A stretch of DNA of 64,000 nucleotides from Neisseriaceae bacterium (GTDB lineage: Bacteria > Pseudomonadota > Gammaproteobacteria > Burkholderiales > Chromobacteriaceae), in contig JAIYAC010000026.1 in the NCBI GenBank assembly GCA_027489245.1, forward strand, positions 62,001 to 126,000, read 5' to 3'. The translations under genes and the position numbers were made by a program. Of the stretch, positions 1 to 64,000 are shown piece by piece. The notes under the pieces were generated by a model, which was not told the origin of the DNA, did not search any database, and was given only the letters and a program-made list of their open reading frames with translations. Positions within the stretch are counted from its first letter, which is position 1; every line of letters begins with the position of its first letter.

Positions 1-852
1 GCCGATACGCTAGCCAGCATCCGCCAATCGTCGTTTGCCGTCAGCGATGCCTCGCACGAGCTGTCGAGCATGTCGGAACAAGTGGCCATCAGCGTACAGC
101 GCCAGGCCGAAGCCACCGGGGAAGCCAGTGCCACGCTGGAAGAACTGACGGTCAGCATCAACCACGTATCGGACAATGCCGAAGAAGCCAACCAGCGCTC
201 GCAGCAGGCCGGGCAGCAAGCCGGGCAAGGCGTGGCGGCCGTGCAGGCGTCACTGCAGCTGGTGCGCCAGGTTGGCCGCAGCGTGCAGCAAACCGGCCAG
301 GCGCTGGGTGAGCTCACACGCGAGGTACAAGAGATCGACCGCATTGTGACCGTGATCCGCGAGGTAGCCGACCAGACCAACCTGCTGGCGCTGAATGCCA
401 GCATCGAGGCCGCACGCGCGGGTGAAGCCGGGCGCGGCTTTGCCGTAGTGGCCGACGAGGTACGCAAGCTGGCCGAGCGCACCGCCACCGCCACGGGTGA
501 CATCACCGGCATGATTGGCCGCATCCGCCAGGGCGTGCACGATGTAGAACACCAGATGGGTCAAAGCGAACAGCAAATGACACAAGCAGACCAGGCCACA
601 CAGGGCAGCAGCCATACCATACAGGCGGCGCAGCAATTCAGCGCGCAGGCCAGCCAGGCAGTGGGCGGCATCAGTGCGGCGCTGGGCGAACAGCGCGGTG
701 CCAGCCAGGTACTGGCCTGCAGCATGGAACAGGTGGCGCAGATGGCCGAGGAAAACAGCGCAACCGTAGAGGAGCTGGCTACCACGTCCAGCCAGCTGAG
801 CGCGCTGGCCGACAGCATGCAGCAGATGGTGGCGCGCTTCCGGCTGGCCTGA
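1..852 (+). CDS. Methyl-accepting chemotaxis protein, C-terminal part (5' end outside window)
   Basis: The frame is open from base 1, so the gene starts upstream and only its last 283 residues are seen. They form the cytoplasmic signalling coiled coil of a chemoreceptor. The conserved hairpin tip that contacts CheA and CheW is present ([18 protein letters not shown], then [18 protein letters not shown]). Gln/Glu-rich heptads lie on both sides and could be methylation sites. The protein ends in MVARFRLA, a usual MCP end, with no CheR/CheB-tethering pentapeptide. The ligand cannot be told because the sensor domain is missing. Its stop codon directly abuts that of the convergent pabC, leaving no room for a separate terminator. 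Confidence 0.93.
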
Positions 853-1656
853 TCAGGCGGCGGGCAGGTGCTGCTGCAGGCGGGCGGCCAGCGGCCAGGC
901 CTGCCATGTGCGCCCATCCAGCTGGCGCACCGGCCAGATACCGGCCAGGCTATTGCAGACGAACACTTCATCCGCGGCCAACAGTTCGGCAGGCAACACG
1001 CGCTGCTCGGCTACCGTCATACCCAGCTGGCGCGCGGTCTCGATGATGCAGGCGCGCATGGCACCGGATACGCCGCAGCGGTCCAGCCGCGGCGTAAACA
1101 GCTGCCCCGCTTGCACCCAGAACAGGTTGCTCATGGTGCCTTCCACCACGGTGCCATCGCTGTCCAGCATCAGACCTTCGGCGATGGCCGGGTCGCTCCA
1201 CTCGCTGCGCGCCAGCACGTTTTCCAGCCGATTCAGGTGTTTGATCCCCGCCAGCAAAGGCTGCAAGCCCAGCTGCGTGCTGCACCAGCGCAGCGCAATG
1301 CCCTGCGCGGCACGCTCGGCCGGGTAACCCACCCACGCGGCAGCGCTGACGATGCGGGTAGGCTGCACCGTGGCCGGTATGGCGTAGCCACGTTGGCCGC
1401 TGCCACGCGTCAGCACCACCTTGGCCACGGCGCGCGGCAAGCCGGCGCAGACGGTGGCGATTTCTGCCAGCAGCAGCGCCTCGTCCGGGCACGGCAGGCG
1501 CAAGGCGGCGCAGTCTGCGGCCAACCTTTGCCACTGCCAGCGCCATAGGCGGGGCTGGCCAGCCAGTACTTCCAGCGTGCGGTACAGGCCGTCGCCGTAG
1601 GCCAGGCCACGGTCGCTAGCCGGCAGGCTGTCTGCGACGACACCATTGATCAGCAT
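853..1656 (-). CDS. pabC: Aminodeoxychorismate lyase (PabC), class IV PLP enzyme
   Basis: Fold-type IV PLP enzyme of 267 residues, predicted to convert 4-amino-4-deoxychorismate to p-aminobenzoate and pyruvate for folate synthesis. The PLP lysine is K139 in GIKHLNRLENVLA. The EGTMSNLFW block around residues 172-180 contacts the cofactor phosphate. The ATG at 1656 is chosen because the protein then starts MLINGVVADSL, as in the family; the open frame runs 43 codons further upstream without similarity. The start lies inside the end of the upstream acetyltransferase gene (7-bp overlap), which suggests translational coupling. D-amino-acid or branched-chain aminotransferase activity cannot be excluded from sequence alone, but nearby pabB supports PabC. 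Confidence 0.85.
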   Translation of the reverse strand: MLINGVVADSLPASDRGLAYGDGLYRTLEVLAGQPRLWRWQWQRLAADCAALRLPCPDEALLLAEIATVCAGLPRAVAKVVLTRGSGQRGYAIPATVQPTRIVSAAAWVGYPAERAAQGIALRWCSTQLGLQPLLAGIKHLNRLENVLARSEWSDPAIAEGLMLDSDGTVVEGTMSNLFWVQAGQLFTPRLDRCGVSGAMRACIIETARQLGMTVAEQRVLPAELLAADEVFVCNSLAGIWPVRQLDGRTWQAWPLAARLQQHLPAA

Positions 1657-2105
1657 GCCAGCTCCTTGCCCAGGCAAATGGACGCGCTGCGGCCAACATA
1701 ATGGCCGTAAGGGGGAATCTCGCGGTAGCCGTGGCGCAGGTAAAACTGCACGGCACGGGTATTGATGCGGCGGGTAGACAGCCACAGCTGGCGATAGCCA
1801 AAGCCTGCGGCCTGCTGCTCCAGCGCCGCCAGTAGCTGCACGCCCAGGCCCTGGCTGCCGGGCGCCGCGTACATGCGCTTGAGCTCGGCCACACCCTGCA
1901 GCAAGGGGCGCAGCGCGCCACAGCCATGCGGCTGGCCGCCAGCATCACAGGCCAGCAGGAACACGGCACCGTCGCCGCGCACGTCGTCGGCGTCAAACGA
2001 GGCCTGGCCGCTATCGCCGGTGATGGCCGCCAGCGTGGCAGACAGCGCGGCCTGCATGGCGATAGCCTGCGGCTGCGCCGGGTCGGCGGGGGCAATGCGG
2101 TACAT
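1650..2105 (-). CDS. GNAT family N-acetyltransferase between pabB and pabC
   Basis: Small acetyltransferase of 151 residues. The acetyl-CoA loop is visible as GSQGLGVQLLAALEQQA, followed by the usual beta-strand and 'NTRAVQFYLRHGYREIPPYG' stretch of GNAT enzymes. The substrate is unknown. The ATG at 2105 is preferred over an ATG 33 bases upstream because it has AGGAG five bases before it. It sits between pabB (41 bases upstream) and pabC (overlapping by 7 bases), so it is probably co-transcribed with them. Nothing in the sequence links its reaction to folate. Confidence 0.85.
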   Translation of the reverse strand: MYRIAPADPAQPQAIAMQAALSATLAAITGDSGQASFDADDVRGDGAVFLLACDAGGQPHGCGALRPLLQGVAELKRMYAAPGSQGLGVQLLAALEQQAAGFGYRQLWLSTRRINTRAVQFYLRHGYREIPPYGHYVGRSASICLGKELAC

Positions 2106-2145
2106 GGCGTCTCCTGTGTGTGCGGCCAAGCTGCTCACGCGTGGC

Positions 2146-3444
2146 TCAGGCTTGCTCTACGCCCAGCGCGCGCAGCAGGCCGCGTGCCTTGTGGCGGGTT
2201 TCCTGCAGCTCGCGCTGCGGGTCGGAGTCGGCCACGATGCCGCCACCGGCACGGAAGCGTAGCTGCTGCCCTTGTTGCATGAAGGTACGGATCAGGATGT
2301 TCACGTCCAGCGTGCCGTCGCGGTTCAGGTAGCCCAGGCTGCCGGTGTAGGCGCGGCGCGCGCTGTTTTCCAGCTCGCGGATAATCTGCATGGTGCGCAC
2401 TTTGGGGCAGCCGGTGATGGTGCCGCCAGGGAATAGCGCACGGAATACGTCTACGGTATCCACGCCGTCGCGAATGCGGCCACGCACATTGGATTCGATA
2501 TGGTGCACGTAGGCGTAGCTGGCCACCGCCATCAGCTCGTTCACCTCGACCGTGCCGGGCTGGCAGATGCGGCCCAGGTCATTGCGTTCCAGGTCGATCA
2601 ACATCACGTGCTCGGCGCGCTCCTTGATGCTGCTGATCAGGCGCTGTTTCAGCGCGGCGTCTTCGGCGGCGTCGGGCGAGCGCGGGTGGGTGCCGGCAAT
2701 CGGGCGGGTATCCACCCAGCCGTCGTGCACGCGCACCAGGCGCTCCGGCGAGGAGCTAACGATGTAGGCATCGCCCAGGTCGGCCAACGCCGAAAACGGT
2801 GCCGGGTTGGCGCGACGCAGCGCGGCAAACAGGTCTACCGGACGCACGCTGTCGTGCAGGGTGGCGCGCCAGCCACGCGAGATGTTCACCTGGAACACAT
2901 CGCCTTCGTAGATGTAATCCTTCAGCCGCACCACAGCGTCGGTATACCAGTGCGGCGGGTCTTCTTCCAGCGCCTGCAGCTGGACAGGGTTGGCCGCAAA
3001 ATCGGGCACGCCTTGCAGCGCGGCCTTGAGCTCGGCCAGCTGGGCGGCGGTTTCTGCCATCAGCCAGCAGCGGCCGCTGGCGCGGTCCAGCTGAATGGCA
3101 GCCGGTACGCGGCACAGCGCCGCCAGCGGGAAGCTGTCGCTGATGGCGGCTGGCACGCTGGGTTCAAACTCGGACAGCAGGTCGTAACCCATGTACACAA
3201 ACCAGCCGCCGCTAAACGGCAGGCCGTGCTGGTTGGCCACGCTGTGTTCGCGTGGCAGCGCGCGCACCGCGTCCAGAAAGGCCGCGCCCTCGCCTTCGCC
3301 ATAGACGCGGCGTGCTTGCGGCAGCGCCATCAGAATGTCCCAGCCGATGTCGCCGGAAGACTGCATCAGGTAGGGAAAACGGCCACGGTCGGCAGCGTGC
3401 AGGGCCAGCAGGTCTGGCGTGTGGTTCAGCAGTTCGTAATGCAT
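2146..3444 (-). CDS. pabB: Aminodeoxychorismate synthase component I (PabB)
   Basis: Chorismate-binding enzyme of 432 residues that aminates chorismate, with ammonia from a PabA-type glutaminase, to give 4-amino-4-deoxychorismate. The catalytic half shows FQVNISRGW (about 184-192), DLERNDLGR (284-292) and FPGGTITGCPKVRTMQIIRELE (from 338). Length and N-terminus fit PabB, not the longer TrpE. One oddity: residues 248-252 read PIAGT, where E. coli PabB has PIKGT with the nucleophilic lysine. The ATG at 3444 begins MHYELLNHTPDLL; the 48 codons upstream look non-coding. No pabA is nearby, so the glutaminase is encoded elsewhere. Confidence 0.88.
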   Translation of the reverse strand: MHYELLNHTPDLLALHAADRGRFPYLMQSSGDIGWDILMALPQARRVYGEGEGAAFLDAVRALPREHSVANQHGLPFSGGWFVYMGYDLLSEFEPSVPAAISDSFPLAALCRVPAAIQLDRASGRCWLMAETAAQLAELKAALQGVPDFAANPVQLQALEEDPPHWYTDAVVRLKDYIYEGDVFQVNISRGWRATLHDSVRPVDLFAALRRANPAPFSALADLGDAYIVSSSPERLVRVHDGWVDTRPIAGTHPRSPDAAEDAALKQRLISSIKERAEHVMLIDLERNDLGRICQPGTVEVNELMAVASYAYVHHIESNVRGRIRDGVDTVDVFRALFPGGTITGCPKVRTMQIIRELENSARRAYTGSLGYLNRDGTLDVNILIRTFMQQGQQLRFRAGGGIVADSDPQRELQETRHKARGLLRALGVEQA

Positions 3445-3473
3445 GGGTGTCGGGCACCGCCATGACGGCAGCC

Positions 3474-3513
3474 GCAAAAGAAAAAGACCGCGCGAGTTTA
3501 TCGCAGCGGTCTT
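3474..3513 (-). terminator. Intrinsic terminator after fabF
   Basis: On the minus strand an 8-bp perfect stem, AAGACCGC (3513-3506) pairing with GCGGTCTT (3491-3484), is followed by a T-rich run with two short interruptions (3485-3475). It lies 35 bases past the fabF stop and ahead of pabB, so it closes the fatty-acid cluster. Confidence 0.75.
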
Positions 3514-3547
3514 GGCTGTCAACGTCGCCGGTGCGACGTGTGGGCTT

Positions 3548-4789
3548 TTATACGCGTTTGAACACCAGTGTGCCGTTGGTACCGCCAAACCCGAAGGAGT
3601 TGGAGATGGCCACGTCGATCTTCATGTCGCGTGCGGTGTTGGCGCAGTAGTCCAGATCGCAGCCGCCTTCGATGTCCTGCTCGTGCAGGTTGATGGTCGG
3701 CGGGGAAACCTGGTTGTGTACGGCCAGAATCGAGTAGATGGCTTCTACACCGCCCGCGCCGCCCAGCAAGTGGCCGGTCATGGACTTGGTGGAGTTCACC
3801 ACCAGCTTTTTGGCGTGGTCGCCAAACGCGATCTTCAGCGCATTGGTTTCGTTGGCATCACCCAGCGGGGTGGAGGTGCCGTGGGCGTTCACGTACTGCA
3901 CCTGGTCCGGGTTCAGGCCGGCGTCACGCAGGGCGTTCAGCACGCCGCGTGCCGGGCCTTCTGCGCTAGGGGCAGTAATGTGGTGCGCGTCGGAGCTCAT
4001 GCCGAAACCTACCAGCTCGGCGTAGATTTTGGCGCCGCGTTTTACCGCGTGCTCGTACTCTTCCAGCACCAGCACACCGGCGCCCTCGCCCATCACGAAG
4101 CCGTCGCGGCCTTTATCCCACGGGCGGGAGGCGGTAGCCGGGTCGTCGTTACGGGTAGACAGCGCCTTCATGGCAGCAAAACCGCCAACGGCCAGGCTGG
4201 AAATGGTGCCTTCGGCGCCACCGGCTACCATCACATCGGCGTCGCCGTACTGGATCACACGGGCAGCATCACCAATGCAATGCGCGCCGGTGGTGCAGGC
4301 AGACACGATGCCGTAGCTCGGGCCCTGGTAGCCTTTCAGGATGGACACATGGCCCGCTACCATATTGATCAGCGAGCCCGGAATGAAGAACGGGCCGATC
4401 TTGCGAATGCCGCCTTCGTGGCGGGCCACGCCGGTTTCCTCGATCAGCGGCAGGCCGCCGATACCGGAACCGATATTCACACCCACACGGGTCTTGTCCA
4501 GGTCAGCCACATCGTCCAGGCCCGAATCCGCTACCGCTTGCAGCGCGGCGGCAATGCCGTAATGAATGAACACGTCCATGCGGCGTGCATCCTTGGGCGA
4601 GATGTACTGGCTGATGTCGAAGCCTTTAACCTCACCCGCTACCTGGCAGGCGATATCGCTGGCATCAAAGCGGGTGATGTTGGTGATACCACTCTTGCCG
4701 GCCAGGAGATTGGCCCAGCCACTGCTCACATCGTTGCCAACCGGGGAAATATGCCCGAGGCCGGTCACTACTACTCTGCGTTTTGACAC
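3548..4789 (-). CDS. fabF: Beta-ketoacyl-ACP synthase II (FabF)
   Basis: Condensing enzyme of 413 residues that elongates acyl-ACP with malonyl-ACP in the cytoplasm. The thiolase-fold catalytic triad is complete: C165 in [12 protein letters not shown]303 in [12 protein letters not shown] and H340 in [14 protein letters not shown]. The start [12 protein letters not shown] is the family's normal N-terminus. The gene is last in the order yceD-rpmF-plsX-fabH-fabD-fabG-acpP-fabF. It is separated from acpP by 163 bases holding a terminator-like hairpin, so part of its expression may depend on read-through or a promoter in that gap. Confidence 0.97.
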
Positions 4790-4885
4790 AGGGTATCTCC
4801 GTGAAAAAAGGGAGCGTACTCCCGATAGTCCTGAAACGGTTTACGCGCCCAGTAAATCAAACGCACGTTTCAGGGCCACTACAGC

Positions 4886-4927
4886 AAAAAGACCTCTGCA
4901 GGCGAGCCAAAGCCACCAGCAGAGGTC
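4886..4927 (-). terminator. Intrinsic terminator after acpP
   Basis: Minus-strand hairpin with a perfect 9-bp stem (GACCTCTGC at 4927-4919, GCAGAGGTC at 4899-4891) followed by five T residues (4890-4886). It is 25 bases past the acpP stop. Read-through would feed fabF. Such a stop behind acpP suits the much higher need for carrier protein than for FabF. Confidence 0.75.
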
Positions 4928-4952
4928 CAGGCAACCCTTTTATAAAAAAGGA

Positions 4953-5192
4953 TTACTTGTTCAGGTGAGCTGTTACGTAGTCAACAGCCTGCTTAACGGT
5001 GGTGATCTTCTCGGCTTCTTCATCCGGAATCTCGCACTCGAACTCTTCTTCCAGAGCCATTACCAGCTCAACGGTGTCCAGAGAGTCAGCGCCCAGATCG
5101 TCCACGAACGAGGAGTCGATTTTTACTTCGGCTTCGTTCACGCCCAGTTGCTCGGCAACGATCTTCTTAACGCGCGCTTCGATGTTTTCCAT
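4953..5192 (-). CDS. acpP: Acyl carrier protein (AcpP)
   Basis: Typical acidic carrier protein of 79 residues. The phosphopantetheine attachment serine is S37 in [14 protein letters not shown]. It carries growing acyl chains between the Fab enzymes and to PlsX. The ATG at 5192 gives the standard start [12 protein letters not shown]; the longer open frame adds 13 unrelated residues. It is followed by a strong hairpin terminator. The 190-base gap between fabG and acpP contains an AT-rich stretch (5241-5262) that could hold an acpP promoter, though I see no hexamer pair I would commit to. Confidence 0.98.
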
Positions 5193-5382
5193 TTGTTTAA
5201 ACCCTTTACCTTTCTGTGTTCGGGACAACAAAACCCCGACATTCTACAAAAAAAAATTAGAGTAGCCTACCTAGCACAGCAGTTCTTGCTGTTTTTATAC
5301 GCCAGCAGGCCCTTTAATCCGGTTAAACGCGGGGGCAATGTTGTTTTTACCCCCGCATTTTCCAGCCTTGCGGCCAGAAAAA

Positions 5383-6120
5383 TCACGGCATCAGCATACC
5401 GCCATTCACGTGCAGTGTCTGGCCAGTAATGTAAGCTGCCTTATCCGACGCCAAAAACAGTACGGCATCGGCGATGTCTTGTGCGTCGCCCAGGCGGCCC
5501 AGAGCAATCTGGCCTACCAGGGCGTCGCGTTGTGCTTCCGGCAGGGCGCGGGTCATGTCGGTATCGATAAAACCCGGCGCTACGCAGTTAACGGTAATGC
5601 CACGGCTGCCGACTTCGCGGGCCATGGACTTGGTAAAGCCCATGATGCCGGCCTTGGCTGCCGCGTAGTTGGTCTGGCCGGCGTTGCCCATCGCGCCCAC
5701 CACGGAGGCGATGTTGATGATGCGGCCGGTGCGGGCCTTCATCATGGCGCGCAGTACAGCTTTGGACGCCTTGAATACCGACTTCAGGTTGGTATCCATG
5801 ATGGCATCCCAGTCATCGTCCTTCATGCGCATCAGCAGGCCGTCGCGGGTAATACCGGCGTTGTTCACCAGAATGGCCACGTCGCCGTGCTCTTTGGCGA
5901 TGGTGTCGATCAGTGCGTCGATGGCACCTTCTTCACCCACGTTCAGTACCATGCCGGCACCGCCCCACTGTGCCAGGCGCTCGCCAATGGCGGCCGCGCC
6001 GGACTCGGAGGTGGCAGTACCGATAACCTTGGCACCGGCAGCCGCCAGCGTGTCGGCAATGGCGGCACCAATGCCACGGGATGCGCCGGTCACCAGCGCT
6101 ACTTTACCTTGCAAGCTCAT
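5383..6120 (-). CDS. fabG: 3-oxoacyl-ACP reductase (FabG)
   Basis: Short-chain dehydrogenase of 245 residues that reduces 3-oxoacyl-ACP with NADPH. The cofactor motif TGASRGIG is at 11-18 and NNAG near 86-89. The catalytic residues are S139, Y152 and K156 (NYAAAKAG). The ATG at 6120 gives the family start MSLQGKVALVTG; an upstream ATG at 6153 adds 11 residues encoded partly by the inverted 10-mer pair at 6135-6154 and is unlikely. The gap to fabD is 43 bases and is largely occupied by that palindrome. Confidence 0.97.
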   Translation of the reverse strand: MSLQGKVALVTGASRGIGAAIADTLAAAGAKVIGTATSESGAAAIGERLAQWGGAGMVLNVGEEGAIDALIDTIAKEHGDVAILVNNAGITRDGLLMRMKDDDWDAIMDTNLKSVFKASKAVLRAMMKARTGRIINIASVVGAMGNAGQTNYAAAKAGIMGFTKSMAREVGSRGITVNCVAPGFIDTDMTRALPEAQRDALVGQIALGRLGDAQDIADAVLFLASDKAAYITGQTLHVNGGMLMP

Positions 6121-6134
6121 GTATCTCTCCTGCA

Positions 6135-6154
6135 GTTGGCCGCATGCGGCCAAC
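6135..6154. repeat. Inverted pair of the TGCGGCCAAC 10-mer between fabD and fabG
   Basis: GTTGGCCGCA is joined directly to TGCGGCCAAC, giving a 20-bp perfect palindrome in the 43-base gap between fabD and fabG. It could fold as an RNA hairpin in the polycistronic message. It has no T-run on the minus strand, so it is not a classical terminator there. Confidence 0.9.
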
Positions 6155-6163
6155 CTTTCATCT

Positions 6164-7093
6164 TTACGCCAGCTCGGCGCGGGCGGCTTCCAGCTTGGCG
6201 GCGTCGGTCAGTGCGTGGCAGCTGACATTGCCATCAATACGCTTGGCCAGGCCTGCCAGCACTTTGCCCGGGCCACACTCGGCCATCAGCACGATACCGC
6301 CGGCAGCCAGCTGCTGGATGGTTTCGGTCCAGCGTACCGGGCGGTACAGCTGGCGCGTCAGCGCGTCGCGAATCTGCCCGGCGTCGCTGTAGCTGGCCAC
6401 GTCGGCATTGTGCAGCACCGGCACTTGCGGTGCCTTGATCTCTACATCAGCCAGCGCAGCTGCCAGGCGCTCGGCAGCCGGCTTCATCAGTGTGCAGTGC
6501 GATGGCACCGACACTGGCAGCGGCAGCGCACGTTTGGCACCGCGCGCTTTGCACAGCTCCATGGCGCGTTCTACGGCGGCCTTGCTGCCGGCAATCACCA
6601 CCTGGCCTGGCGAGTTGAAGTTCACCGGCTCCACCACCTCGCCCTGCGCGGCTTCTTCACACGCAGCACGGATGTCGTCGTCGGACAGGTTAAGGATGGC
6701 AGCCATCGCGCCTTCGCCCGCCGGTACGGCTTCTTGCATGGCCTGCGCACGCAGGCGCACCAGGCGAACGGCGTCGGCAAAGTCCAGGCTACCGGCGGCC
6801 ACCAGGGCGCTGTATTCACCCAGGCTATGGCCTGCCATGGCAGCGGGTACCGCACCACCTTGCGCCAGCCAGGCGCGGTAGGTCGCCACACCGGCAGCCA
6901 GCATCAGCGGCTGGGTGTTGACGGTGGCGTTGATCGCATCGGCACTGTCAGCCTGCAGCATGGCCCACAGGTCTTCACCCAGGGCGGCAGAGGCTTCGTC
7001 AAAAGTCTGTTTTACTACCGGCAGGTCGGCAAAGCCGTCCATCATTTTCAGGCTTTGCGAGCCCTGGCCGGGAAAGAGAAAGGCAAACGCCAT
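6164..7093 (-). CDS. fabD: Malonyl-CoA:ACP transacylase (FabD)
   Basis: Transacylase of 309 residues that moves malonate from CoA to ACP, supplying the extender unit. The nucleophile is S90 in GHSLGEYSALVAAG and the partner histidine is H199 in VPVSVPSHCTLM. The N-terminal FPGQGSQ motif is present. The start MAFAFLFPGQG is standard. The gene lies between fabH and fabG, with a terminator-like hairpin in the 170 bases after fabH, so it may have its own promoter in addition to read-through. Confidence 0.97.
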   Translation of the reverse strand: MAFAFLFPGQGSQSLKMMDGFADLPVVKQTFDEASAALGEDLWAMLQADSADAINATVNTQPLMLAAGVATYRAWLAQGGAVPAAMAGHSLGEYSALVAAGSLDFADAVRLVRLRAQAMQEAVPAGEGAMAAILNLSDDDIRAACEEAAQGEVVEPVNFNSPGQVVIAGSKAAVERAMELCKARGAKRALPLPVSVPSHCTLMKPAAERLAAALADVEIKAPQVPVLHNADVASYSDAGQIRDALTRQLYRPVRWTETIQQLAAGGIVLMAECGPGKVLAGLAKRIDGNVSCHALTDAAKLEAARAELA

Positions 7094-7212
7094 GTTGGGT
7101 CTCCTTTTGAAACGGGGGGAATGATGACTGCTCGCTGCGATTTATGCAAAGAAAACACTCAAACGCTCGTATGATCGACGAAGATCAGCGCGATTTGCCG
7201 CCATTCATTGAT

Positions 7213-7256
7213 AAAAATCAAACAAGCCGGCTACGTATTGCTACATGGCCGGCTTG
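7213..7256 (-). terminator. Intrinsic terminator-like hairpin after fabH
   Basis: Minus-strand stem CAAGCCGGC (7256-7248) pairs perfectly with GCCGGCTTG (7231-7223) across a 16-base loop. The T-rich tail (TTTGATTTTTA) runs from 7222 to about 7212. It starts 8 bases past the fabH stop and would reduce transcription into fabD. Confidence 0.65.
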
Positions 7257-7263
7257 CTGCAGA

Positions 7264-8223
7264 TCAGAAGCGCAGCAGCAGCGCGCCCCAGGCGAAACCA
7301 CCGCCAATGCCTTCCATCAGCACGGTCTGGCCACGCTGGATCTTGCCTTGACGCACGGCGTGGTCAAACGCCAGCGGGATGGACGCGGCCGAGGTGTTGC
7401 CCTGCTCTGGCAGGGTAACAATCACTTTTTCCATGGACAGCTGCAGGTGCTTGGCCGTGGCTTCGATAATGCGGATATTGGCCTGGTGCGGTACCAGCCA
7501 GTCCACGCTATCTTGCGGCACACCGGCTTCTGCCAGGGTTTTTTCGGCGATGTCGGACAGCGCTTTTACGGCAAACTTGAATACAGCCGGGCCATCCATA
7601 TGCAGGTAAGGCGTGCCTTCTACCTCGCCGCCAATGATCTGGGCTTCGGTTTTCAGAATATCGCGATAGCGGCCGTCTGCGGCCAACTTGGCGTGCAGGA
7701 TGCCCGGCTCGTCGGACGGGCCCACGACCACGGCACCGGCACCATCACCAAACAGCACGCAGGTACGGCGGTCATCCCAGTCCAGCAGGCGGCTCATGAC
7801 TTCGGCGCCGACTACCAGCACGTTTTTGGCCATGCCGCTTTTGATGTAACCGTTGGCGGTAGCCAGGGCGTAGACAAAACCGGCGCACACGGCCTGCACG
7901 TCGAATGCCGGCACGCCAGGAATACCCAGTTTTTCCTGCAGAATGCTGGCCGTGCTGGGGAACACCATATCCGGGGTAGTGGTGGCGACGATGATCAAGT
8001 CCAGATCGGCGGGCTGCAGCCCGGCGCTTTCCAGGGCACGCTGTGCCGCCAGGTAGGCCAGGTCGCTGGTTTTCTGGTCTTCTGCCGCGATGTGGCGCGC
8101 ACGAATGCCAGTGCGAGAGACAATCCACTCGTCACTGGTTTCGATGCGCTCAGCCAGCATCGCATTCGTCATAACAGTTTCCGGCAGATAGCTGCCGGTA
8201 CCAAGAATGCGTGAATAGGTCAT
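7264..8223 (-). CDS. fabH: Beta-ketoacyl-ACP synthase III (FabH)
   Basis: Initiating condensing enzyme of 319 residues that joins acetyl-CoA to malonyl-ACP. The triad is C113 in [14 protein letters not shown]246 in VPHQANIRI and N276 in EQGNTSAAS. The start [14 protein letters not shown] is typical. It lies 9 bases downstream of plsX, as in many proteobacteria, so the two are very likely co-transcribed. A hairpin with a T tail follows it. Confidence 0.97.
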
Positions 8224-8232
8224 GAGCTAACT

Positions 8233-9267
8233 TTAAGCTTCAGACTCGGAACGCTTGAGATTTTGTAGTTGGGAAGCGACCCGGTCTGCGATGTGACCAA
8301 TTACATTGGCGCGAACTTCCTCGCAAGCCTGCTCCAATGCAATACGGAATCCCAGCGCGTCGGTACCGCCGTGGCTTTTTACCACGATCCCCCGCAGGCC
8401 CAGAAAACTGGCGCCGTTGTAATAGCGGGGGTCAACACGCGCCTTGAACCGCTTGAGCACCGGCATGGCTGCCAGGGCGCACAGCTTGGTCCACCACGTG
8501 CTGGCGAATTCTTCGCGCAGGAAGGTAGCAATCATGTGCGCCAGCCCCTCGGAAGCCTTGAGCGCAATGTTGCCGGTAAAGCCGTCGCAGACTACCACAT
8601 CTACTGTTGATTTGAAGATGTCGTTGCCTTCAACGTTACCGTGGAAATTGAGACCGGATTCGCGCAGCAGCTCGGCTGCACGCTTGATGGAATCTGTACC
8701 CTTGATATCTTCCGAGCCGATGTTCAGCAGGCCTACCGTAGGGTTGGGCTTGTGCGTCAGGCTGGCGGCCAGCTCCGACCCCATGATGCCGAATTGCACC
8801 AGCTGTTCTGGCGAGCATTCAACGTTGGCACCCAGGTCCAGCACACAGGTGCTGCCCTTGGTACCAGGCATCATTTTGGCAATGGCCGGGCGGTCGATAC
8901 CGGGGATGGTTTTCAGGACAAACTTGGCTGTCGCCATCAGTGCACCGGTGTTACCGGCAGAGACGGCGGCCTGGGCCTGGCCTTCTTTGACGAGGTTAAT
9001 CGCCACCCTCATCGACGAATCCTTCTTGTTCTTCAGCGCCAGCTGTGGCGATTCGTCCATGCCTACCACTTCGGTAGCATGTTGAACACGCACACGCGCA
9101 CGCAAAGAACCGTCCAGGCCATGCAGCTCGGCATCGATTGCCGCACTGTCGCCTACCAGGATCAGATGAATGTCGGGGGTTTCTTGGAGGAATCGGATAG
9201 ATGCCGGGACGGTGACTTTGAGGCCAACGTCACCGCCCATTGCATCAACCGCTACGGTGATAGTCAT
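8233..9267 (-). CDS. plsX: Phosphate acyltransferase PlsX
   Basis: Protein of 344 residues that makes acyl-phosphate from acyl-ACP, the acyl donor for PlsY in phospholipid synthesis; peripheral to the inner membrane. The family start [13 protein letters not shown] is seen, with [14 protein letters not shown] and [11 protein letters not shown] further on. The ATG at 9267 is chosen; a TTG immediately before it also opens the frame. No strong ribosome-binding site is visible, so translation may depend on ribosomes arriving from rpmF, 61 bases upstream. Confidence 0.96.
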
Positions 9268-9328
9268 CAACGTGAAACGGTAGTAAACCTACCTGTAGTT
9301 ATGAAGGTAAGAGTGGTCAAGGCGCGGA

Positions 9329-9508
9329 TTACTCGCCTTTAGCCTTCACAACCTGACGGCCACGGTAGAAACCGTTCGGGCTGATGTGGTGACGCAGGTG
9401 GGTTTCGCCGGTAGTCGGCTCTTTAGCGAGCGACGGAGCGGTCAGAAAATCGTGTGCGCGGTGCATGCCACGTTTGGACGGGGACTTTTTGTTCTGTTGA
9501 ACAGCCAT
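9329..9508 (-). CDS. rpmF: 50S ribosomal protein L32
   Basis: Encodes 59 residues beginning [19 protein letters not shown] and ending in VVKAKGE, the recognised L32 sequence. A clear AGGAG lies upstream of the ATG at 9508. The protein binds 23S rRNA in the large subunit. This version lacks the paired CxxC zinc-binding cysteines that some bacteria carry, so it is a cysteine-free (C-minus) form. It sits in the conserved yceD-rpmF-plsX arrangement, which ties ribosome production to membrane-lipid synthesis. Confidence 0.97.
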
Positions 9509-9538
9509 GGTCGACTCCTAAGAAATTCAAGTAAAAGT

Positions 9539-10039
9539 TCAGGACCCGGATTTCTTAAGCGTCGCCAGTACCGCAAAGGGGTTAGGCTTGTCAGCCTTGG
9601 CGCGCTCCAGATGCTCCGTACCGCAGTCGTCGTGTTTTGGCGACAGCGGCAAGCCCATAATGATTTCGTCTTCGATCAGCGCAGTCACGTCGAATGTTTC
9701 TTCGGCCAGGATGGCGTCCAGCTCATCGTCCACGTTAACGGCAGCTTCCAGTTTCGCCTCGCTGACAAACAGCGTGATGACCCCTTCGCTTACCACCTCT
9801 AGCGGCATGGCCGCCAGACAACGCTGACAATTGACCTCGACATTGGCTACGACACGATAACGCAACGACGGACGCCGCAAGCGGTCACTGAAACCACTAA
9901 CGGTGAAACGAGCTGCGCCAGCGGTAGAAGCCAGCACCTCGTGCACGCGGACATTCATTGCTGCAACCGGCGTTTCGCTTTCCAGCAAACCACCATCGCG
10001 GGCAAACGCGAGCGGATCAATCAAAATCGGGTTAGACAT
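9539..10039 (-). CDS. yceD: YceD (DUF177) rRNA accumulation protein
   Basis: Protein of 166 residues of the YceD/DUF177 family, known to be needed for normal 23S rRNA levels. The conserved core has [13 protein letters not shown] and, later, the acidic stretch [22 protein letters not shown]. The ATG at 10039 ([17 protein letters not shown]) has AAGG upstream; the longer frame adds 13 residues. It is the first gene of the lipid cluster and is divergent from maf. Confidence 0.93.
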
Positions 10040-10050
10040 AAACCTTGGAT

Positions 10051-10078
10051 GATATAATCGCCGCTGCCATTTTGTCAA
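10051..10078 (-). promoter_or_regulatory. Candidate sigma-70 promoter for yceD-rpmF-plsX-fab cluster
   Basis: On the minus strand a perfect -35 hexamer TTGACA (10078-10073) is followed after 16 bases by TATATC (10056-10051). The predicted transcription start would be only about five bases before the yceD ATG. Either the leader is very short or this promoter is not the main one, because an AAGG Shine-Dalgarno lies in between. Confidence 0.4.
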
Positions 10079-10159
10079 AACAATCAGGACTTAACCTATC
10101 GATACCCTGCTAGTGGCCGTTGTCAAAACGCCCGCAGCAGCTTGCCCACCGGATACACC

Positions 10160-10738
10160 ATGCAGATTGTTCTTGCTTCTACCTCGCCCTACCGGCGTGA
10201 CATTGTCGCCCGCCTGGGCCTGCCGCTCATCACTGCCGCACCGATTTGCGACGAAACCCCGCTACCCGGCGAAAGCGCCCTGGAGACCGCCGTACGCCTG
10301 GCGCGCACCAAGGCCATGTCGCTGGCCGCCCAGTACCCGGACGCGCTGATTATCGGCGGCGACCAGGTGGCCCTGCTGGATGGCCAGCAGATCGGCAAGC
10401 CCGGCAGCTTTGAAAACGGCGTGAAAATGCTGCAATGGATGAGCGGCCGCACCGTGGTATTCCATTCTGCACTGGCGCTGTACAACAGCCGCAGCGGCCA
10501 ACTGCAAGAAGACGTCGGCATCACAAAGGTCACGCTGCGCACCCTCACCGAGCAGCAAATCCGTCATTACCTTACCCGTGAGCCCGACGCCCTGCACTGT
10601 GCCGGCAGCGCCAAAAGCGAAACACTAGGCGGCGCCCTGATGCAAAAGGTAGAAGCCGACGACCCCAACTCGCTGATTGGCGTGCCGCTGTTTGCGCTGG
10701 TGACCATGTTGCAAAACGAAGGCGTGGAGATTCTGTAA
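10160..10738 (+). CDS. Maf-family nucleotide pyrophosphatase (YceF type)
   Basis: Protein of 192 residues. Maf proteins hydrolyse modified nucleoside triphosphates; the YceF subgroup, usually next to the yceD-rpmF cluster, prefers 7-methyl-GTP. The N-terminal motif STSPYRRDIV and the IIGGDQVALLDG motif with its catalytic acid are present. The ATG at 10160 gives MQIVLASTSPYRR; an earlier in-frame ATG at 10142 adds six residues. Its stop codon overlaps the next gene's start (TAATG), so the two are translationally coupled. Assignment to YceF rather than YhdE rests mainly on context. Confidence 0.88.
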   Translation: MQIVLASTSPYRRDIVARLGLPLITAAPICDETPLPGESALETAVRLARTKAMSLAAQYPDALIIGGDQVALLDGQQIGKPGSFENGVKMLQWMSGRTVVFHSALALYNSRSGQLQEDVGITKVTLRTLTEQQIRHYLTREPDALHCAGSAKSETLGGALMQKVEADDPNSLIGVPLFALVTMLQNEGVEIL

Positions 10739-11442
10739 TGGCCGGCACTTTATACCTTATCCCCACCCCGCTGGGCGACGGCGATACCCCCTGGCTGCCG
10801 GAAGGCGAGCGCGCCCGCGTGACCCACCTTACCCATTTTGTGGTGGAAGCCGAAAAAACCGCCCGCAAGCACCTGAAACAGCTAGGCGTGACCACGCCGA
10901 TACGCGAGCTGGTGATGCACACGCTGAACGAGCACACCAAAGCAGCGGATGTCGCCGCCCTGCTGGCACCGTTGGCCGCAGGGCTGGACGTGGGCCTGGT
11001 CTCGGAAGCAGGCTGCCCGGCAGTAGCCGACCCCGGCGCCCAGCTGGTAGCGCTGGCACACGAAAAGGGCTACCGCGTGGAGCCACTGATCGGGCCATCG
11101 TCCATCTTGCTGGCCATGATGGCCAGTGGCGCCAACGGCCAATGCTTTGCCTTTCACGGCTACCTGCCGGTAGACGCTGCCGAACGCGCCAAAGCCATCA
11201 AGGCACTGGAGCTGCGTTCCAAGCAAAACAACGAAACCCAGCTGTTTATCGAAACGCCGTACCGCAACAACGCCTTGTTGCAACAGCTGCGCGAAACGTT
11301 GGCCGCAAGCACCCGCCTGTGCGTGGCGGCAGACCTCACCGCCCCCACGCAAACCATTGTGAGCCGGCAGGTAAAAGACTGGCCACGCGAAGCGCCAGAC
11401 TTCCACAAACGCCCGGCCATTTTTGTGATTCACGCAGGCTAA
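10738..11442 (+). CDS. SAM-dependent methyltransferase, RsmI-like (tetrapyrrole methylase fold)
   Basis: Protein of 234 residues with the RsmI pattern: an N-terminal LYLIPTPLGD where RsmI has a VATPIGN-like motif, GLVSEAGCPAVADPGAQLV (SAM loop) and LIGPSSILLAMMASG. It lacks the C-terminal helical extension of true RsmI, and the N-terminal region diverges, so it is better seen as the shorter RsmI paralogue often found beside maf. The target is unknown, perhaps an rRNA nucleotide. It is coupled to maf by a TAATG overlap. Confidence 0.82.
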   Translation: MAGTLYLIPTPLGDGDTPWLPEGERARVTHLTHFVVEAEKTARKHLKQLGVTTPIRELVMHTLNEHTKAADVAALLAPLAAGLDVGLVSEAGCPAVADPGAQLVALAHEKGYRVEPLIGPSSILLAMMASGANGQCFAFHGYLPVDAAERAKAIKALELRSKQNNETQLFIETPYRNNALLQQLRETLAASTRLCVAADLTAPTQTIVSRQVKDWPREAPDFHKRPAIFVIHAG

Positions 11443-11512
11443 ATGGCCGACAAGGCAGGCTCCCGTGTACTGTTAAAGCACTACTATAAAAGCAGACACT
11501 CGGAAGCCTGCC

Positions 11513-12415
11513 ATGCCTAATACCCTGCACGCCGACCACATCCAGCAGTTACAAACCCTGTACCAAGGCAGCGAACTGCTGGTGGCGCTATTCGACACCA
11601 ACGACACGCTGCGCTACGCCAACCCGGCTTTCCGCCAGGCCTACCACCTGGCCGACACCGCCATGCCCACCTGGGTACAGCTGATGCGTGACAACCACGC
11701 ACGGCATACCGGCACCCTGATCCGCAGTAACGACTTTGAAACTTGGCTAGGCTCCGCCCTGTCGCGGCGAGGCAAGCAACCCTATCGCATGATGGAAAGC
11801 GACCTGCACGATGGCCGCTGGCTGCTCATGACAGAAACCGTCAATGAAGCCGGCTGGATGCTGTGCACCGCAGTAGACATCAGCAACCTGGCCACCGGGG
11901 AGCGCAGCTTGCGTGCCGCACGCGACCTGGCGCTGCGCGCCGCCAGCACCGACGAGCTGACCGGGCTCAGCAACCGGCGCCACATTCTGGCGCTGATGGC
12001 GGCGCAGCTGACACGCCCCGGCCCGCACTGCGTGGCCATACTGGACATCGATTTTTTCAAGCAGATCAACGATAGCCACGGTCACCCCTTTGGTGACCTG
12101 GTACTGGTAGACTTTGCCCGCTACCTGCAACGCCAGCTGCGGCGCAGCGATGGCGTAGGCCGCCTGGGCGGGGAGGAATTCATGCTGGTACTGCCGGACA
12201 CCGCCCTGCCCCAGGCGGGGCAATTGCTGCAGCACTTGCTGGTTGGCCTGCATCAACCGCGAGCCATCGGCGAACACAGCCACTTCAGCTACAGCTGCTC
12301 CGGGGGCTTGACCCAGCTACTGCCAGACGACAGCGTGCAATGCGCCTACCACCGCGCCGACGCCGCGCTGTACCGCGCCAAGCAAAACGGCCGCCAGCGG
12401 CTGGAAACCGGCTAG
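11513..12415 (+). CDS. Diguanylate cyclase with N-terminal PAS-like domain
   Basis: Protein of 300 residues. Residues 1-125 resemble a PAS fold (FDTNDTLRYANPAFRQAY, ending MLCTAVDISNL). The GGDEF domain follows, with LDIDFFKQINDSHGH at 177-191 and the active motif GGEEF at 219-223. R210xxD213, five residues before GGEEF, is the product-inhibition I-site, so it should be an active and feedback-controlled c-di-GMP synthase. No membrane segment is seen, so it is cytoplasmic; the signal read by the PAS domain is unknown. It lies 71 bases after the methyltransferase and may have its own promoter. Confidence 0.93.
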   Translation: MPNTLHADHIQQLQTLYQGSELLVALFDTNDTLRYANPAFRQAYHLADTAMPTWVQLMRDNHARHTGTLIRSNDFETWLGSALSRRGKQPYRMMESDLHDGRWLLMTETVNEAGWMLCTAVDISNLATGERSLRAARDLALRAASTDELTGLSNRRHILALMAAQLTRPGPHCVAILDIDFFKQINDSHGHPFGDLVLVDFARYLQRQLRRSDGVGRLGGEEFMLVLPDTALPQAGQLLQHLLVGLHQPRAIGEHSHFSYSCSGGLTQLLPDDSVQCAYHRADAALYRAKQNGRQRLETG

Positions 12416-12446
12416 ACCGCGCCACGCACACAGCCTGGCCAATCAC

Positions 12447-13316
12447 TTAACCAGCGCCAAGCCCGCTCTCGCGCAACCCGCTGGCCACCGCCGCATACTG
12501 CGCCTCGTCCAGCCGCCCTGCCGCCAGGCCTAGCGTAGCCATACCCAGCGCGCAATACAGCGCATCCTGCTGCGTACTCATCACAGAACGATGGCGCCTT
12601 ACCGTATCGGCATCGCCACGTGCAATCGGGCCAGTCAAGGCATTAGCCGGCCCCAGCGCCAGGCTGTTGGCCAGCGTTTGCTGCATCAGGTCGCCCAGCA
12701 GCACCTGGGCATCCTGCGGGGCAATACCCGCGCGGCTAGCCAGCTGCTGTGCCAGCGCATGCAGCGTCACCAGGTAGTTTGACGCCACCGCCAAGGCCGC
12801 GTGGTAGGCCAGCTTGCCGCCAGGCGCCAGTAAAAACGGCTGGCCGCCAATGGCAAACGCCAGGTCTTGCAAGCTGGCAAACGTGCGCTCGTCCCCTTCC
12901 AGCGCACAGCGCGTACCGGCAAAGCTGGCCACCGCGCGCGCCGGCTCGGCAAACGAAAACGCCGGGTGCAGGCTGGCGCAGTACGCCCCCCGCGCCGCCA
13001 ACGGTGCCAGCAGCGCCGCCTCGCACGCGCCGCTGGCATGAAACACCACCTGCCCGGCCGCCACCCGGCCAGTATCTGCCAGCATCGCCGCCACCGATGC
13101 AATCTGCCCGTCCGGCACCGCCAGCAGGGTTAACAGCGCAGGCTGGACGCCATGCAGGCTGTCTAGCGGCACGCCTTGCCCGATAAAATCACACGCCGCC
13201 TGCGCCGACGCCTGGCTGCGGCAATACACACTGCCAATGCGGTAGCCTGCTTGCGCGGCCAGGCGGCCGATACTCTGCCCCAAACGGCCAGCACCAATAA
13301 TGTTTAATGTTTGCAT
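12447..13316 (-). CDS. Rossmann-like and DUF2520 domain protein
   Basis: Protein of 289 residues with an N-terminal NAD(P)-binding motif (IIGAGRLGQSIGRLAAQAG) and a C-terminal helical DUF2520 domain. The family is related to ketopantoate and pyrroline-5-carboxylate reductases, but its substrate is not established. The ATG at 13316 (MQTLNIIGAGRLG) is preferred over one 27 bases upstream because it puts the nucleotide-binding strand at the N-terminus. It is divergent from the lemA-like gene and convergent with the diguanylate cyclase. Confidence 0.88.
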   Translation of the reverse strand: MQTLNIIGAGRLGQSIGRLAAQAGYRIGSVYCRSQASAQAACDFIGQGVPLDSLHGVQPALLTLLAVPDGQIASVAAMLADTGRVAAGQVVFHASGACEAALLAPLAARGAYCASLHPAFSFAEPARAVASFAGTRCALEGDERTFASLQDLAFAIGGQPFLLAPGGKLAYHAALAVASNYLVTLHALAQQLASRAGIAPQDAQVLLGDLMQQTLANSLALGPANALTGPIARGDADTVRRHRSVMSTQQDALYCALGMATLGLAAGRLDEAQYAAVASGLRESGLGAG

Positions 13317-13475
13317 CTTGTTTTCCCGGGCTACCCAGCACACTGGGTAAGGTTATTTGGCATAAAGCATAAACCAGCCCGCTAGCTATCGATAAACCCC
13401 GATAAGAACCGCGCGCAACACAGCCGGCAAGCAGCGCTACAATACCCCGCTACCGCTTACAGAAAGGTCCGGCCC

Positions 13476-14045
13476 ATGCCGCTTATCCTGTTGATTGCTG
13501 CCAGCCTCGTCGTATTCTTTTACGGGGTCACGCTCTACAACGGCCTGGTACGACTGAAGCACGAGGTCAGTCAAAGCTGGGCCGATATCGACACCCTGCT
13601 GGCGCAGCGCCACGAAGCACTAGCCCAGCTGGTAGACACGTGCCGCCAGCACAGCCTGTGTGTGCCAGCCACCCTGAGCCTGCTGATGGAAACCCGCGCC
13701 ATGTTGTCCGAGGCCGTGCGTGCGGCCAACGTTGGCCGCATCGGCGAACTGGAAGGCCAGCTGCGCAGCCTGACCAGCCAGCTCTTTGCCGTGGCCGAAG
13801 CCCACCCGGCCCACCAGACCGACGCGCAGCTCAGCCACCTGGTACCGTACCTGCGCCAGCTGGAAGACAACATTGCCGACCGCTGCGAACGGTATAACGA
13901 CGCCGTAAACCTGAACAACGTCCGCATCGCACAGTTTCCCGTGGTGGTCGTGGCCAGCCTGTTCGGCTTTCGCTCTGCGCGGCCACTGCGCTTTGCCCAG
14001 GCAGAAAAGCACCACGTAGAGGTGAATGCGCGTGGCCAGCGCTAG
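13476..14045 (+). CDS. LemA family protein
   Basis: Protein of 189 residues with one N-terminal membrane helix (LILLIAASLVVFFYGVTLYNGLV), followed by a long helical region starting LKHEVSQSWADIDTLLAQRHEALAQLV, the usual LemA-family opening. LemA proteins are membrane-anchored four-helix proteins of poorly known role, often near membrane proteases. No htpX or TPM-domain partner is next to it here. Codons 82-88 contain the back-to-back 10-mer pair at 13721-13740, encoding Ala-Ala-Asn-Val-Gly-Arg. Confidence 0.88.
   Translation: MPLILLIAASLVVFFYGVTLYNGLVRLKHEVSQSWADIDTLLAQRHEALAQLVDTCRQHSLCVPATLSLLMETRAMLSEAVRAANVGRIGELEGQLRSLTSQLFAVAEAHPAHQTDAQLSHLVPYLRQLEDNIADRCERYNDAVNLNNVRIAQFPVVVVASLFGFRSARPLRFAQAEKHHVEVNARGQR
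13721..13740. repeat. Tail-to-tail inverted pair of the 10-mer inside the lemA-like gene
   Basis: TGCGGCCAAC is joined directly to GTTGGCCGCA, a 20-bp perfect palindrome in the opposite arrangement to the pairs at 6135 and 35121. It lies within coding sequence and reads Ala-Ala-Asn-Val-Gly-Arg. Confidence 0.9.
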
Positions 14046-14100
14046 TCTGCTAGCGCACGGCTAGCACCGCAATGGCAGGCGCGTGGCGCAGGCGGCCAAG

Positions 14101-15255
14101 CTAGCCGCGCACCTGCGCCATGCGCGCCACCGCCTCGGCCAGGCGCGCCACCCCGGTGGTGTACGCCACGCGTACGTAGCGCCCCGCCTGGTGGGCGCCA
14201 AAATCCGCCCCCGGCGTAATCGCCACCTGCACCTCGTCCAGCACACGCTGGCAGTAGGCAAAGCTGTCGTCGGTTACCGCCGACACGTCGGCATACACAT
14301 AAAACGCCCCGTCCGGCTGCGCCGGAATACGCCAGCCCAGCTGCGGCAGCGCCTGCAGCAGGTAGTCGCGGCGGCGGCCAAACTCGGCGCGGCGCGCTTC
14401 CAGCTCTGCCAGCACTGCGGGCTGGAACGCCGCCAACGCCGCGTACTGTGCTGCCGATGGCGCACACAAAAACAGGTTCTGCGCCAGGCGCAGCGCCGGC
14501 TCGACATAAGCATCCGGCACCACCAGCCAGCCCAGGCGCCAGCCGGTCATCTGGAAATACTTGGAAAAGCTGTTGATCACGAAAGCCTCATCCGCCAGCC
14601 CCAGCGCCGTAAACGGCGCCGTGCCATAGCACAAGCCCTGATAAATCTCGTCCACGATCAACGCACCGCCGCGTGCACGGCACACCCCAGCCAGTGCGGC
14701 CAACTCGTCAGGCCTCAGCATGGTGCCCGTGGGGTTGGCCGGTGTGGCCACCATCGCTGCCACCGTATTCGCCTGCCACTGCGCATCAGCCTGTGCGGCC
14801 AACAGCTGGAAGCGCGTCTCGGCCCCCACCGGCACCGCCTGCGGCTGCCCGCCCAGCAGGCTGACAAAATGGCGGTTGCACGGGTAAGTCGGGTCCGCCA
14901 TCAGCACGCCATCGCCCTCGTCCACCAGCAACGACAGCGCAATCTGCAGCGCGCCGGACGCCCCCGGTGTCACGATGATGCGCTGCGGCGCCACCGCCAC
15001 ACCAAACTGGCTGGCGTAATGGCCGGCAATCGCCTCGCGCAGCTGCGGCAAACCCTGCGCCGCGGTATAGAAAGTATGGCCACCGGCCAGCGCTGCCCGC
15101 CCGACCTCGACTATCGCCTGCGGGGTGGCAAAATCCGGCTCGCCGATTTCCAGGTGAATCACATCGTGCCCTGCTGCCTGCAAGGCGCGGGCCTTTTCCA
15201 GGATGGCCATCACCTGAAACGGGGCGATGGCATCCAGCCGTGTGGAGAGTTTCAC
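14101..15255 (-). CDS. Class I/II PLP-dependent aminotransferase
   Basis: Aspartate-aminotransferase-fold enzyme of 384 residues. HLEIGEPDFATPQAIVE near the start, VTPGASGALQIALS, the Asn/Asp/Tyr cofactor contacts (NPTGTM, VDEIYQGL) and the PLP lysine in NSFSKYFQMTGWRLGW are all present. The amino-acid specificity is not clear. I prefer the GTG at 15255 (KLSTRLDAIAPFQVMAILEKA), which has AAGGGA upstream; an ATG at 15345 would add 30 residues that look unrelated. It is convergent with the lemA-like gene and divergent from tRNA-Ser. Confidence 0.87.
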   Translation of the reverse strand: MKLSTRLDAIAPFQVMAILEKARALQAAGHDVIHLEIGEPDFATPQAIVEVGRAALAGGHTFYTAAQGLPQLREAIAGHYASQFGVAVAPQRIIVTPGASGALQIALSLLVDEGDGVLMADPTYPCNRHFVSLLGGQPQAVPVGAETRFQLLAAQADAQWQANTVAAMVATPANPTGTMLRPDELAALAGVCRARGGALIVDEIYQGLCYGTAPFTALGLADEAFVINSFSKYFQMTGWRLGWLVVPDAYVEPALRLAQNLFLCAPSAAQYAALAAFQPAVLAELEARRAEFGRRRDYLLQALPQLGWRIPAQPDGAFYVYADVSAVTDDSFAYCQRVLDEVQVAITPGADFGAHQAGRYVRVAYTTGVARLAEAVARMAQVRG

Positions 15256-15364
15256 TGCTGCTGTCCCTTTGCTTGTGCGGGCCTGTACGGCCTCTATCGA
15301 ACAGGCAGTATGCCGCAGCCACGGCAGCGGCGGCAGGCTTGGCAAAAAAATGCATGGGTAACAG

Positions 15365-15393
15365 TTGACAGCCCCGAAGGTGCTACCTATAAT
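15365..15393 (+). promoter_or_regulatory. Consensus sigma-70 promoter of tRNA-Ser
   Basis: A perfect TTGACA (15365-15370) and a perfect TATAAT (15388-15393) are 17 bases apart, the exact consensus. Transcription would start near 15400, about ten bases before the mature tRNA. Confidence 0.92.
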
Positions 15394-15410
15394 CCGCAGC
15401 CTACTGAGTC

Positions 15411-15500
<90 letters not shown>

Positions 15501-15512
15501 GTACACACAGCT

Positions 15513-15541
15513 AAGCCCTTGAGAAATCAAGGGCTTTTTTG
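15513..15541 (+). terminator. Intrinsic terminator of tRNA-Ser
   Basis: A 10-bp perfect stem, AAGCCCTTGA and TCAAGGGCTT, with a GAAA loop, followed by T residues. It starts 12 bases past the CCA end of the tRNA. Confidence 0.92.
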
Positions 15542-15744
15542 TTTTGTTTGGCCAGCAAACACCCGCCTTCATGCCTGGTTGTAGTGACCCAGCCCGTTCT
15601 ACAACAGTGACAAACGCTCTGCTTTGTTACGCCAGCCAGCCAATAACCGGCACGCCCCCCTACCAGGCCACCACGATACAGGCCGTTGGCGGCATGCCAT
15701 ACCTGGTGCGCCCACTCATACCGCAGAACGGCCAACCTTATCCC

Positions 15745-18267
15745 TTACGACATGGTCTTGCGCCGGATGAAGCCTAGCCGCTTGACGGTTTCGAACCACA
15801 GCAGATTCGCCACCGCCACCGCCACACCGAATAGCAGCCACCTGGCAGAGGGGGCGACAAACCCGAATAGCTGGCGGATGGCAGGGATGTACAGGGTGGC
15901 GGCCAGCAAAAGACCGGTAGCCAGGCTGATCCAGGCCAGATAGCGATACGCGGTACCCGCAGCCTGCTTGCTGGCGCGCCCCCATGAGCGGTTGGCCTGT
16001 ATCAAGCCCAAATTGGACAGGATCAGCACGAAAAAGGTGAGCGCTCTGGCGATGTCGTCCGACGCTGTTTCGCTTTTTGTGTACGCATACACCGCCAGCA
16101 GTACCAGTAGCAGGCCTGTGCCCTGCCACAGGCCAAGCGCCAGCACCTTCGTGTCAAACAGGCGGGACGCCGGGCTGCGTGGCGGTTTTTGCATGGCGTC
16201 GGCTTCTGATGGCTGCGCCTCGAACACCATGGAGCACGCCGGGTCGATGATGAGCTGTAAAAACAGTACGTGCACCGGCATCAGCAGCATGGGCCAGCCC
16301 AGTAATACCGGCACGATGGATAGGCCGACAATGGGCACGTGCACCGCCACCACAAACACGACGGCTTTGCGCAAGTTGGCAAACACCCTGCGCCCGTAAC
16401 GTACGGCGGTAAGCAGCGAGGCAAAGTCGTCTTTCAACAGCACCACGTCGGCCGCCTCCCGCGCGACATCGGTACCATGGGCGCCCATGGCCACACCGAT
16501 GTGGGCGGCTTTTAACGCTGGCGCATCATTCACGCCATCCCCCGTCATGGCTACCACCTCCCCGCTGTATCGAAACGCCTGCACCAGATGCAGTTTCTGC
16601 GCTGGCGAAATGCGGCAAAACACGGTGATGCGGCTGATCTGCTGCGCCAGCGCTGCCGTAGGCAATGCGGCCAACGTCTGGCCAGTCATGACGCCGCCGT
16701 CGGTTGGCAGCCCCGCCTGGCGGGCAATGGACAGGGCGGTTACCGGGTGGTCGCCCGTAATCATCACCACTTTGATCCCTGCCGCATGGCACTCGGCAAT
16801 CGCGGCGGGCACCTCTGGCCGTAAGGGGTCTTCCAGGGCGAGCAAACCGGAAAACGCAAAGGCAAAGTCATGCTGCTGGCCTGGCAAGGTTTCTGCCGCA
16901 AATGTTGCCTGGGCCACACCCAGCACCCGCAACCCGTCTGCCGCCCACAGCGCTACCTGTCTGGCGATCTGGCTGCGCGTGGCGGGGTCCAGGTGACACA
17001 GGTCGATGATGGCTTCTGGCGAGCCTTTGGCCGCAATAATGCGCTCGTGGCTGTCTGGCGACTGCCACACCCGCGACATGGCCAGCATGGCCGGCGACAA
17101 GGCATAGTCGTCGATCAAGGTCCAGTCTGCGTGCAGATGCGCTGTTTTGGCCAACAGGCGCTGCCCGGCGTCGGCAATCGCGGTATCCATCGGGTCAAAC
17201 GCCAGCCGGTGGCTGGCCAAAACGGCAAATTCCAGCACCGCATGCAAGGCCTCGGGTAGCGGCAAGCCTGGCAAGGTGTCGTACTCGGCGCTGCCCGACC
17301 ACAAACGCCGCACGGCCATCTTGTTGCTGGTCAGCGTGCCGGTTTTATCCACGCATAACACCGTGGTTGCGCCCAGCAACGCAATGGCCGGCACGTTTCT
17401 GGTCAAGACCTGTTCACGGGCCAGCCGCCAGGCGCCCAGGCCCATAAACACTGTCAGGATAACGGAGAGCTCTTCCGGCAAGATGGCCATCGCCAAGGTC
17501 AAGCCGGCAAGCACGCCATGCAGCCAGTCGCCCAGCAGCAAAGCGTAGGCAACGGTCAGGCCTGCGGCCAACATCAGGCCCAATACGGCCACCCGCCGGA
17601 CAATGCGCCGCGTTTCGGCCTGTATGGGTGTGGCTTCTTCGCCTAGCCCGCGCAGCGATACCCCAATGCGCCCCAGCTGGCTTTGCAGCCCGGTCGCCAC
17701 CACCTGGCCGCGTGCGCTGCCCCGGGTCACCAGGGTGCCGGCAAAGACCTCGGCGCTGACCGGGGCGCTAGCGCCCTCAGCGGCCTGGGTACGGGCGCCT
17801 TTGTCTATCGGCACGGACTCGCCGGTAAGCAGTGACTCATCCACCTGCAGGTTCGTGGCCTCGGTCAAGACCAGATCCGCAGGAACGCGCACGCCTTCGG
17901 CCAGGAGCACCGTGTCACCGCACACCAGCTCCCGCGCAGGCACGCGAGACAGCCGGCCACCGCGCATGACCAAGGCTTGCGGGCTGGACAGGTCGCGTAG
18001 CGCGTCCAGCGAGCGTTCGGTGCGCTGCTGCTGAAAATAGGTCATCGCCATCACCACCAAGACAAACCCCAACAGCATCAGCGCTTCGCGCTTGTCGCCC
18101 AGCAGCAGGTAGATGCCACCGCAGGCCAGCAGCAGCAGGAACATGGGGTCGGCCACGATGGCACGCAGCAGGCGCAAGCGGCTGCGCGGGCGCGATACAG
18201 GCAATTCGTTTGGGCCGTCTTTGGCAAGACGTTGCTGCACTTCCCTATCGCTCAGGCCATCAGGCAT
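15745..18267 (-). CDS. Cation-translocating P-type ATPase
   Basis: Membrane pump of 840 residues. The actuator motif is TGES at 148-151, the phosphorylation motif DKTGTLT at 307-313 and the hinge MTGDGVNDAPALK near 585. A short N-terminal cation-ATPase domain (GLSDREVQQRLAKDGPNELP) and helices M1-M10 are recognisable, as in the P2/P3 group. The M4 PEELS motif and M6 LQLIIDPACS differ from well-studied Ca2+ pumps, so the ion is unknown. The start at 18267 has GGGAG upstream. It stands alone, with 203 bases of apparently empty sequence between it and the tRNA terminator. Confidence 0.9.
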   Translation of the reverse strand: MPDGLSDREVQQRLAKDGPNELPVSRPRSRLRLLRAIVADPMFLLLLACGGIYLLLGDKREALMLLGFVLVVMAMTYFQQQRTERSLDALRDLSSPQALVMRGGRLSRVPARELVCGDTVLLAEGVRVPADLVLTEATNLQVDESLLTGESVPIDKGARTQAAEGASAPVSAEVFAGTLVTRGSARGQVVATGLQSQLGRIGVSLRGLGEEATPIQAETRRIVRRVAVLGLMLAAGLTVAYALLLGDWLHGVLAGLTLAMAILPEELSVILTVFMGLGAWRLAREQVLTRNVPAIALLGATTVLCVDKTGTLTSNKMAVRRLWSGSAEYDTLPGLPLPEALHAVLEFAVLASHRLAFDPMDTAIADAGQRLLAKTAHLHADWTLIDDYALSPAMLAMSRVWQSPDSHERIIAAKGSPEAIIDLCHLDPATRSQIARQVALWAADGLRVLGVAQATFAAETLPGQQHDFAFAFSGLLALEDPLRPEVPAAIAECHAAGIKVVMITGDHPVTALSIARQAGLPTDGGVMTGQTLAALPTAALAQQISRITVFCRISPAQKLHLVQAFRYSGEVVAMTGDGVNDAPALKAAHIGVAMGAHGTDVAREAADVVLLKDDFASLLTAVRYGRRVFANLRKAVVFVVAVHVPIVGLSIVPVLLGWPMLLMPVHVLFLQLIIDPACSMVFEAQPSEADAMQKPPRSPASRLFDTKVLALGLWQGTGLLLVLLAVYAYTKSETASDDIARALTFFVLILSNLGLIQANRSWGRASKQAAGTAYRYLAWISLATGLLLAATLYIPAIRQLFGFVAPSARWLLFGVAVAVANLLWFETVKRLGFIRRKTMS

Positions 18268-18569
18268 CGGTTTGCTCCCTGCTGTGCTTGTGTGCTGGTT
18301 GGCTAACCGGGAATCAACAGAAACCCGGCGGGCATCGGGCGTGGGCGCGCAAGCGCACCGCGCAATGGCACAGCATCAACACGCGGCCCGGGCAGGTCTG
18401 TACGCCAACGCACAGCGGGGCACCTCGCGCCAGGGTGCCCCACTGTTTTCGGCTAGCCACGGCCTGTTGTGGCCCGCCCCGTGCCCCAGGCCCAGCAGGT
18501 ACCCCGCACCCGAGCGTGCCTGCGATAAATATCTTGTTTAATGGATTTATATTCCTTTATATTGGAATA
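18268..18569. other. Intergenic region between the P-type ATPase and the XRE regulator
   Basis: About 300 bases between divergent genes. It holds a possible hairpin, GGGGCACC (18417-18424) with GGTGCCCC (18434-18441), whose weak T tail makes it a doubtful terminator. The regulator's promoter and operator are at its right end. I see no convincing gene here. Confidence 0.5.
18534..18569 (+). promoter_or_regulatory. Promoter and inverted-repeat operator of the XRE-cupin gene
   Basis: TTGTTT (18534-18539) and TATATT (18558-18563) are 18 bases apart. An inverted repeat, TATTCC (18550-18555) and GGAATA (18564-18569), straddles the -10 box and ends one base before the start codon, a natural site for autoregulation. 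The predicted transcription start falls on or next to the A of the ATG, so the message may be leaderless. Confidence 0.5.
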
Positions 18570-19157
18570 ATGAACCTGGACACCCTGCTAGCCCAACGCA
18601 TCCGCTCACTCCGCAAGCAGCGCGCTTACGCGCTGGACACGCTGGCCGAGCTCAGCGGCGTGAGCCGTTCGATGATTTCGCTGATCGAGCGCGCCGAAAC
18701 CAGTGCCACCGCCACGGTGCTGAACAAGCTGGCCGATGCGCTGGGCGTGAGCCTGGCTTCCTTGTTTGCGGAAGAAACCGCAGAGCAAGCCAGCTCGCCG
18801 CTAGCCCGCCATGACACCCAGCCGGTGTGGCAAGACCCCGGCAGCGGCTACCTGCGCCGCCAGCTGTCCCCAGCCGGCTTTGCCACGCCCATCGAGCTGG
18901 CCGAGGTCACGTTCCTGCCCGGCCAACGCGTTACCTTTGATAACGCCCTGCGCAGCATCGTTACCTACCAGCAGATCTGGCTGCTATCCGGCGAAATGCA
19001 CATTACGGCAGAGGGCCAGTGCTGGCAGCTACAGGCTGGCGACTGCCTGGCGATCACGCTGGGCCAGCAAACCGTATTCCACAACCCCGCGGCCAACCCG
19101 GCACGCTATCTGGTTGCGCTGTGCGCGCAACCTTCCGCCATAGGGAAACCATCATGA
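18570..19157 (+). CDS. XRE-family regulator with C-terminal cupin domain
   Basis: Protein of 195 residues. The helix-turn-helix is at about 8-62 (RIRSLRKQRAYALDTLAELSGVSRSMISLIERAETSATATVLNKLADALGVS). The C-terminal half is a small cupin barrel that probably senses a metabolite. The start at 18570 lacks a good Shine-Dalgarno. Its stop overlaps the start of the following acetyltransferase (ATGA), so they are a coupled pair, and the regulator likely controls both. The effector is unknown. Confidence 0.9.
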   Translation: MNLDTLLAQRIRSLRKQRAYALDTLAELSGVSRSMISLIERAETSATATVLNKLADALGVSLASLFAEETAEQASSPLARHDTQPVWQDPGSGYLRRQLSPAGFATPIELAEVTFLPGQRVTFDNALRSIVTYQQIWLLSGEMHITAEGQCWQLQAGDCLAITLGQQTVFHNPAANPARYLVALCAQPSAIGKPS

Positions 19158-19684
19158 GTGAGAACAAGCTGGTGCACTGCAGCGTTGAGCGCCACGCCGC
19201 CGCCATTCTGGACATCTTCAACGAAGCCATCCTGAACTCTACCGCGCTGTACGACTACAGCCCCCGCCCACCCGAAAGCATGGTGAGCTGGTTTGATACC
19301 AAGCAAAAAGGCGGCTTCCCGGTGATTGGCGTGGAAGACAGCCAGGGCACCCTGCTGGCGTTTGGCAGCTACGGTACCTTTCGCGCCTGGCCGGCGTTCA
19401 AGTACTCGGTGGAACATTCCATTTATGTACACAAGGATCACCGCGGCCAAGGCCTGGGCCGCACCGTGATGCAGGCGCTGATTGCCGCCGCCCGGCAAAA
19501 CAATGTGCACGCCATGATCGGCGGCATCGACGCCAGCAACAGCGGCAGCATTGCTCTGCACGAGCAGCTGGGCTTCAAGCATGTAGCCACGCTGCCGGAG
19601 GTAGGTTTCAAGTTTGGCCGCTGGCTGGATTTGTCCTTCTACCAGCTGCTGCTGGACACCCCGTACGCACCGGTTGATGGCTAG
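19154..19684 (+). CDS. GNAT N-acetyltransferase, phosphinothricin-acetyltransferase-like
   Basis: Protein of 176 residues. It resembles the Pat/YncA subgroup: EAILNSTALYDYSPRP near the N-terminus, then SIYVHKDHRGQGLGRTVMQALI carrying the acetyl-CoA loop (RGQGLG), then GGIDASNSGSIALHEQLGFKHV. Such enzymes acetylate small amines, including methionine derivatives, but the natural substrate here is unknown. It is translationally coupled to the XRE-cupin regulator (4-base overlap), which suggests that regulator controls a small-molecule modification. Confidence 0.88.
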   Translation: MSENKLVHCSVERHAAAILDIFNEAILNSTALYDYSPRPPESMVSWFDTKQKGGFPVIGVEDSQGTLLAFGSYGTFRAWPAFKYSVEHSIYVHKDHRGQGLGRTVMQALIAAARQNNVHAMIGGIDASNSGSIALHEQLGFKHVATLPEVGFKFGRWLDLSFYQLLLDTPYAPVDG

Positions 19685-19786
19685 GCCAGTAGGGGCCAAC
19701 CAGGACAATAGCCGGATAGAGGGCGGCGCACTCCGTCAGCCTGCCAAGCGAGCGCGTGTGGCCGCCCGTGGTTGAGCCACGGCGGC

Positions 19787-20758
19787 TCAGGGCTGCACCC
19801 GGTCAGCCTCCGCGGCAATGGCGTCGCGTAGCGCGTTCACCCACTGGTAGTAGGTATCGTCGATGCGCTGCTCGTACAGGCGGCCATCTTCCTGATAGGT
19901 TTTTTGTATTTCAGCCAAGCGCTGTTGGCAGGGCCCGAAGCAAGGACTTGGCATCGTGGTTTCTTCCAGCTGGCGCACCCGTTTCGACCAGCCCAGCCCG
20001 GCCGATTCCACATACGACAGGCGGAAGCCCTGCCCCCGTTGCGCCAGTTGCACAGTGGCACTGCGCCCGCCTTCGCTGCGGATAAGGCGCACGGTATCCG
20101 GCTGCTCGGGGGACAATAATTGCCAACCCAGACGCGGCGCCGCTACCAGGGCAGCCTTGTCCAGTATCGGGAAGGTAATCAGCTCGCCGTCGCTACGCAG
20201 CAGGTTGGCCGCGTAGACGTCGGCCCAGGTTTGCGCCAGTGCAGCATTGCCCGCCAGCTGCAGCTGCCTGGCTAATGGTGTCACCCAGGTGTAGTAGGCT
20301 TCATCAATCAGATCCACCTTGCTTGCTTCTGTCTGCTTGAGCTTGGCCGGCACCTCGGCCAGACAAAGCAGATTAAAACGGCATTCGTCTTCTAGTTGCG
20401 TAGCGGTCTTGCGCTCCCCCTCCCCTTGCTTCTGGTCAAAACCCTGCGATTGTTGATGCCGCAAGCGGTAACCACTGCCATCTACCAGCAACGATAGTTG
20501 CAACATGCGAGTGCCATTTTGCTTGCTAATGCTGTAAACCTGCTTAGCGCTACTGCCTTCCCACACCCAGCCTTGCTGCTTAACGGCCAGCTGTGCTGCA
20601 CTGGCCAGCATGCCGGTGTCGGCCGGCTCAGAACGCGGGTTATAGGTAGCCACAGGCACCTCCTTCAGCAGCTGGGGAGCTGCCAGTGCTGGGGTATACA
20701 GCGAAAATGCAGTTAGCAGACCTATGACGACAAGACGAAAATCAAAAGGGAAGTGCAT
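19787..20758 (-). CDS. Secreted protein of unknown function with two repeated modules
   Basis: Protein of 323 residues with a clear Sec signal peptide (LVVIGLLTAFSLYTPALA, cleavage before APQ). I do not recognise the family. The two halves look alike: each has a strand-rich part, then a 'QLE' plus cysteine-containing stretch, then an ending of the kind DEAYYTWVTPLARQLQ or DDTYYQWVNALRDAIA. The paired cysteines (CRFNLLCL and CFGPCQQ) could form disulfides in the periplasm. It stands alone, convergent with the acetyltransferase gene. Confidence 0.8.
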   Translation of the reverse strand: MHFPFDFRLVVIGLLTAFSLYTPALAAPQLLKEVPVATYNPRSEPADTGMLASAAQLAVKQQGWVWEGSSAKQVYSISKQNGTRMLQLSLLVDGSGYRLRHQQSQGFDQKQGEGERKTATQLEDECRFNLLCLAEVPAKLKQTEASKVDLIDEAYYTWVTPLARQLQLAGNAALAQTWADVYAANLLRSDGELITFPILDKAALVAAPRLGWQLLSPEQPDTVRLIRSEGGRSATVQLAQRGQGFRLSYVESAGLGWSKRVRQLEETTMPSPCFGPCQQRLAEIQKTYQEDGRLYEQRIDDTYYQWVNALRDAIAAEADRVQP

Positions 20759-21249
20759 GATTTATCCGGTGGGTTGAGGGTACTGGCCGTGACTGGGTGG
20801 TACGACCAGCAATTCGGTGCAGCAAAGCGGCTAGCGTTTGGCTGCGGCGGCAGAGATGTTAACCGGCACATAAAAACGATACCGGCAAGCCATTCAGTAC
20901 ATGCCTGGCCAGCAGCCAGGTGCACAGTGCCACACAGAGGTGGCATCGTGACTCCTCAACGGCATGAAAGCCAAGCATGCGATACTGATTAAGCATCAAG
21001 CAAACCAAATGATAATGACGTGTCGCCATGTGGTTCAAGCGGGGTGGGCTGATAAAAAGAAAACCCGCCATGGGGTAGCGGGTGTGGCACAGACTGCCGA
21101 GTGATGGAGACAACACGAGGAGGATCCTCGCTTTCAGCCTAGCCGCCACATTGCTGCATTGCAACAAATATATCGCCGGCAGGCCCCACCGGCGAAACTT
21201 AGCGCCGCCGTGCTACTCCATATGCCTTTGCCCTGCCCCACTGCCTACC
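20759..21249. other. Intergenic region with an orphan minus-strand terminator
   Basis: A 491-base gap between divergent genes, less GC-rich than its surroundings. The only clear structure is a minus-strand hairpin with a T-rich tail at 21053-21083, plus a second small hairpin at 21116-21130. No annotated gene ends there. I see no credible protein-coding frame. Confidence 0.5.
21053..21083 (-). terminator. Orphan intrinsic terminator (possible small-RNA end)
   Basis: On the minus strand ACCCGC (21083-21078) pairs with GCGGGT (21068-21063) and is followed by TTTTCTTTTT. There is no minus-strand protein gene upstream to terminate. It may end a small RNA, or insulate the secreted-protein gene downstream. 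Confidence 0.45.
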
Positions 21250-22437
21250 ATGAAACCGATCTTGCCTTTGCTATTGGCGCTATGCGCCACGGCCTGCACC
21301 CAAACCCGCGCCCCGGACGCGCTGCCGCCGCTGGGGCAAGCCGACTTTGCCAGCTATCAAGCGCAAACCCGGCAATGGCTGCAGCAGCACCGCCAGTTTG
21401 TCAGCCCGGCCCTGCAAGACGAGCTGGCCTATAACAGCCCGCAGCAGTGGCGGCCAGCCGGCCCGCCACGCGGTGCCATCCTGCTGGTGCATGGGCTGGG
21501 CGATTCGCCGTATTCGTTTACCGACCTGGGGCCAGGGTTGGCCGCAGCCGGCTATCTGGTGCGCAGCGTGCTGTTGCCGGGGCACGGCAGCAAACCGGCC
21601 GACCTGATGGCCGCACGCTACGAAGACTGGCAGGCGCTGATCGCGCAGCAAACGGCGCTACTGCAGCGCGAGGGTGTGCCGGTGTACGTGGGCGGCTTTT
21701 CCACGGGTGCCAATCTGGTGATGCTGCAGGCACAGGCTGACCGCAATATTGCCGGTGTACTGCTTTTTTCGCCGGCGTTCAAATCCGATAGCAGCATAGA
21801 CTGGCTGGCACCGTGGGTGGCGCCGCTGAAGCCGTGGCTGCGCCAGCCGGATGAGGGCGTGCAGCAAACCCCGGTGCGTTACCTGAACGTGCCCACCCAC
21901 GGCTTTGGCCTGTTTTACCGCAGTAGCAGCGCCGTACTGTCTGCGCTAGCCGCCAAGCCGTACGACAAACCGGCCTTCATGGTGCTGGCCGAACACGATT
22001 CGGTCGTGGATGTCCGGCAGGCGCGCACGCTGTTCCAGCAGCGCTTTACCCACCCTGCCAGCCGGCTGGTATGGTACGGCCGCCAGGCACCGGCCAGTAG
22101 CGATGCCCGCCAGCTGTGGCAAAGCGACTACCTGCCACAGCAGCGCATCAGCCAGTTTTCGCACATGAGCGTGCTGTTCTCGCCGGCCAACCCGCTGTAC
22201 GGGCAAGACGGCAGCCTACGCATGTGCCGTAACGGCCAGGAAGATGCCGAAGTCACCGCCTGCCAGCGCGGCGCCACAGTGTGGTACAGCGACTGGGGCT
22301 ACCGCGAGCCCGGCAAGGTGCACGCCCGCCTCACCTTCAACCCCTACTTCGACTGGCAGCTGGGCGTGGCGCGCAGCGTACTGCAGGCAGCCGCGCCAGC
22401 CACTCAGGCGGTGGCCGCTTCGTCCAGCAGCCACTGA
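21250..22437 (+). CDS. Alpha/beta hydrolase, probable lipoprotein
   Basis: Protein of 395 residues. The N-terminus (MKPILPLLLALCATACTQ) fits a lipoprotein signal with C16 as the lipidated residue, although the lipobox is weak. The hydrolase core shows LVHGLGDSPYSF (oxyanion region), the nucleophile elbow GGFSTG with S150, the acid in AEHDSVVD and a histidine in QFSHMSVLFSP. This suggests an esterase or lysophospholipase-like enzyme in the periplasm. The substrate is unknown. Its 3' end overlaps the convergent LysR gene by 34 bases. Confidence 0.87.
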   Translation: MKPILPLLLALCATACTQTRAPDALPPLGQADFASYQAQTRQWLQQHRQFVSPALQDELAYNSPQQWRPAGPPRGAILLVHGLGDSPYSFTDLGPGLAAAGYLVRSVLLPGHGSKPADLMAARYEDWQALIAQQTALLQREGVPVYVGGFSTGANLVMLQAQADRNIAGVLLFSPAFKSDSSIDWLAPWVAPLKPWLRQPDEGVQQTPVRYLNVPTHGFGLFYRSSSAVLSALAAKPYDKPAFMVLAEHDSVVDVRQARTLFQQRFTHPASRLVWYGRQAPASSDARQLWQSDYLPQQRISQFSHMSVLFSPANPLYGQDGSLRMCRNGQEDAEVTACQRGATVWYSDWGYREPGKVHARLTFNPYFDWQLGVARSVLQAAAPATQAVAASSSSH

Positions 22438-23294
22438 TACAGCTGGCGCACCAGCGGCGCCCGCGTATCACCGGCTGCGCGGGCTATCCACCACTGCTGC
22501 CCGGGCTGCGCCGGGTAGCCCGCCACCGCCTGTAGCCTGCCGGTGGCCATGGCGTCGGCCACTTGCCAGCGCGACAGCCACGCCACGCCCAGGCTGCGCT
22601 CGGCTGCTTCTTGCAGCAGGCGGGCATCGTCCACAATCAGGCGGCGGCGAAAGCCCGCCAGCGCGGCGGGTAGCGCCTCGTGCCCGCTGCCTATCGTTAG
22701 TGCACGCTCCAGGCACAGCAGGCCGGCATGGGCCGCGTGCTCGGCCAGCGGCAACTGCGCCAGCCGCTGCGCCAGCGCCGGGCTGGCCACCAGTAGCTGC
22801 TCGTCCTGCAGCCAGGGCTGCTCCAGCACACCCGGCTGCTGCAGTGGCCGCGCCACGATATTGATATCCACATCCAGCTCGTCTACGTAGCGTGCGCTTT
22901 CGTCGGTAGACAGCAGCGGGCACACGCCGGGCAGCGCCTGCTGCAATGCGGCCAACCTGGGCAGTAACCAGCCCTGCTGCAACGGTGCCGGGCACACCAG
23001 CACCACCAGCCCCGGGTCCAGATAGGTGGCGATACGCCCCAGCCCGCTTTTTAGCGCGTCCAGCGACAGCTGCACGCTGCGCAGCAGCACCTCGCCCGCC
23101 ACCGTCAGCTCCACCCCGCGCCCTACCCGGCTAAACAGTGGCTGGCCAAGCTGTTCTTCCAGCTGCTGTATCTGGTGGCTAATGGCGGACTGCGACAGGT
23201 ACAGCTCTTCGGCCGCACGGGAAAAACTGCCCAGCCTGGCGGCAGCCTCGAAGCCGCTGAGCAGGCGCAACGATGGAATACGTGGTTTGTTCAT
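22404..23294 (-). CDS. LysR-family transcriptional regulator
   Basis: Protein of 296 residues. The N-terminal winged helix-turn-helix (LRLLSGFEAAARLGSFSRAAEELYLSQSAISHQIQQLEEQLG) is of the GcvA-like type, followed by the effector-binding domain. The ATG at 23294 (MNKPRIPSLRLL) is chosen over one 27 bases upstream. It is divergent from the agmatine deiminase gene, with 94 bases between, the classic LysR layout. It is the best candidate regulator of the agmatine cluster; agmatine or a product may be the effector (inference). Confidence 0.9.
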   Translation of the reverse strand: MNKPRIPSLRLLSGFEAAARLGSFSRAAEELYLSQSAISHQIQQLEEQLGQPLFSRVGRGVELTVAGEVLLRSVQLSLDALKSGLGRIATYLDPGLVVLVCPAPLQQGWLLPRLAALQQALPGVCPLLSTDESARYVDELDVDINIVARPLQQPGVLEQPWLQDEQLLVASPALAQRLAQLPLAEHAAHAGLLCLERALTIGSGHEALPAALAGFRRRLIVDDARLLQEAAERSLGVAWLSRWQVADAMATGRLQAVAGYPAQPGQQWWIARAAGDTRAPLVRQLYQWLLDEAATA

Positions 23295-23388
23295 ATGAGA
23301 AAACCTGGTCAATACCCGCAAAAAACATCAATTTTTCTAAAGTCATGCTAGCGCCACAATACGTCCATCACAACAGGAGGCAAAGCAG

Positions 23389-24420
23389 ATGGGACGTTTT
23401 GATGCACGCGTACAGGGCTACCGCATGCCCGCCGAATGGGAAACCCAGCACACCACCTGGCTAGGCTGGCCGATGCTGGCCGACCGCGAAGAATTGTGGG
23501 GCGAGCACTACGCCCAGGTGGTGGCCGAGTTTGCGCTGACCGCCCGCACCCTTGCCCGCTACCAGCGCTGTGTGGTGACTGCGCATCACAGCCTGGCGGC
23601 GCAGGCGCGCGAGCTATGCGGCCCCACGGTGACGGTGCTGCCGGTGGCCGCCGAAGACAACTGGGTGCGCGACTGCGGACCGATTTTCTTGCAAGGCCAG
23701 GGCGGACAGTTGGCCGCAGCGGCGTTCCGCTTTAACGCCTGGGGCAACAAGTACCAGCCCTACGACGGCTGCCAGCAGCTGGCCCAAGACATCGCCCGCC
23801 ACGCCGGCGCCACGCTGTTCAACAGCGACATGGTGCTGGAAGGCGGCTCGTTCTACGTGGATGGCCAGGGCACGCTGCTCACCACCGAAAGCTGCCTGCT
23901 GCACCCCAACCGCAACCCCGGTATGAGCCGCGCCGAGATCGAAGAAGAGCTGGGCCGCATGCTGGGCATCCGCAAGGTGATCTGGCTGCCGGGCAACCCG
24001 CTGGAGGTAGAAACCAACGGCCATGTAGACGGCATCGCCTCGTTCATCGCGCCAGGCCAGGTGCTGTGCCAGGGCGCCACGCCAGACCAGGGCGACTACT
24101 ACTACGTGCTACGCGAAAACCGCCGCGCACTGGCGCTGGCCACCGACGCCCGCGGCCGCCCGTTCAGCTTTCTGGATTTACCGTCGCCGCAGGTAACCCA
24201 GCGCTACGGCAGCGAACGCTATTGCGACTGCTACGCCAACTACATCCTGGTGAACGGCGCAGTGATCAGCACCGCCTTTGGCGTGGCCGAAGATGCCGCC
24301 GCACGCGAGGTGTTTGCCCAGGCCTTCCCGGGGCGCGAAGTCGTGCTGCTGCCGGTAACCGCCATCTCCATCGGCGGCGGCAGCCTGCACTGCTCCACCC
24401 AGCAACAACCGGCCGTCTAA
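23389..24420 (+). CDS. aguA: Agmatine deiminase, cytoplasmic
   Basis: Protein of 343 residues that hydrolyses agmatine to N-carbamoylputrescine and ammonia. The guanidine-modifying fold is shown by AEDNWVRDCGPIF (substrate acid), EGGSFYVDGQGTLLTTESC, NGHVDGIASF (catalytic His) and GGGSLHCSTQQQP with the nucleophile C335. No signal peptide. AGGAGG lies upstream of the ATG. It is followed 36 bases later by aguB, the enzyme of the next step, so the pair gives putrescine from agmatine. Confidence 0.95.
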   Translation: MGRFDARVQGYRMPAEWETQHTTWLGWPMLADREELWGEHYAQVVAEFALTARTLARYQRCVVTAHHSLAAQARELCGPTVTVLPVAAEDNWVRDCGPIFLQGQGGQLAAAAFRFNAWGNKYQPYDGCQQLAQDIARHAGATLFNSDMVLEGGSFYVDGQGTLLTTESCLLHPNRNPGMSRAEIEEELGRMLGIRKVIWLPGNPLEVETNGHVDGIASFIAPGQVLCQGATPDQGDYYYVLRENRRALALATDARGRPFSFLDLPSPQVTQRYGSERYCDCYANYILVNGAVISTAFGVAEDAAAREVFAQAFPGREVVLLPVTAISIGGGSLHCSTQQQPAV

Positions 24421-24456
24421 GCCTGGCCACACACAACACACACCAAGGAGAACACC

Positions 24457-25380
24457 ATGAGCCGAACCCTTACCGTTGCCGCCGTCCAGATGGCCTCCGG
24501 CAGCTGGCAAGCCGAAGACAATATGGACCGCGCCGAACGGCTGATCCGCCAGGCCGCCGCCGCCGGCGCGCAGCTGGTGCTGTGCCCCGAGCTATTCATG
24601 CTGCCCTACTTCTGCATCGACCAGCACGTGGATCACCTGCAGCTGGCGCAGCCGTTTGCAGGCCACCCCGGCATTGCCCGCTTTGCCCGCCTGGCCGGCG
24701 AGCTGGGTGTGGTCATCCCCATCGGCTTTTTCGAGCGCGCCGGTAATGCCGCCTACAACAGCATTGCCGTGGCCGATAGCGACGGCCGCGTGCTGGGCGT
24801 ATACCGCAAGACGCACATTCCGGACGGGCCGGGCTACACCGAAAAGTTCTACTTCACCCCTGGCGACACCGGCTTCAAGGTGTGGGACACCCGCGTGGGC
24901 AAAATCGGCATCGGCATCTGCTGGGACCAGTGGTACCCGGAAACCGCACGCAGCCTGGCGCTGATGGGAGCCGAGGTACTGTGCTTCCCCACCATTATCG
25001 GTAGCGAGCCGTTCAGCGCCGACTACGACTCGGCTGGCCACTGGCAGCGCACCATGCAGGGCCACGCTGCGGCCAACATGCTGCCGGTAGTGGCCGCCAA
25101 CCGCATCGGCAGCGAAACCGGCATGGGCAACGGCAACACGCGCCAGCAGGGCCTGACCGCCACCTTCTACGGCAGCAGCTTCATTGCCGACCACACCGGC
25201 AGCAAGGTGCAGGAAGCTGGCCGCAGCGAAGAAACCCTCCTGCTGCACACCTTCGACCTGGACGCCATCCGCGACGAGCGCCAGAGCTGGGGCTTCTTCC
25301 GCGACCGCCGCCCCGAGATGTACCGCACGCTGCTCACCAGCGACGGTGCGGCATCCTGCTACCAGGGAGCCCGCGCATGA
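24457..25380 (+). CDS. aguB: N-carbamoylputrescine amidase
   Basis: Nitrilase-family enzyme of 307 residues that releases putrescine, CO2 and ammonia from N-carbamoylputrescine. The catalytic triad is E45 (CPELFMLPYF), K118 (YRKTHIPDGPGY) and C155 (IGICWDQWYPE). Length and motifs match AguB closely. It follows aguA by 36 bases with AAGGAG before the ATG. Its stop overlaps the start of the binding-protein gene (ATGA), so all three are likely one operon. Confidence 0.95.
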   Translation: MSRTLTVAAVQMASGSWQAEDNMDRAERLIRQAAAAGAQLVLCPELFMLPYFCIDQHVDHLQLAQPFAGHPGIARFARLAGELGVVIPIGFFERAGNAAYNSIAVADSDGRVLGVYRKTHIPDGPGYTEKFYFTPGDTGFKVWDTRVGKIGIGICWDQWYPETARSLALMGAEVLCFPTIIGSEPFSADYDSAGHWQRTMQGHAAANMLPVVAANRIGSETGMGNGNTRQQGLTATFYGSSFIADHTGSKVQEAGRSEETLLLHTFDLDAIRDERQSWGFFRDRRPEMYRTLLTSDGAASCYQGARA

Positions 25381-26471
25381 ACCCGCGCCGCAGCCTGTTA
25401 GCCGCCGCGCTGGCACTGGCCTGTGCCAGCAGCCACGCCGCCGAAGAGAAAATCCTCTACCTGTTCAACTGGGCCGACTACTTTGCCCCCGACACCCTCA
25501 GCCAGTTTGAAAAGGAAACCGGCATCAAGGTGCGGCTGGACGTGTACGACAGCGACGAAACCCTGCAGGCCAAGCTGCTTACCGGCGACAGCGGCTACGA
25601 CGTGGTATGGCCCAGCAATGACTTCATGGCCAAGCAGATCCAGGCCGGCGTATACCGCCCGCTGGATAAAAGCAAGCTGCCCAATCTGAAGCACCTGGAC
25701 CCGCGGCTGATGAACATCATCGCCCAGTCCGACCCCGGCCACCGTTACGGCGTGCCGTATATGTGGGGCACCATCGGTGTGGGCTACGACAAAGTGAAGG
25801 TGGAAAAGCTGCTGGGCAAAGTACCGGCCAACAGCATGGACCTGCTGTTCGACCCCGCCACCAGCGGCAAGTTGGCCGCAGGCGGCTGCCGCATCGGCCT
25901 GCAGGACTCGGCCAGCGCCATGCTGCCGCTGGCGCTGCGCTACATCGGCCGCGACCCGGTCAACCCCGCCAAAGCCGACTTTGACGCTGCGCTGACCAGG
26001 CTGAAAAAAGTACGCCAACACATCAGCCTGTTTGTGGCCTCGCCCAATGCCAACGAGCTGATCAGCGGCGAGCTGTGCGTGTTTGCCGGCTACTCCGGCG
26101 CCATCAACCTGGCGGCAGAAAAAGTGCGCGAGCAAGGCGGCAAGCGCAGCATCGTGTACGACATCCCCCGCATGGGCAGCCTGATGTGGTTCGACGGCAT
26201 GCTCATCCCCAAAACCGCCCGCCACCCCGACAACGCCCACGCCTTCATCAACTACATCCTGCGCCCCGACGTGGTGGCCAAGATCAGCAACGCCACCCGC
26301 TACGCCAACGCCAACCTGGGCGCGCTCAAGCTGATGGACCGCAGCCTGGTGGGCAACCCCAGCGTGTATCTGAATGACGAGCGCAAGAAAACGCTATTCC
26401 TGCAAAAAGTGCAAAGCAGCGACACCACGCGGCTGGAAGGCCGCACCTGGATGAGCTTCAAAAAGGGCTGA
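25377..26471 (+). CDS. Periplasmic polyamine-type solute-binding protein (PotD/PotF family)
   Basis: Protein of 364 residues with a Sec signal peptide (LLAAALALACASSHA, cleavage before AEE). The mature start KILYLFNWADYFAPDTLSQFEKETGIKVRLDVYDSDETL is the PotF/PotD signature, followed by YDVVWPSNDFMAKQ. It should bind putrescine, agmatine or a related amine. It overlaps aguB by four bases. No permease or ATPase genes are present in the window for it, so it must use a transporter encoded elsewhere or act as a sensor-type binder. Confidence 0.9.
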   Translation: MNPRRSLLAAALALACASSHAAEEKILYLFNWADYFAPDTLSQFEKETGIKVRLDVYDSDETLQAKLLTGDSGYDVVWPSNDFMAKQIQAGVYRPLDKSKLPNLKHLDPRLMNIIAQSDPGHRYGVPYMWGTIGVGYDKVKVEKLLGKVPANSMDLLFDPATSGKLAAGGCRIGLQDSASAMLPLALRYIGRDPVNPAKADFDAALTRLKKVRQHISLFVASPNANELISGELCVFAGYSGAINLAAEKVREQGGKRSIVYDIPRMGSLMWFDGMLIPKTARHPDNAHAFINYILRPDVVAKISNATRYANANLGALKLMDRSLVGNPSVYLNDERKKTLFLQKVQSSDTTRLEGRTWMSFKKG

Positions 26472-26492
26472 CCGCCACCTAAAGGACACACC

Positions 26493-27599
26493 ATGAACCG
26501 ACGACACTTTCTGGGCTACGGCAGCGCCAGCCTGCTCGCCAGCGCACTGGGCAGCCACGCGCTGCTGGCCAGCGCCCCCGCCCACGCGGCCAACCCCACA
26601 GGCTGGCGCATGCCGGACGAAGGCGAACCCCACGCCGCCACCTGGCTGGCGTTTGCTGCCAGCGAAGCGATCTGGGGGCGCAAGCTGCTGGCCGGCGCCC
26701 GCGACAGCCAGGCGCGCATTGCCCAGGCGATTGCCGGCTACGAAACCGTGAACATGCTGGTACGCGAGCAGGACTACGACCTGGCCTACCGCCTGTGCGG
26801 TACGGCGGCCAACCTGGTGGTAGCCCCGCTGGACGACCTGTGGCTGCGCGACAGCGGCCCGGTGTTTGTAGAAGACGCCCACGGCCAGCGCGCCGCTATC
26901 GACTTCAACTTTAACGGCTGGGGCAATAAACAAACCCACGCCAACGACGCCAAAGTCGCCGCCCGCGTGGCCGCACACAGCGGCACCCCGCTGCTGCATA
27001 CAAAGCTGGTGCTGGAAGGTGGCGGCATAGAGGTAGACGGCGAAGGCACCGCCATCATCACCGAAAGCTGCGTGCTGAACCGCAACCGCAACCCCGGCGT
27101 CAGCAAAGCCGCCTGCGAAGTGGAGCTAAAGCGCCTGCTGGGCCTGCAAAAGATCATCTGGCTACCCGGTATAGCCGGGCGTGACATTACCGACGGCCAC
27201 ACCGACTTTTACGCCCGCTTTGCCGGCCCCGGCGTGGTGGTGGTGCACAGCGATACCGACCCGGCCTCGTACGACTACGCCGTGACCCGCCGCCACCTGC
27301 AGCTGCTGAAAACCGCTACCGACGCCCGCGGCCGCAAGCTGCAGCTGATCGTGATCCCCGGTGCGCGCAGCACGCGGCCGCGCTACCGCAATGCCGACTT
27401 TGCCGCCGGCTATGTGAACTTTTATGTGTGCAACCACGCCGTGATCGCCCCGCAGTTTGGCGACGCCCGCGCCGACCGCTACTGCCGTGACGCGCTGCAG
27501 GATGCCTTCCCCAGCCGCGACGTGGTGCAGCTGGATATCGACGCCATTGCCGCCGGCGGCGGCGGCATACACTGTATTACGCAACAGCAGCCGGCCTGA
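26493..27599 (+). CDS. Tat-exported agmatine deiminase-family protein (copy 2)
   Basis: Protein of 368 residues. The N-terminus MNRRHFLGYGSASLLASALG is a twin-arginine signal (RRHFLG, then a hydrophobic stretch ending AHA). The mature part keeps the agmatine-deiminase residues: DLWLRDSGPVF, LEGGGIEVDGEGTAIITESC, TDGHTDFYARF with the His, and GGGGIHCITQQQP with C361. It therefore probably deiminates agmatine or a related guanidine in the periplasm. It starts 21 bases after the binding-protein gene and looks co-transcribed with aguAB. Confidence 0.88.
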   Translation: MNRRHFLGYGSASLLASALGSHALLASAPAHAANPTGWRMPDEGEPHAATWLAFAASEAIWGRKLLAGARDSQARIAQAIAGYETVNMLVREQDYDLAYRLCGTAANLVVAPLDDLWLRDSGPVFVEDAHGQRAAIDFNFNGWGNKQTHANDAKVAARVAAHSGTPLLHTKLVLEGGGIEVDGEGTAIITESCVLNRNRNPGVSKAACEVELKRLLGLQKIIWLPGIAGRDITDGHTDFYARFAGPGVVVVHSDTDPASYDYAVTRRHLQLLKTATDARGRKLQLIVIPGARSTRPRYRNADFAAGYVNFYVCNHAVIAPQFGDARADRYCRDALQDAFPSRDVVQLDIDAIAAGGGGIHCITQQQPA

Positions 27600-27690
27600 G
27601 TCATTCCATCCGAATTGGTTAAATCGTTGCTGCCACCTATGGTAAGAACACTGCTGCGGCCAACCCTGGCCCCAGCGAGAAAGGCACACC

Positions 27691-28776
27691 ATGTTCACAC
27701 GCAGACACTTTATGGCCTCGTCCGGCCTGGCCCTGCTGGCCACCAGCCTGGCCCAGCCTGCCCGTGCGGCCAACCCTGGCTGGCACATGCCGGATGAAGG
27801 CGAACGCCACAGCGCCACCTGGATGGCCTTTGGCCCCGGCGCCGAGGTGTGGGGGGCAGAACTGCAAGGTGGCGCGCAAGAAGCCCTGGGCCGTATCGCC
27901 CGCGCCATCGTGGCGTACGAGCCCGTCAACATGCTGGTGCGCAAGGAAGACTACGACACCGCCAGCCGCCTGTGCGGGCCCAAAGTAAAGCTGATCGTGC
28001 AGGACATAGACGACCTGTGGATGCGCGACACCGGCCCGGTATTCGTCAAGAACACCCGCGGCGTACTGGCCGGTGTGGACTTCAACTTCAACGGCTGGGG
28101 CGACAAGCAGCAGCACGACGCCGACGCCGCCGTGGCCGGTTTTGTGTGCGAACACAGCGGGGTAAGCCGGCTGGAAACCAAGCTGGTACTGGAAGGTGGC
28201 GGTATAGAAGTAGACGGCCAGGGCACGGCCATCATCACCGAAAGCTGCGTGCTGAACCCCAACCGCAACCCGGGCGTGAGCAAGGCAGCCTGTGAAGCAG
28301 AGCTGCAACGCCTGCTGGGCATCAGCAAGGTGATCTGGCTACCCGGTATTGCCGGGCGCGACATTACCGATGGCCACACCGACTTTTACGCCCGCTTTAC
28401 CCGGCCGGGTGTGGTGGTAGCCGGGCTGGATACCGACCCGCAGTCCTACGATTACGCCGTCACCCACCGCCATCTGGACATCCTGAAAAGCGCCACCGAC
28501 GCCCGTGGGCGCAAGCTGCAGGTGGTGGTGCTTCCCGGCCCTGGCGAGGTACGCCCGCGCTACCGCAATGACGACTTTGCCGCCGGCTATATCAATTTTT
28601 ACGTATGCAACGGCGCCGTGATCGCCCCGCAGTTTGGCGACACGCGCGCCGACCGCCACTGCCATGCCATCCTGCGCGAGCAGTTCCCCGGCCGCGACAT
28701 CATCCAGCTGGATATCGACGCCATCGCGGCGGGCGGCGGCGGCATACACTGCACCACACAACAGCAGCCAGCCTGA
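27691..28776 (+). CDS. Tat-exported agmatine deiminase-family protein (copy 3)
   Basis: Protein of 361 residues, closely similar to the preceding one throughout. It has its own Tat signal (MFTRRHFMASSGLALLATSLA, cleavage after ARA). Active-site features are kept: DLWMRDTGPVF, LEGGGIEVDGQGTAIITESC, TDGHTDFYARF, and C354 in GGGGIHCTTQQQP. A tandem duplication of the upstream gene is the simplest origin. The 91-base gap carries a 10-mer copy and could hold a separate promoter. A terminator follows it. Confidence 0.88.
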   Translation: MFTRRHFMASSGLALLATSLAQPARAANPGWHMPDEGERHSATWMAFGPGAEVWGAELQGGAQEALGRIARAIVAYEPVNMLVRKEDYDTASRLCGPKVKLIVQDIDDLWMRDTGPVFVKNTRGVLAGVDFNFNGWGDKQQHDADAAVAGFVCEHSGVSRLETKLVLEGGGIEVDGQGTAIITESCVLNPNRNPGVSKAACEAELQRLLGISKVIWLPGIAGRDITDGHTDFYARFTRPGVVVAGLDTDPQSYDYAVTHRHLDILKSATDARGRKLQVVVLPGPGEVRPRYRNDDFAAGYINFYVCNGAVIAPQFGDTRADRHCHAILREQFPGRDIIQLDIDAIAAGGGGIHCTTQQQPA

Positions 28777-28805
28777 GCCCCTGCGGCCAACCTTTCCACC
28801 CACCC

Positions 28806-28828
28806 GCCCGGCACCTGGCCGGGCTTTT
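28806..28828 (+). terminator. Intrinsic terminator closing the agmatine cluster
   Basis: Perfect 7-bp stem GCCCGGC and GCCGGGC, five-base loop, then TTTT. It lies 30 bases past the third deiminase gene and 13 bases before the next start codon. Confidence 0.65.
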
Positions 28829-28840
28829 GCGGAGTACGCC

Positions 28841-29176
28841 ATGAGCCAACCTGACCCTGACATGAACCACGACATGCGTGACTTTCGCCAGCCCATGGTG
28901 ACCTCGCTGGGCATCATCCTGGGCTTCATGCTGAATTTTCTCGGGCAGTGGGCGATACAGGACGACGGCGAAATTGCCGTTACCACCAAGGCCGACTTTG
29001 TAGTGGCACTGGGCCTGATTGGTGCCATCGCGCTGATGCTGTGGGTGCTGTTCCGCCTGCTGAACAACCGCTACCCGCTGCAACAGGCCGGCCACTACTA
29101 CCACACCACCTTCCGCGCCTACATGCTGGCCATTCTGCTGGCCTTTGGCGCGGTGGCGGCGGCCTTGTTCGTGTAA
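28841..29176 (+). CDS. Small membrane protein of unknown function (three helices)
   Basis: Protein of 111 residues. A short polar start (MSQPDPDMNHDMRDFRQP) is followed by three predicted membrane helices at about 19-38, 52-75 and 90-111. I do not recognise a family. GGAG precedes the ATG at 28841. It sits behind the terminator of the agmatine cluster and is convergent with the acyl-CoA ligase gene, three bases from its stop, so no functional link is implied. Confidence 0.75.
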   Translation: MSQPDPDMNHDMRDFRQPMVTSLGIILGFMLNFLGQWAIQDDGEIAVTTKADFVVALGLIGAIALMLWVLFRLLNNRYPLQQAGHYYHTTFRAYMLAILLAFGAVAAALFV

Positions 29177-29179
29177 CGG

Positions 29180-30847
29180 CTAGACGGTGTCGCGCAGCGC
29201 ACGGCGCAGGATTTTGCCCACATTGCTCTTGGGCAGCACCTGGCGCAGCTCGATACTGCGTGGCCGCTTGTAGCCGGTAAGCTGCGCCTTGCAGTAGGCC
29301 ATCAGCTGCGCGCTATCCAGCGTGGCATCGCGCGGCACCACAAACAGCTTTACCGCCTCGCCGGAATGCGCATCCGGCACCCCTACGCAGGCACACTCCA
29401 GCACGCCGGGGTGGGCAGCCACCACGGCTTCGATCTCGCTGGGGTACACATTGAAGCCGGACACCAGAATCATGTCTTTTTTACGGTCCACAATGCGCAC
29501 ATAGCCGTGGGCGTCCATCACGCCGATATCGCCGGTGCGAAAGAACCCGTCGGCGGTCATCACCTGCGCGGTTTCGTCCGGCCGCTGCCAGTAGCCACGC
29601 ATTACCTGCGGGCCGCGGATGGCGATTTCGCCGCTTTCGCCCGGCGGCAGCTGGCGGCCGTCGTCCGCCAGAATGGCCACCTCGGTAGACGGTACCGGCA
29701 GGCCGATGCTGCCGGTAAAGCCGCGGCTATCGGTACGGTTCAGCGTGGCGGTGGGCGAGGTTTCCGACAGGCCGTAGCCTTCCAGAATCGGACAGCCGGT
29801 GAGCTGCTGCCAGCGCTCGCTCACGCCTTGCTGTACCGCCATGCCGCCACCCAGGGTAATGCGCAGCGCAGAAAAATCGATGCGGCCAAGCTCTGTGTGG
29901 TTCAGCATGGCATTGAACAGCGTATTGACGCCGGGCATGAAATGAAAGCGCTGCCGCGCCAGGGTGCGGATCATGCCGCCGATATCACGCGGGTTGGGTA
30001 TCAGGATATTGCAGGCACCCCAGCGTGCGCCCATCAGCATGCAGGCGGTGAGCGCCAGGATGTGGTACAGCGGCAGTGCGCACACAATCGCCAGCTCGTC
30101 GCCGGCACTACGCAGCGCGGGCCCGGCCCAGGCGTCGTTTTGCAGCACGTTGGCGATGATGTTGCGGTGGGTCAGCACCGCCCCCTTGGCCAGGCCGGTG
30201 GTGCCACCGGTGTATTGCAGGAAGGCGATATCGTCATGCCCGGCCTGCACTGGCTGCAGCGTGCCACGGCGGCCGGCGCGCAGTGCCTGCGGCCAACGTT
30301 GCGCCTGCGGCAGGGTAAACGGCGGCACCATGCGGCGCACATGGCGCGCTACCAGGTTGACCAGCGGCCCCTTGAGCGGCCCGAGCATGTCGCCGGCGCT
30401 GGCCAGCAGCACATGGCGCACGCGGGTGGCGGCCAGCACCTGCTGCACCGTGGTGGCAAAGTTTTCCAGCACCACCATGGCCTCGGCCCCGCTATCGGCC
30501 AGCTGGTGCTGCAACTCGCGCGCGGTGTACAGCGGGTTCACGTTCACCACCACCATGCCGGCACGCAGGATGGCGGCCACCGCTACCGGGTACTGCAGCA
30601 CATTGGGCAGCATCACCGCTACCCTGGCGCCCGGCTGTAGGCCTTGCTGTTGCAGCCACACCGCCAGGCTGCGCGAATGCTCGTCCAGCTGGCGGTAGCT
30701 CAGGCTGCGCCCCATGCACACATAGGCCGGGCGGCTGGCGTACTGGCGGAAGGCTTCCTCCAGCAGCTGGGTGAGCGAGGCGTACTGCGACGGGTCTATC
30801 TCTGCCGGTACCCCCGGGGGGTAGGCCTGAAGCCAGATCTTCTGCAT
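29180..30847 (-). CDS. fadD: Long-chain fatty acid-CoA ligase
   Basis: Adenylate-forming enzyme of 555 residues that activates fatty acids as acyl-AMP and then acyl-CoA at the inner membrane. The P-loop is YTGGTTGLAKGAVLTHRN (about 212-229). The GYGLSETSPTATLN motif and the hinge DRKKDMILVSGFNVYPSEIE are present. The start at 30847 (MQKIWLQAYPPGVPAEI) has AGGAAAA upstream; the open frame extends another 105 codons with no similarity. The binding-pocket residues cannot define chain length from sequence. It is alone, with an HxlR regulator upstream on the same strand. Confidence 0.92.
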   Translation of the reverse strand: MQKIWLQAYPPGVPAEIDPSQYASLTQLLEEAFRQYASRPAYVCMGRSLSYRQLDEHSRSLAVWLQQQGLQPGARVAVMLPNVLQYPVAVAAILRAGMVVVNVNPLYTARELQHQLADSGAEAMVVLENFATTVQQVLAATRVRHVLLASAGDMLGPLKGPLVNLVARHVRRMVPPFTLPQAQRWPQALRAGRRGTLQPVQAGHDDIAFLQYTGGTTGLAKGAVLTHRNIIANVLQNDAWAGPALRSAGDELAIVCALPLYHILALTACMLMGARWGACNILIPNPRDIGGMIRTLARQRFHFMPGVNTLFNAMLNHTELGRIDFSALRITLGGGMAVQQGVSERWQQLTGCPILEGYGLSETSPTATLNRTDSRGFTGSIGLPVPSTEVAILADDGRQLPPGESGEIAIRGPQVMRGYWQRPDETAQVMTADGFFRTGDIGVMDAHGYVRIVDRKKDMILVSGFNVYPSEIEAVVAAHPGVLECACVGVPDAHSGEAVKLFVVPRDATLDSAQLMAYCKAQLTGYKRPRSIELRQVLPKSNVGKILRRALRDTV

Positions 30848-30954
30848 GGTGTTTTCCTCGTGTCGTGGTACTGCCGTGTTGCCCCCTGTTGGCGGGGGCT
30901 TGTTCTGTGTGCGCCATGGCATGGGCGCCTGTGGCCTGTTTTGTCGTGGGGGTG

Positions 30955-31455
30955 CTAGCCCTTTGCCTGCTGCTGGCGCAAACGGGCCAGATGGTGGGTT
31001 TTGGCGTCGGCAGCCGGGCCGGGCTGCAGGTCGATATCGGCCAGTGGCAAGCAGCGCCCGTCGTGGCTGACGGCGGCCAGGCCGGCTACCGGCTGGCCAC
31101 TGGCGCGCTCCAGCAGCTGCAGGCGGGCGCCGTCCGGATGTGGCGCCCAGGTTTCGCCCCACTGGGTAATGGCCAGCAGTACCGGGTACAGGGCGCGGCC
31201 TTTGTCGGTCAGCGTGTATTCCACCGCGCGGCCATCGTCCGGCGCGGGCTGGCGCAGCAGGATGCCGCTGGCCACCAGCCGCTGCAGGCGGGCGCTGAGA
31301 ATGTTGGTGCTGATGTCCAGATGGCGCTGGAAGTCGTCAAAGCGGCACATGCCGCAGAAGGCATTACGGATGATCAGCAGCGTCCACCATTCGCCTATCA
31401 GGTCCAGCGTCTGGGCAATGGGGCAGTTCATATCGGCAAAAGAGCGCTTGCTCAT
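30955..31455 (-). CDS. HxlR-family transcriptional regulator
   Basis: Protein of 166 residues with the HxlR winged helix: NCPIAQTLDLIGEWWTLLIIRNAFCGMCRFDDFQRHLDISTNILSARLQRL. C11 in the N-terminal MNCPIA region is the conserved position used for redox or aldehyde sensing in some family members; two more cysteines (FCGMC) follow. The C-terminal 60 residues extend beyond the minimal domain. It lies 107 bases upstream of fadD on the same strand, but regulation of fadD is only a guess. Confidence 0.9.
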   Translation of the reverse strand: MSKRSFADMNCPIAQTLDLIGEWWTLLIIRNAFCGMCRFDDFQRHLDISTNILSARLQRLVASGILLRQPAPDDGRAVEYTLTDKGRALYPVLLAITQWGETWAPHPDGARLQLLERASGQPVAGLAAVSHDGRCLPLADIDLQPGPAADAKTHHLARLRQQQAKG

Positions 31456-31529
31456 GAGGGGTCCTGTCGGCGGCGTATTTCAGGCGGACATCATGCCGCA
31501 ATTTAACTTGCATTACACAAGCTAAATGC

Positions 31530-31555
31530 AAAATGAAAAGCCCGCAGTAGCGGGC
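31530..31555 (-). terminator. Intrinsic terminator downstream of kdpE
   Basis: Minus-strand stem GCCCGC (31555-31550) with GCGGGC (31545-31540), a TACT loop, then TTTTCATTTT. It is about 190 bases past the kdpE stop and ahead of the HxlR gene, so it probably ends the kdp message. The rest of the 288-base gap shows nothing I can name. Confidence 0.55.
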
Positions 31556-31743
31556 CGAGATGGATGACAAAGTCTGTTTGCAGCGCAAGCGAGCTTTGCC
31601 TTGCAAACAGGAAAGCTTTTAATTCAAAGGGTTATATTGGCCAGCAAGGCTTTACCGGGCCCGGTAAACCCCAGACAGCTATTTTGTCAGCCGCCTGGGC
31701 CCACGGCCACGGGCTGTGGCAAACAGGCGACGGCAGCCGTGCG

Positions 31744-32436
31744 CTAGCCCGCCGCCAGCCGGTAGCCCACGCCGGTTTCGGTCAGCAGGTAACGCGGCTG
31801 GGCCGGGTCTTGCTCCAGCTTTTGCCGCAGGTGGGCCATGTAGATGCGCAGGTAGTGGTTGTGCTCGATATGCGCCGGCCCCCACACCTCTTTCAGCAGC
31901 TGCCGGTGGGTCAGCACCTTGCCGCGCTGCGCGATCAGCGCCACCAGCAGGCGGTATTCCAGCTGCGTCAGGTGTAGCGGCTCGCCGGCGCGGCTAACGC
32001 TGCGCAGGCCCAGGTCGATCACCACGTCGCCCAGGGTGACTTTGTCGCTTTCGCTGGCGGCGCTGCTGCCACGGCGGCGCAGCTGGGCGCGCACGCGGGC
32101 CTGCAGCTCACCGGTGCCAAACGGTTTGGTGAGGTAGTCGTCGGCGCCGGCATCCAGCGCGGCGATCTTGTCGCCCTCGTCCACCCGAGCCGACAGCACG
32201 ATCACCGGCACGCTGCTCCAGCTACGCAGGTCCAGCAGCAGCGCCACGCCGTCGCCGTCGGGCAGGCCCAGGTCCAGCACGATCAGATCAGGCTTGCGGG
32301 TGCCCGCCTCGATCAGGCCGCGCGCCACGCTATCCGCCTCGTATACGCGGTGGCCGTCTTCTTCCAGCGCCGCTTTCACAAAGCGGCGGATCACTGCCTC
32401 GTCTTCAATGACCAGAATGCTGGGGGCGTTGTTCAC
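31744..32436 (-). CDS. kdpE: Response regulator KdpE
   Basis: OmpR-type response regulator of 230 residues that activates kdpFABC at low potassium. The receiver domain has the acidic pair ED (11-12 region), the phosphorylated D55 (IVLDLGLPDGDG) and K in YLTKPFG. The C-terminal winged helix includes LTHRQLLKEVWG and HYLRIYMAHLRQKLE. Start codon is GTG at 32436, overlapping the kdpD stop (GTGA), so it is coupled to the sensor gene. A matching operator lies upstream of the structural genes at 39918-39938. Confidence 0.96.
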   Translation of the reverse strand: MNNAPSILVIEDEAVIRRFVKAALEEDGHRVYEADSVARGLIEAGTRKPDLIVLDLGLPDGDGVALLLDLRSWSSVPVIVLSARVDEGDKIAALDAGADDYLTKPFGTGELQARVRAQLRRRGSSAASESDKVTLGDVVIDLGLRSVSRAGEPLHLTQLEYRLLVALIAQRGKVLTHRQLLKEVWGPAHIEHNHYLRIYMAHLRQKLEQDPAQPRYLLTETGVGYRLAAG

Positions 32437-35078
32437 TGCAGGTTCTCCGGGTCGAAATCCAGCGCGGGCTGGGGGGCCAGCGGCAGGGTAAGGGTAAAGC
32501 AGGCACCACCGGCCGGCAGGTTGGCCGCAGTGATGCGCCCGCCGTGCACGTCGGCAATGGTGCGGCAGATGGCCAGGCCCAGGCCCACGCCGCTGATGGC
32601 CGACTCGCGCTCGCCACGGGTAAAGGCGGTAAACAGCGTGTCGGGGTCGCCCGGCGGCAGGCCGCGCCCCTGGTCGGCCACGCTCAGCACAATGTGCTGC
32701 GCGCTGGCCGTGGCCGTAAGGGTAATGATGCTGCCGGCGGGGCTGTATTTGAGCGCATTTTCCAGCAGGTTGACCAGCAGCCTTTCCAGCAGGATGGGGT
32801 CGGCGTACAGCATGGGGCAGCTCAGTGGCGCGTCTACCTGCAGGCGGTGGCTGGCGGTGGCGCTGCCCAGCGCGGCGATGGCGCTGCCGAACAGCTCTTG
32901 CGGCGGCAGCCAGTCGCGGCGCAGCGTCACGCCGCCGGCCTGCAGCCTGGCCATTTCCAGCAGGTTGGTCACCAGGCGCGAGATACGCTGGCTTTGCGCC
33001 TGCAGTGTGGCCGCCTGCGCGGCGTGCGGCGACGCCTCGCGCGCCAACTGGCGCTGCAGCGTTTCGGCCTGGCCGGTGAGCGCGGTGAGCGGCGTGCGCA
33101 GGTCGTGCGACAACGCGGCCAACAGCGAGTGGCGCAGGCGTTCCGATTCCATGGCCACCAGCGTTTGCTGCGCCACGGCAATGTAATGCAGCCGCTCCAG
33201 CGTTTGCGCCGCCAGCGCCGCTACCGCCTCGGCCAGGCGGCGGTTGTCCGGCTCGCCCAGCATGGCCGGCTCGGCCACGCGCAGCACCAGCACGCCACGG
33301 GTGCGCATCGGTGCTTTTAGCGGCAGGTACAGGCACGGCGCCTGCGGCAAGGTGTGGGTGGCGATGCCGGCCGGCGCGGCGTGATCGTAGCACCAGCGCA
33401 CGATGGCGGCGTCTTCGTCCAGCGCGTCGCCAGGCTGCGGCTGCAGCACGCCGTCTTCGTCGTCCGGCGGCAGCCACAGCCGCACATTGGCGCCCAGGCT
33501 GGCGTGCAAAAAGCGCTGGCTGATCTCGCCCACTTGCTCCGGCATCAAGGCCACGCCCAGCTCGCGCGCCATCTCGTACAAGGTGCGGGTATGCGCCTCG
33601 CGCTGGCGCGCCTGCGCGGCGCTGTGGCGCTGGCTGGCCACCAGCTGGCCGGCGACCAGGCCCACGATCAGCATCACCACAAAGGTAATCAGGTACTGCA
33701 CGTCGGACACCGCAAACGAAAAATGCGGCTGGACAAAGAAAAAGTCGAACAGTGCCACCGAAAGCACTGCGCTAAGCGCCGCCGGGCCACGGCCGTAGCG
33801 CACCGCCACCCACAGCACGCCCAGCAGGTAGAACATCACCAGGTTGGTGGGCTCCAGCACACCGTGCAGCGGGCTGGCCAGCACGGTGATGGCCACGCAC
33901 AGCAGGCTGGCCGCCAGCCAGCCCTGGCGTGATAGCTGCCATTGCGGCAACGGCAGCCAGCGTCGCGCGATGGCAGCCGGTGCCTGGCCGGACAGCAGCA
34001 GCAGGTCGAGGTCGCCTGCGTGCTGCTGCAGGGCGCGCTGCAGGCGCGGCCGTACCTGCGGCGCGGCCATGGCCAGCAGCGACAGGTTGTGGCGGCGGGC
34101 GTAGTCCACCAGCAGGCGGGGGGTGGACTGGCCGCTGAGCACCAGTGTGGTGGCGCCCTGCTCGGCCGCCTGCTGCAAGGCAGCCAGCGCGGCAGCGCGC
34201 TGGGCGCCGCTGGTGTGGCCATCGTCTACCCATACCGCGTGCCAGGCGGCACCCAGCTGCCGTGCCAGGCGCAGGCACTGGCGCACGCTGTCAGCACCAA
34301 AGCGGCCATCCACCAGCAGTAGCAGGCCGTGGCGGGTGGCCCATACCGGCGCCGCCTGCTGCGTGGCGCGCTGCGCTTTCATCTGGCCGTCTACCCGGTC
34401 GGCCATACGCCGCAGCGCCAGCTCGCGCAGCGCGATGAGGTTGCCTTTGCGAAAGAAGTTGGCCGCAGCGCGCTCGGCCACCTCGGGCAGGTAGACCTTG
34501 CCGGCGGCCAGGCGCTGCAGCAGGTCGTCCGGCGGCAGGTCTACCAGCCGTACTTCGTCGGCCTGGTCGAACACGTGGTCGGGCACGGTTTCGGCCACCT
34601 CCACGCCGGTCACCCGGCTGACGATGTCGCGCAGGCTGTACAGGTGCTGCACGTTCATGGCGCTGTACACGTCGATGCCGCTGGCCAGCAGCTCTTCCAC
34701 GTCTTGCCAGCGTTTGGGGTGGCGGCTGCCGGCGGCGTTGCTGTGCGGCAGCTCGTCTACCACCACCAGCGCCGGGCGGCGCGCCAGGATGGCGTCGATG
34801 TCCAGCGCGGCCACGGCCTTGCTGCGGTGGTCCAGCTGGCGGCGCGGCAGCAGCGCCAGGCCGTGCAGCATGGCTTCGGTATCGGCGCGGCCGTGGGTAT
34901 CCACCCAGCCCACCAGCACGTCCAGGCCCTGGGCGCGTTTTTCCTGTGCCTCGGCCAGCATGGCGTAGGTTTTGCCCACGCCGGGGGCGGCGCCGAAAAA
35001 CAGCTTCAGCCGGCCACGCGGGCGCGGCAGGCTGGCGAGCAGGGCGTCGGGGTCGGGGCGGCGGTCTGGGTCGGTCAT
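32433..35078 (-). CDS. kdpD: Sensor histidine kinase KdpD
   Basis: Protein of 881 residues in the standard order: N-terminal KdpD domain with a Walker A motif (GAAPGVGKT at 29-37), USP-like domain, four membrane helices (DUF4118 region, around residues 395-490), GAF-like segment, then the kinase with LSHDLRTPLTALTG (phospho-acceptor His), NLLENALKYSP and DQGRGLPPGD. It senses potassium limitation or osmotic stress and phosphorylates KdpE. It is separated from kdpC by 92 bases holding the 38-bp palindrome, so regulator levels may be set apart from the pump. Confidence 0.96.
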   Translation of the reverse strand: MTDPDRRPDPDALLASLPRPRGRLKLFFGAAPGVGKTYAMLAEAQEKRAQGLDVLVGWVDTHGRADTEAMLHGLALLPRRQLDHRSKAVAALDIDAILARRPALVVVDELPHSNAAGSRHPKRWQDVEELLASGIDVYSAMNVQHLYSLRDIVSRVTGVEVAETVPDHVFDQADEVRLVDLPPDDLLQRLAAGKVYLPEVAERAAANFFRKGNLIALRELALRRMADRVDGQMKAQRATQQAAPVWATRHGLLLLVDGRFGADSVRQCLRLARQLGAAWHAVWVDDGHTSGAQRAAALAALQQAAEQGATTLVLSGQSTPRLLVDYARRHNLSLLAMAAPQVRPRLQRALQQHAGDLDLLLLSGQAPAAIARRWLPLPQWQLSRQGWLAASLLCVAITVLASPLHGVLEPTNLVMFYLLGVLWVAVRYGRGPAALSAVLSVALFDFFFVQPHFSFAVSDVQYLITFVVMLIVGLVAGQLVASQRHSAAQARQREAHTRTLYEMARELGVALMPEQVGEISQRFLHASLGANVRLWLPPDDEDGVLQPQPGDALDEDAAIVRWCYDHAAPAGIATHTLPQAPCLYLPLKAPMRTRGVLVLRVAEPAMLGEPDNRRLAEAVAALAAQTLERLHYIAVAQQTLVAMESERLRHSLLAALSHDLRTPLTALTGQAETLQRQLAREASPHAAQAATLQAQSQRISRLVTNLLEMARLQAGGVTLRRDWLPPQELFGSAIAALGSATASHRLQVDAPLSCPMLYADPILLERLLVNLLENALKYSPAGSIITLTATASAQHIVLSVADQGRGLPPGDPDTLFTAFTRGERESAISGVGLGLAICRTIADVHGGRITAANLPAGGACFTLTLPLAPQPALDFDPENLQ

Positions 35079-35111
35079 GGTTGGGGTGTGTCTTGATCAG
35101 TTACGGGAAAC

Positions 35112-35149
35112 CGTTGCAGGGTTGGCCGCATGCGGCCAACCCTGCAACG
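35112..35149. repeat. 38-bp perfect palindrome built on an inverted 10-mer pair, between kdpC and kdpD
   Basis: GTTGGCCGCA (35121-35130) joins TGCGGCCAAC (35131-35140). The match continues nine bases on each side, giving two 19-base arms with no mismatch. It fills most of the 92-base kdpC-kdpD gap. As RNA it would form a very stable hairpin on either strand. There is no long T-run after it on the minus strand (the sequence continues GTTTCCCG), so it may act as an attenuator or mRNA end protector rather than a full terminator. Confidence 0.92.
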
Positions 35150-35170
35150 TCAAACGGCACGCCGATGGTA

Positions 35171-35788
35171 TCAGCTGCGCGCCAGCGCCAGGTTCAGCTG
35201 TAGCACATTCACCCGTGCGGTGGCGTCGCTGCCGAACCACGCCTGCTCGGCCTGCTGGCGTACCAGCTGTGCCAGTTTACCGGCGTCCAGCTGGCGGGCA
35301 GCGGCCACGCGCGGTACCTGATACAGCGCGGCGGCCAGGCTGATGTGCGGGTCCAGCCCGCTGGCAGATGCGGTTACCAGGTCAGCCGGTACCGGCCCCG
35401 CGGGCAGCGGGCCGGCGGCTTTCAGCGCGGCGATGCGCTCGGCCACCGCCTTGGCCAGCGCCGGGTTGGCCGGGCCCAGGTTGCTACCGCCGGAGCCAGC
35501 ACCGTTGTACGGGGTACTGGCGGTGGCGGACGGGCGGCCCCAGAACTCGCCCGGCTTGCTAAACGCCTGGCCGATCAGCGCCGAACCCGCGGTGCGGCCC
35601 TGCTGTTGCAGCAGCGAGCCCTGCGCCTGCGCCGGGAACAGCCACTGCGCCAGGCCGGTCACGGCCAGCGGGTAGCCCAGGCCCAGCAGCAGGGTGAGGC
35701 CCAGCAGCAGGCGGGTGGCGGGCCACCACACTGCGCTGGCCGCGGGTGTGGCCGTTGGGGTAGCGGTGCCGGAAAGTGCGTGTTGCAT
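35171..35788 (-). CDS. kdpC: Potassium-transporting ATPase subunit KdpC
   Basis: Single-span membrane subunit of 205 residues that stabilises the Kdp complex and raises ATP affinity. The N-terminal helix (ATRLLLGLTLLLGLGYPLAVTGLAQWLFP) is followed by the conserved GSLLQQQGRTAGSALIGQAFSKPGEFWGRPSAT and the end DPHISLAAALYQVPRVAAARQLDAGKL. The ATG at 35788 has AAGGAAG upstream; a nearby ATG would add five residues. It lies 25 bases after kdpB. Confidence 0.95.
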   Translation of the reverse strand: MQHALSGTATPTATPAASAVWWPATRLLLGLTLLLGLGYPLAVTGLAQWLFPAQAQGSLLQQQGRTAGSALIGQAFSKPGEFWGRPSATASTPYNGAGSGGSNLGPANPALAKAVAERIAALKAAGPLPAGPVPADLVTASASGLDPHISLAAALYQVPRVAAARQLDAGKLAQLVRQQAEQAWFGSDATARVNVLQLNLALARS

Positions 35789-35813
35789 GATGCTTCCTTT
35801 CAAGATGTGTTGC

Positions 35814-37952
35814 TTACACCAGCCCCAGCAGGGCCAGCAGCATGTCGATCAGCTTGATGCCGGCAAAAGGCAGCAGCAGGCCGCCCAGGCCGTACACCAG
35901 CAGGTTGCGGCGCAGCAGCGCCTCGGCACCCAGCGCGCGGTAGCGCACGCCTTTGAGCGCCAGCGGTATCAGCACCACGATGATCAGCGCGTTGAAGATC
36001 ACCGCCGACAGCAGGGCCGAGGCCGGGCTGGCCAGCTGCATCACGTTCAGCAAGCCCAGCTGCGGGTAGGTGCCGGCAAAGGCGGCCGGGATGATGGCAA
36101 AGTACTTGGCCACGTCGTTGGCCAGGCTGAAGGTGGTGAGCGCGCCGCGCGTCATCAGCATTTGCTTGCCGATTTCCACGACCTGGATCAGCTTGGTGGG
36201 GCTGGAGTCCAGGTCCACCATATTCGCGGCTTCGCGCGCGGCCTGGGTGCCGCTGTTCATGGCCACCGCTACGTCGGCCTGCGCCAGCGCCGGGGCGTCG
36301 TTGGTGCCGTCGCCGGTCATGGCGACCAGTTGGCCGCGCTGCTGGTAGTCGCGTATCAGCGCCAGCTTGTTTTCCGGTGTGGCCTCGGCCAGGAAGTCGT
36401 CCACGCCCGCTTCGGCGGCGATGGCGGCGGCGGTCAGGCGGTTGTCACCGGTGACCATTACCGTCTTGATGCCCATCTGGCGCAGCTGGGCAAAGCGTTC
36501 CTTGATGCCCGGTTTCACCACGTCTTTCAGCTCGACCACGCCCAGCACCTGCGCGCCCTCGGCCACCACCAGTGGCGTGCTGCCACGGCTGGCAATGCCG
36601 TCTACCTGCTGCTGTAGCGCGGCGCTAAAGCTGCCGCCCAGCTGCAGTACGTGGCGGCGAATGGCGTCGGCCGCGCCCTTGCGGATCTGGCGCTCGCCCA
36701 GGTTGACGCCGGACATGCGCGACTGCGCGGTAAACGGCACAAAGGTGGCGCCAGCGGGGATCACGCCCAGGTGCAGCGCCTGCAGCGTGCTGCGGCCCAG
36801 CAGGCTTTCGCTCTGCACGCCGTCGTGGTGGGCAGCCGGTGCGCGGGTATGCTGCTGCGCCAGCACCACGATGCTCTTGCCTTCCGGTGTGTCGTCAGCC
36901 AGCGAGGCCAGCCAGGCCGCCTCGGCCAGCGCAGCCGGGGTGGTGCCGGCAGCGGCGATAAAGGCGGAGGCCTGGCGGTTGCCAAAGGTGATGGTGCCGG
37001 TCTTGTCCAGCAGCAGCACGTCCACGTCGCCAGCGGCTTCTACCGCACGGCCGCTGGTGGCAATCACGTTGGCCGCCATCAGCCGGCTCATGCCTGCTAC
37101 GCCAATAGCCGACAGCAGGCCGCCGATGGTGGTGGGGATCAGGCACACCAGCAGCGCCAGCAGCACCGGCAGCGAGATTACCTCGCCGCTGCCGGCGGCG
37201 CCCACGCTGTATACCGAGAACGGCAGCAGCGTGACCGTCACCAGCAGGAATACCAGCGTCAGTGCCAGCAGCAGGATGGTGAGCGCAATCTCGTTGGGCG
37301 TTTTGCGGCGCTTGGCGCCTTCCACCATGGCGATCATGCGGTCGATGAAGGTTTCGCCGGGGTTCACGCTGACGCGCACCACGATCCAGTCCGACAGCAC
37401 ACGGGTGCCGCCGGTCACCGAGCTGAAATCGCCACCCGATTCGCGGATCACCGGTGCCGACTCGCCGGTAATGGCCGACTCGTCCACGCTGGCAATGCCC
37501 TCGATGATCTCGCCATCGCAGGGGATCAGGTCGGTGTGCTGCACCAGCACCACGTCGCCCTTGCGCAGGTCGCTGGCGTCCACCACGGTAAAGGCGGCGC
37601 CGTAGCGCTGCGGTGCGGCCAACCTTTTGGCGATGGTGGCTTTTTTCAGGCTCTTGAGGCTGGCGGCCTGGGCGCGGCTGCGGCCCTCGGCCAGCGCCTC
37701 GGCAAAGTTGGCAAACAGCACGGTAAACCACAGCCACACGGCAATGCTGCCGGTGAGCCAGGCCGGTGCGTCGCCCTGCCCTTGCAGCGCCATCACCCAC
37801 AGCACGCTGCACAGCACGCTGCCCAGGTACACCACGAACATCACCGGGTTTTTCAGCTGCTCGCGCAGCGCCAGCTTGCGCACGCTATCGCGCAGTGCCG
37901 GGCGTAACAGTGCCGGGTCGAACAACGGCAGGCTTGCTTTTTTGTCAGTCAT
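35814..37952 (-). CDS. kdpB: Potassium-transporting ATPase subunit KdpB
   Basis: P-type ATPase subunit of 712 residues that powers K+ import through KdpA. TGES is at 162-165, the phosphorylated aspartate is D316 in [10 protein letters not shown], and [31 protein letters not shown] forms the hinge. The 162-165 motif includes the serine whose phosphorylation inhibits the E. coli pump. It lies 13 bases after kdpA. Confidence 0.97.
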
Positions 37953-37965
37953 GTTGGTCTCCTGC

Positions 37966-39654
37966 TTAACGCGCCCAGATCATCAGGTGCTCGGCCACCG
38001 GGCCCAGCGCCAGTGCCGGCAGATAGGTCAATGCGCCCACCAGCAATACGCTGCCGACCAGCAGGCCGATGAACAGGCCGCCGTGGGTGGGCATGCTGCC
38101 GTTGGTGGTGGCCAGCGTCTTTTTGGCGGCCAGGCTGCCGGCCAGCGCCAGTACCGGCACGATGATGGCGAAGCGGCCCAGCCACATGGCGATACCCAGC
38201 AGCGCGTTGTAGTACGCGGTATTGGCAGACAGGCCGGCAAAGGCGCTGCCGTTATTGTTGGCCGCCGAGCTGAACGCGTACAACACCTCGCTAAAGCCGT
38301 GCGCGCCGGGGTTAGCCAGCCCTGCCAGGCCCGGGGGCAGCAGCACGCTGGCAGCCGTGCCAGCCAGCACCAGTGCCGGGGTGGTGAGGATGACCAGCGC
38401 CACCATTTTCATGTCGAAGGCTTCGATCTTCTTGCCCAGGTATTCCGGCGTGCGGCCCACCATCAGCCCGGCCACGAATACCGCCAGCACGGCAAACACC
38501 AGCATGCCGTACAGGCCGGAGCCCACGCCGCCAAACACCACCTCACCCAGCTGCATCAGCCACATCGGCAGCATGCCGCCCAGTGCAGTCAATGAATCGT
38601 GCATGGCGTTCACCGCGCCGCAGCTGGCTGCCGTGGTAACGGTAATGAACAGGCTGCTGGCGGCCATGCCAAAGCGCACTTCCTTGCCTTCCCAGTTGCC
38701 GCTGCTGCCGTCCACGCCCAGTGCGGCCAACAGCGGGTTGCCCTGGCTTTCGGCGGCCATCACGCCGATGGCGCAGGCGATAAAGATCACGCTCATGGCG
38801 GCGTACAGCGCCCAGCCCTGGCGGCGGTCGCCGGCCAGGCGGCCAAAGGCGTGGGTGAGCCCGGCCGGAATCAGGAAGATGGCCAGCATCTGCAGCAGGT
38901 TGGTGAGCTCGGTGGGGTTCTCGAACGGGTGCGCCGAGTTGGCATTAAAGAAGCCGCCGCCGTTGGTACCCAGCAGCTTGATGGCTTCCTGCGAGGCCAC
39001 CGGGCCCAGCGCCAGTGTCTGCGCGTGGCCGGCCAGCGCGGTGTAATCGCTATACGCGGCCAGCGTTTGCGGCACGCCCTGCTGCACGAACACCAGCGCC
39101 AGCAGCAGCGACAGCGGCAGCAGCAGGTAGACCGACACGCGCAGCACATCAGCCCAGAAGTTGCCCAGATCGGCGCTTTCGCGGCGGGTAAAACCGCGCA
39201 TCAGCGCAAACGCCACGGCAATGCCGGTGGCGGCGGACAGGAAGTTCTGCACCGCCAGGCCGGCCATCTGGGTGAAATAGCTCATGGTGCTTTCGCCGGC
39301 GTAGCCCTGCCAGTTGGTATTGGCCACGAAGCTGATGGCGGTATTGAACGCCGAGCCTGCCTCCACCGCGCCCATGCCCTGCGGGTTGAACGGCAGCACG
39401 CCTTGCAGGCGTTGCAGCGCGTACAGCAGCAGCGCGCCCAGCAGGTTGAACACCAGCACCGCCAGCGCGTACTGGCGCCAGCCCATGCCGGTATCGCGAA
39501 TACCCGCCACACGCAGCAGCGCGCTATCGAGAGTTTGCCAGCGCGCTGGCAGCTGGCCTGCGGCCAACGGTGCCAGCCAGGCGCCCATGGGCCGCACCGA
39601 CAGGGTCAGCAGCAGCATGAATAGCCCCAGCAGGCTGTAGAACTGCAGCATCAT
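37966..39654 (-). CDS. kdpA: Potassium-transporting ATPase subunit KdpA
   Basis: Channel-like subunit of 562 residues with about ten membrane helices and four selectivity-filter-type loops; [32 protein letters not shown] and [11 protein letters not shown]-like ([12 protein letters not shown]) segments are visible. It carries K+ across the inner membrane. Two tandem ATG codons lie at 39654 and 39651; the first overlaps the kdpF stop as ATGA, pointing to coupled translation. Confidence 0.97.
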
Positions 39655-39743
39655 GACAGGTCCTCCGCGTGCAGCAGGGCATGCACCAGCCAGCCCGCCA
39701 GAAGTACGGCCAGTACGGCCGCGATCAGGGTAAACAGGGTCAT
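39651..39743 (-). CDS. kdpF: KdpF, small stabilising subunit of the Kdp complex
   Basis: Single membrane helix of 30 residues ([20 protein letters not shown], then [10 protein letters not shown]). Size, hydrophobic pattern, and place directly before kdpA match KdpF, which sits in the complex like a regulatory lipid. Its start codon overlaps the stop of the 33-residue gene upstream and its stop overlaps the kdpA start, both as ATGA. Confidence 0.92.
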
Positions 39744-39841
39744 AGCGCCCCCCTGCCGGACAAGGCGTGATAAACGCGCAGCAGGCCGACAGTGCTGCCA
39801 AACAGCAGCACCAGCCCACCTAACCAGATCAGATCGTGCAT
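39740..39841 (-). CDS. 33-residue membrane peptide, first gene of the kdp operon
   Basis: Starts [20 protein letters not shown] and ends [12 protein letters not shown]: one membrane helix and a short basic tail. GAGGAAAT lies just upstream of the ATG at 39841, a strong ribosome-binding site, whereas kdpF has none of its own. The stop overlaps the kdpF start (ATGA). I infer a genuine peptide that either joins the Kdp complex or serves as a leader for coupled translation of kdpF and kdpA. It is not the usual KdpF. Confidence 0.75.
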
Positions 39842-39917
39842 GATTTCCTCGACAGTGAATGCAACACTGCCACTGTAGGGAGGCGCGTGGAAAGATCGTG
39901 CTAAATGACAAGGGTGC

Positions 39918-39938
39918 GGTGTAAACGCCGTATAAAAA
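39918..39938 (-). promoter_or_regulatory. KdpE-type operator upstream of the kdp operon
   Basis: On the minus strand TTTTTATAC, four bases, then TTTACACC. As I recall, the E. coli kdpFABC operator is built on the same TTTATAC and TTTACACC elements at similar spacing. It lies 77-97 bases before the first start codon of the operon, a suitable activator position. The cognate KdpDE genes are in the same operon region. Confidence 0.75.
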
Positions 39939-40032
39939 CGCGGCGGCACCTGCCCCTGCGACACTATGCCGCAGGCGCTGCGGCCAACGTTTATCGATAA
40001 TCCGGCCTTTCCTTCCCTTGCCGGAGCCCCGC

Positions 40033-41142
40033 ATGTCTGCCCTTACCCGCCCCCTGTTGCTGGCCACCCTGTGCCTGCTGCCCGCCACCAGCCTGCTGGC
40101 CAAGCCGGTCAAGCTCACCGATGTCAGCGGCCGCGAAGTCACCGTGGATGCACCGGCCAAACGCGTGGTACTAGGCTTTCACTTTGAGGAATTCACCGCC
40201 ATTGCCGGTGCCAAGGCGTGGCAGAACGTGGTGGGCATCAGCAAAACCGGCTGGGCTGGCTGGCGCGCTGGCAACTGGGCGCGCTATGTGGAGGTGATTC
40301 CGCAGCTGAAAGACATGCCGGACGTAGGCTTTACCGACGACAACAGCTTTAGCGCCGAAAAAGTCATTGCGCTGAAACCCGACGTGCTGATCCTGCCGGA
40401 ATGGGGCTACAAGGCACTGGGCCCGGCAGCGCAGCAGCTCAGCGCCGCCGGCATCCCCATCGTGGTGGTGGACTACAACGCGCAAACGCTGGAACGCCAC
40501 CTGGCCAGCACCCGCCTGCTGGGCAAGGTAATGGGTGCCGACAAGCGCGCCGAAGCGCTGGCCAGCCTGTATCAAACCAAATACCAGGACGTGATGGCGC
40601 GCATCGCCCGCGCCAAAGCCACGACCAAGCCCAAGGTGTACGTAGAGCTGGGCCGTGACGGCGCCGACACCATCGGCAACACCTACCGCGACACCATGTG
40701 GGGCCAGATGCTGGACAACCTGGGCGCCGACAACCTCGCCAACGGCCGCCTTAGCGCCAACTGGGGCCCGCTGAACCCCGAGGCGGTACTGGCGGCCAAC
40801 CCGGAGCACGTGATCATTGCCGGCTCGTCGTGGCAGAACCGCCCCAAGGCGGTCAAGCTGGGCTATGCCTCGGACGACGCCACCGCGCGCGCCACGCTGC
40901 TGCCCTATACCAAACGCGCCGGCTGGGACACGCTGAAAGCCGTGCAACAGCAGCATGTGTACACGCTGGACCACGGCCTGGCGCGCACGCTGGTGGACTA
41001 CACCGCCATGCAGTTCATCGCCAAACAGCTGTACCCGGCGCAGTTTGCCAATGTGAACCCGGTAGCCGAGCTGCGCCAGTTCCACGAACGCTACCTGCCG
41101 GTGAAGTACAGCGGTAGCTGGATGGTGACGCTGAAACCGTGA
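40033..41142 (+). CDS. Metal-chelate ABC transporter, periplasmic binding protein (FecB/FhuD/BtuF class)
   Basis: Protein of 369 residues with a Sec signal peptide (LLLATLCLLPATSLLA). The mature part begins KPVKLTDVSGREVTVDAPAKRVVL, the usual class III opening, followed by ALKPDVLILPEWGYKAL. It should bind an iron chelate, cobalamin or other metal complex. The ligand is not predictable. The ATG at 40033 has GGAG upstream. It is coupled to the permease gene by a GTGA overlap. TTATCGATAA at 39991-40000 is the only symmetric element I see before it. Confidence 0.88.
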   Translation: MSALTRPLLLATLCLLPATSLLAKPVKLTDVSGREVTVDAPAKRVVLGFHFEEFTAIAGAKAWQNVVGISKTGWAGWRAGNWARYVEVIPQLKDMPDVGFTDDNSFSAEKVIALKPDVLILPEWGYKALGPAAQQLSAAGIPIVVVDYNAQTLERHLASTRLLGKVMGADKRAEALASLYQTKYQDVMARIARAKATTKPKVYVELGRDGADTIGNTYRDTMWGQMLDNLGADNLANGRLSANWGPLNPEAVLAANPEHVIIAGSSWQNRPKAVKLGYASDDATARATLLPYTKRAGWDTLKAVQQQHVYTLDHGLARTLVDYTAMQFIAKQLYPAQFANVNPVAELRQFHERYLPVKYSGSWMVTLKP

Positions 41143-42179
41143 ACACACTCAGCCTGCCCCTGTACACCGCGCGCCGGCTGGCACCATCGCTGGCCATGCT
41201 GCTACTGATGGCCGGCGTGCTGCTGCTGTCGCTGCTGCTGGACGTAGCCAGCGGCCCGTCCATGCTGCCGCTGCGCGAGGTCGCCAGCGCGCTGGCGGGT
41301 GGCGCGGTAGAGCGCGGCAGCGACGTGATCGTGTGGCAGATCCGCCTGCCGGTGGCGCTGATGGCGCTGCTGGTGGGGGCGGCGCTGGGCTTGTCCGGCC
41401 TGGTAATGCAGACCGTGCTGCACAACCCGCTGGCCAGTAGCTACACGCTGGGCGTGTCGGCCGGGGCGGGCTTTGGCGCGGCGCTGGTGATTGTGCTGGG
41501 TGCGGCGCTGCCGCTGCCGGAAACCGTTGCCGTCCCGCTGGCGGCCTTCCTGTTTGCCGGCATTGCCTGCAGCGCGGTGCTGGGCATCGGCCGCGCCAAG
41601 GGCGGCCAGGCCGATAGCTATGTGCTGGGCGGCATTGCGCTGTTGTTCCTGTTTCAGGCGCTGCTGTCGCTGCTGCAATACCTGGCGTCGCCCGAGGCAC
41701 TGCAGGCCATTGTGTTCTGGCTGTTCGGCAGCCTGTACAAAGCCAGCTGGCCCAAGCTGGGGCTGGTGGCGGCCGTGCTGGCCGTGTGCCTGCCGCTGCT
41801 GCTGCGCGACGCGTGGCGCTTTACCGCGCTGGGCCTGTCGGACGAGCGGGCGCAGAGCCTGGGGGTGAATGTACCGGCGCTGCGCTGGCGCGCGCTGGCT
41901 ATCGTGTCGCTGCTCACCGGCGCGGCGGTGGCCTTTGTCGGCACCATCGGTTTTGTCGGGCTGATCGCGCCGCATATCGCGCGCTTTCTGCTGGGCGAAG
42001 ACCAGCGCCTCTTGCTGCCCGGCGCTGCGCTGTGCGGTGCGCTGCTGCTGTCGCTGTCGTCGCTGCTGGGCAAATGGCTGTCGCCGGGGGCGCTGATTCC
42101 CATCGGTATTGTTACCGCCGCCGTTGGCGTACCGTTCTTCCTGCTGCTGGTGATGCGCAGCAAACCGGGGGCGTGGTAA
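41139..42179 (+). CDS. Metal-chelate ABC transporter permease (FecCD family)
   Basis: Protein of 346 residues with about nine to ten membrane helices. The family motifs LVGAALGLSGLVMQTVLHNPLAS and GTIGFVGLIAPHIARFLLGEDQR (the coupling helix region contacting the ATPase) are present. Start codon is GTG at 41139, overlapping the stop of the binding-protein gene. Its own stop overlaps the ATPase start (TAATG). A single permease gene means a homodimeric pore. Confidence 0.93.
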   Translation: MNTLSLPLYTARRLAPSLAMLLLMAGVLLLSLLLDVASGPSMLPLREVASALAGGAVERGSDVIVWQIRLPVALMALLVGAALGLSGLVMQTVLHNPLASSYTLGVSAGAGFGAALVIVLGAALPLPETVAVPLAAFLFAGIACSAVLGIGRAKGGQADSYVLGGIALLFLFQALLSLLQYLASPEALQAIVFWLFGSLYKASWPKLGLVAAVLAVCLPLLLRDAWRFTALGLSDERAQSLGVNVPALRWRALAIVSLLTGAAVAFVGTIGFVGLIAPHIARFLLGEDQRLLLPGAALCGALLLSLSSLLGKWLSPGALIPIGIVTAAVGVPFFLLLVMRSKPGAW

Positions 42180-42940
42180 TGCTGCAAGCACAACAACTCT
42201 GCGTCAGCCTGGGGCGCCAGGCCATTTTGCACGATGTATCGTTCGAGGCGCAGCCGGGGCAAGTCACCGCCCTGCTGGGCCCCAACGGCAGCGGCAAAAC
42301 CACGCTGCTGAAAACGCTGGCCGGCCTACTGCCGGCACGCGGCCAACTACAGTGGCAGGGCCGGCCACAGCCGCTGCAGCGCGGCGGCCAGCTGCATGCT
42401 GCCTGCGGCTACCTGCCGCAAGACTGCAGCACGCGCAGCCGCCTGACCGTGGCCGAGGCGGTGCTGCTGGGGCGCCTGGGCTCGTTGGGCTGGCGTGTCA
42501 GTGCCGAACAGCACGCGGCGGTACAGCAGCAGTTGGCCGCACTGGGCCTGGCTGCGCTGGCCGGGCGCCGCCTGTGCGAGCTCAGCGGCGGGCAGCGCCA
42601 AATGGTGTTTCTGGCGCAGGTACTGCTGCGCGAGCCCAGCCTGCTGCTGCTGGACGAGCCCATCAGCGCGCTGGACCTGCAGCACCAGGTGCAGGTTATG
42701 CGCACCGTGCGCGAGCAAACACGCGCGCGCCAGCTCACCACCGTAGTCGTGCTGCACGACCTGAACGCCGCGCTGGCCTACGCCGACCGCGTACTGCTAC
42801 TGCAGCACGGCCGGCTGGTGGCGGCAGGCAACACGGCCGACATCCTCACCCCTGCCGTGCTGGCGCCGGTATTCGGCGTGGCCATCCACCAGGCGCACAC
42901 CGCCACCGGCCACAGCGTGCTGTGCCCGCACAGCGGCTAG
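42179..42940 (+). CDS. Metal-chelate ABC transporter ATPase (FecE/BtuD class)
   Basis: Protein of 253 residues. Walker A GPNGSGKTT, signature LSGGQRQ, Walker B LLLLDEP, and the switch histidine in VVLHDLNAALAYADR are all in order. It completes a binding protein-permease-ATPase cassette whose three genes overlap one another. A hairpin terminator follows before the next ABC operon. Confidence 0.94.
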   Translation: MLQAQQLCVSLGRQAILHDVSFEAQPGQVTALLGPNGSGKTTLLKTLAGLLPARGQLQWQGRPQPLQRGGQLHAACGYLPQDCSTRSRLTVAEAVLLGRLGSLGWRVSAEQHAAVQQQLAALGLAALAGRRLCELSGGQRQMVFLAQVLLREPSLLLLDEPISALDLQHQVQVMRTVREQTRARQLTTVVVLHDLNAALAYADRVLLLQHGRLVAAGNTADILTPAVLAPVFGVAIHQAHTATGHSVLCPHSG

Positions 42941-42968
42941 CTCCGCGCGGCCCGCCTTCCTCGCCCCC

Positions 42969-43006
42969 AGCCCGGCCTGCAGCGTGCACGCCGGGCTACT
43001 GCTTTT
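42969..43006 (+). terminator. Terminator between the two ABC operons
   Basis: Perfect 8-bp stem AGCCCGGC and GCCGGGCT (42969-42976, 42990-42997), followed after four bases by TTTT. It lies 29 bases past the first cassette. Confidence 0.5.
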
Positions 43007-43056
43007 GGCGGCCCCGGCACCCTGCTGCGGTGCGGCAATCCGCACTTGCCAAATAA

Positions 43057-43075
43057 AATGTTACTGTATAGCATT
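43057..43075 (+). promoter_or_regulatory. Zur-like (zinc uptake regulator) operator
   Basis: AATGTTACTGTATAGCATT is a near-symmetric 19-mer that matches the proteobacterial Zur consensus AATGTTATAnTATAACATT at 15 of 18 defined positions. It lies 38 bases before the start codon of the second ABC operon, where a bound repressor would block transcription. Confidence 0.6.
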
Positions 43076-43112
43076 CCGCCCGATAATAATTCTCGATAAG
43101 ATCGGATACGAC

Positions 43113-44636
43113 ATGCACCCTCTGCCATCCCGCCTGTTTGCCGGCAGCTTGCTGCTGGCTATCGGCCTGTCTGCCCAGGCCAAACCGCTGAACCTGATCG
43201 GCCCGTGGGAAATCCACAGCCTGGACCCGTCCTCCAGCAGCGGCATCCTGTTTACCCGCATGCAGGTTGCCGAAACCCTGGTCGACGCCGACAACCTGGG
43301 CACGCTCAAACCCGGCCTGGCCAGCCGCTGGCAAGCCAGCAGCGACCAGCTCAGCTGGCGCTTTACCCTGCGCGACGGCGCGCGCTACCACGATGGCAGC
43401 GCCGTAACGGCAGCCAACGTGGTAGCCGCGCTGGAAAAAGCGCGCAAGAAACCCGGCATGCTGGAAAACGCCCCCATCAGCGCCATCCGCGCCGACGGCA
43501 AAGACGTGGTGGTGCAGCTGAGCAAACCGTTTGCCCCGCTGCCCGCCGTGTTTGCCCATACCCATACCCAGATCCTGGCGCCGGCGTCCTACGCCGCCGA
43601 CGGCAGCGTCAAGAGCATCATCGGCAGCGGCCCCTACCGCATTAGCCAGCTGCAGCAACCACAGCGCGTCAGCGTGCAGGCCTTTGCCGGCTGGCAGGGC
43701 AAGAAACCCGCCATCGGCGAGGTGAGCTACCAGGCCATCGGCCGTGCCGAAAGCCGCACCCTGATGGCAGAAAGCGGCCAGGCCGACATCGCCTTCGGCC
43801 TGGACCCGGTAAGCATTACGCGGCTGAAAGCCAGCCCGCGGGTGAGCATTGTGTCGGCCACGCTGCCGCGCGCTATCCAGCTCAAGTTCAACGCTGGCCA
43901 CAAATGGCTGAACAGCGCGGCCATGCGCCAGGCCATCAGCCAGAGCCTGAACCGCCAGGCCATCGCCACTGCGCTGCTGCGCGACCCGGACATGGCCGCC
44001 ACGCAGCTGTTCCCGCCCAGCATGAAAGCCTGGCACCAGGCCGCGCTGCCCGCGCTGGCCTACCAGCCGGACCAAGCCCGCCGCAGCTTTGCCGCGCAGG
44101 GCTGGAAGCCGGACGCCGACGGCCAGCTGGTGCGCAACGGCGAGCCCCTGGCGCTAACGCTGCGCACCTACCCCGACCGCCCCGAGCTGCCGCTGATTGC
44201 CACCGCGCTGCAAGAACAGCTGCGCCAGGCCGGCATCAGCGTGCAGGTAAAAGTAGGCAACTCCAGCGAGATTCCGGCCGGCCATAAAGACGGCACGCTG
44301 GAGCTGGCACTGTACGCGCGTAACTACGCGCTGGTGCCGGACCCGCTGGTCACGCTGCTGGGCGATTTCACCGACGATGGCGCCGACTGGGGCGTGATGA
44401 AATGGCAAAACGCCGTGCTGTCGCAACAGTTGGCCGCATTGGGCCAGGGCGGGCTGAAACCGGCGCAGGCCGCCGTAGCACGGCTAAAGGTAGCCACCAT
44501 CCTGCAACAGGAATTACCGGTGCTGCCGGTGGCCTGGTACCGCCAGAGCGCAGCGGTCAGCAAAGCGCTGCGCGGCGTGACGCTCGACCCGCAAGAGCGT
44601 AGCTACCGCCTGGCCGACATGAGCTGGGGCCGCTAA
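43113..44636 (+). CDS. Nickel/peptide-type ABC transporter, periplasmic binding protein (NikA/DppA family)
   Basis: Protein of 507 residues with a Sec signal peptide (AGSLLLAIGLSAQA). The SBP_bac_5 fold is shown by VAETLVDADNLGTLKPGLASRWQ, LRDGARYHDGSAVTAANVV and AYQPDQARRSFAAQGW. The WEIHSLDPSSSSGILFTRM start is like that of metal or metallophore binders. The Zur-like operator upstream suggests zinc or a zinc chelate, but nickel, opine-metal or peptide ligands remain possible. It is followed directly by the permease gene (stop TAA then ATG). Confidence 0.88.
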   Translation: MHPLPSRLFAGSLLLAIGLSAQAKPLNLIGPWEIHSLDPSSSSGILFTRMQVAETLVDADNLGTLKPGLASRWQASSDQLSWRFTLRDGARYHDGSAVTAANVVAALEKARKKPGMLENAPISAIRADGKDVVVQLSKPFAPLPAVFAHTHTQILAPASYAADGSVKSIIGSGPYRISQLQQPQRVSVQAFAGWQGKKPAIGEVSYQAIGRAESRTLMAESGQADIAFGLDPVSITRLKASPRVSIVSATLPRAIQLKFNAGHKWLNSAAMRQAISQSLNRQAIATALLRDPDMAATQLFPPSMKAWHQAALPALAYQPDQARRSFAAQGWKPDADGQLVRNGEPLALTLRTYPDRPELPLIATALQEQLRQAGISVQVKVGNSSEIPAGHKDGTLELALYARNYALVPDPLVTLLGDFTDDGADWGVMKWQNAVLSQQLAALGQGGLKPAQAAVARLKVATILQQELPVLPVAWYRQSAAVSKALRGVTLDPQERSYRLADMSWGR

Positions 44637-45599
44637 ATGGCGGCACTCACGCAACACGGCCTGGCCCGCGTGCTGGGCCAGCGCCTGCTGCAGGCGCTGG
44701 TGGTGTCGCTGCTGGTGGCCACGCTGTGCTTCGTGCTGGTACAGCAGCTGCCGGGGGACATGGCGTTTCGCATTGCCGCCGGCCGCTACGGCTACGACTA
44801 CGTGGACGCCGCCGCTGCCGAGGCAGTACGGCAAGAGCTGGGGCTGGCACGCCCGGCGTGGCAGCAGTTTGCCGGCTGGCTGCAGCAGCTGGGCCAGGGC
44901 CAGCTGGGGCAATCGCTGGTGACCGGTGGCGCGGTGCTGGACGAAGTGCACCACCACCTGGGCGCTACGCTGCAGCTGGCCGCCGCCAGCGTGTTACTAG
45001 CGCTGGGGCTGGGCCTGCCACTGGGGCTGGCCAGCGGCCTGCGCCCCGGAGGCTGGGCCGACCGCCTTACCCTGCTATGGAGCGTGGTGCTGCGCACGCT
45101 GCCGCCCTTTTTGCTGGGCCTGATGCTGATGCTGGGGCTATCGGTACAGCTGGGCTGGGTACCGGCCGCCGGCCACGGCGAGCGTGGCAACCTGCTGCTG
45201 CCGGCGCTGACGCTGGGCCTGGGCGTGTCCGGCCTGACCGCACGCATCGTGCGCGACAGCGTGCTGGCGGTGGTGCAGTCCGACTACTACCGCTTTGCGC
45301 TCACCAAGGGCCTGTCGCCGTGGCGGGCTTTCTGGCGCCACGGCCTGCGCAATATCGGCGTTACCGTGGTGGCCTACGCCGGGGTGCAGCTGATTCTGCT
45401 GATCGAAGGCGTAGTGGTGGTGGAAAGCCTTTTTGCCTGGCCCGGCGTGGGCCACGCGCTGGTGCACGCCGTGTTCTGGCGCGATGTGCCCATGATCCAG
45501 GGCTGCACCTTGCTGCTGGCCTGGCTATTCGTGCTGCTCAATACCCTGACCGACCTGTTATGCCTGGCCATCGACCCGCGTGGCCCGGCGGAGCCGTAA
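44637..45599 (+). CDS. Nickel/peptide-type ABC transporter permease 1 (NikB/DppB family)
   Basis: Inner-membrane permease of 320 residues with about six helices. The N-terminal start (RLLQALVVSLLVATLCFVLVQQLPGD) and the coupling segment SPWRAFWRHGLRNIGVTVVAYAGVQLILLIEGVVVVESLFAWPGVG are characteristic. The gene begins immediately after the stop of the binding-protein gene and is followed with no gap by the second permease, so expression is a single unit. Confidence 0.93.
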   Translation: MAALTQHGLARVLGQRLLQALVVSLLVATLCFVLVQQLPGDMAFRIAAGRYGYDYVDAAAAEAVRQELGLARPAWQQFAGWLQQLGQGQLGQSLVTGGAVLDEVHHHLGATLQLAAASVLLALGLGLPLGLASGLRPGGWADRLTLLWSVVLRTLPPFLLGLMLMLGLSVQLGWVPAAGHGERGNLLLPALTLGLGVSGLTARIVRDSVLAVVQSDYYRFALTKGLSPWRAFWRHGLRNIGVTVVAYAGVQLILLIEGVVVVESLFAWPGVGHALVHAVFWRDVPMIQGCTLLLAWLFVLLNTLTDLLCLAIDPRGPAEP

Positions 45600-46397
45600 A
45601 TGACTGACCTTGCTTTCTTACCCTGGCACCGCCGCCTGGCCTGGCTGCTGCTGGCGCTGGTGCTGCTACTGGCCATCGTCGGCCCGTGGCTGTGGCCCGA
45701 CCCGGCGCGCCAGGACCTGATGCAGTTTCTGGCCAGCCCCAGCCTGGCCGAGCCACTGGGCCGCGACCAGCTGGGCCGCAGCGTGATGGCGCGTGTGGCC
45801 AGCGCCACCCGACTGTCGCTAGGGTTGGCCGCACTGTGCGTGCTGAGCGCTGCCCTGCTGGGCAGCCTGCTGGGCGTGCTGTCCGCCTGGCGCGGCGGCC
45901 TCACCGACACCCTGCTGCGCGGCATGGCCGACGGCGTACTGGCGCTGCCTGGCATGCTGATCGTGCTGATTTTCTCGGCCATGGCCAAAGGCGGCTTTGC
46001 CACGCTGTACTTGGGGCTAGCGCTGGCGCAATGGGTGGAATACTTCCGCATGACGCGGGCGCGCAGCCGGCTGGTACTGGCCAGCCCGCACGTGGAAGCC
46101 TCGCGCCTGCTGGGCTTTGGCCCGCTGTACATCGTGCGGCGCCACCTGTGGCCAGAGCTGTCGCCCATGCTGCTGACCATGGCCAGCTTCGGCATGGCCA
46201 CCGCCATTCTGGCGCTGTCCACACTGGGTTATGTCGGCGTGGGCCTGCAGCCGCCAGCCGCCGAGCTGGGCCTGATGATGACCGAAGCGCTGCCGCATTA
46301 CAGCGAGGCACCACGCCTGGTACTGGCTCCGGTAGCCGTGCTGGCGCTTACCCTGGCCGCGCTGGTGCTGCTGCGCCCGCTGGAGGTAAAACGATGA
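45600..46397 (+). CDS. Nickel/peptide-type ABC transporter permease 2 (NikC/DppC family)
   Basis: Permease of 265 residues. LGRDQLGRSVMARVASATRLSLGLAALCVLSAALLGSLLGVLSAW is the family's motif, followed by VEASRLLGFGPLYIVRRHLWPELSPM (coupling helix). It forms the second half of the pore. The stop codon overlaps the start of the fused ATPase gene (ATGA). Confidence 0.93.
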   Translation: MTDLAFLPWHRRLAWLLLALVLLLAIVGPWLWPDPARQDLMQFLASPSLAEPLGRDQLGRSVMARVASATRLSLGLAALCVLSAALLGSLLGVLSAWRGGLTDTLLRGMADGVLALPGMLIVLIFSAMAKGGFATLYLGLALAQWVEYFRMTRARSRLVLASPHVEASRLLGFGPLYIVRRHLWPELSPMLLTMASFGMATAILALSTLGYVGVGLQPPAAELGLMMTEALPHYSEAPRLVLAPVAVLALTLAALVLLRPLEVKR

Positions 46398-47767
46398 GCA
46401 CCCTGCATCTGGGCGGCGTGGCCGTCTACCAGCAACAGCACTGCCTGCTGCAGCCGCTGGACCTTACCCTCTACCCCGGCGAGGCACTCACCGTGCTGGG
46501 CGAAAGCGGCTCCGGCAAATCGCTGCTGGCGCACGCCATCATGGGTACCCTGCCCGCCGGCCTGCGCGCCAGCGGCGAGCTCCGCCAGGGCAGCCAGGCC
46601 TGGCCGCTGGCCGATGCGGCCAACCGCCGCGCGCTGTGGGGCGGGCAGCTGGCCATCCTGCCGCAAGAGCCGGCCACCGCGCTGGACCCCACCATGCGTG
46701 TACTGCCACAGGTAGCCGAGGGCTGGCGCGGTGCGGCCAACCAGGCCCACGCCCAGGCGCACAGCTTGCTGGGCAGCCTGGGGCTGCACGCGGCACAGCA
46801 GCACTACCCGCACCAGCTGTCGGGCGGCATGGCGCAGCGGGTAGCGTTTGCCGCCGCTACGCTGGGCGGTGCCGGCCTGCTGCTGGCAGACGAACCCAGC
46901 AAGGGGCTGGACAGCCGCGCCTGCGCCACGCTGGCGCAACTGCTGCAACAACACCTGGCCAGCGGGCAATGCCTGCTCACCATCACCCACGACATCGCCC
47001 TGGCGCGTGCACTGGGTGGCCAGGTGCTGGTGATGCGCGGCGGCGAGGTGGTAGAGCACGGCCCGGCCAGCCAGGTATTACAGCAGCCACAGCACGCCTA
47101 CACGCAGCAGCTGCTGGCTGCCGAGCCGCAAGCCTGGCCCGCCATCGCCCATCCGGCGCCGGGCGACTGGCTGCTGCAGGGGCGCGGCCTGGCCAAGGCC
47201 TACGGCAGCCAGACGCTGTTCCAGAACGTGGACATCGATATCGCCGCGGGCGAGCGCGTGGCGCTGCTGGCCCCTAGCGGCGCCGGCAAAAGCACGCTGG
47301 GCAATATCCTGCTGGGGCTGACCCGTGCCGACCACGGCAGCGTGCGCTACCGCGACGGCCTGCCGCGCACCGCATGGCAAAAGCTATATCAGGACCCGGT
47401 GCAGGCCTTTGCCCCGCACATTAGCCTGCACACCGCCCTGCACGACGTGCTGCAGTGCTGCGGCCAAGCTGTGGCCAGCCTGGAAACGCTGCTGCACCGG
47501 CTGCGGCTATCGCCCGCGCTGCTGGGGCGCAAGCCGTCACAGGTATCCGGCGGCGAGCTGCAACGGCTGGCGCTGATCCGCACCCTGCTGCTGCAACCGG
47601 CGCTGCTGTTTGCCGACGAGCCCACCTCACGGCTGGACCCGATCACCCAGCAAGACACCCTGCACTGCCTGCTAGACGAGCTGGCGCGCATTGGCTGCGC
47701 GCTGCTGCTGGTGACCCACGACCACGCACTGGCCAGCAAAAGCACCAGCCGGCAGCTACGCTGGTAA
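46394..47767 (+). CDS. Fused double ABC ATPase (NikD-NikE type) of the second importer
   Basis: One chain of 457 residues with two complete nucleotide-binding domains. First: GESGSGKS, LSGGMAQR, LLLADEP (about residues 35-170). Second: APSGAGKST, VSGGELQR, LLFADEP (about 290-420). In most transporters of this family these are two proteins. The signature of the first domain (LSGGM) and the second (VSGGE) both keep the needed Ser-Gly-Gly. Walker B ends in DEP in both. It is the last gene of the operon. Confidence 0.93.
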   Translation: MSTLHLGGVAVYQQQHCLLQPLDLTLYPGEALTVLGESGSGKSLLAHAIMGTLPAGLRASGELRQGSQAWPLADAANRRALWGGQLAILPQEPATALDPTMRVLPQVAEGWRGAANQAHAQAHSLLGSLGLHAAQQHYPHQLSGGMAQRVAFAAATLGGAGLLLADEPSKGLDSRACATLAQLLQQHLASGQCLLTITHDIALARALGGQVLVMRGGEVVEHGPASQVLQQPQHAYTQQLLAAEPQAWPAIAHPAPGDWLLQGRGLAKAYGSQTLFQNVDIDIAAGERVALLAPSGAGKSTLGNILLGLTRADHGSVRYRDGLPRTAWQKLYQDPVQAFAPHISLHTALHDVLQCCGQAVASLETLLHRLRLSPALLGRKPSQVSGGELQRLALIRTLLLQPALLFADEPTSRLDPITQQDTLHCLLDELARIGCALLLVTHDHALASKSTSRQLRW

Positions 47768-48067
47768 GCCCCCTGCCCCGTACCGCGCCTGCCGTGGTGC
47801 GGGGTAGCTCTTGCCCCACTCCCCCGCCATGGCGCTGAAACTGCGCACTCACGGCACGCAGCCGCCTGTGTCTACGCCCCCTCCACCGCGCTACCCCACA
47901 TTGACGCTGGACTATTTGTCATAGCCTGTTAACATTTACCCAGCACATTCATTACAAAACAATACAAATAGTAAGGTTATTCCTTACCACACACCTACCC
48001 ACCTAGCGGCGAACACCGGCCAGTACCACTGCGGCACGGCTCGCCCTTTTTCATCTAGAGGCACACC
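47768..48067. other. Intergenic region before the chemoreceptor gene
   Basis: A 300-base gap. The left half is GC-rich with a weak imperfect hairpin near 47776-47806. The right half from 47910 is markedly AT-rich and probably contains the promoter of the chemoreceptor gene, but I see no unambiguous hexamer pair. GAGG lies before the ATG at 48068. No gene is evident. Confidence 0.5.
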
Positions 48068-49954
48068 ATGTCGTTAAAACAGCGACTTATGCTTTTTGTG
48101 GCCATCCTGCTGGCCATCGCCATTGCCGTGCTGTCGGCTCTGGCCTACCAACGCATGCGCAGCGAAATCGTACGCGGCGTAGAGCAGGAACTGAACGCCG
48201 CCATCGCCGGTAACAGCCAGGCGCTGGGCCGCTGGGTAGGCCAGCGTGGCGACGCCATTCGCGCCACAGCCAACCGCCTGGGCAAGGAAGACGCCAGCGC
48301 CCCGTATGCCAGCCTGCAGCAAGGCAAAGAAGCGGGCGGCTTCGACCAGACCTTTGCCGGCTACGCCGACAAAGCCATGCGCTATCACAACCCGGAAAAA
48401 CAACCGTCCGACGGCTACGACCCCACAGCCCGCCCGTGGTACAAGCTGGCCAGCGACAAAAAAGACGTGGTCGTCACCCAGCCGTATATCTTTACCAGTA
48501 CCCAAAAACTGGGTGTGACCCTGGCCAGCCCCATCGTGCGTGATGGCCAGCTGGTGGGCGTAGCCGGTGGCGATATCGTGCTGGAAGGCCTGACCGCCGT
48601 GGTAAAAGGCATCAAGCTGCGTGGCGACGGCTACGCTTTTCTGGCCACCCGCGAGGGCAATATCGTGGTGCACCCGGCCGAGGGCAGCACGCTCAAACCG
48701 GTGAGCGAGGTGATGAAGGGCTTTGACACCAGCCTGCTGACTGCGGCCAACAGCACACCGCAGCTGCACGAGGTCGATATAGACGGCCATGCCTACTACG
48801 CCGAGCTGGCGCCGGTAGAAGGCACCGATTGGGTACTGGGCACACTGGCCGAAAAAGACGTGCTGCTGGCCCCGCTGAACCAGATGCTGCTCACGTTGAT
48901 GCTGGCCGGCCTGGCCGTGGCGGTAGCCGCCATCCTGCTGGCCAATGTGGCGCTAAACCGCCTGCTGGCCAACCTGATCCGCCTGCGCGATGCCCTGCTG
49001 AATGTGGCCAGTGGCGAAGGGGACCTGACCCACCAGCTGCACATCGACAGCCGCGACGAAATCGGCCAGACCGCCCAGGCGTTCAACCGCTTTATCGGCA
49101 GCCTGCGCCAGATGTTTGTCGAGGTACGCGACCACTCGGTATCGCTGAACGGCGGCATTGACGCGCTCAACGGCATTACGCGCCAGCTGGCCAGCGACTC
49201 GCAGCAGCAGGCCGATGCGTCCAGCGCCACCGCCGCCACCATCGAACAGATCACCGTCAGCATCAACCACATTGCCAGCCATGCCGGCAGCGCCGAAGAG
49301 TCGGTGGTACAAACCGGCCAGACTTCCCGCCAGTCGGCGCAGTCGGTGGGCGCGCTGGCCGACAGCATCGAAGGCATTGCCTGTGCCGTAGGCGAGCTGG
49401 CTACCACTCTGGGTGGCCTGGGCCAGCGCTCGGCGCAGATGGACCAGATCATCAACGTGATCAAGGATATTGCCGACCAGACCAACCTGCTGGCGCTGAA
49501 CGCGGCCATTGAAGCGGCCCGCGCCGGCGAAATGGGCCGCGGCTTTGCCGTGGTGGCCGACGAAGTGCGCAAGCTGGCAGAGCGGACGTCCAAGGCCACG
49601 GTGGAGATCGGCGGGCTGATTCACGCCACGCACGCCGACGTGAACTCGGCGCTGGCCAATATGAACAGCACGCAGCAGTCGGTGCAGTCCGGCGTGGGCG
49701 CTTCGCGCCAGGTGGCGCAGGAGATTGCCGGTATCGAAAGCGAAGTTGGCCGCGTGGTGCAAACCATCCGCGACATAGCCGACGCCACCCGCGAGCAGTC
49801 CATCGCCACCACCGAGATGGCACGTGCGGCCGAGGTAGCCAACCACATGGCCATTGAAACCGACCAGGCGGTACAAACCGCCACGCAAACGGTGAACGAG
49901 CTGCACCAGCTGTCCAGCCACCTGCACGGCATGGTGTCGCGCTTCCGCCTGTAA
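48068..49954 (+). CDS. Methyl-accepting chemotaxis protein with amino-acid-type dCache domain
   Basis: Chemoreceptor of 628 residues. An N-terminal membrane helix ([21 protein letters not shown]), a periplasmic dCache domain (about 30-275), a second helix ([24 protein letters not shown]), HAMP, and the signalling hairpin with [18 protein letters not shown]. The dCache pocket shows Y117, R122, W124, Y125 and D169, the published dCache_1AA pattern for recognising the alpha-amino and carboxyl groups of amino acids. So it is predicted to bind amino acids. It has its own terminator. Confidence 0.94.
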
Positions 49955-49974
49955 GCGGCAGCCTAGCAAACGCA

Positions 49975-50009
49975 CAAGGCCGCAGCATCCGCTGCGGCCT
50001 TGTTGTTTT
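49975..50009 (+). terminator. Intrinsic terminator of the chemoreceptor gene
   Basis: Perfect 12-bp stem CAAGGCCGCAGC and GCTGCGGCCTTG with an ATCC loop, followed by a T-rich tail. It starts 21 bases past the stop. It also separates the gene from the convergent MocR gene. Confidence 0.88.
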
Positions 50010-50024
50010 ATCCAGCCAGACTCG

Positions 50025-51449
50025 CTACAACGCCACACACAGCTGGCTGGCCAGCTGCCCCAGCCGCTGCAGCCGGGCGTGCTGCTGTGCACTCCACGGG
50101 TCGGCACAGGACAGGCGCAGGCAGTGCCGGTAGCCACCGCGCGGCGAAAACAGCGGGCCGGGCGTCAAGCCGATGCCCTCCAGCCGCGCCTGCTCGTACA
50201 GGGCAATGCTGTCAAAACCAGGCGGAAACCGCAGCCACAGGCAGAAGCCGCCCTGCGGCGCCACAAACTGCACACAGCCCGGAAAGTGGCGGCCAACCTC
50301 GCCCTGCAATACCGCCATCTGGCTGGCAATGCTGCGCCGCAGCCGCCGCATGTGGCGCGGGTAGGCACCGCTGTCCAGAAAGCGTGCCAGCACCTGCTGG
50401 TTCAGCGTGGGGGTGGAATGGCTGGCCAGGTACTTTTGCACCTCGATCTGGCTGTGGTAACGGCCGGCGTCTATCCAGCCCACGCGCAGCCCAGGCGCCA
50501 CGTCTTTGGTAAGCGAGGTGCAATACAGCACATTGCCGCTGCGGTCGAACGCCTTGATGGGGCGCGGGCGCTGCTGGCCGTAGTAAAACTCGCCGTAGAT
50601 ATCGTCCTCGATCAGCGGTATCTGGCGGCTTTCCAGCAGTGCCGCCACCTGCTGCTTGGCCTCGTCCGGCATCAGCGCGCCCATGGGGTTGGAAAAGTTG
50701 GCCACCATCACCACGGCTTTTACCTGGCCATCACGCGTGGCCAGCTCCAGCGCCGGCACCGAGATGCCGCTTACCGGGTCGGTGGGGATTTCCAGCACGC
50801 GCAGGCCCAGCTCCTTGATGGTATACAGCAGCGAAAAGTAGGCGGGCGACTCTACCGCTACCACGTCGCCCGGCCGCGTCAGCGCCCGCAGGGCCAGGTT
50901 CAGCGCCTCGATCACACCCTGCGTCACCACCAGCTGCTCGGGGTACATCTGCCCACCCCACTCCAGCGCCAGCCGCGCCACCTGGCGCTTGAACGCCAGG
51001 TCGCCATCGGGCCGGCCATAGTCGGACAGCGTAGCCGGCTGGCGCCGCAAGCAGTCCATCATCAGCCTTTGCAGCGCAGCTTCCGGCAGCAGGCCGCGCG
51101 GGGCGACGGCGGTGGCAAAACCGTACTGGCGGCCCGGCAGTGGCTGGGACTGGTCGGCCACGTAGCGCCACAGCAGCGGGTCTACCGCCACTTCGGTGGG
51201 GGCCAGCAGCTTTTGCGCCGGCGCCTGGCCACGCGGCGGGCACACGTAGTAGCCAGATTGCGGCCGGGCCTCGATCAGGCCCTGGTCTTCCAGGTGGCGA
51301 AACGCCTGCTGTACCGTGCTCAGGCTCAGACCCCGGCGGTTTTTCATCTCGCGTAGCGAGGGCAGGCGCGCCCCTGCCTGCCATACCCGGTGCGTGATCT
51401 GGGTGGCAATGTCATCGGCAAGCTGCAGGTAAAGGGGGCGGCTGTTCAT
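50025..51449 (-). CDS. MocR-type GntR regulator with aminotransferase-like domain
   Basis: Protein of 474 residues. The N-terminal GntR helix-turn-helix (PLYLQLADDIATQITHRVWQAGARLPSLREMKNRRGLSLSTVQQAFRHLEDQGLIEARPQSGYYV) is fused to a fold-type I aminotransferase domain with YCTSLTKDVAPGLRVGW containing the PLP lysine. Such proteins sense PLP or an amino-acid adduct of it. The target may be the divergent DUF2917 gene or itself; nothing in the sequence settles this. Confidence 0.92.
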   Translation of the reverse strand: MNSRPLYLQLADDIATQITHRVWQAGARLPSLREMKNRRGLSLSTVQQAFRHLEDQGLIEARPQSGYYVCPPRGQAPAQKLLAPTEVAVDPLLWRYVADQSQPLPGRQYGFATAVAPRGLLPEAALQRLMMDCLRRQPATLSDYGRPDGDLAFKRQVARLALEWGGQMYPEQLVVTQGVIEALNLALRALTRPGDVVAVESPAYFSLLYTIKELGLRVLEIPTDPVSGISVPALELATRDGQVKAVVMVANFSNPMGALMPDEAKQQVAALLESRQIPLIEDDIYGEFYYGQQRPRPIKAFDRSGNVLYCTSLTKDVAPGLRVGWIDAGRYHSQIEVQKYLASHSTPTLNQQVLARFLDSGAYPRHMRRLRRSIASQMAVLQGEVGRHFPGCVQFVAPQGGFCLWLRFPPGFDSIALYEQARLEGIGLTPGPLFSPRGGYRHCLRLSCADPWSAQQHARLQRLGQLASQLCVAL

Positions 51450-51620
51450 GAAAACATGATATCCAAATGAAAATGGCGCGACATAGACAGTTTGCGCACA
51501 AATCTACCAGTACAGTCGCACCAGACAGGTAACTGTGCCGCCTGGCTTTATCCATGCTTGTGTCTACCGCAGCTGGCGCATGCTTTTTATGCTGGAAGCG
51601 TCAAACAAGGGAGAAACAGC

Positions 51621-51923
51621 ATGGCACGCATTCTGTTGGCACACCGGGAAGTCATGGCGCTGTTACCGGCAGCGCTGTACAGCATCAGCGTGATCCACGG
51701 CTATCTGTGGATCAGCCACGATGGCGAAGACATTTTGCTGCAGCAAGGCGACAGCTGGGCGCTACCGGCCACCAGCCGGGAACGCATCGTGATCGAAGCG
51801 CTGCGCGGGAATGTGCAGTGCCTGCTGATAGGCAGCCAGGCGGCGTGGCAACAGGCAGCTGGCACCCCCACCTCTGCCTGCCGCGCCCATGGCAGCCTGG
51901 CCAGCGGCAATGGCCAGGCCTAG
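51621..51923 (+). CDS. DUF2917 domain protein
   Basis: Protein of 100 residues whose central part, VIHGYLWISHDGEDILLQQGDSWALPATSRERIVIEAL, is the small cupin-like DUF2917 domain. Function of the family is unknown. AAGGGAG precedes the ATG at 51621. It is divergent from the MocR regulator across 171 bases, so it may be that regulator's target (inference). Its last four bases overlap the convergent LysR gene. Confidence 0.82.
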   Translation: MARILLAHREVMALLPAALYSISVIHGYLWISHDGEDILLQQGDSWALPATSRERIVIEALRGNVQCLLIGSQAAWQQAAGTPTSACRAHGSLASGNGQA

Positions 51924-52813
51924 CCCGCTTGCCAGGCTTGGCCTTCGTCCTCTAGCCAGGCGCAGAAACCGGCGCACAGCGGGTCTTCTGCCAGCGCCAG
52001 CGGCACCACCCACGAGTAGCCGCGCACGCGCACCGCAGGCGCTGGCAGCGCCACCTGTAGTTTGCCGCTAGCCAGTAGCTCGTCAATCACCGGCCGCGGC
52101 CCCAGCGTAATGCCCATGCCGTCTACCGCGGCCTGCAGCGCCAGGTAGTAGTGGTCGAAATGCTGGTTGGCCGCAGGCTGCAGGCCGGGCACGCCGGCGG
52201 CGGCCAGCCAGCGCTCCCATGCTACTGGCCGCGTTTCGGAATGCAGCAGGGTGTGCTGCGCCAGTGCCGCGGCGTCGGGCAGCGGCTGGCGCGCCAGCAG
52301 GGCCGGGCTGGCTACCGGCAGCTCGTGCTCGGTCAGGAAAATATGCGAGACAAAGCCGTGCCAGTGGTCGTTGCCACGGCGGATGGCAATATCGAAATCG
52401 GCGTTCTGGTTGTTGATGATGGCGTCAGAGGTGGCCAGCCGTAGCTCGACCTCGGGGTGGCGGCGCTGGAACTGCGTTAGCCGCGGCAGCAGCCAGTGCA
52501 TGGCCAGCGTGGGGGCGGCATTGATACGCAGCAGCCTGGGCTTCTGGCTTGTGAGTTTTTCGGTGGCGTTGGCCAGGCTGTCAAAGGCGGCTTGCACCAC
52601 CGGCAAATACTGGCGGCCGGCGTCGGTAAGCTGCAGCCTGCGGCCAACCCTGTCGAACAGTGCCAGGCCCAGCCAGTCTTCCAGCAGCTTTACCTGCCGG
52701 CTCACCGCGCTGTGTGTGACGTGCAGCTGCTCGGCGGCGGCCGTCAGGCTTTGGTAGCGGGCGGCCATCTCGAAGGCACGCAGCGCATTGAGCGGGGGGA
52801 GCTTGCGGTTCAT
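51920..52813 (-). CDS. LysR-family transcriptional regulator (GcvA-like)
   Basis: Protein of 297 residues. LPPLNALRAFEMAARYQSLTAAAEQLHVTHSAVSRQVKLLEDWLG is the GcvA-type helix-turn-helix; the effector domain follows with SDAIINNQNADFDIAIRRGN. The ATG at 52813 fits the family start. It is divergent from chrA1 with 77 bases between, so control of the chromate transporter genes is plausible but unproven. Confidence 0.9.
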   Translation of the reverse strand: MNRKLPPLNALRAFEMAARYQSLTAAAEQLHVTHSAVSRQVKLLEDWLGLALFDRVGRRLQLTDAGRQYLPVVQAAFDSLANATEKLTSQKPRLLRINAAPTLAMHWLLPRLTQFQRRHPEVELRLATSDAIINNQNADFDIAIRRGNDHWHGFVSHIFLTEHELPVASPALLARQPLPDAAALAQHTLLHSETRPVAWERWLAAAGVPGLQPAANQHFDHYYLALQAAVDGMGITLGPRPVIDELLASGKLQVALPAPAVRVRGYSWVVPLALAEDPLCAGFCAWLEDEGQAWQAG

Positions 52814-52890
52814 GCTTGTGAGAATAACGCACAAGCAAAGCCAGAAAAAGCCGTTTGTGCCACGGCGCTGGCCGCCCTAGGCTAAGGGGC

Positions 52891-53442
52891 ATGAACACGC
52901 AGATCATCCCAGACAAAAAAGCTCTGTTCCGCGGCTTTTTTCTTATCGGCCTTAGCGGCTTTGGCGGTGTGCTGCCGCAGGCGCAGCACCAGCTGGTACA
53001 ACGCCGCGGCTGGCTTACCGACACCGAGTTTGCCGAGCTGCTGGCACTAGGCCAGATACTGCCGGGGCCGAATATCGTGAATATGGCCGTGGCCATCGGC
53101 AGCCGCTTTCACGGTGTGGCCGGCGCGCTGCTGGCGGTAGCCGGTTTACTGCTGGCCCCGCTGGTGCTGATTCTGCTGCTGGCAACGCTGTACCAACACT
53201 ATCAACACACAAGCTGGCTGCAGCAGCTGCTAGCCGGGCTGGCACCGGCGGGCATCGGCCTGCTGCTGGGCATGGTGCTCAAGCTGGCCGCACGGTTGCC
53301 CCGCCGCCGGCTGCCGTGGCTATTGGCCGTGCTGACCTTTGTTGCCGTAGCAGGCATGCACCTGCCGCTGTGGCTGGTACTGCTGGTGCTGGCACCGCTG
53401 GGCATAGGCCTGGCATGGCGCTACCCGCAGGGAGGGCTGTGA
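52891..53442 (+). CDS. Chromate transporter, N-terminal-type half (short ChrA)
   Basis: CHR-family membrane protein of 183 residues. GFFLIGLSGFGGVLPQAQHQLVQRRGWLTDTEFAELLALGQILPGPNIVNMAVAIG is the CHR signature. Short CHR proteins work as a pair encoded side by side. The next gene, one base later, is the partner. Family members export chromate, but the natural substrate may be another oxyanion. Confidence 0.92.
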   Translation: MNTQIIPDKKALFRGFFLIGLSGFGGVLPQAQHQLVQRRGWLTDTEFAELLALGQILPGPNIVNMAVAIGSRFHGVAGALLAVAGLLLAPLVLILLLATLYQHYQHTSWLQQLLAGLAPAGIGLLLGMVLKLAARLPRRRLPWLLAVLTFVAVAGMHLPLWLVLLVLAPLGIGLAWRYPQGGL

Positions 53443-53443
53443 C

Positions 53444-53959
53444 ATGTTGCTGTTCCTGTTTCTGATGTTTGTACAGTTTTCCCTGCTGGCGGTGGGCGGC
53501 GCCAACGCCATCGTGCCGGAACTGCACCGCTTGGTGGTGACCGAGCTGCACTGGATGAGCGGCCAGGAGTTTGCCGCGCTGTTCGCCCTGGCGCAGGCGG
53601 CACCGGGGCCGAATGTGCTGGTGGTGAGCCTGATAGGCTGGAAGGTGGCCGGGGTACCGGGCGCTATCGTCAGCCTGGCGGGCATTTGCCTGCCGTCGTC
53701 GCTGCTGAGTTTCTGGGTGGCGCGCTGGTGGCAACGTAGCCGTGGCAGCCCGCTGACGATCGCCATCAACAAGGGGCTGGCACCGCTGACTGTGGGGTTG
53801 ATTGCGGCAGGTGTGGCCATGATGGCCGCCAGCCATCCGCCATCATGGGCAGCCGGCCTGCTGCTGGCTAGCTGCGCGCTACTAAGCTGGCGCACGCGGC
53901 TGAACCCGCTGTGGCTGCTGGCTGCGGGCGCTGCCGCGGGGCTGGGCGGGCTGGTGTAA
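53444..53959 (+). CDS. Chromate transporter, C-terminal-type half (short ChrA)
   Basis: CHR-family membrane protein of 171 residues. FVQFSLLAVGGANAIVPELHRLVV and FAALFALAQAAPGPNVLVVSLIGWK are the matching signatures of the second half. It starts one base after the stop of the first half, so the two are certainly co-expressed and probably form a heterodimer with inverted topology, as known for paired short CHR proteins. Confidence 0.92.
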   Translation: MLLFLFLMFVQFSLLAVGGANAIVPELHRLVVTELHWMSGQEFAALFALAQAAPGPNVLVVSLIGWKVAGVPGAIVSLAGICLPSSLLSFWVARWWQRSRGSPLTIAINKGLAPLTVGLIAAGVAMMAASHPPSWAAGLLLASCALLSWRTRLNPLWLLAAGAAAGLGGLV

Positions 53960-54057
53960 GCCAGCCTCCGATAGCTCGCCTGAGGGCGGGCAACAACACT
54001 ACATTGCGATAAAACTTGCTATAGAATTGCCGGCCTTTTCCCGCTGTTGTTGCTTGC

Positions 54058-54837
54058 ATGAAAAAGCCGCTTGCCTTGTTGCCCCTGCTTGTTGCCCTGC
54101 TTTACGCCGCCGTCGAACACTACCAGGCCCCTGCCAGCCCCGCTGCGGCCAACCCTGGGCCCAGCGGGCCGCAAGTGGCCACCCGTTTTGCCGACTGCCC
54201 GCAGCTGTTCTACCGCAACACCCCGCCCGCTATCCCCGCCGAACAGCAACACGCCAGCACACGCGAGCTGTGCTTCGACGATTTTGCCATTCTGTACGAT
54301 GGCGACCGGCGCACGCCGGTATTTGCCGCCGAAAAGCTGTCTGCCCGCAGCCTGGCCGACGCCGACGAAAAACGCACCGACCGCTTCTACGAAGAAGCCC
54401 GCCTGCGCAGCAACGAGCGCGCCACGCTGGCCGACTACCGCGGCAGCGGCTACGACCGTGGCCACATGGCCGCCGCCGCACAGCGCACCACGCCCGAGGC
54501 CATGGCGCAAAGCTTTAGCCTGGCCAATATGGTGCCGCAGGTGCCGGAAAATAACCGTGGCGTGTGGGCGCGCGCAGTAGAGGCCGCCACGCGCAAGTAC
54601 GTGCAGCGCGCCCGCGGCGATGTATACGTGTTTACCGGCCCCTATTTCGATATGCAGCAACCCCCGCGCTACGCAGGCAAGGTGCGCGTGCCCGACGCCT
54701 TGTACAAGCTGGTGTACGACCCGGCCACCGGTAAATCCTGGGCCTACTGGACAGCCAACGCCGACGTGGCCAAGCCGCAAATGCTGACCTATGCCGAGCT
54801 GCAAAGCCGCATCGGCATAAGCTTTCTGCCGCAGTAG
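54058..54837 (+). CDS. Secreted DNA/RNA non-specific endonuclease (NUC1 family)
   Basis: Protein of 259 residues with an N-terminal hydrophobic signal (KPLALLPLLVALLYAAVEHY). The beta-beta-alpha-metal active site is clear: YDRGHMAAAAQ with the catalytic H136, then NMVPQVPENNRGVW supplying the metal-binding Asn. It should cut DNA and RNA without sequence preference in the periplasm or outside. Roles could be nutrient nucleic-acid use or trimming of incoming DNA; the second would be notable next to the uptake-like 10-mers, but this is speculation. Confidence 0.9.
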   Translation: MKKPLALLPLLVALLYAAVEHYQAPASPAAANPGPSGPQVATRFADCPQLFYRNTPPAIPAEQQHASTRELCFDDFAILYDGDRRTPVFAAEKLSARSLADADEKRTDRFYEEARLRSNERATLADYRGSGYDRGHMAAAAQRTTPEAMAQSFSLANMVPQVPENNRGVWARAVEAATRKYVQRARGDVYVFTGPYFDMQQPPRYAGKVRVPDALYKLVYDPATGKSWAYWTANADVAKPQMLTYAELQSRIGISFLPQ

Positions 54838-54958
54838 CGCCACCGCTAGCGGGCAAGGTTGGCCGCAGCAGTGTTTTTTGTTCATGATTTGTACTGGACA
54901 AAAACAGGGCCGCTTTCTATGATCAGGGCAGTAATGAACCCTGCCCTGGCCCGCCATC

Positions 54959-55420
54959 ATGACTTCCGATACTGCCCCCGCACCCCTGCCCGCCCCGGCC
55001 GCCTGGCTGGGCTATGGCGGTGTACTGCCCTTTGCCGCCCTGGCTACCCTGTGCTGGCTAGCCGCTAGCCACGCCGGTTTCTGGTTCGGCCTGCTGCTGG
55101 CCTACGGTGCCGTGATTTTGTCGTTTGTCGGCGCACTGCACTGGGGCTTTGCCATGACGCTGCCGGGGCTGGATAGCGCCCGCCGTAGCCGCATGATGGC
55201 GTGGAGCGTGGTACCGGCGCTGCTGGCCTGGCCGGCCGTGCTGCTACCCGCCGCCCCGGCGGTGGCTACTCTGCTACTGGGCTATCTATTGCATTACCTG
55301 CAAGACCAGCGCCTGTGCCGCCATGCCGACCTGCCCAGCTGGTACCTGCCGCTGCGCCGCCACCTTAGCCTGGCCGCCGGCAGCAGCCTGCTGGCGGGCG
55401 TACTGGCGCTGCAGGTGTAG
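54959..55420 (+). CDS. DUF3429 membrane protein
   Basis: Protein of 153 residues with about five membrane helices. WLGYGGVLPFAALA, LSFVGALHWGFAM and LLGYLLHYLQDQRLCR are features of DUF3429, a family of unknown role. It is the first of three same-strand genes with tiny gaps (3 bases to the next), ending with the ABC1 kinase. The 121 bases before it hold a 10-mer copy at 54858. Confidence 0.85.
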   Translation: MTSDTAPAPLPAPAAWLGYGGVLPFAALATLCWLAASHAGFWFGLLLAYGAVILSFVGALHWGFAMTLPGLDSARRSRMMAWSVVPALLAWPAVLLPAAPAVATLLLGYLLHYLQDQRLCRHADLPSWYLPLRRHLSLAAGSSLLAGVLALQV

Positions 55421-55423
55421 GCC

Positions 55424-55786
55424 ATGAGCCGCTACTTCAACAAACTGGGCGGTTTCCAGCGCAGCCCCGCCGGGCTGGAAAGCCGCCTGCTGGCGCTGGC
55501 GCCGCGCTGCCTGGCTTACGGCACCCTGCTGCTGGGCAGCCCCATCTGCTTGTGGCGGCTGCAAGTCTGGCTTTGGCCGGGCAGCCTTAGCGCACAACAG
55601 GCGGGTATGGTGGATATTCTGGCCATCAGCTGGCTGATTCTGCTGTGGACGGTGGTGTTTACCGTGGCGCTGGGCGCGTGGATCGTACGCATCATGAAAG
55701 GCCCGGCCTACGTGGCCGACGCTTACCCGCTGGCCGACCACCCGCGCCCCGGCAGCCAACCCGCGCTACCGCCACACCATGACTGA
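55424..55786 (+). CDS. Small membrane protein of unknown function
   Basis: Protein of 120 residues with two membrane helices (about 29-48 and 60-87) and a short cytoplasmic C-terminal tail. I recognise no family. It lies between the DUF3429 gene and the ABC1 kinase gene, whose start overlaps its end by 8 bases. That gives an operon-like trio, possibly linked to quinone or lipid homeostasis through the kinase (inference). Confidence 0.8.
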   Translation: MSRYFNKLGGFQRSPAGLESRLLALAPRCLAYGTLLLGSPICLWRLQVWLWPGSLSAQQAGMVDILAISWLILLWTVVFTVALGAWIVRIMKGPAYVADAYPLADHPRPGSQPALPPHHD

Positions 55787-57095
55787 CAACACCAAGTCCC
55801 GCGCCGTACCCGTAGGCCGCCTGTCGCGGCTGGCACGCCTGGGCACCCTGGCTAGCGGCATTGCCGGTGGCATGGTGGCCGAAGGCGCACGCCGGCTGGC
55901 CAGCGGCCAACGCCCGCAATGGCAAGACCTGCTGCTGACCCCCGCCAACGCCACCCGCTTTGCCCACCAGCTGTCGCAGATGCGCGGCGCCGCCATGAAA
56001 ATGGGGCAGCTGCTGTCGATGGACGCCGGCGACCTGCTGCCGCCCACGCTACGCGACATCCTGGCCACGCTGCGCGAAGACGCGCACACCATGCCACTCA
56101 GCCAGCTGGCGGACGTACTGGAGCAGGAATGGGGCGAGGACTGGCAAACGCGCTTCAAACGCTTTTCCTTCCAGCCGGTAGCCGCCGCCTCCATCGGCCA
56201 GGTGCACCGCGCCGAGCTGGCCAGCGGCGAAACACTGGCCATCAAGGTGCAATACCCCGGCGTGGCACGCAGCATTGATAGCGATGTGGACAATGTGGCC
56301 AGCCTGCTGCGCCTGAGCGGCCTGCTGCCACCGGGTTTCGAGCTGGCCACGCTGCTGACCGAAGCCAAGCGCCAGCTGCACCAGGAAGCCGACTACCAGC
56401 AGGAAGCGGCCAACCTGCAGCACTACCGCCAGCTGCTGGCAGGCCACGCCGACCTGCTGCTGCCGCAAGCCGTGCCCGAGCTGTGCACGCCGCGCATCCT
56501 GGCCATGGACTTTATCGACAGCGTGCCCATCACCACGCTGCAGCAGGCACCGCAGGCCGAGCGCGACCGCGTGGCCACCTTGCTATTCGATTTATTGCTA
56601 CGCGAAATTTTCGACTTTGCCTGCCTGCAAAGCGACCCGAACTTTGCCAACTACCGCTACCAGCCAGACAGCGGCCGGCTGGTGCTGCTGGACTTTGGCG
56701 CCACGCGCCGGCTGGCAGCCGATACCGTACAGCACTACCGCCGCCTGCTGTTGGCCGCACAGGCGCAAGACCGGCCGGCGCTGGGCGAGGCGGCCACGGC
56801 GCTGGGCTATTTCCCGCAGCAGGTCTCGGCGCGGCATTACGATGAAGTGATGGGGATCTTCCTGCTGGCGTGCGAGCCGCTGCGCCACGCCGGTGCCTAC
56901 GACTTTGGCAATAGCACGCTGGCCGCCCGCATGCGCGACGCCGGCTGGGCCATGCGCCACGAGCGCGACGCCTGGCACACCCCGCCGGTGGATGCACTGT
57001 TCCTGCACCGCAAAGTAGCCGGGCTGTACCTGCTGGCCGCCCGCCTGCAGGCGCGGGTGGACATAGCCAGCCTGTTTGCCCGCTACGCCTTATAA
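55779..57095 (+). CDS. ABC1/UbiB/COQ8-family atypical kinase
   Basis: Protein of 438 residues. The family's KxGQ element (MRGAAMKMGQLLSMD), the Ala-rich loop AAASIGQVHRA, the lysine in LAIKVQYPGV, and the LLDFGATRR metal-binding motif are all present. It is more like the COQ8-type (ADCK3) group than like E. coli UbiB because it lacks the C-terminal membrane helices. Family members support ubiquinone synthesis; the client here is unknown. Its stop overlaps the convergent heme-degrading-domain gene by 6 bases. Confidence 0.9.
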   Translation: MTDNTKSRAVPVGRLSRLARLGTLASGIAGGMVAEGARRLASGQRPQWQDLLLTPANATRFAHQLSQMRGAAMKMGQLLSMDAGDLLPPTLRDILATLREDAHTMPLSQLADVLEQEWGEDWQTRFKRFSFQPVAAASIGQVHRAELASGETLAIKVQYPGVARSIDSDVDNVASLLRLSGLLPPGFELATLLTEAKRQLHQEADYQQEAANLQHYRQLLAGHADLLLPQAVPELCTPRILAMDFIDSVPITTLQQAPQAERDRVATLLFDLLLREIFDFACLQSDPNFANYRYQPDSGRLVLLDFGATRRLAADTVQHYRRLLLAAQAQDRPALGEAATALGYFPQQVSARHYDEVMGIFLLACEPLRHAGAYDFGNSTLAARMRDAGWAMRHERDAWHTPPVDALFLHRKVAGLYLLAARLQARVDIASLFARYAL

Positions 57096-57581
57096 GGGCA
57101 AACGCGGTACATCGGCCAGGCCGTACTGGCGGGCTAATGCTTCCACCACCAGCGCGTGGTCGGCACGCTGCGCCAGGCCAGACACCCCTACCGAACCGAT
57201 GCACCCTACGCCAGCCACGCGCAGCGGGAAGCTGCCGCCATGGCTGGCGTAGTCGCGCTCGGGCAGCGCGCTGCGCTCGGCTAGGGTTTTGCCTTTTAGC
57301 TGGCAGGCCAACCCCACGGCGTAGGAGCTCTGCTGAAAATGCTGCACCACATTGTGTTTGCGCCGCAGCCAGTCGTCGTTGGCGGGCGTGGCACCGGGCA
57401 GCATGCTGAAAAACAGGCGCTGCTGGTTTACCGTAATGGCAATGGCCAACGGGGCTTGCTGCGCCAGCGCCAGTTCACGCAGCGCCGAGCCCAGCTGCCA
57501 GGCGTCGTTTTCATCAAAATGCGGCAGTACCAGCATGGCTTCCTGCCGGGCTACCAGGGCAAGTTCGTCTTGTAGCAACAT
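57090..57581 (-). CDS. Heme-degrading domain protein (UPF0303/HbpS-like)
   Basis: Protein of 163 residues. VVQHFQQSSYAVGLACQLKGKTLAERSALPERDYASHGGSFPLRV is the UPF0303 signature, a GlcG/HbpS-type fold. Family annotation mentions heme degradation or binding, but biochemical support is thin. It is alone on its strand, between the ABC1 kinase gene (overlapping ends) and modE. Confidence 0.85.
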   Translation of the reverse strand: MLLQDELALVARQEAMLVLPHFDENDAWQLGSALRELALAQQAPLAIAITVNQQRLFFSMLPGATPANDDWLRRKHNVVQHFQQSSYAVGLACQLKGKTLAERSALPERDYASHGGSFPLRVAGVGCIGSVGVSGLAQRADHALVVEALARQYGLADVPRLPL

Positions 57582-57661
57582 GGTTGGTCCTTGATGGCGG
57601 TGCTATCCAGTATGCGGCAGGCAGCGGCAATGGTCATGGCTGATATGCCGCGCGGTGGTGG

Positions 57662-58468
57662 TCAGGCCGGCACGGCCAGTATCACGCTGGACGCCTTGAA
57701 CAGCGCACTGGCCGGCTGGCCCACCGCCAGTGCCAGGGTGTCGCAGCTATCGTTCGTCACCACGGCGGCCACGCTGACACCGCCTGGCAGGGCAATCACC
57801 ACCTCGGTATTCACCGCCCCCGGCTGGATGCGTGCGATCTCGCCGTGCAGCTGGTTGCGCGCCGAAAAGCGGGCGCTGCCCGCGTCGCTGACCAGCATGA
57901 TGGACGATGCCTTCACCAGCGCCAGCGCCTGGGTACCCGGCTGCAAACCCAGGCTCAGCACGCTGTCGTGGGTCACCGTCGCCACAATGCGCTGGCCGGC
58001 CGGGGTCAGCAGGGTGACTTCGTCGTTCACTGCGCCAGGTTTTACTGCCTCGACGGTACCGGCAAACTGGTTGCGTGCGCTGGTTCTCATGGCCATCTTT
58101 CGTATCAGTACATAGTCGTCGGCCAGCGCGGGCGCCTGGCTGGCCAGGCTGACGATAAAACGCTGGTGCTCGGCCTGCAGGGTATGAAAGTTGTGCAAAA
58201 GCTGCGCGCCACGCGCGGTAAGCTGCGTGCCGCCACCGCCTTTGCCACCGGCCAGGCGCGCGACCAGCGGCTCGCCGGCCAGGTTGTTCATGGTGTCGAT
58301 GGCATCCCAGGCGGCTTTGTAGCTCATGCCGGCGGCCTTGGCTGCCTGGGTAATGGAGCCGCAAGTAGCGATGTGCGCCAGCAAGGCCATGCGGTCGGCG
58401 CCGCCCAGTGGCTGGCCGTCTATGGTCATCCACAGGCTACCCTGCAGCTGGATGGTTTTATCAGTCAT
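57662..58468 (-). CDS. modE: Molybdate-responsive regulator ModE
   Basis: Protein of 268 residues. The winged helix (ALLAHIATCGSITQAAKAAGMSYKAAWDAIDTMNNLAGEPLVAR, then GKGGGGTQLTARG) is followed by two Mop domains, each opening with SARNQ. Mop domains bind molybdate and trigger repression of modABC. The ATG at 58468 overlaps the end of modC by 8 bases. A perfect ModE operator lies upstream of modA, so the operon is autoregulated. Confidence 0.95.
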   Translation of the reverse strand: MTDKTIQLQGSLWMTIDGQPLGGADRMALLAHIATCGSITQAAKAAGMSYKAAWDAIDTMNNLAGEPLVARLAGGKGGGGTQLTARGAQLLHNFHTLQAEHQRFIVSLASQAPALADDYVLIRKMAMRTSARNQFAGTVEAVKPGAVNDEVTLLTPAGQRIVATVTHDSVLSLGLQPGTQALALVKASSIMLVSDAGSARFSARNQLHGEIARIQPGAVNTEVVIALPGGVSVAAVVTNDSCDTLALAVGQPASALFKASSVILAVPA

Positions 58469-59165
58469 GGCGGGGCGTGGCCTCGGTAAAGGTGGCCAGG
58501 TTGGCCGCATGGGCCTGGCCGTCGTGCAGCTCGAATACCTGCTGGCCAAACAGCGCCACGTCTTGTTCGTCGTGGGTAATCAGCAGCAGCGGTATCTGCA
58601 CCTGTGCCAGCAGGGCCAGCAGCGTCTGGCGCATGTCGTGGCGCAGCGCCGGGTCCAGCGCGGCAAAGGGTTCGTCCAGCAGCAAGGCACGCGGTTTGGC
58701 CACCAGTGCCCGCGCCAGGGCCACACGCTGGCGCTGGCCGCCGGACAGCTCGCCCGGCAGCTGTTGCGCCATGGCCGCCAGGCCAAAGCTGTGCAGCCAG
58801 TGCTCTACTTCGTCGTACTGCGCACTGGTACGCGGGTTCAGCCAGCCGCGCGCCAGGCCAAAGGCCACGTTTTGCCGCACGGTCAGGTGGGGGAACAGCG
58901 CGTAGTCCTGAAACAGATAGCCCAGCTGCCGCGCCTGCGGCGCCAGGTTTACCCCGCCAGGCTGCGAGAACAGCAGCCGCCCGCCCAAGCGGATATGGCC
59001 GCTGTCTGGCGTCATCAGCCCGGCAATGGCTTTGAGGGTCAGGCTCTTGCCCGCACCGGACTGGCCAAACAGCACGGTGTGCTGGCTGGCCGACTGCAGC
59101 TGTACGTTCAGCTGAAAGCTGCGCTTGCCGGTGCGCAGGGTCTTCTGGATGGCAATATCAAGCAT
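58461..59165 (-). CDS. modC: Molybdate ABC transporter ATPase ModC (short form without TOBE domain)
   Basis: Protein of 234 residues. Walker A GQSGAGKS, signature LSGGQRQR, Walker B LLLDEPFAALD and the switch histidine in LLLITHDEQDV are intact. E. coli ModC is about 350 residues because of a C-terminal TOBE/Mop regulatory domain; here the protein ends soon after the ATPase core. Its last bases overlap the modE start, so the shortening is probably native and not a frameshift artefact. Confidence 0.93.
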   Translation of the reverse strand: MLDIAIQKTLRTGKRSFQLNVQLQSASQHTVLFGQSGAGKSLTLKAIAGLMTPDSGHIRLGGRLLFSQPGGVNLAPQARQLGYLFQDYALFPHLTVRQNVAFGLARGWLNPRTSAQYDEVEHWLHSFGLAAMAQQLPGELSGGQRQRVALARALVAKPRALLLDEPFAALDPALRHDMRQTLLALLAQVQIPLLLITHDEQDVALFGQQVFELHDGQAHAANLATFTEATPRHD

Positions 59166-59173
59166 GCGGCCCC

Positions 59174-59857
59174 CTAGCGCTGTGCTACCCGGCCGGGGGC
59201 CAGGTAGCCTGCGGCCAACAGTACGGTGATGCACACGGCCGAGATCACGCCCACCAGCAGGTTGGCCACATCGTCCTGTCCGGCCTGCACGGCTTCGTAC
59301 ACGGCGATCGACAGGGTCTGGGTTTTGCCCGGAATGCTGCCAGCCACCATCAGCGTGGCGCCAAACTCGCCCAGCGCGCGGGCAAACGCCAGCAGGATAC
59401 CCGCCAGAATGCCACGCCAGGCCAGCGGCAGGGTAATGCGGAAAAACACCGCCAGGCGGCTGATGCCTAGCACCTGCGCCGCCTGCTCCAGCTGGCAGTC
59501 TACCGCCTCGAACGCCGCCCGCGCCGGCTTGAACACCAGCGGAAACGCCACCACGGCAGCGGCGATGACCGCGCCCTGCCAGCTGAAAATCAGGTTGACG
59601 CCCCACTGCGCCTGCAGCCAGCCGCCCAGCGCGCCCTGCCTGCCCAGCAACACCAGCAGGTAATAGCCCAGCACGGTAGGCGGCAGCACCATGGGCAGGG
59701 TCAGCAGCGTGTCCAGCACATCCCGCCCGGGAAAGCGCCCGCGTGCCAGCACAAAGCCGGTAGCCACGCCCGAGAGCGCCGCCAGCAAGGTGGCCAGGCC
59801 GGCGACTTTCAGCGACAGCGCCAGGGCGCCCCACACGGTATCCATGCCGCTTAGCAC
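59174..59857 (-). CDS. modB: Molybdate ABC transporter permease ModB
   Basis: Permease of 227 residues with about five helices. LSLKVAGLATLLAALSGVATGFVLARG and the coupling segment LEQAAQVLGISRLAVFFRITLPLAWRGILAG followed by ALGEFGATLMVAGSIPGKTQTLSIAVYEAV are the ModB signature. The frame opens with GTG at 59857, directly after the modA stop (TGAGTG); an ATG at 59845 is an equally good start. Confidence 0.95.
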   Translation of the reverse strand: MLSGMDTVWGALALSLKVAGLATLLAALSGVATGFVLARGRFPGRDVLDTLLTLPMVLPPTVLGYYLLVLLGRQGALGGWLQAQWGVNLIFSWQGAVIAAAVVAFPLVFKPARAAFEAVDCQLEQAAQVLGISRLAVFFRITLPLAWRGILAGILLAFARALGEFGATLMVAGSIPGKTQTLSIAVYEAVQAGQDDVANLLVGVISAVCITVLLAAGYLAPGRVAQR

Positions 59858-60610
59858 TCAGGGTTTCTGAAAGCCGTAGCGGGCCAGAATGGCCTGCCCG
59901 GCGGGGGATAACACATAGTCGATAAAGCTTTTGGCCTCGCGCGGGTTGGCCGCAGCGGTGGTCGTGGCGATGGGATAACGGATAGCGTCGCCCAGCGGCA
60001 CGGTCAACGCCACGGTGACCTTATCAGCCATCTGCCGGGCGTCGGTAGCGTACACAAAACCGGCGTCCACCTCGCCACGGGCCACGTAGTCCAGCGACTG
60101 GCGCACATTCAGCGTATTAACCGCCTTGGCGCTTACCGCCGGCCACAGCCTGGCCGCTGCCAGCGCGTCCTGGGTATAGCGCCCTACCGGCACGCTGGCC
60201 GGGTTGCCTATCGCTACCCTGGCGTAAGCCGGCTGGGCCAGGTCGGCCAGGCTTTTGGGGGCCAGCTTGCTACCTGCCGGTACCACCAGCACCAGGGTAT
60301 TGCGTACAAAGTTGCGGCGGCTGGCCGGCTGGATCAGGCCCTGCTTTGCGGCCTGATCCAGGGTTTCCTGGTCGGCCGAGGCCAGCACATCCACCGGCGC
60401 CCCTTTGGCCAGCTGCTGCAGCAGCGCACCAGAGGCGGCAAAGTTCAGCAGTACCTTGCTGCCGGGGTGCTGCGCCTCGAAACCCTGCGCCACCTCTTTA
60501 AAAGCATTGGTCAGGCTGGAGGCTGCCGATACCGTGATCTCGCCGGCCACGGCGCTAGCTGCCACCAGGCTTAGGGCCATGCTGGCGACCAGTATGCGAA
60601 AGCGCGTCAT
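59858..60610 (-). CDS. modA: Molybdate ABC transporter, periplasmic binding protein ModA
   Basis: Protein of 250 residues with a Sec signal peptide (ILVASMALSLVAASAVAG). The mature part ITVSAASSLTNAFKEVAQGFEAQHPGSKVLLNFAASGALLQQLAKGAPVDVLASAD is the ModA signature, with the serines that hold the oxyanion. The ATG at 60610 is chosen, with the ModE operator 30 bases further upstream. First gene of modABC-modE. Confidence 0.96.
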   Translation of the reverse strand: MTRFRILVASMALSLVAASAVAGEITVSAASSLTNAFKEVAQGFEAQHPGSKVLLNFAASGALLQQLAKGAPVDVLASADQETLDQAAKQGLIQPASRRNFVRNTLVLVVPAGSKLAPKSLADLAQPAYARVAIGNPASVPVGRYTQDALAAARLWPAVSAKAVNTLNVRQSLDYVARGEVDAGFVYATDARQMADKVTVALTVPLGDAIRYPIATTTAAANPREAKSFIDYVLSPAGQAILARYGFQKP

Positions 60611-60640
60611 CTTGCCCTGCTCCATCCTGAAAAAATGATG

Positions 60641-60664
60641 CGCTATATAACCATGTATATAGCG
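60641..60664 (-). promoter_or_regulatory. ModE operator upstream of modA
   Basis: CGCTATATA, six bases, TATATAGCG: two 9-base arms with perfect symmetry, the known ModE box pattern (CGNTATATA-N6-TATATANCG). It starts 31 bases before the modA ATG and probably covers the promoter. The cognate regulator is the last gene of the same operon. Confidence 0.9.
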
Positions 60665-60699
60665 CCAGGCGCAACACGACAGCATGCGGCCAACTGCCG

Positions 60700-61494
60700 C
60701 TACCTCACCGGCCACACCTGTGCAATGTCCGCCACGCACTGCTCGAACAGCGGCTTGCCAAACAGATAACCCTGCACCAGATGCACGCCTATCTCTTGCA
60801 GGCAGGCCAGCTCCTCGCGCGTTTCTACGCCCTCGGCAATCACGCGGATACCCAACTCGTCACACATGCGCACCACGCAGGCCACAATCACGCGGCTGGC
60901 TTTTTTCTGCTCGATGCCCCGCACCAGCGCCATGTCCAGCTTGACGATATCCGGCTGAAAATCCGCCAGCAGGTTCAGCCCAGCGTAGCCCGCGCCAAAG
61001 TCGTCAATCGCCGTCATGAAACCGATGCGCTGGTAAGCGCTAAACACCTTGGCCAGCCAGCTGCCGTCGTCGATACGCTCGCTCTCTACCGTCTCGAAAA
61101 TGATCTGGTCTACCGGAAAACCAAACTGGCGCGCCGCCTGCAGCGTGGTGCGTATGCACACCTCGGGGCGGTAAATGGCATTGGGCAAAAAGTTGATGGA
61201 CAGCCTGCTGCGCATACCCAGCCGCGCGGCCACCTCGATGGCTTTCACACGGCAAGCCTGGTCAAAACGGTAGCGGTTGGTGTCGTTCACCTGCGCCAGT
61301 ACGCTGAGCGCCCCCTCGCCAGCCGTACCGCGCACCAGCGCCTCGTGCGCAAAGATGCTGCCGGCGCGCAGGTCAATGATGGGCTGGAAAGCGTAGCTAA
61401 AGGCAAAACCCAGCGGCTCGCCATCGCGGCAGTCACCGCAAGGGGGCAAGGCAGTGGCAGGGTCGGTATCAGGGTTGATAGGGATAAGGTTCAT
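60700..61494 (-). CDS. EAL-domain c-di-GMP phosphodiesterase
   Basis: Protein of 264 residues that is almost entirely one EAL domain. All catalytic positions are seen: E51 (HEALVRG), N101, E134, D164-D165 (DDFGAG), K185, E221 (IAEGVET) and Q241 (QGYLFGKP). So it should be active in hydrolysing c-di-GMP. The short N-terminus has paired cysteines (PPCGDCRDG) that might bind metal or sense redox. No signal or membrane segment. The start at 61494 lacks a strong ribosome-binding site. Confidence 0.93.
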   Translation of the reverse strand: MNLIPINPDTDPATALPPCGDCRDGEPLGFAFSYAFQPIIDLRAGSIFAHEALVRGTAGEGALSVLAQVNDTNRYRFDQACRVKAIEVAARLGMRSRLSINFLPNAIYRPEVCIRTTLQAARQFGFPVDQIIFETVESERIDDGSWLAKVFSAYQRIGFMTAIDDFGAGYAGLNLLADFQPDIVKLDMALVRGIEQKKASRVIVACVVRMCDELGIRVIAEGVETREELACLQEIGVHLVQGYLFGKPLFEQCVADIAQVWPVR

Positions 61495-61527
61495 GTGCGT
61501 ACGGCATCACAATGCGTGAAGGGAGAT

Positions 61528-61746
61528 TTATTGCCAGTATAGGGCAGCTTGCTGGCAATACTGCGGCATTGTCTGGCTGGGCCGCCAGATAATCTGTTCA
61601 GGCCCGTTAAAGTCGAAAACACACCTCTGACCTGGCAAGGCTTGCTGCGGGTCTGTTTCGTTGGCGTTTTCGCTAAAGTAGAAAACAGCCAGCTTGCCAT
61701 CACCCAGCCATGTTCGCCCGGACAAGGCGGCCACCCGAACAGCCAT
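61528..61746 (-). CDS. Possible small protein of unknown function
   Basis: An open frame of 72 residues from an ATG at 61746, lying 33 bases upstream of the EAL gene on the same strand. The frame extends to a TTG at 61833, but that lies next to the terminator hairpin and is less likely. Composition (SENANETDPQQALPGQRCVFDFNGPEQ) looks protein-like and soluble. I recognise no family, and an opposite-strand frame of 83 residues also exists, so this is tentative. Confidence 0.35.
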   Translation of the reverse strand: MAVRVAALSGRTWLGDGKLAVFYFSENANETDPQQALPGQRCVFDFNGPEQIIWRPSQTMPQYCQQAALYWQ

Positions 61747-61830
61747 GCAAAAGGCTCTCACGGTGAGAACGGCGTAGTTGGCCAGGCTCTTGTACGGTAA
61801 CTCATCGGCCAAAGCGGTCGGTGAGCGCTT

Positions 61831-61876
61831 CAAAAAATATGGCCGGTTCTTTTTACAGACCGGCCATTGCTATTTT
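61831..61876. terminator. Bidirectional intrinsic terminator at the edge of the low-GC segment
   Basis: Perfect 9-bp stem ATGGCCGGT (61839-61847) and ACCGGCCAT (61859-61867). On the minus strand it is followed by ATTTTTTG and would end the DUF2167/membrane-protein/J-domain unit. On the plus strand a TATTTTT tail lies just beyond. Confidence 0.75.
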
Positions 61877-61953
61877 TCCTAGGTCAGGGCTGCCTACAAG
61901 AATCGCGGCGATTCACTTGCCGGCCATCAATAATAAAAACAGCGACTTGAGCA

Positions 61954-62352
61954 TCAGGGAGTACCACGTTCAGCCATTGCTCGTTTGTAGGCTACATTAA
62001 TCTCCTTGGTCTTGCGCTCACACAACTCGCGTAGCTCAGGACCCAAAGACGCAACCTTATCCGGATGGTATTGGCTAATCAATGTTTTGTACGCATGTCG
62101 GATCTCTTGCGTGCTGGAGGTCGGTGCTACACTGAGAACCTCATACCAAAATACAGGGTCGATACTCTCGGTCTGTTGCTGCCGATGCTGCTCATCTGAC
62201 TCACGCTTGGTACGCCCGTACTGCTCTTCGGGATCGACACCAGGCGGATTGCTTGGCTGCTGTTTATCTGACTTGCCTGTCCCGAAGCGTTATACGACCC
62301 AATAGCCGATGTAGAGACCGAAGGCAATAACTAATAGCTCTGTTCCCGACAT
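61954..62352 (-). pseudogene. J-domain (DnaJ-like) membrane protein gene broken by an in-frame stop
   Basis: From the ATG at 62352 the frame reads a 20-residue membrane anchor (MSGTELLVIAFGLYIG...), then TAA at 62292-62290. The same frame then continues for 111 codons: a polar linker rich in Gln and Glu, then FWYEVLSVAPTSSTQEIRH, YKTLISQYHPDKV with the essential HPD, and an end AYKRAMAERGTP before TGA at 61954. No ATG, GTG or TTG lies between the stop and the J-domain core, so the downstream part cannot easily restart. The anchor-linker-J-domain plan suggests a co-chaperone of DnaK. It overlaps the upstream gene by 22 bases. A sequencing error at one base would also explain it. Confidence 0.75.
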
Positions 62353-63074
62353 GTATCGCTTTCATGGGCAAGATATTGCAGATGTGAGTTCAACGTTTGG
62401 GCACGTAGAGAGCCCTCGTCTTCCCAGTCGATTTCGTTCTTGATCCTGATGATGACCTCGGAAAGCGCAGCATCCCGTGCTGAACCGATCAGGCATTGGT
62501 CAATAACTGAAAGAAAATCTTCTTTTGGTTGGATACCTAGGCTCAAGTGCCGGACCAAGTTAATGGCAAAGGGAGGGCAAGTCAGGCATTCAAATGCCAA
62601 CGAGACAAATCGTCGCTTACTAAGCCCATGGTCTAATCGCTTGAACCATACAGAAGACAGCGCTATCAGGGCATTGAGATAGAAAAGAATAATGCCGGAA
62701 GCAATAGCAATATCCCCCAGGCGGGTTAACAATCCCAGAGGGATCAGTACAAAGATTGCCAGGAACATGAACCAGATTGAGGGGGCAAGGAAGGAGTATC
62801 TGTTCACAGGAGCAGTCCACTCCCGACTACGACCTATTATGCCCTCGCTGTCCCACGAAAATCGATATATGGGTCGGTGAGGAAGAAGCGGGTTCGGGAC
62901 GAACGGTTCCTTACCCCGGAGTTGAAAGTTGTGGCTCCCAAACAACGCATGCCAACGACCCTCTCGGCCTGGGGAGAGCAAAACTTCATTGCTTGCAAGC
63001 AGCAAGGCCGAGTCGTAGAGGTACAACCCAACCAAACCACCAACAAGCAAAATCTCAGGGGGAGGGATGATCAT
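62331..63074 (-). CDS. Membrane protein of unknown function in the low-GC segment
   Basis: Protein of 247 residues with about three membrane helices: one near the N-terminus (EILLVGGLVGLYLYDSALLLA) and two around residues 110-160. The C-terminal third is soluble and charged. I recognise no family. The start at 63074 overlaps the stop of the DUF2167 gene (ATGA), and its own end overlaps the J-domain gene, so the three form one coupled unit. GC content is visibly lower than in the rest of the window. Confidence 0.8.
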   Translation of the reverse strand: MIIPPPEILLVGGLVGLYLYDSALLLASNEVLLSPGREGRWHALFGSHNFQLRGKEPFVPNPLLPHRPIYRFSWDSEGIIGRSREWTAPVNRYSFLAPSIWFMFLAIFVLIPLGLLTRLGDIAIASGIILFYLNALIALSSVWFKRLDHGLSKRRFVSLAFECLTCPPFAINLVRHLSLGIQPKEDFLSVIDQCLIGSARDAALSEVIIRIKNEIDWEDEGSLRAQTLNSHLQYLAHESDTCREQSY

Positions 63075-63913
63075 GCCTGCTTTTTCCTGAACAAGGCTTT
63101 GATACCCGCAAATGCAGCAAACACGCCGGCAGCGACAAGCTTCCACGCCGCAGCTAGGAATCCCCCAATCACCGCCCAGAATCCCTTCTTGGTTGCCACC
63201 GCTGCCGCTCCGCCAACAACCAGTGCAGCAAGACCGTATTCTGCAACGTGATCACCCTCCCTGAATTCGGAGTACCGCTCCCCTGCATTGAACTCAAAAC
63301 TTTGGAGCGCCTGCTTGAAGCTGACCACATCCTTGTCCAGCGTTTCTGGTGAAGAAACCAGAGTGGCACTCATCACACCGGTGCGGCCAAGCAAACGGAC
63401 GGTGTAATTCACACTTATCTGACCTTGGGAGTTAAGCTTCGTCCCCCATTCCAGTCTTTTGGTTTGAGGATCGTAATGGGGTGGAACGTACCAACCCTCG
63501 GTATACAGAGGAGGCAGACCAAGTCGATTGCGCTCTTCATTGGCGGGGCCGTCACTACTCTTCAACTTACTCAGTAGATCGTCAGCGTCAATCTTGTCGT
63601 CGTCCTTCACAAAACCGCTTGGATTAAAGGAAAAATCGGCCCACCAGCCACCGCTCTTGGAAAAGATAATGTTGTTGCCTGGTTCGGGTAGGTTGCCGGT
63701 AATCTTCAGAAATTTTTCCGAATTGGAATCATCAAGAAACAGCGTCTCGGCGTCAGGGGTCTTGAGCGTGGCTTTACCGACAACTTGTTCGGTCCGCGGA
63801 CCGACATGCCAATCGAGGGCGCGCATAGCTGCGCTAGGATCTTGTTCGTTCTGGGCAGCAATTGCCAGTAGAGGCACTGCGAAGATGGCAATAACAAGCT
63901 TCTTAAGCTGCAT
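63071..63913 (-). CDS. DUF2167 membrane-anchored protein
   Basis: Protein of 280 residues with a signal peptide (LVIAIFAVPLLAIAAQ). The DUF2167 features are ALDWHVGPRTEQVVGKATLKTP, WADFSFNPSGFVKDDDKIDADDLLSKLK, EGWYVPPHYDPQTKRLEWG and, near the end, FNAGERYSEFREGDHVAEYGLAALVVGG followed by membrane helices and a basic tail (FRKKQA). The function of the family is unknown. AAGGATC precedes the ATG at 63913. First gene of the three-gene low-GC unit. Confidence 0.9.
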   Translation of the reverse strand: MQLKKLVIAIFAVPLLAIAAQNEQDPSAAMRALDWHVGPRTEQVVGKATLKTPDAETLFLDDSNSEKFLKITGNLPEPGNNIIFSKSGGWWADFSFNPSGFVKDDDKIDADDLLSKLKSSDGPANEERNRLGLPPLYTEGWYVPPHYDPQTKRLEWGTKLNSQGQISVNYTVRLLGRTGVMSATLVSSPETLDKDVVSFKQALQSFEFNAGERYSEFREGDHVAEYGLAALVVGGAAAVATKKGFWAVIGGFLAAAWKLVAAGVFAAFAGIKALFRKKQA

Positions 63914-64000
63914 GGCTGTCGATCCTTTATATAGGCTTAGATTATTCATTATGCATGAACATGCAATTGACAACCAGTGTTGCGTTGATTTCGAATAGTT

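Follow-up and report, generated by a model that had tools for sequence, protein, structure and literature searches.

A predicted agu2ABCA'-type operon with two putatively Tat-exported deiminases in a Vogesella-like bacterium

Why should one gene cluster encode three deiminases of the agmatine deiminase family, and could two of them act outside the cytoplasm? The question is raised by a cluster in the window, by which we mean the whole stretch of 64,000 nucleotides that was analysed. The original prediction described a cytoplasmic aguA-aguB pair followed by a polyamine-type binding protein and two deiminases with RR-motif signals, and read this arrangement as an uncommon periplasmic branch of agmatine catabolism. 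The genes concerned are the following:

22404..23321, minus strand: LysR-type regulator, divergent from the operon (PF00126/PF03466).
23389..24420, plus strand: aguA, predicted cytoplasmic agmatine deiminase (PF04371), with an AGGAGG ribosome site and Glu at the amine-anchor position.
24457..25380, plus strand: aguB, predicted N-carbamoylputrescine amidase (TIGR03381).
25377..26471, plus strand: aguC-like periplasmic binding protein of PotF type, with a 4-base overlap with aguB and Ala at the position of PotF Asp247.
26493..27599, plus strand: X1, predicted exported PF04371 deiminase, with a Tat signal; the amine-anchor residue is Ile.
27691..28776, plus strand: X2, predicted exported PF04371 deiminase, with a Tat signal, Ile at the amine-anchor position and a model that matches agmatine deiminases at Z 42.

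The three deiminase paralogues are present as open reading frames with exactly the predicted limits, all on the plus strand and all matching the PF04371 profile (E 6.5e-102 to 3.8e-110). X1 and X2 share 68% identity, and their identity to the window AguA is 40-41%; all three score below the TIGR03380 equivalog cut-off of 381.8 bits (270 and 286 for X1 and X2, 283 for AguA). As predicted, the first two genes are a deiminase without signal and an amidase, the latter above the TIGR03381 cut-off (462 bits against 410), and the next product is PotF-like (E 4e-99; 332 bits, under the model's cut-off of 636). The gaps from aguA through aguB, the binding protein and X1 to X2 measure 36, -4, 21 and 91 bases, and purine-rich ribosome sites precede aguA, X1 and X2, while promoter and terminator scans of the operon gave nothing above shuffles. 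The divergent LysR-type protein may regulate the operon. The source genome (3.5 Mb in 26 contigs, 88% complete, Vogesella-like) encodes TatC, SpeA and two potA-type ATPases above cut-off, and a search of it at this completeness found no PF04371 genes beyond AguA, X1 and X2.

An operon of this kind, agu2ABCA' of Pseudomonas aeruginosa PA14, was reportedly described by Williams in 2010. PMC4287709, PMC4211729 and PMC4784309 also cite it, the first of these stating that it has little impact on agmatine levels, and according to PMC6085387 its product PA14_48450 (Agu2A') belongs to a set of eight Tat substrates identified by experiment. Export of a deiminase from an agu operon was therefore already known, which corrects the original statement that known agmatine deiminases are cytoplasmic. 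In a P. aeruginosa plasmid record the genes are annotated in the order LysR (minus strand), A, B, C and A', and A' contains the PA14_48450 signal sequence. The window operon has the same order, namely divergent LysR, cytoplasmic deiminase, amidase, PotF-like protein and a terminal deiminase with a Tat signal, a signal that both X1 and X2 bear when read by eye. Identities to the P. aeruginosa proteins are 43% for AguA, 61% for AguB, 40% for the binding protein, 36% for LysR, and 51% (X1) and 52% (X2) for A'. The two operons differ in that the window has two exported copies against one, in that the amine-anchor position holds Glu in the window AguA and Met in Agu2A, and in that the P. aeruginosa binding protein keeps Asp247 where the window's has Ala. 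By gene order and similarity the window cluster is, in all appearance, a diverged relative of agu2ABCA' with an extra exported copy.

The signals of X1, X2 and AguA were read by eye. X1 begins MNRRHFLGYGS... and X2 begins MFTRRHFMASS..., with the same RRHF Tat motif as Agu2A', and in both a hydrophobic stretch and an Ala-x-Ala-type site come after the twin arginines, in line with the two RR-motif signals of the original prediction. A loose pattern recognises a twin-arginine motif near the start of 111 of the 112 exported-clade genes in the 80 best loci; a scripted signal classifier missed clear Tat signals, and four cases (L228_1279, L097, L079 and L055) were reassigned by eye. Export of X1 and X2 in this organism is thus a prediction, and one could suppose that the signals are non-functional and that both proteins are extra cytoplasmic deiminases. 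We regard this as extremely improbable, however, given that the motif is conserved throughout the exported clade, that a sister group bears lipoprotein boxes and that export of Agu2A' has been reported (PMC6085387). In a Frankia paper the localisation column is blank for agmatine deiminase (PMC9956245).

The AlphaFold2 model of X2 (16 rows, mean pLDDT 82, low in the signal region) is the PF04371 pentein fold, and the active-site Asp/His/Asp/Cys set is kept in all three window deiminases, which bears out the original statement on the catalytic Cys and His. Compared with agmatine deiminases the model gives Z scores of 40-42 over 330-334 residues (41.9 with 3h7c, 3h7k and 2jer). Fold, catalytic residues and tunnel are common to the exported forms and AguA-type agmatine deiminases (TIGR03380; PDB 2jer, 3h7c, 6nib), from which the exported forms differ by the Tat signal and the Ile at the amine anchor. 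The peptidyl-arginine deiminase PPAD is also an exported enzyme. X1 and X2 could accordingly be imagined as PPAD-like enzymes acting on surface or periplasmic peptides, the more so since the fold is the same and the Pfam family is named after peptidyl-arginine deiminase. However, X2 is nearer to agmatine deiminase than to PPAD in both sequence and structure: a phmmer search with X2 gave no PPAD match at E 0.001 while agmatine deiminases matched at 7e-67, the structural Z for PPAD is 31-32, and the tunnel tryptophans Trp91 and Trp125 are kept in 119 of 119 exported-clade proteins. We consider a peptide substrate very unlikely.

The substrate pocket does differ. In the Medicago enzyme (MtAIH) Asp220 and Ala360 contact the terminal amine of agmatine directly and Asp89 through water, as given in PMC6447857, which also notes that amine recognition differs between plant and bacterial enzymes. 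In MtAIH numbering, we call the residue four before the catalytic His the amine anchor. We counted residues in the exported clade, here the proteins at least 54% identical to X1 or X2 (n=119), and in close AguA relatives (n=22), after dropping two fragments of one broken aguA and tabulating 17 more distant proteins apart. The anchor is Ile in 119 of 119 exported-clade proteins, X1 and X2 included, and Glu in the window AguA and in all 22 relatives; position 218 is Arg or Lys in 106 of the 119 and Glu in 22 of 22 AguA. Asp89, Trp91, Asp94, Trp125, His224, Asp226, Gly361 and Cys366 are invariant in both groups. X1 and X2 thus lack the amine-binding acid that MtAIH has as Asp220, which bacterial enzymes may not need for agmatine.

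A wider sample covered 398 Pseudomonadota genomes, 129 of them with PF04371, and gave 115 proteins from 30 loci and 80 regions, mostly the top ones among the matches listed. Its ten Tat proteins (nine recognised by script, one by eye) all have Ile, while the 105 non-Tat proteins have Glu (46), Asp (34), His (18), Met (5), Gln (1) or a gap (1) at the anchor, and in none of them is it Ile or Val. Over the whole set of 286 proteins without duplicates, read from the alignment column, we observed a new correlation: all 141 exported proteins have Ile (140 of them) or Val (one) as anchor, and none of the 141 non-exported ones does. These counts leave out three proteins whose N-terminus is unreadable, each with Ile, and a single non-exported one that has a gap. 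On the tree, which included three duplicate rows (window X1 and two P. aeruginosa deiminases), export and anchor residue each change only twice (sign test p 0.5, not significant), so that the anchor is a property of lineages and not a repeated convergence. His, a residue neither acidic nor aliphatic, occupies the anchor in a group of cytoplasmic deiminases from L213, L214, L216, L223, L226, L227, L229, L231, L232, L234, L235, L241, L242 and L245-L248.

The changed pocket suggests that the true substrate of X1 and X2 may not be plain agmatine, and the wording of the original prediction, "or another guanidine compound", was a fair caution in this respect. Taken further, the exported enzymes would be substrate-shifted deiminases for a guanidine compound with a neutral or acidic far end, such as 4-guanidinobutyrate or acylated agmatine, with agmatine a poor substrate. 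The Ile anchor, the basic residue 218 and the export correlation all speak for this, as do the Asp or Glu anchors of MtAIH and of six solved-structure relatives (E. faecalis, S. mutans, C. jejuni, P. gingivalis, A. thaliana and Chlorobium; HpAIH is outside this set) and the small effect of agu2ABCA' on agmatine levels stated in PMC4287709. However, with only two changes on the tree the anchor trait may be lineage history; Asp89, the water-mediated amine contact, is retained; the anchor of some non-exported members is not acidic either, being His in 18 and Met in 6; plant and bacterial enzymes are stated to differ in amine recognition (PMC6447857); and the operon AguB scores as an N-carbamoylputrescine amidase. 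We hold such a shift to be possible, but rather doubtful.

The binding protein bears on the same question. PMC8666671 describes Asp247 of PotF as a major carboxylate for the primary amine, one of a pair, and as conserved in at least 96% of 250 PotF-type sequences. The window protein is PotF-like from residue 22 to its end and, compared with the putrescine-binding proteins PotF and SpuD, keeps the Trp37 and Asp278 positions while Asp247 is replaced by Ala. The counts behind this are a new observation: where the binding protein is encoded between AguB and an exported gene, Ala is found in 17 of 19 cases, Glu in one (L082) and Asp in one (P. aeruginosa), against 15 Asp and one gap among 16 PotF-like proteins otherwise placed (an own-genome copy, L137, 51% identical, is left out of both counts). 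Ala would suit a ligand that has only one charged amine, for example N-carbamoylputrescine; the Asp247 of P. aeruginosa is an exception that counts against this interpretation.

From these data a pathway can be proposed. In the cytoplasm AguA would convert agmatine, which derives from arginine, to N-carbamoylputrescine and AguB would convert this to putrescine. X1 and X2 would fold before they leave the cytoplasm by the Tat route, and once in the periplasm they would turn the guanidine group of agmatine or a close analogue into a ureido product with release of ammonia. The ureido product would be taken up by means of the operon binding protein and a polyamine-type ABC transporter, which we place elsewhere in the genome because the window operon has no transporter genes, and would then be split by AguB. 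We judge it probable that the locus is an operon of agu2ABCA' type that has one more exported deiminase and works in this way. In favour are the order and similarity shared with agu2ABCA', the clade-wide twin-arginine motif, the kept catalytic and tunnel residues, the X2 fold, the Ala at Asp247, TatC, SpeA and the two potA-type ATPases, and, from the gene neighbourhoods given below, the contiguous A-B-C-X order in 15 of 80 loci and the transporter linkage in Phyllobacterium. Against it stand the lack in the exported clade of the acidic residue that binds the agmatine amine in plant AIH, the 56 of 80 loci without A, B or C, the Asp247 of P. aeruginosa, and the absence of an operon transporter and of a promoter-like site.

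If agmatine is the substrate, the binding protein would be tuned to N-carbamoylputrescine and AguB would finish the reaction, and the Ile then needs explaining. If the substrate lacks a free amine, the Ile and the basic residue 218 would make sense, while the AguB match would not be directly accounted for. For this operon we distinctly, though not overwhelmingly, prefer agmatine.

When species-level genomes were scanned with X2, 430 stretches encoding a relative were reported, so that the branch can hardly be called uncommon; the parts required for a periplasmic agmatine branch (Tat signals, binding protein, AguB) are in place, and the original interpretation as a whole is partly supported. 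The best 80 of the 430 were examined, and the neighbourhood counts therefore describe the nearest relatives only. Among these 80 loci A-B-C-X is contiguous in 15, A-B-X occurs in one, a diverged A precedes X in two, and A or B lies elsewhere in the fetched DNA in six; in the remaining 56 the fetched DNA contains no A, B or C gene, and AguB is thus often unlinked to the exported gene. In 53 of the 80 the fetched DNA, up to 15 kb per locus, includes a LysR 49-92% identical to the window's along with the exported gene. Downstream of the exported gene of one Phyllobacterium lie genes for an ABC transporter and for a binding protein. Concerning the window's genus, X2 matched in 7 of 13 genomes, but since G001 has only matches of 40% identity or less, exported forms are present in 6 of 13; three genomes (G004, G007 and G008) have three exported copies each.

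Several loci deserve separate mention. In G001 (L112:10188-11288) the place of the exported deiminase after aguA, aguB and the binding protein gene is taken by another deiminase of cytoplasmic type, with Gly at the anchor and no signal. V. aquatica has a truncated or broken X1 copy (L117:6206-7024) and an intact X2. On the plasmid NZ_LR134454.1 of the actinobacterium Tsukamurella a 64% identical homologue (L130:3890-5005) lies near the mycolic acid genes pks13 and fadD32. Eight phage records match (seven Listeria, one Enterococcus), all below 60% identity and five listed without annotation. A survey of neighbours (30 slots, one scanned twice, reading frames called by a simple greedy rule) found no common pathway in 29 distinct ORFs from 11 loci that could hint at the substrate; several had no match whatever, and a glutamine-synthetase-like gene occurs at one Chromobacterium locus.

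Of the best 80 loci, 29 have at least two exported genes. The first copy has a Tat signal ending in a lipobox (e.g. LLSAC-GGGG) in 23 of the 29 by pattern and in four more by eye (L049, L053, L055 and L104), while in L034 and L065 its N-terminus is unreadable; a further new observation is thus that 27 of 29 scanned multi-copy loci have one predicted Tat-lipoprotein. In searches of open-licence PubMed Central papers we met no description of paired lipid-anchored and soluble deiminases. A tree was made of 111 exported sequences, what was left of 146 after clustering at 93% identity. In it the tandem-pair copies with a lipobox come together in a single group separate from the soluble copies (22 rows, of which 20 bear the lipoprotein label; SH-aLRT 91, unstarred); further lipobox forms elsewhere in the tree raise the changes of this label to 6 in all. 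The lipoprotein/soluble pairing looks old. The window strain is without the lipobox copy that is present in G004, G007 and G008. This phylogeny of the exported forms, which the original prediction had asked for, places X1 with the X1 of G004 and Jeongeupia (starred, 97) and X2 with three Vogesella-group orthologues (starred, 99); being in different starred groups, X1 and X2 are not recent duplicates. Identity to the orthologues compared, per half gene, is 90-96% for X1 and 85-87% for X2. Gene conversion between X1 and X2 was considered and rejected, fourfold-site identity within four genomes (60-75%) being about that between genomes (62-79%, four pairs). Beside the A-B-C-X operon, Burkholderia and Paraburkholderia (L046, L060, L070, L081, L091, L105 and L110) encode an extra PF04371 protein that is about 500-520 residues long, contains large insertions and has an Ile anchor as well as a Tat signal with lipobox (by eye).

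A broader interpretation, which we put forward tentatively and hold to be rather improbable, is that the exported forms would be a separate, widespread periplasmic class of PF04371 whose substrate is not free agmatine, often a lipid-anchored and soluble pair near a related LysR, forming a guanidine-scavenging module that releases ammonia outside the cytoplasm. Two changes would mark it: the anchor acid replaced by an invariant aliphatic residue, and the loss of PotF Asp247 from the operon binding protein in Neisseriales and Burkholderiales. The anchor change offers a residue-level hypothesis for the little effect of agu2ABCA' on agmatine levels. Should the substrate differ from agmatine, many proteins annotated as "agmatine deiminase family protein" would be misnamed and an undescribed periplasmic guanidine pathway would exist. 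The analysis connects an operon known from biofilm work on a single Pseudomonas species with a gene set that is common among bacteria of soil and water.

Just 3' of X2, positions 28841-29176 of the plus strand encode a small protein with hydrophobic stretches, and the longer frame enclosing it has no family match. Farther on, 31744-35078 and 35814-39819 of the minus strand contain KdpE, KdpD, KdpB and KdpA-like genes, as read by eye.
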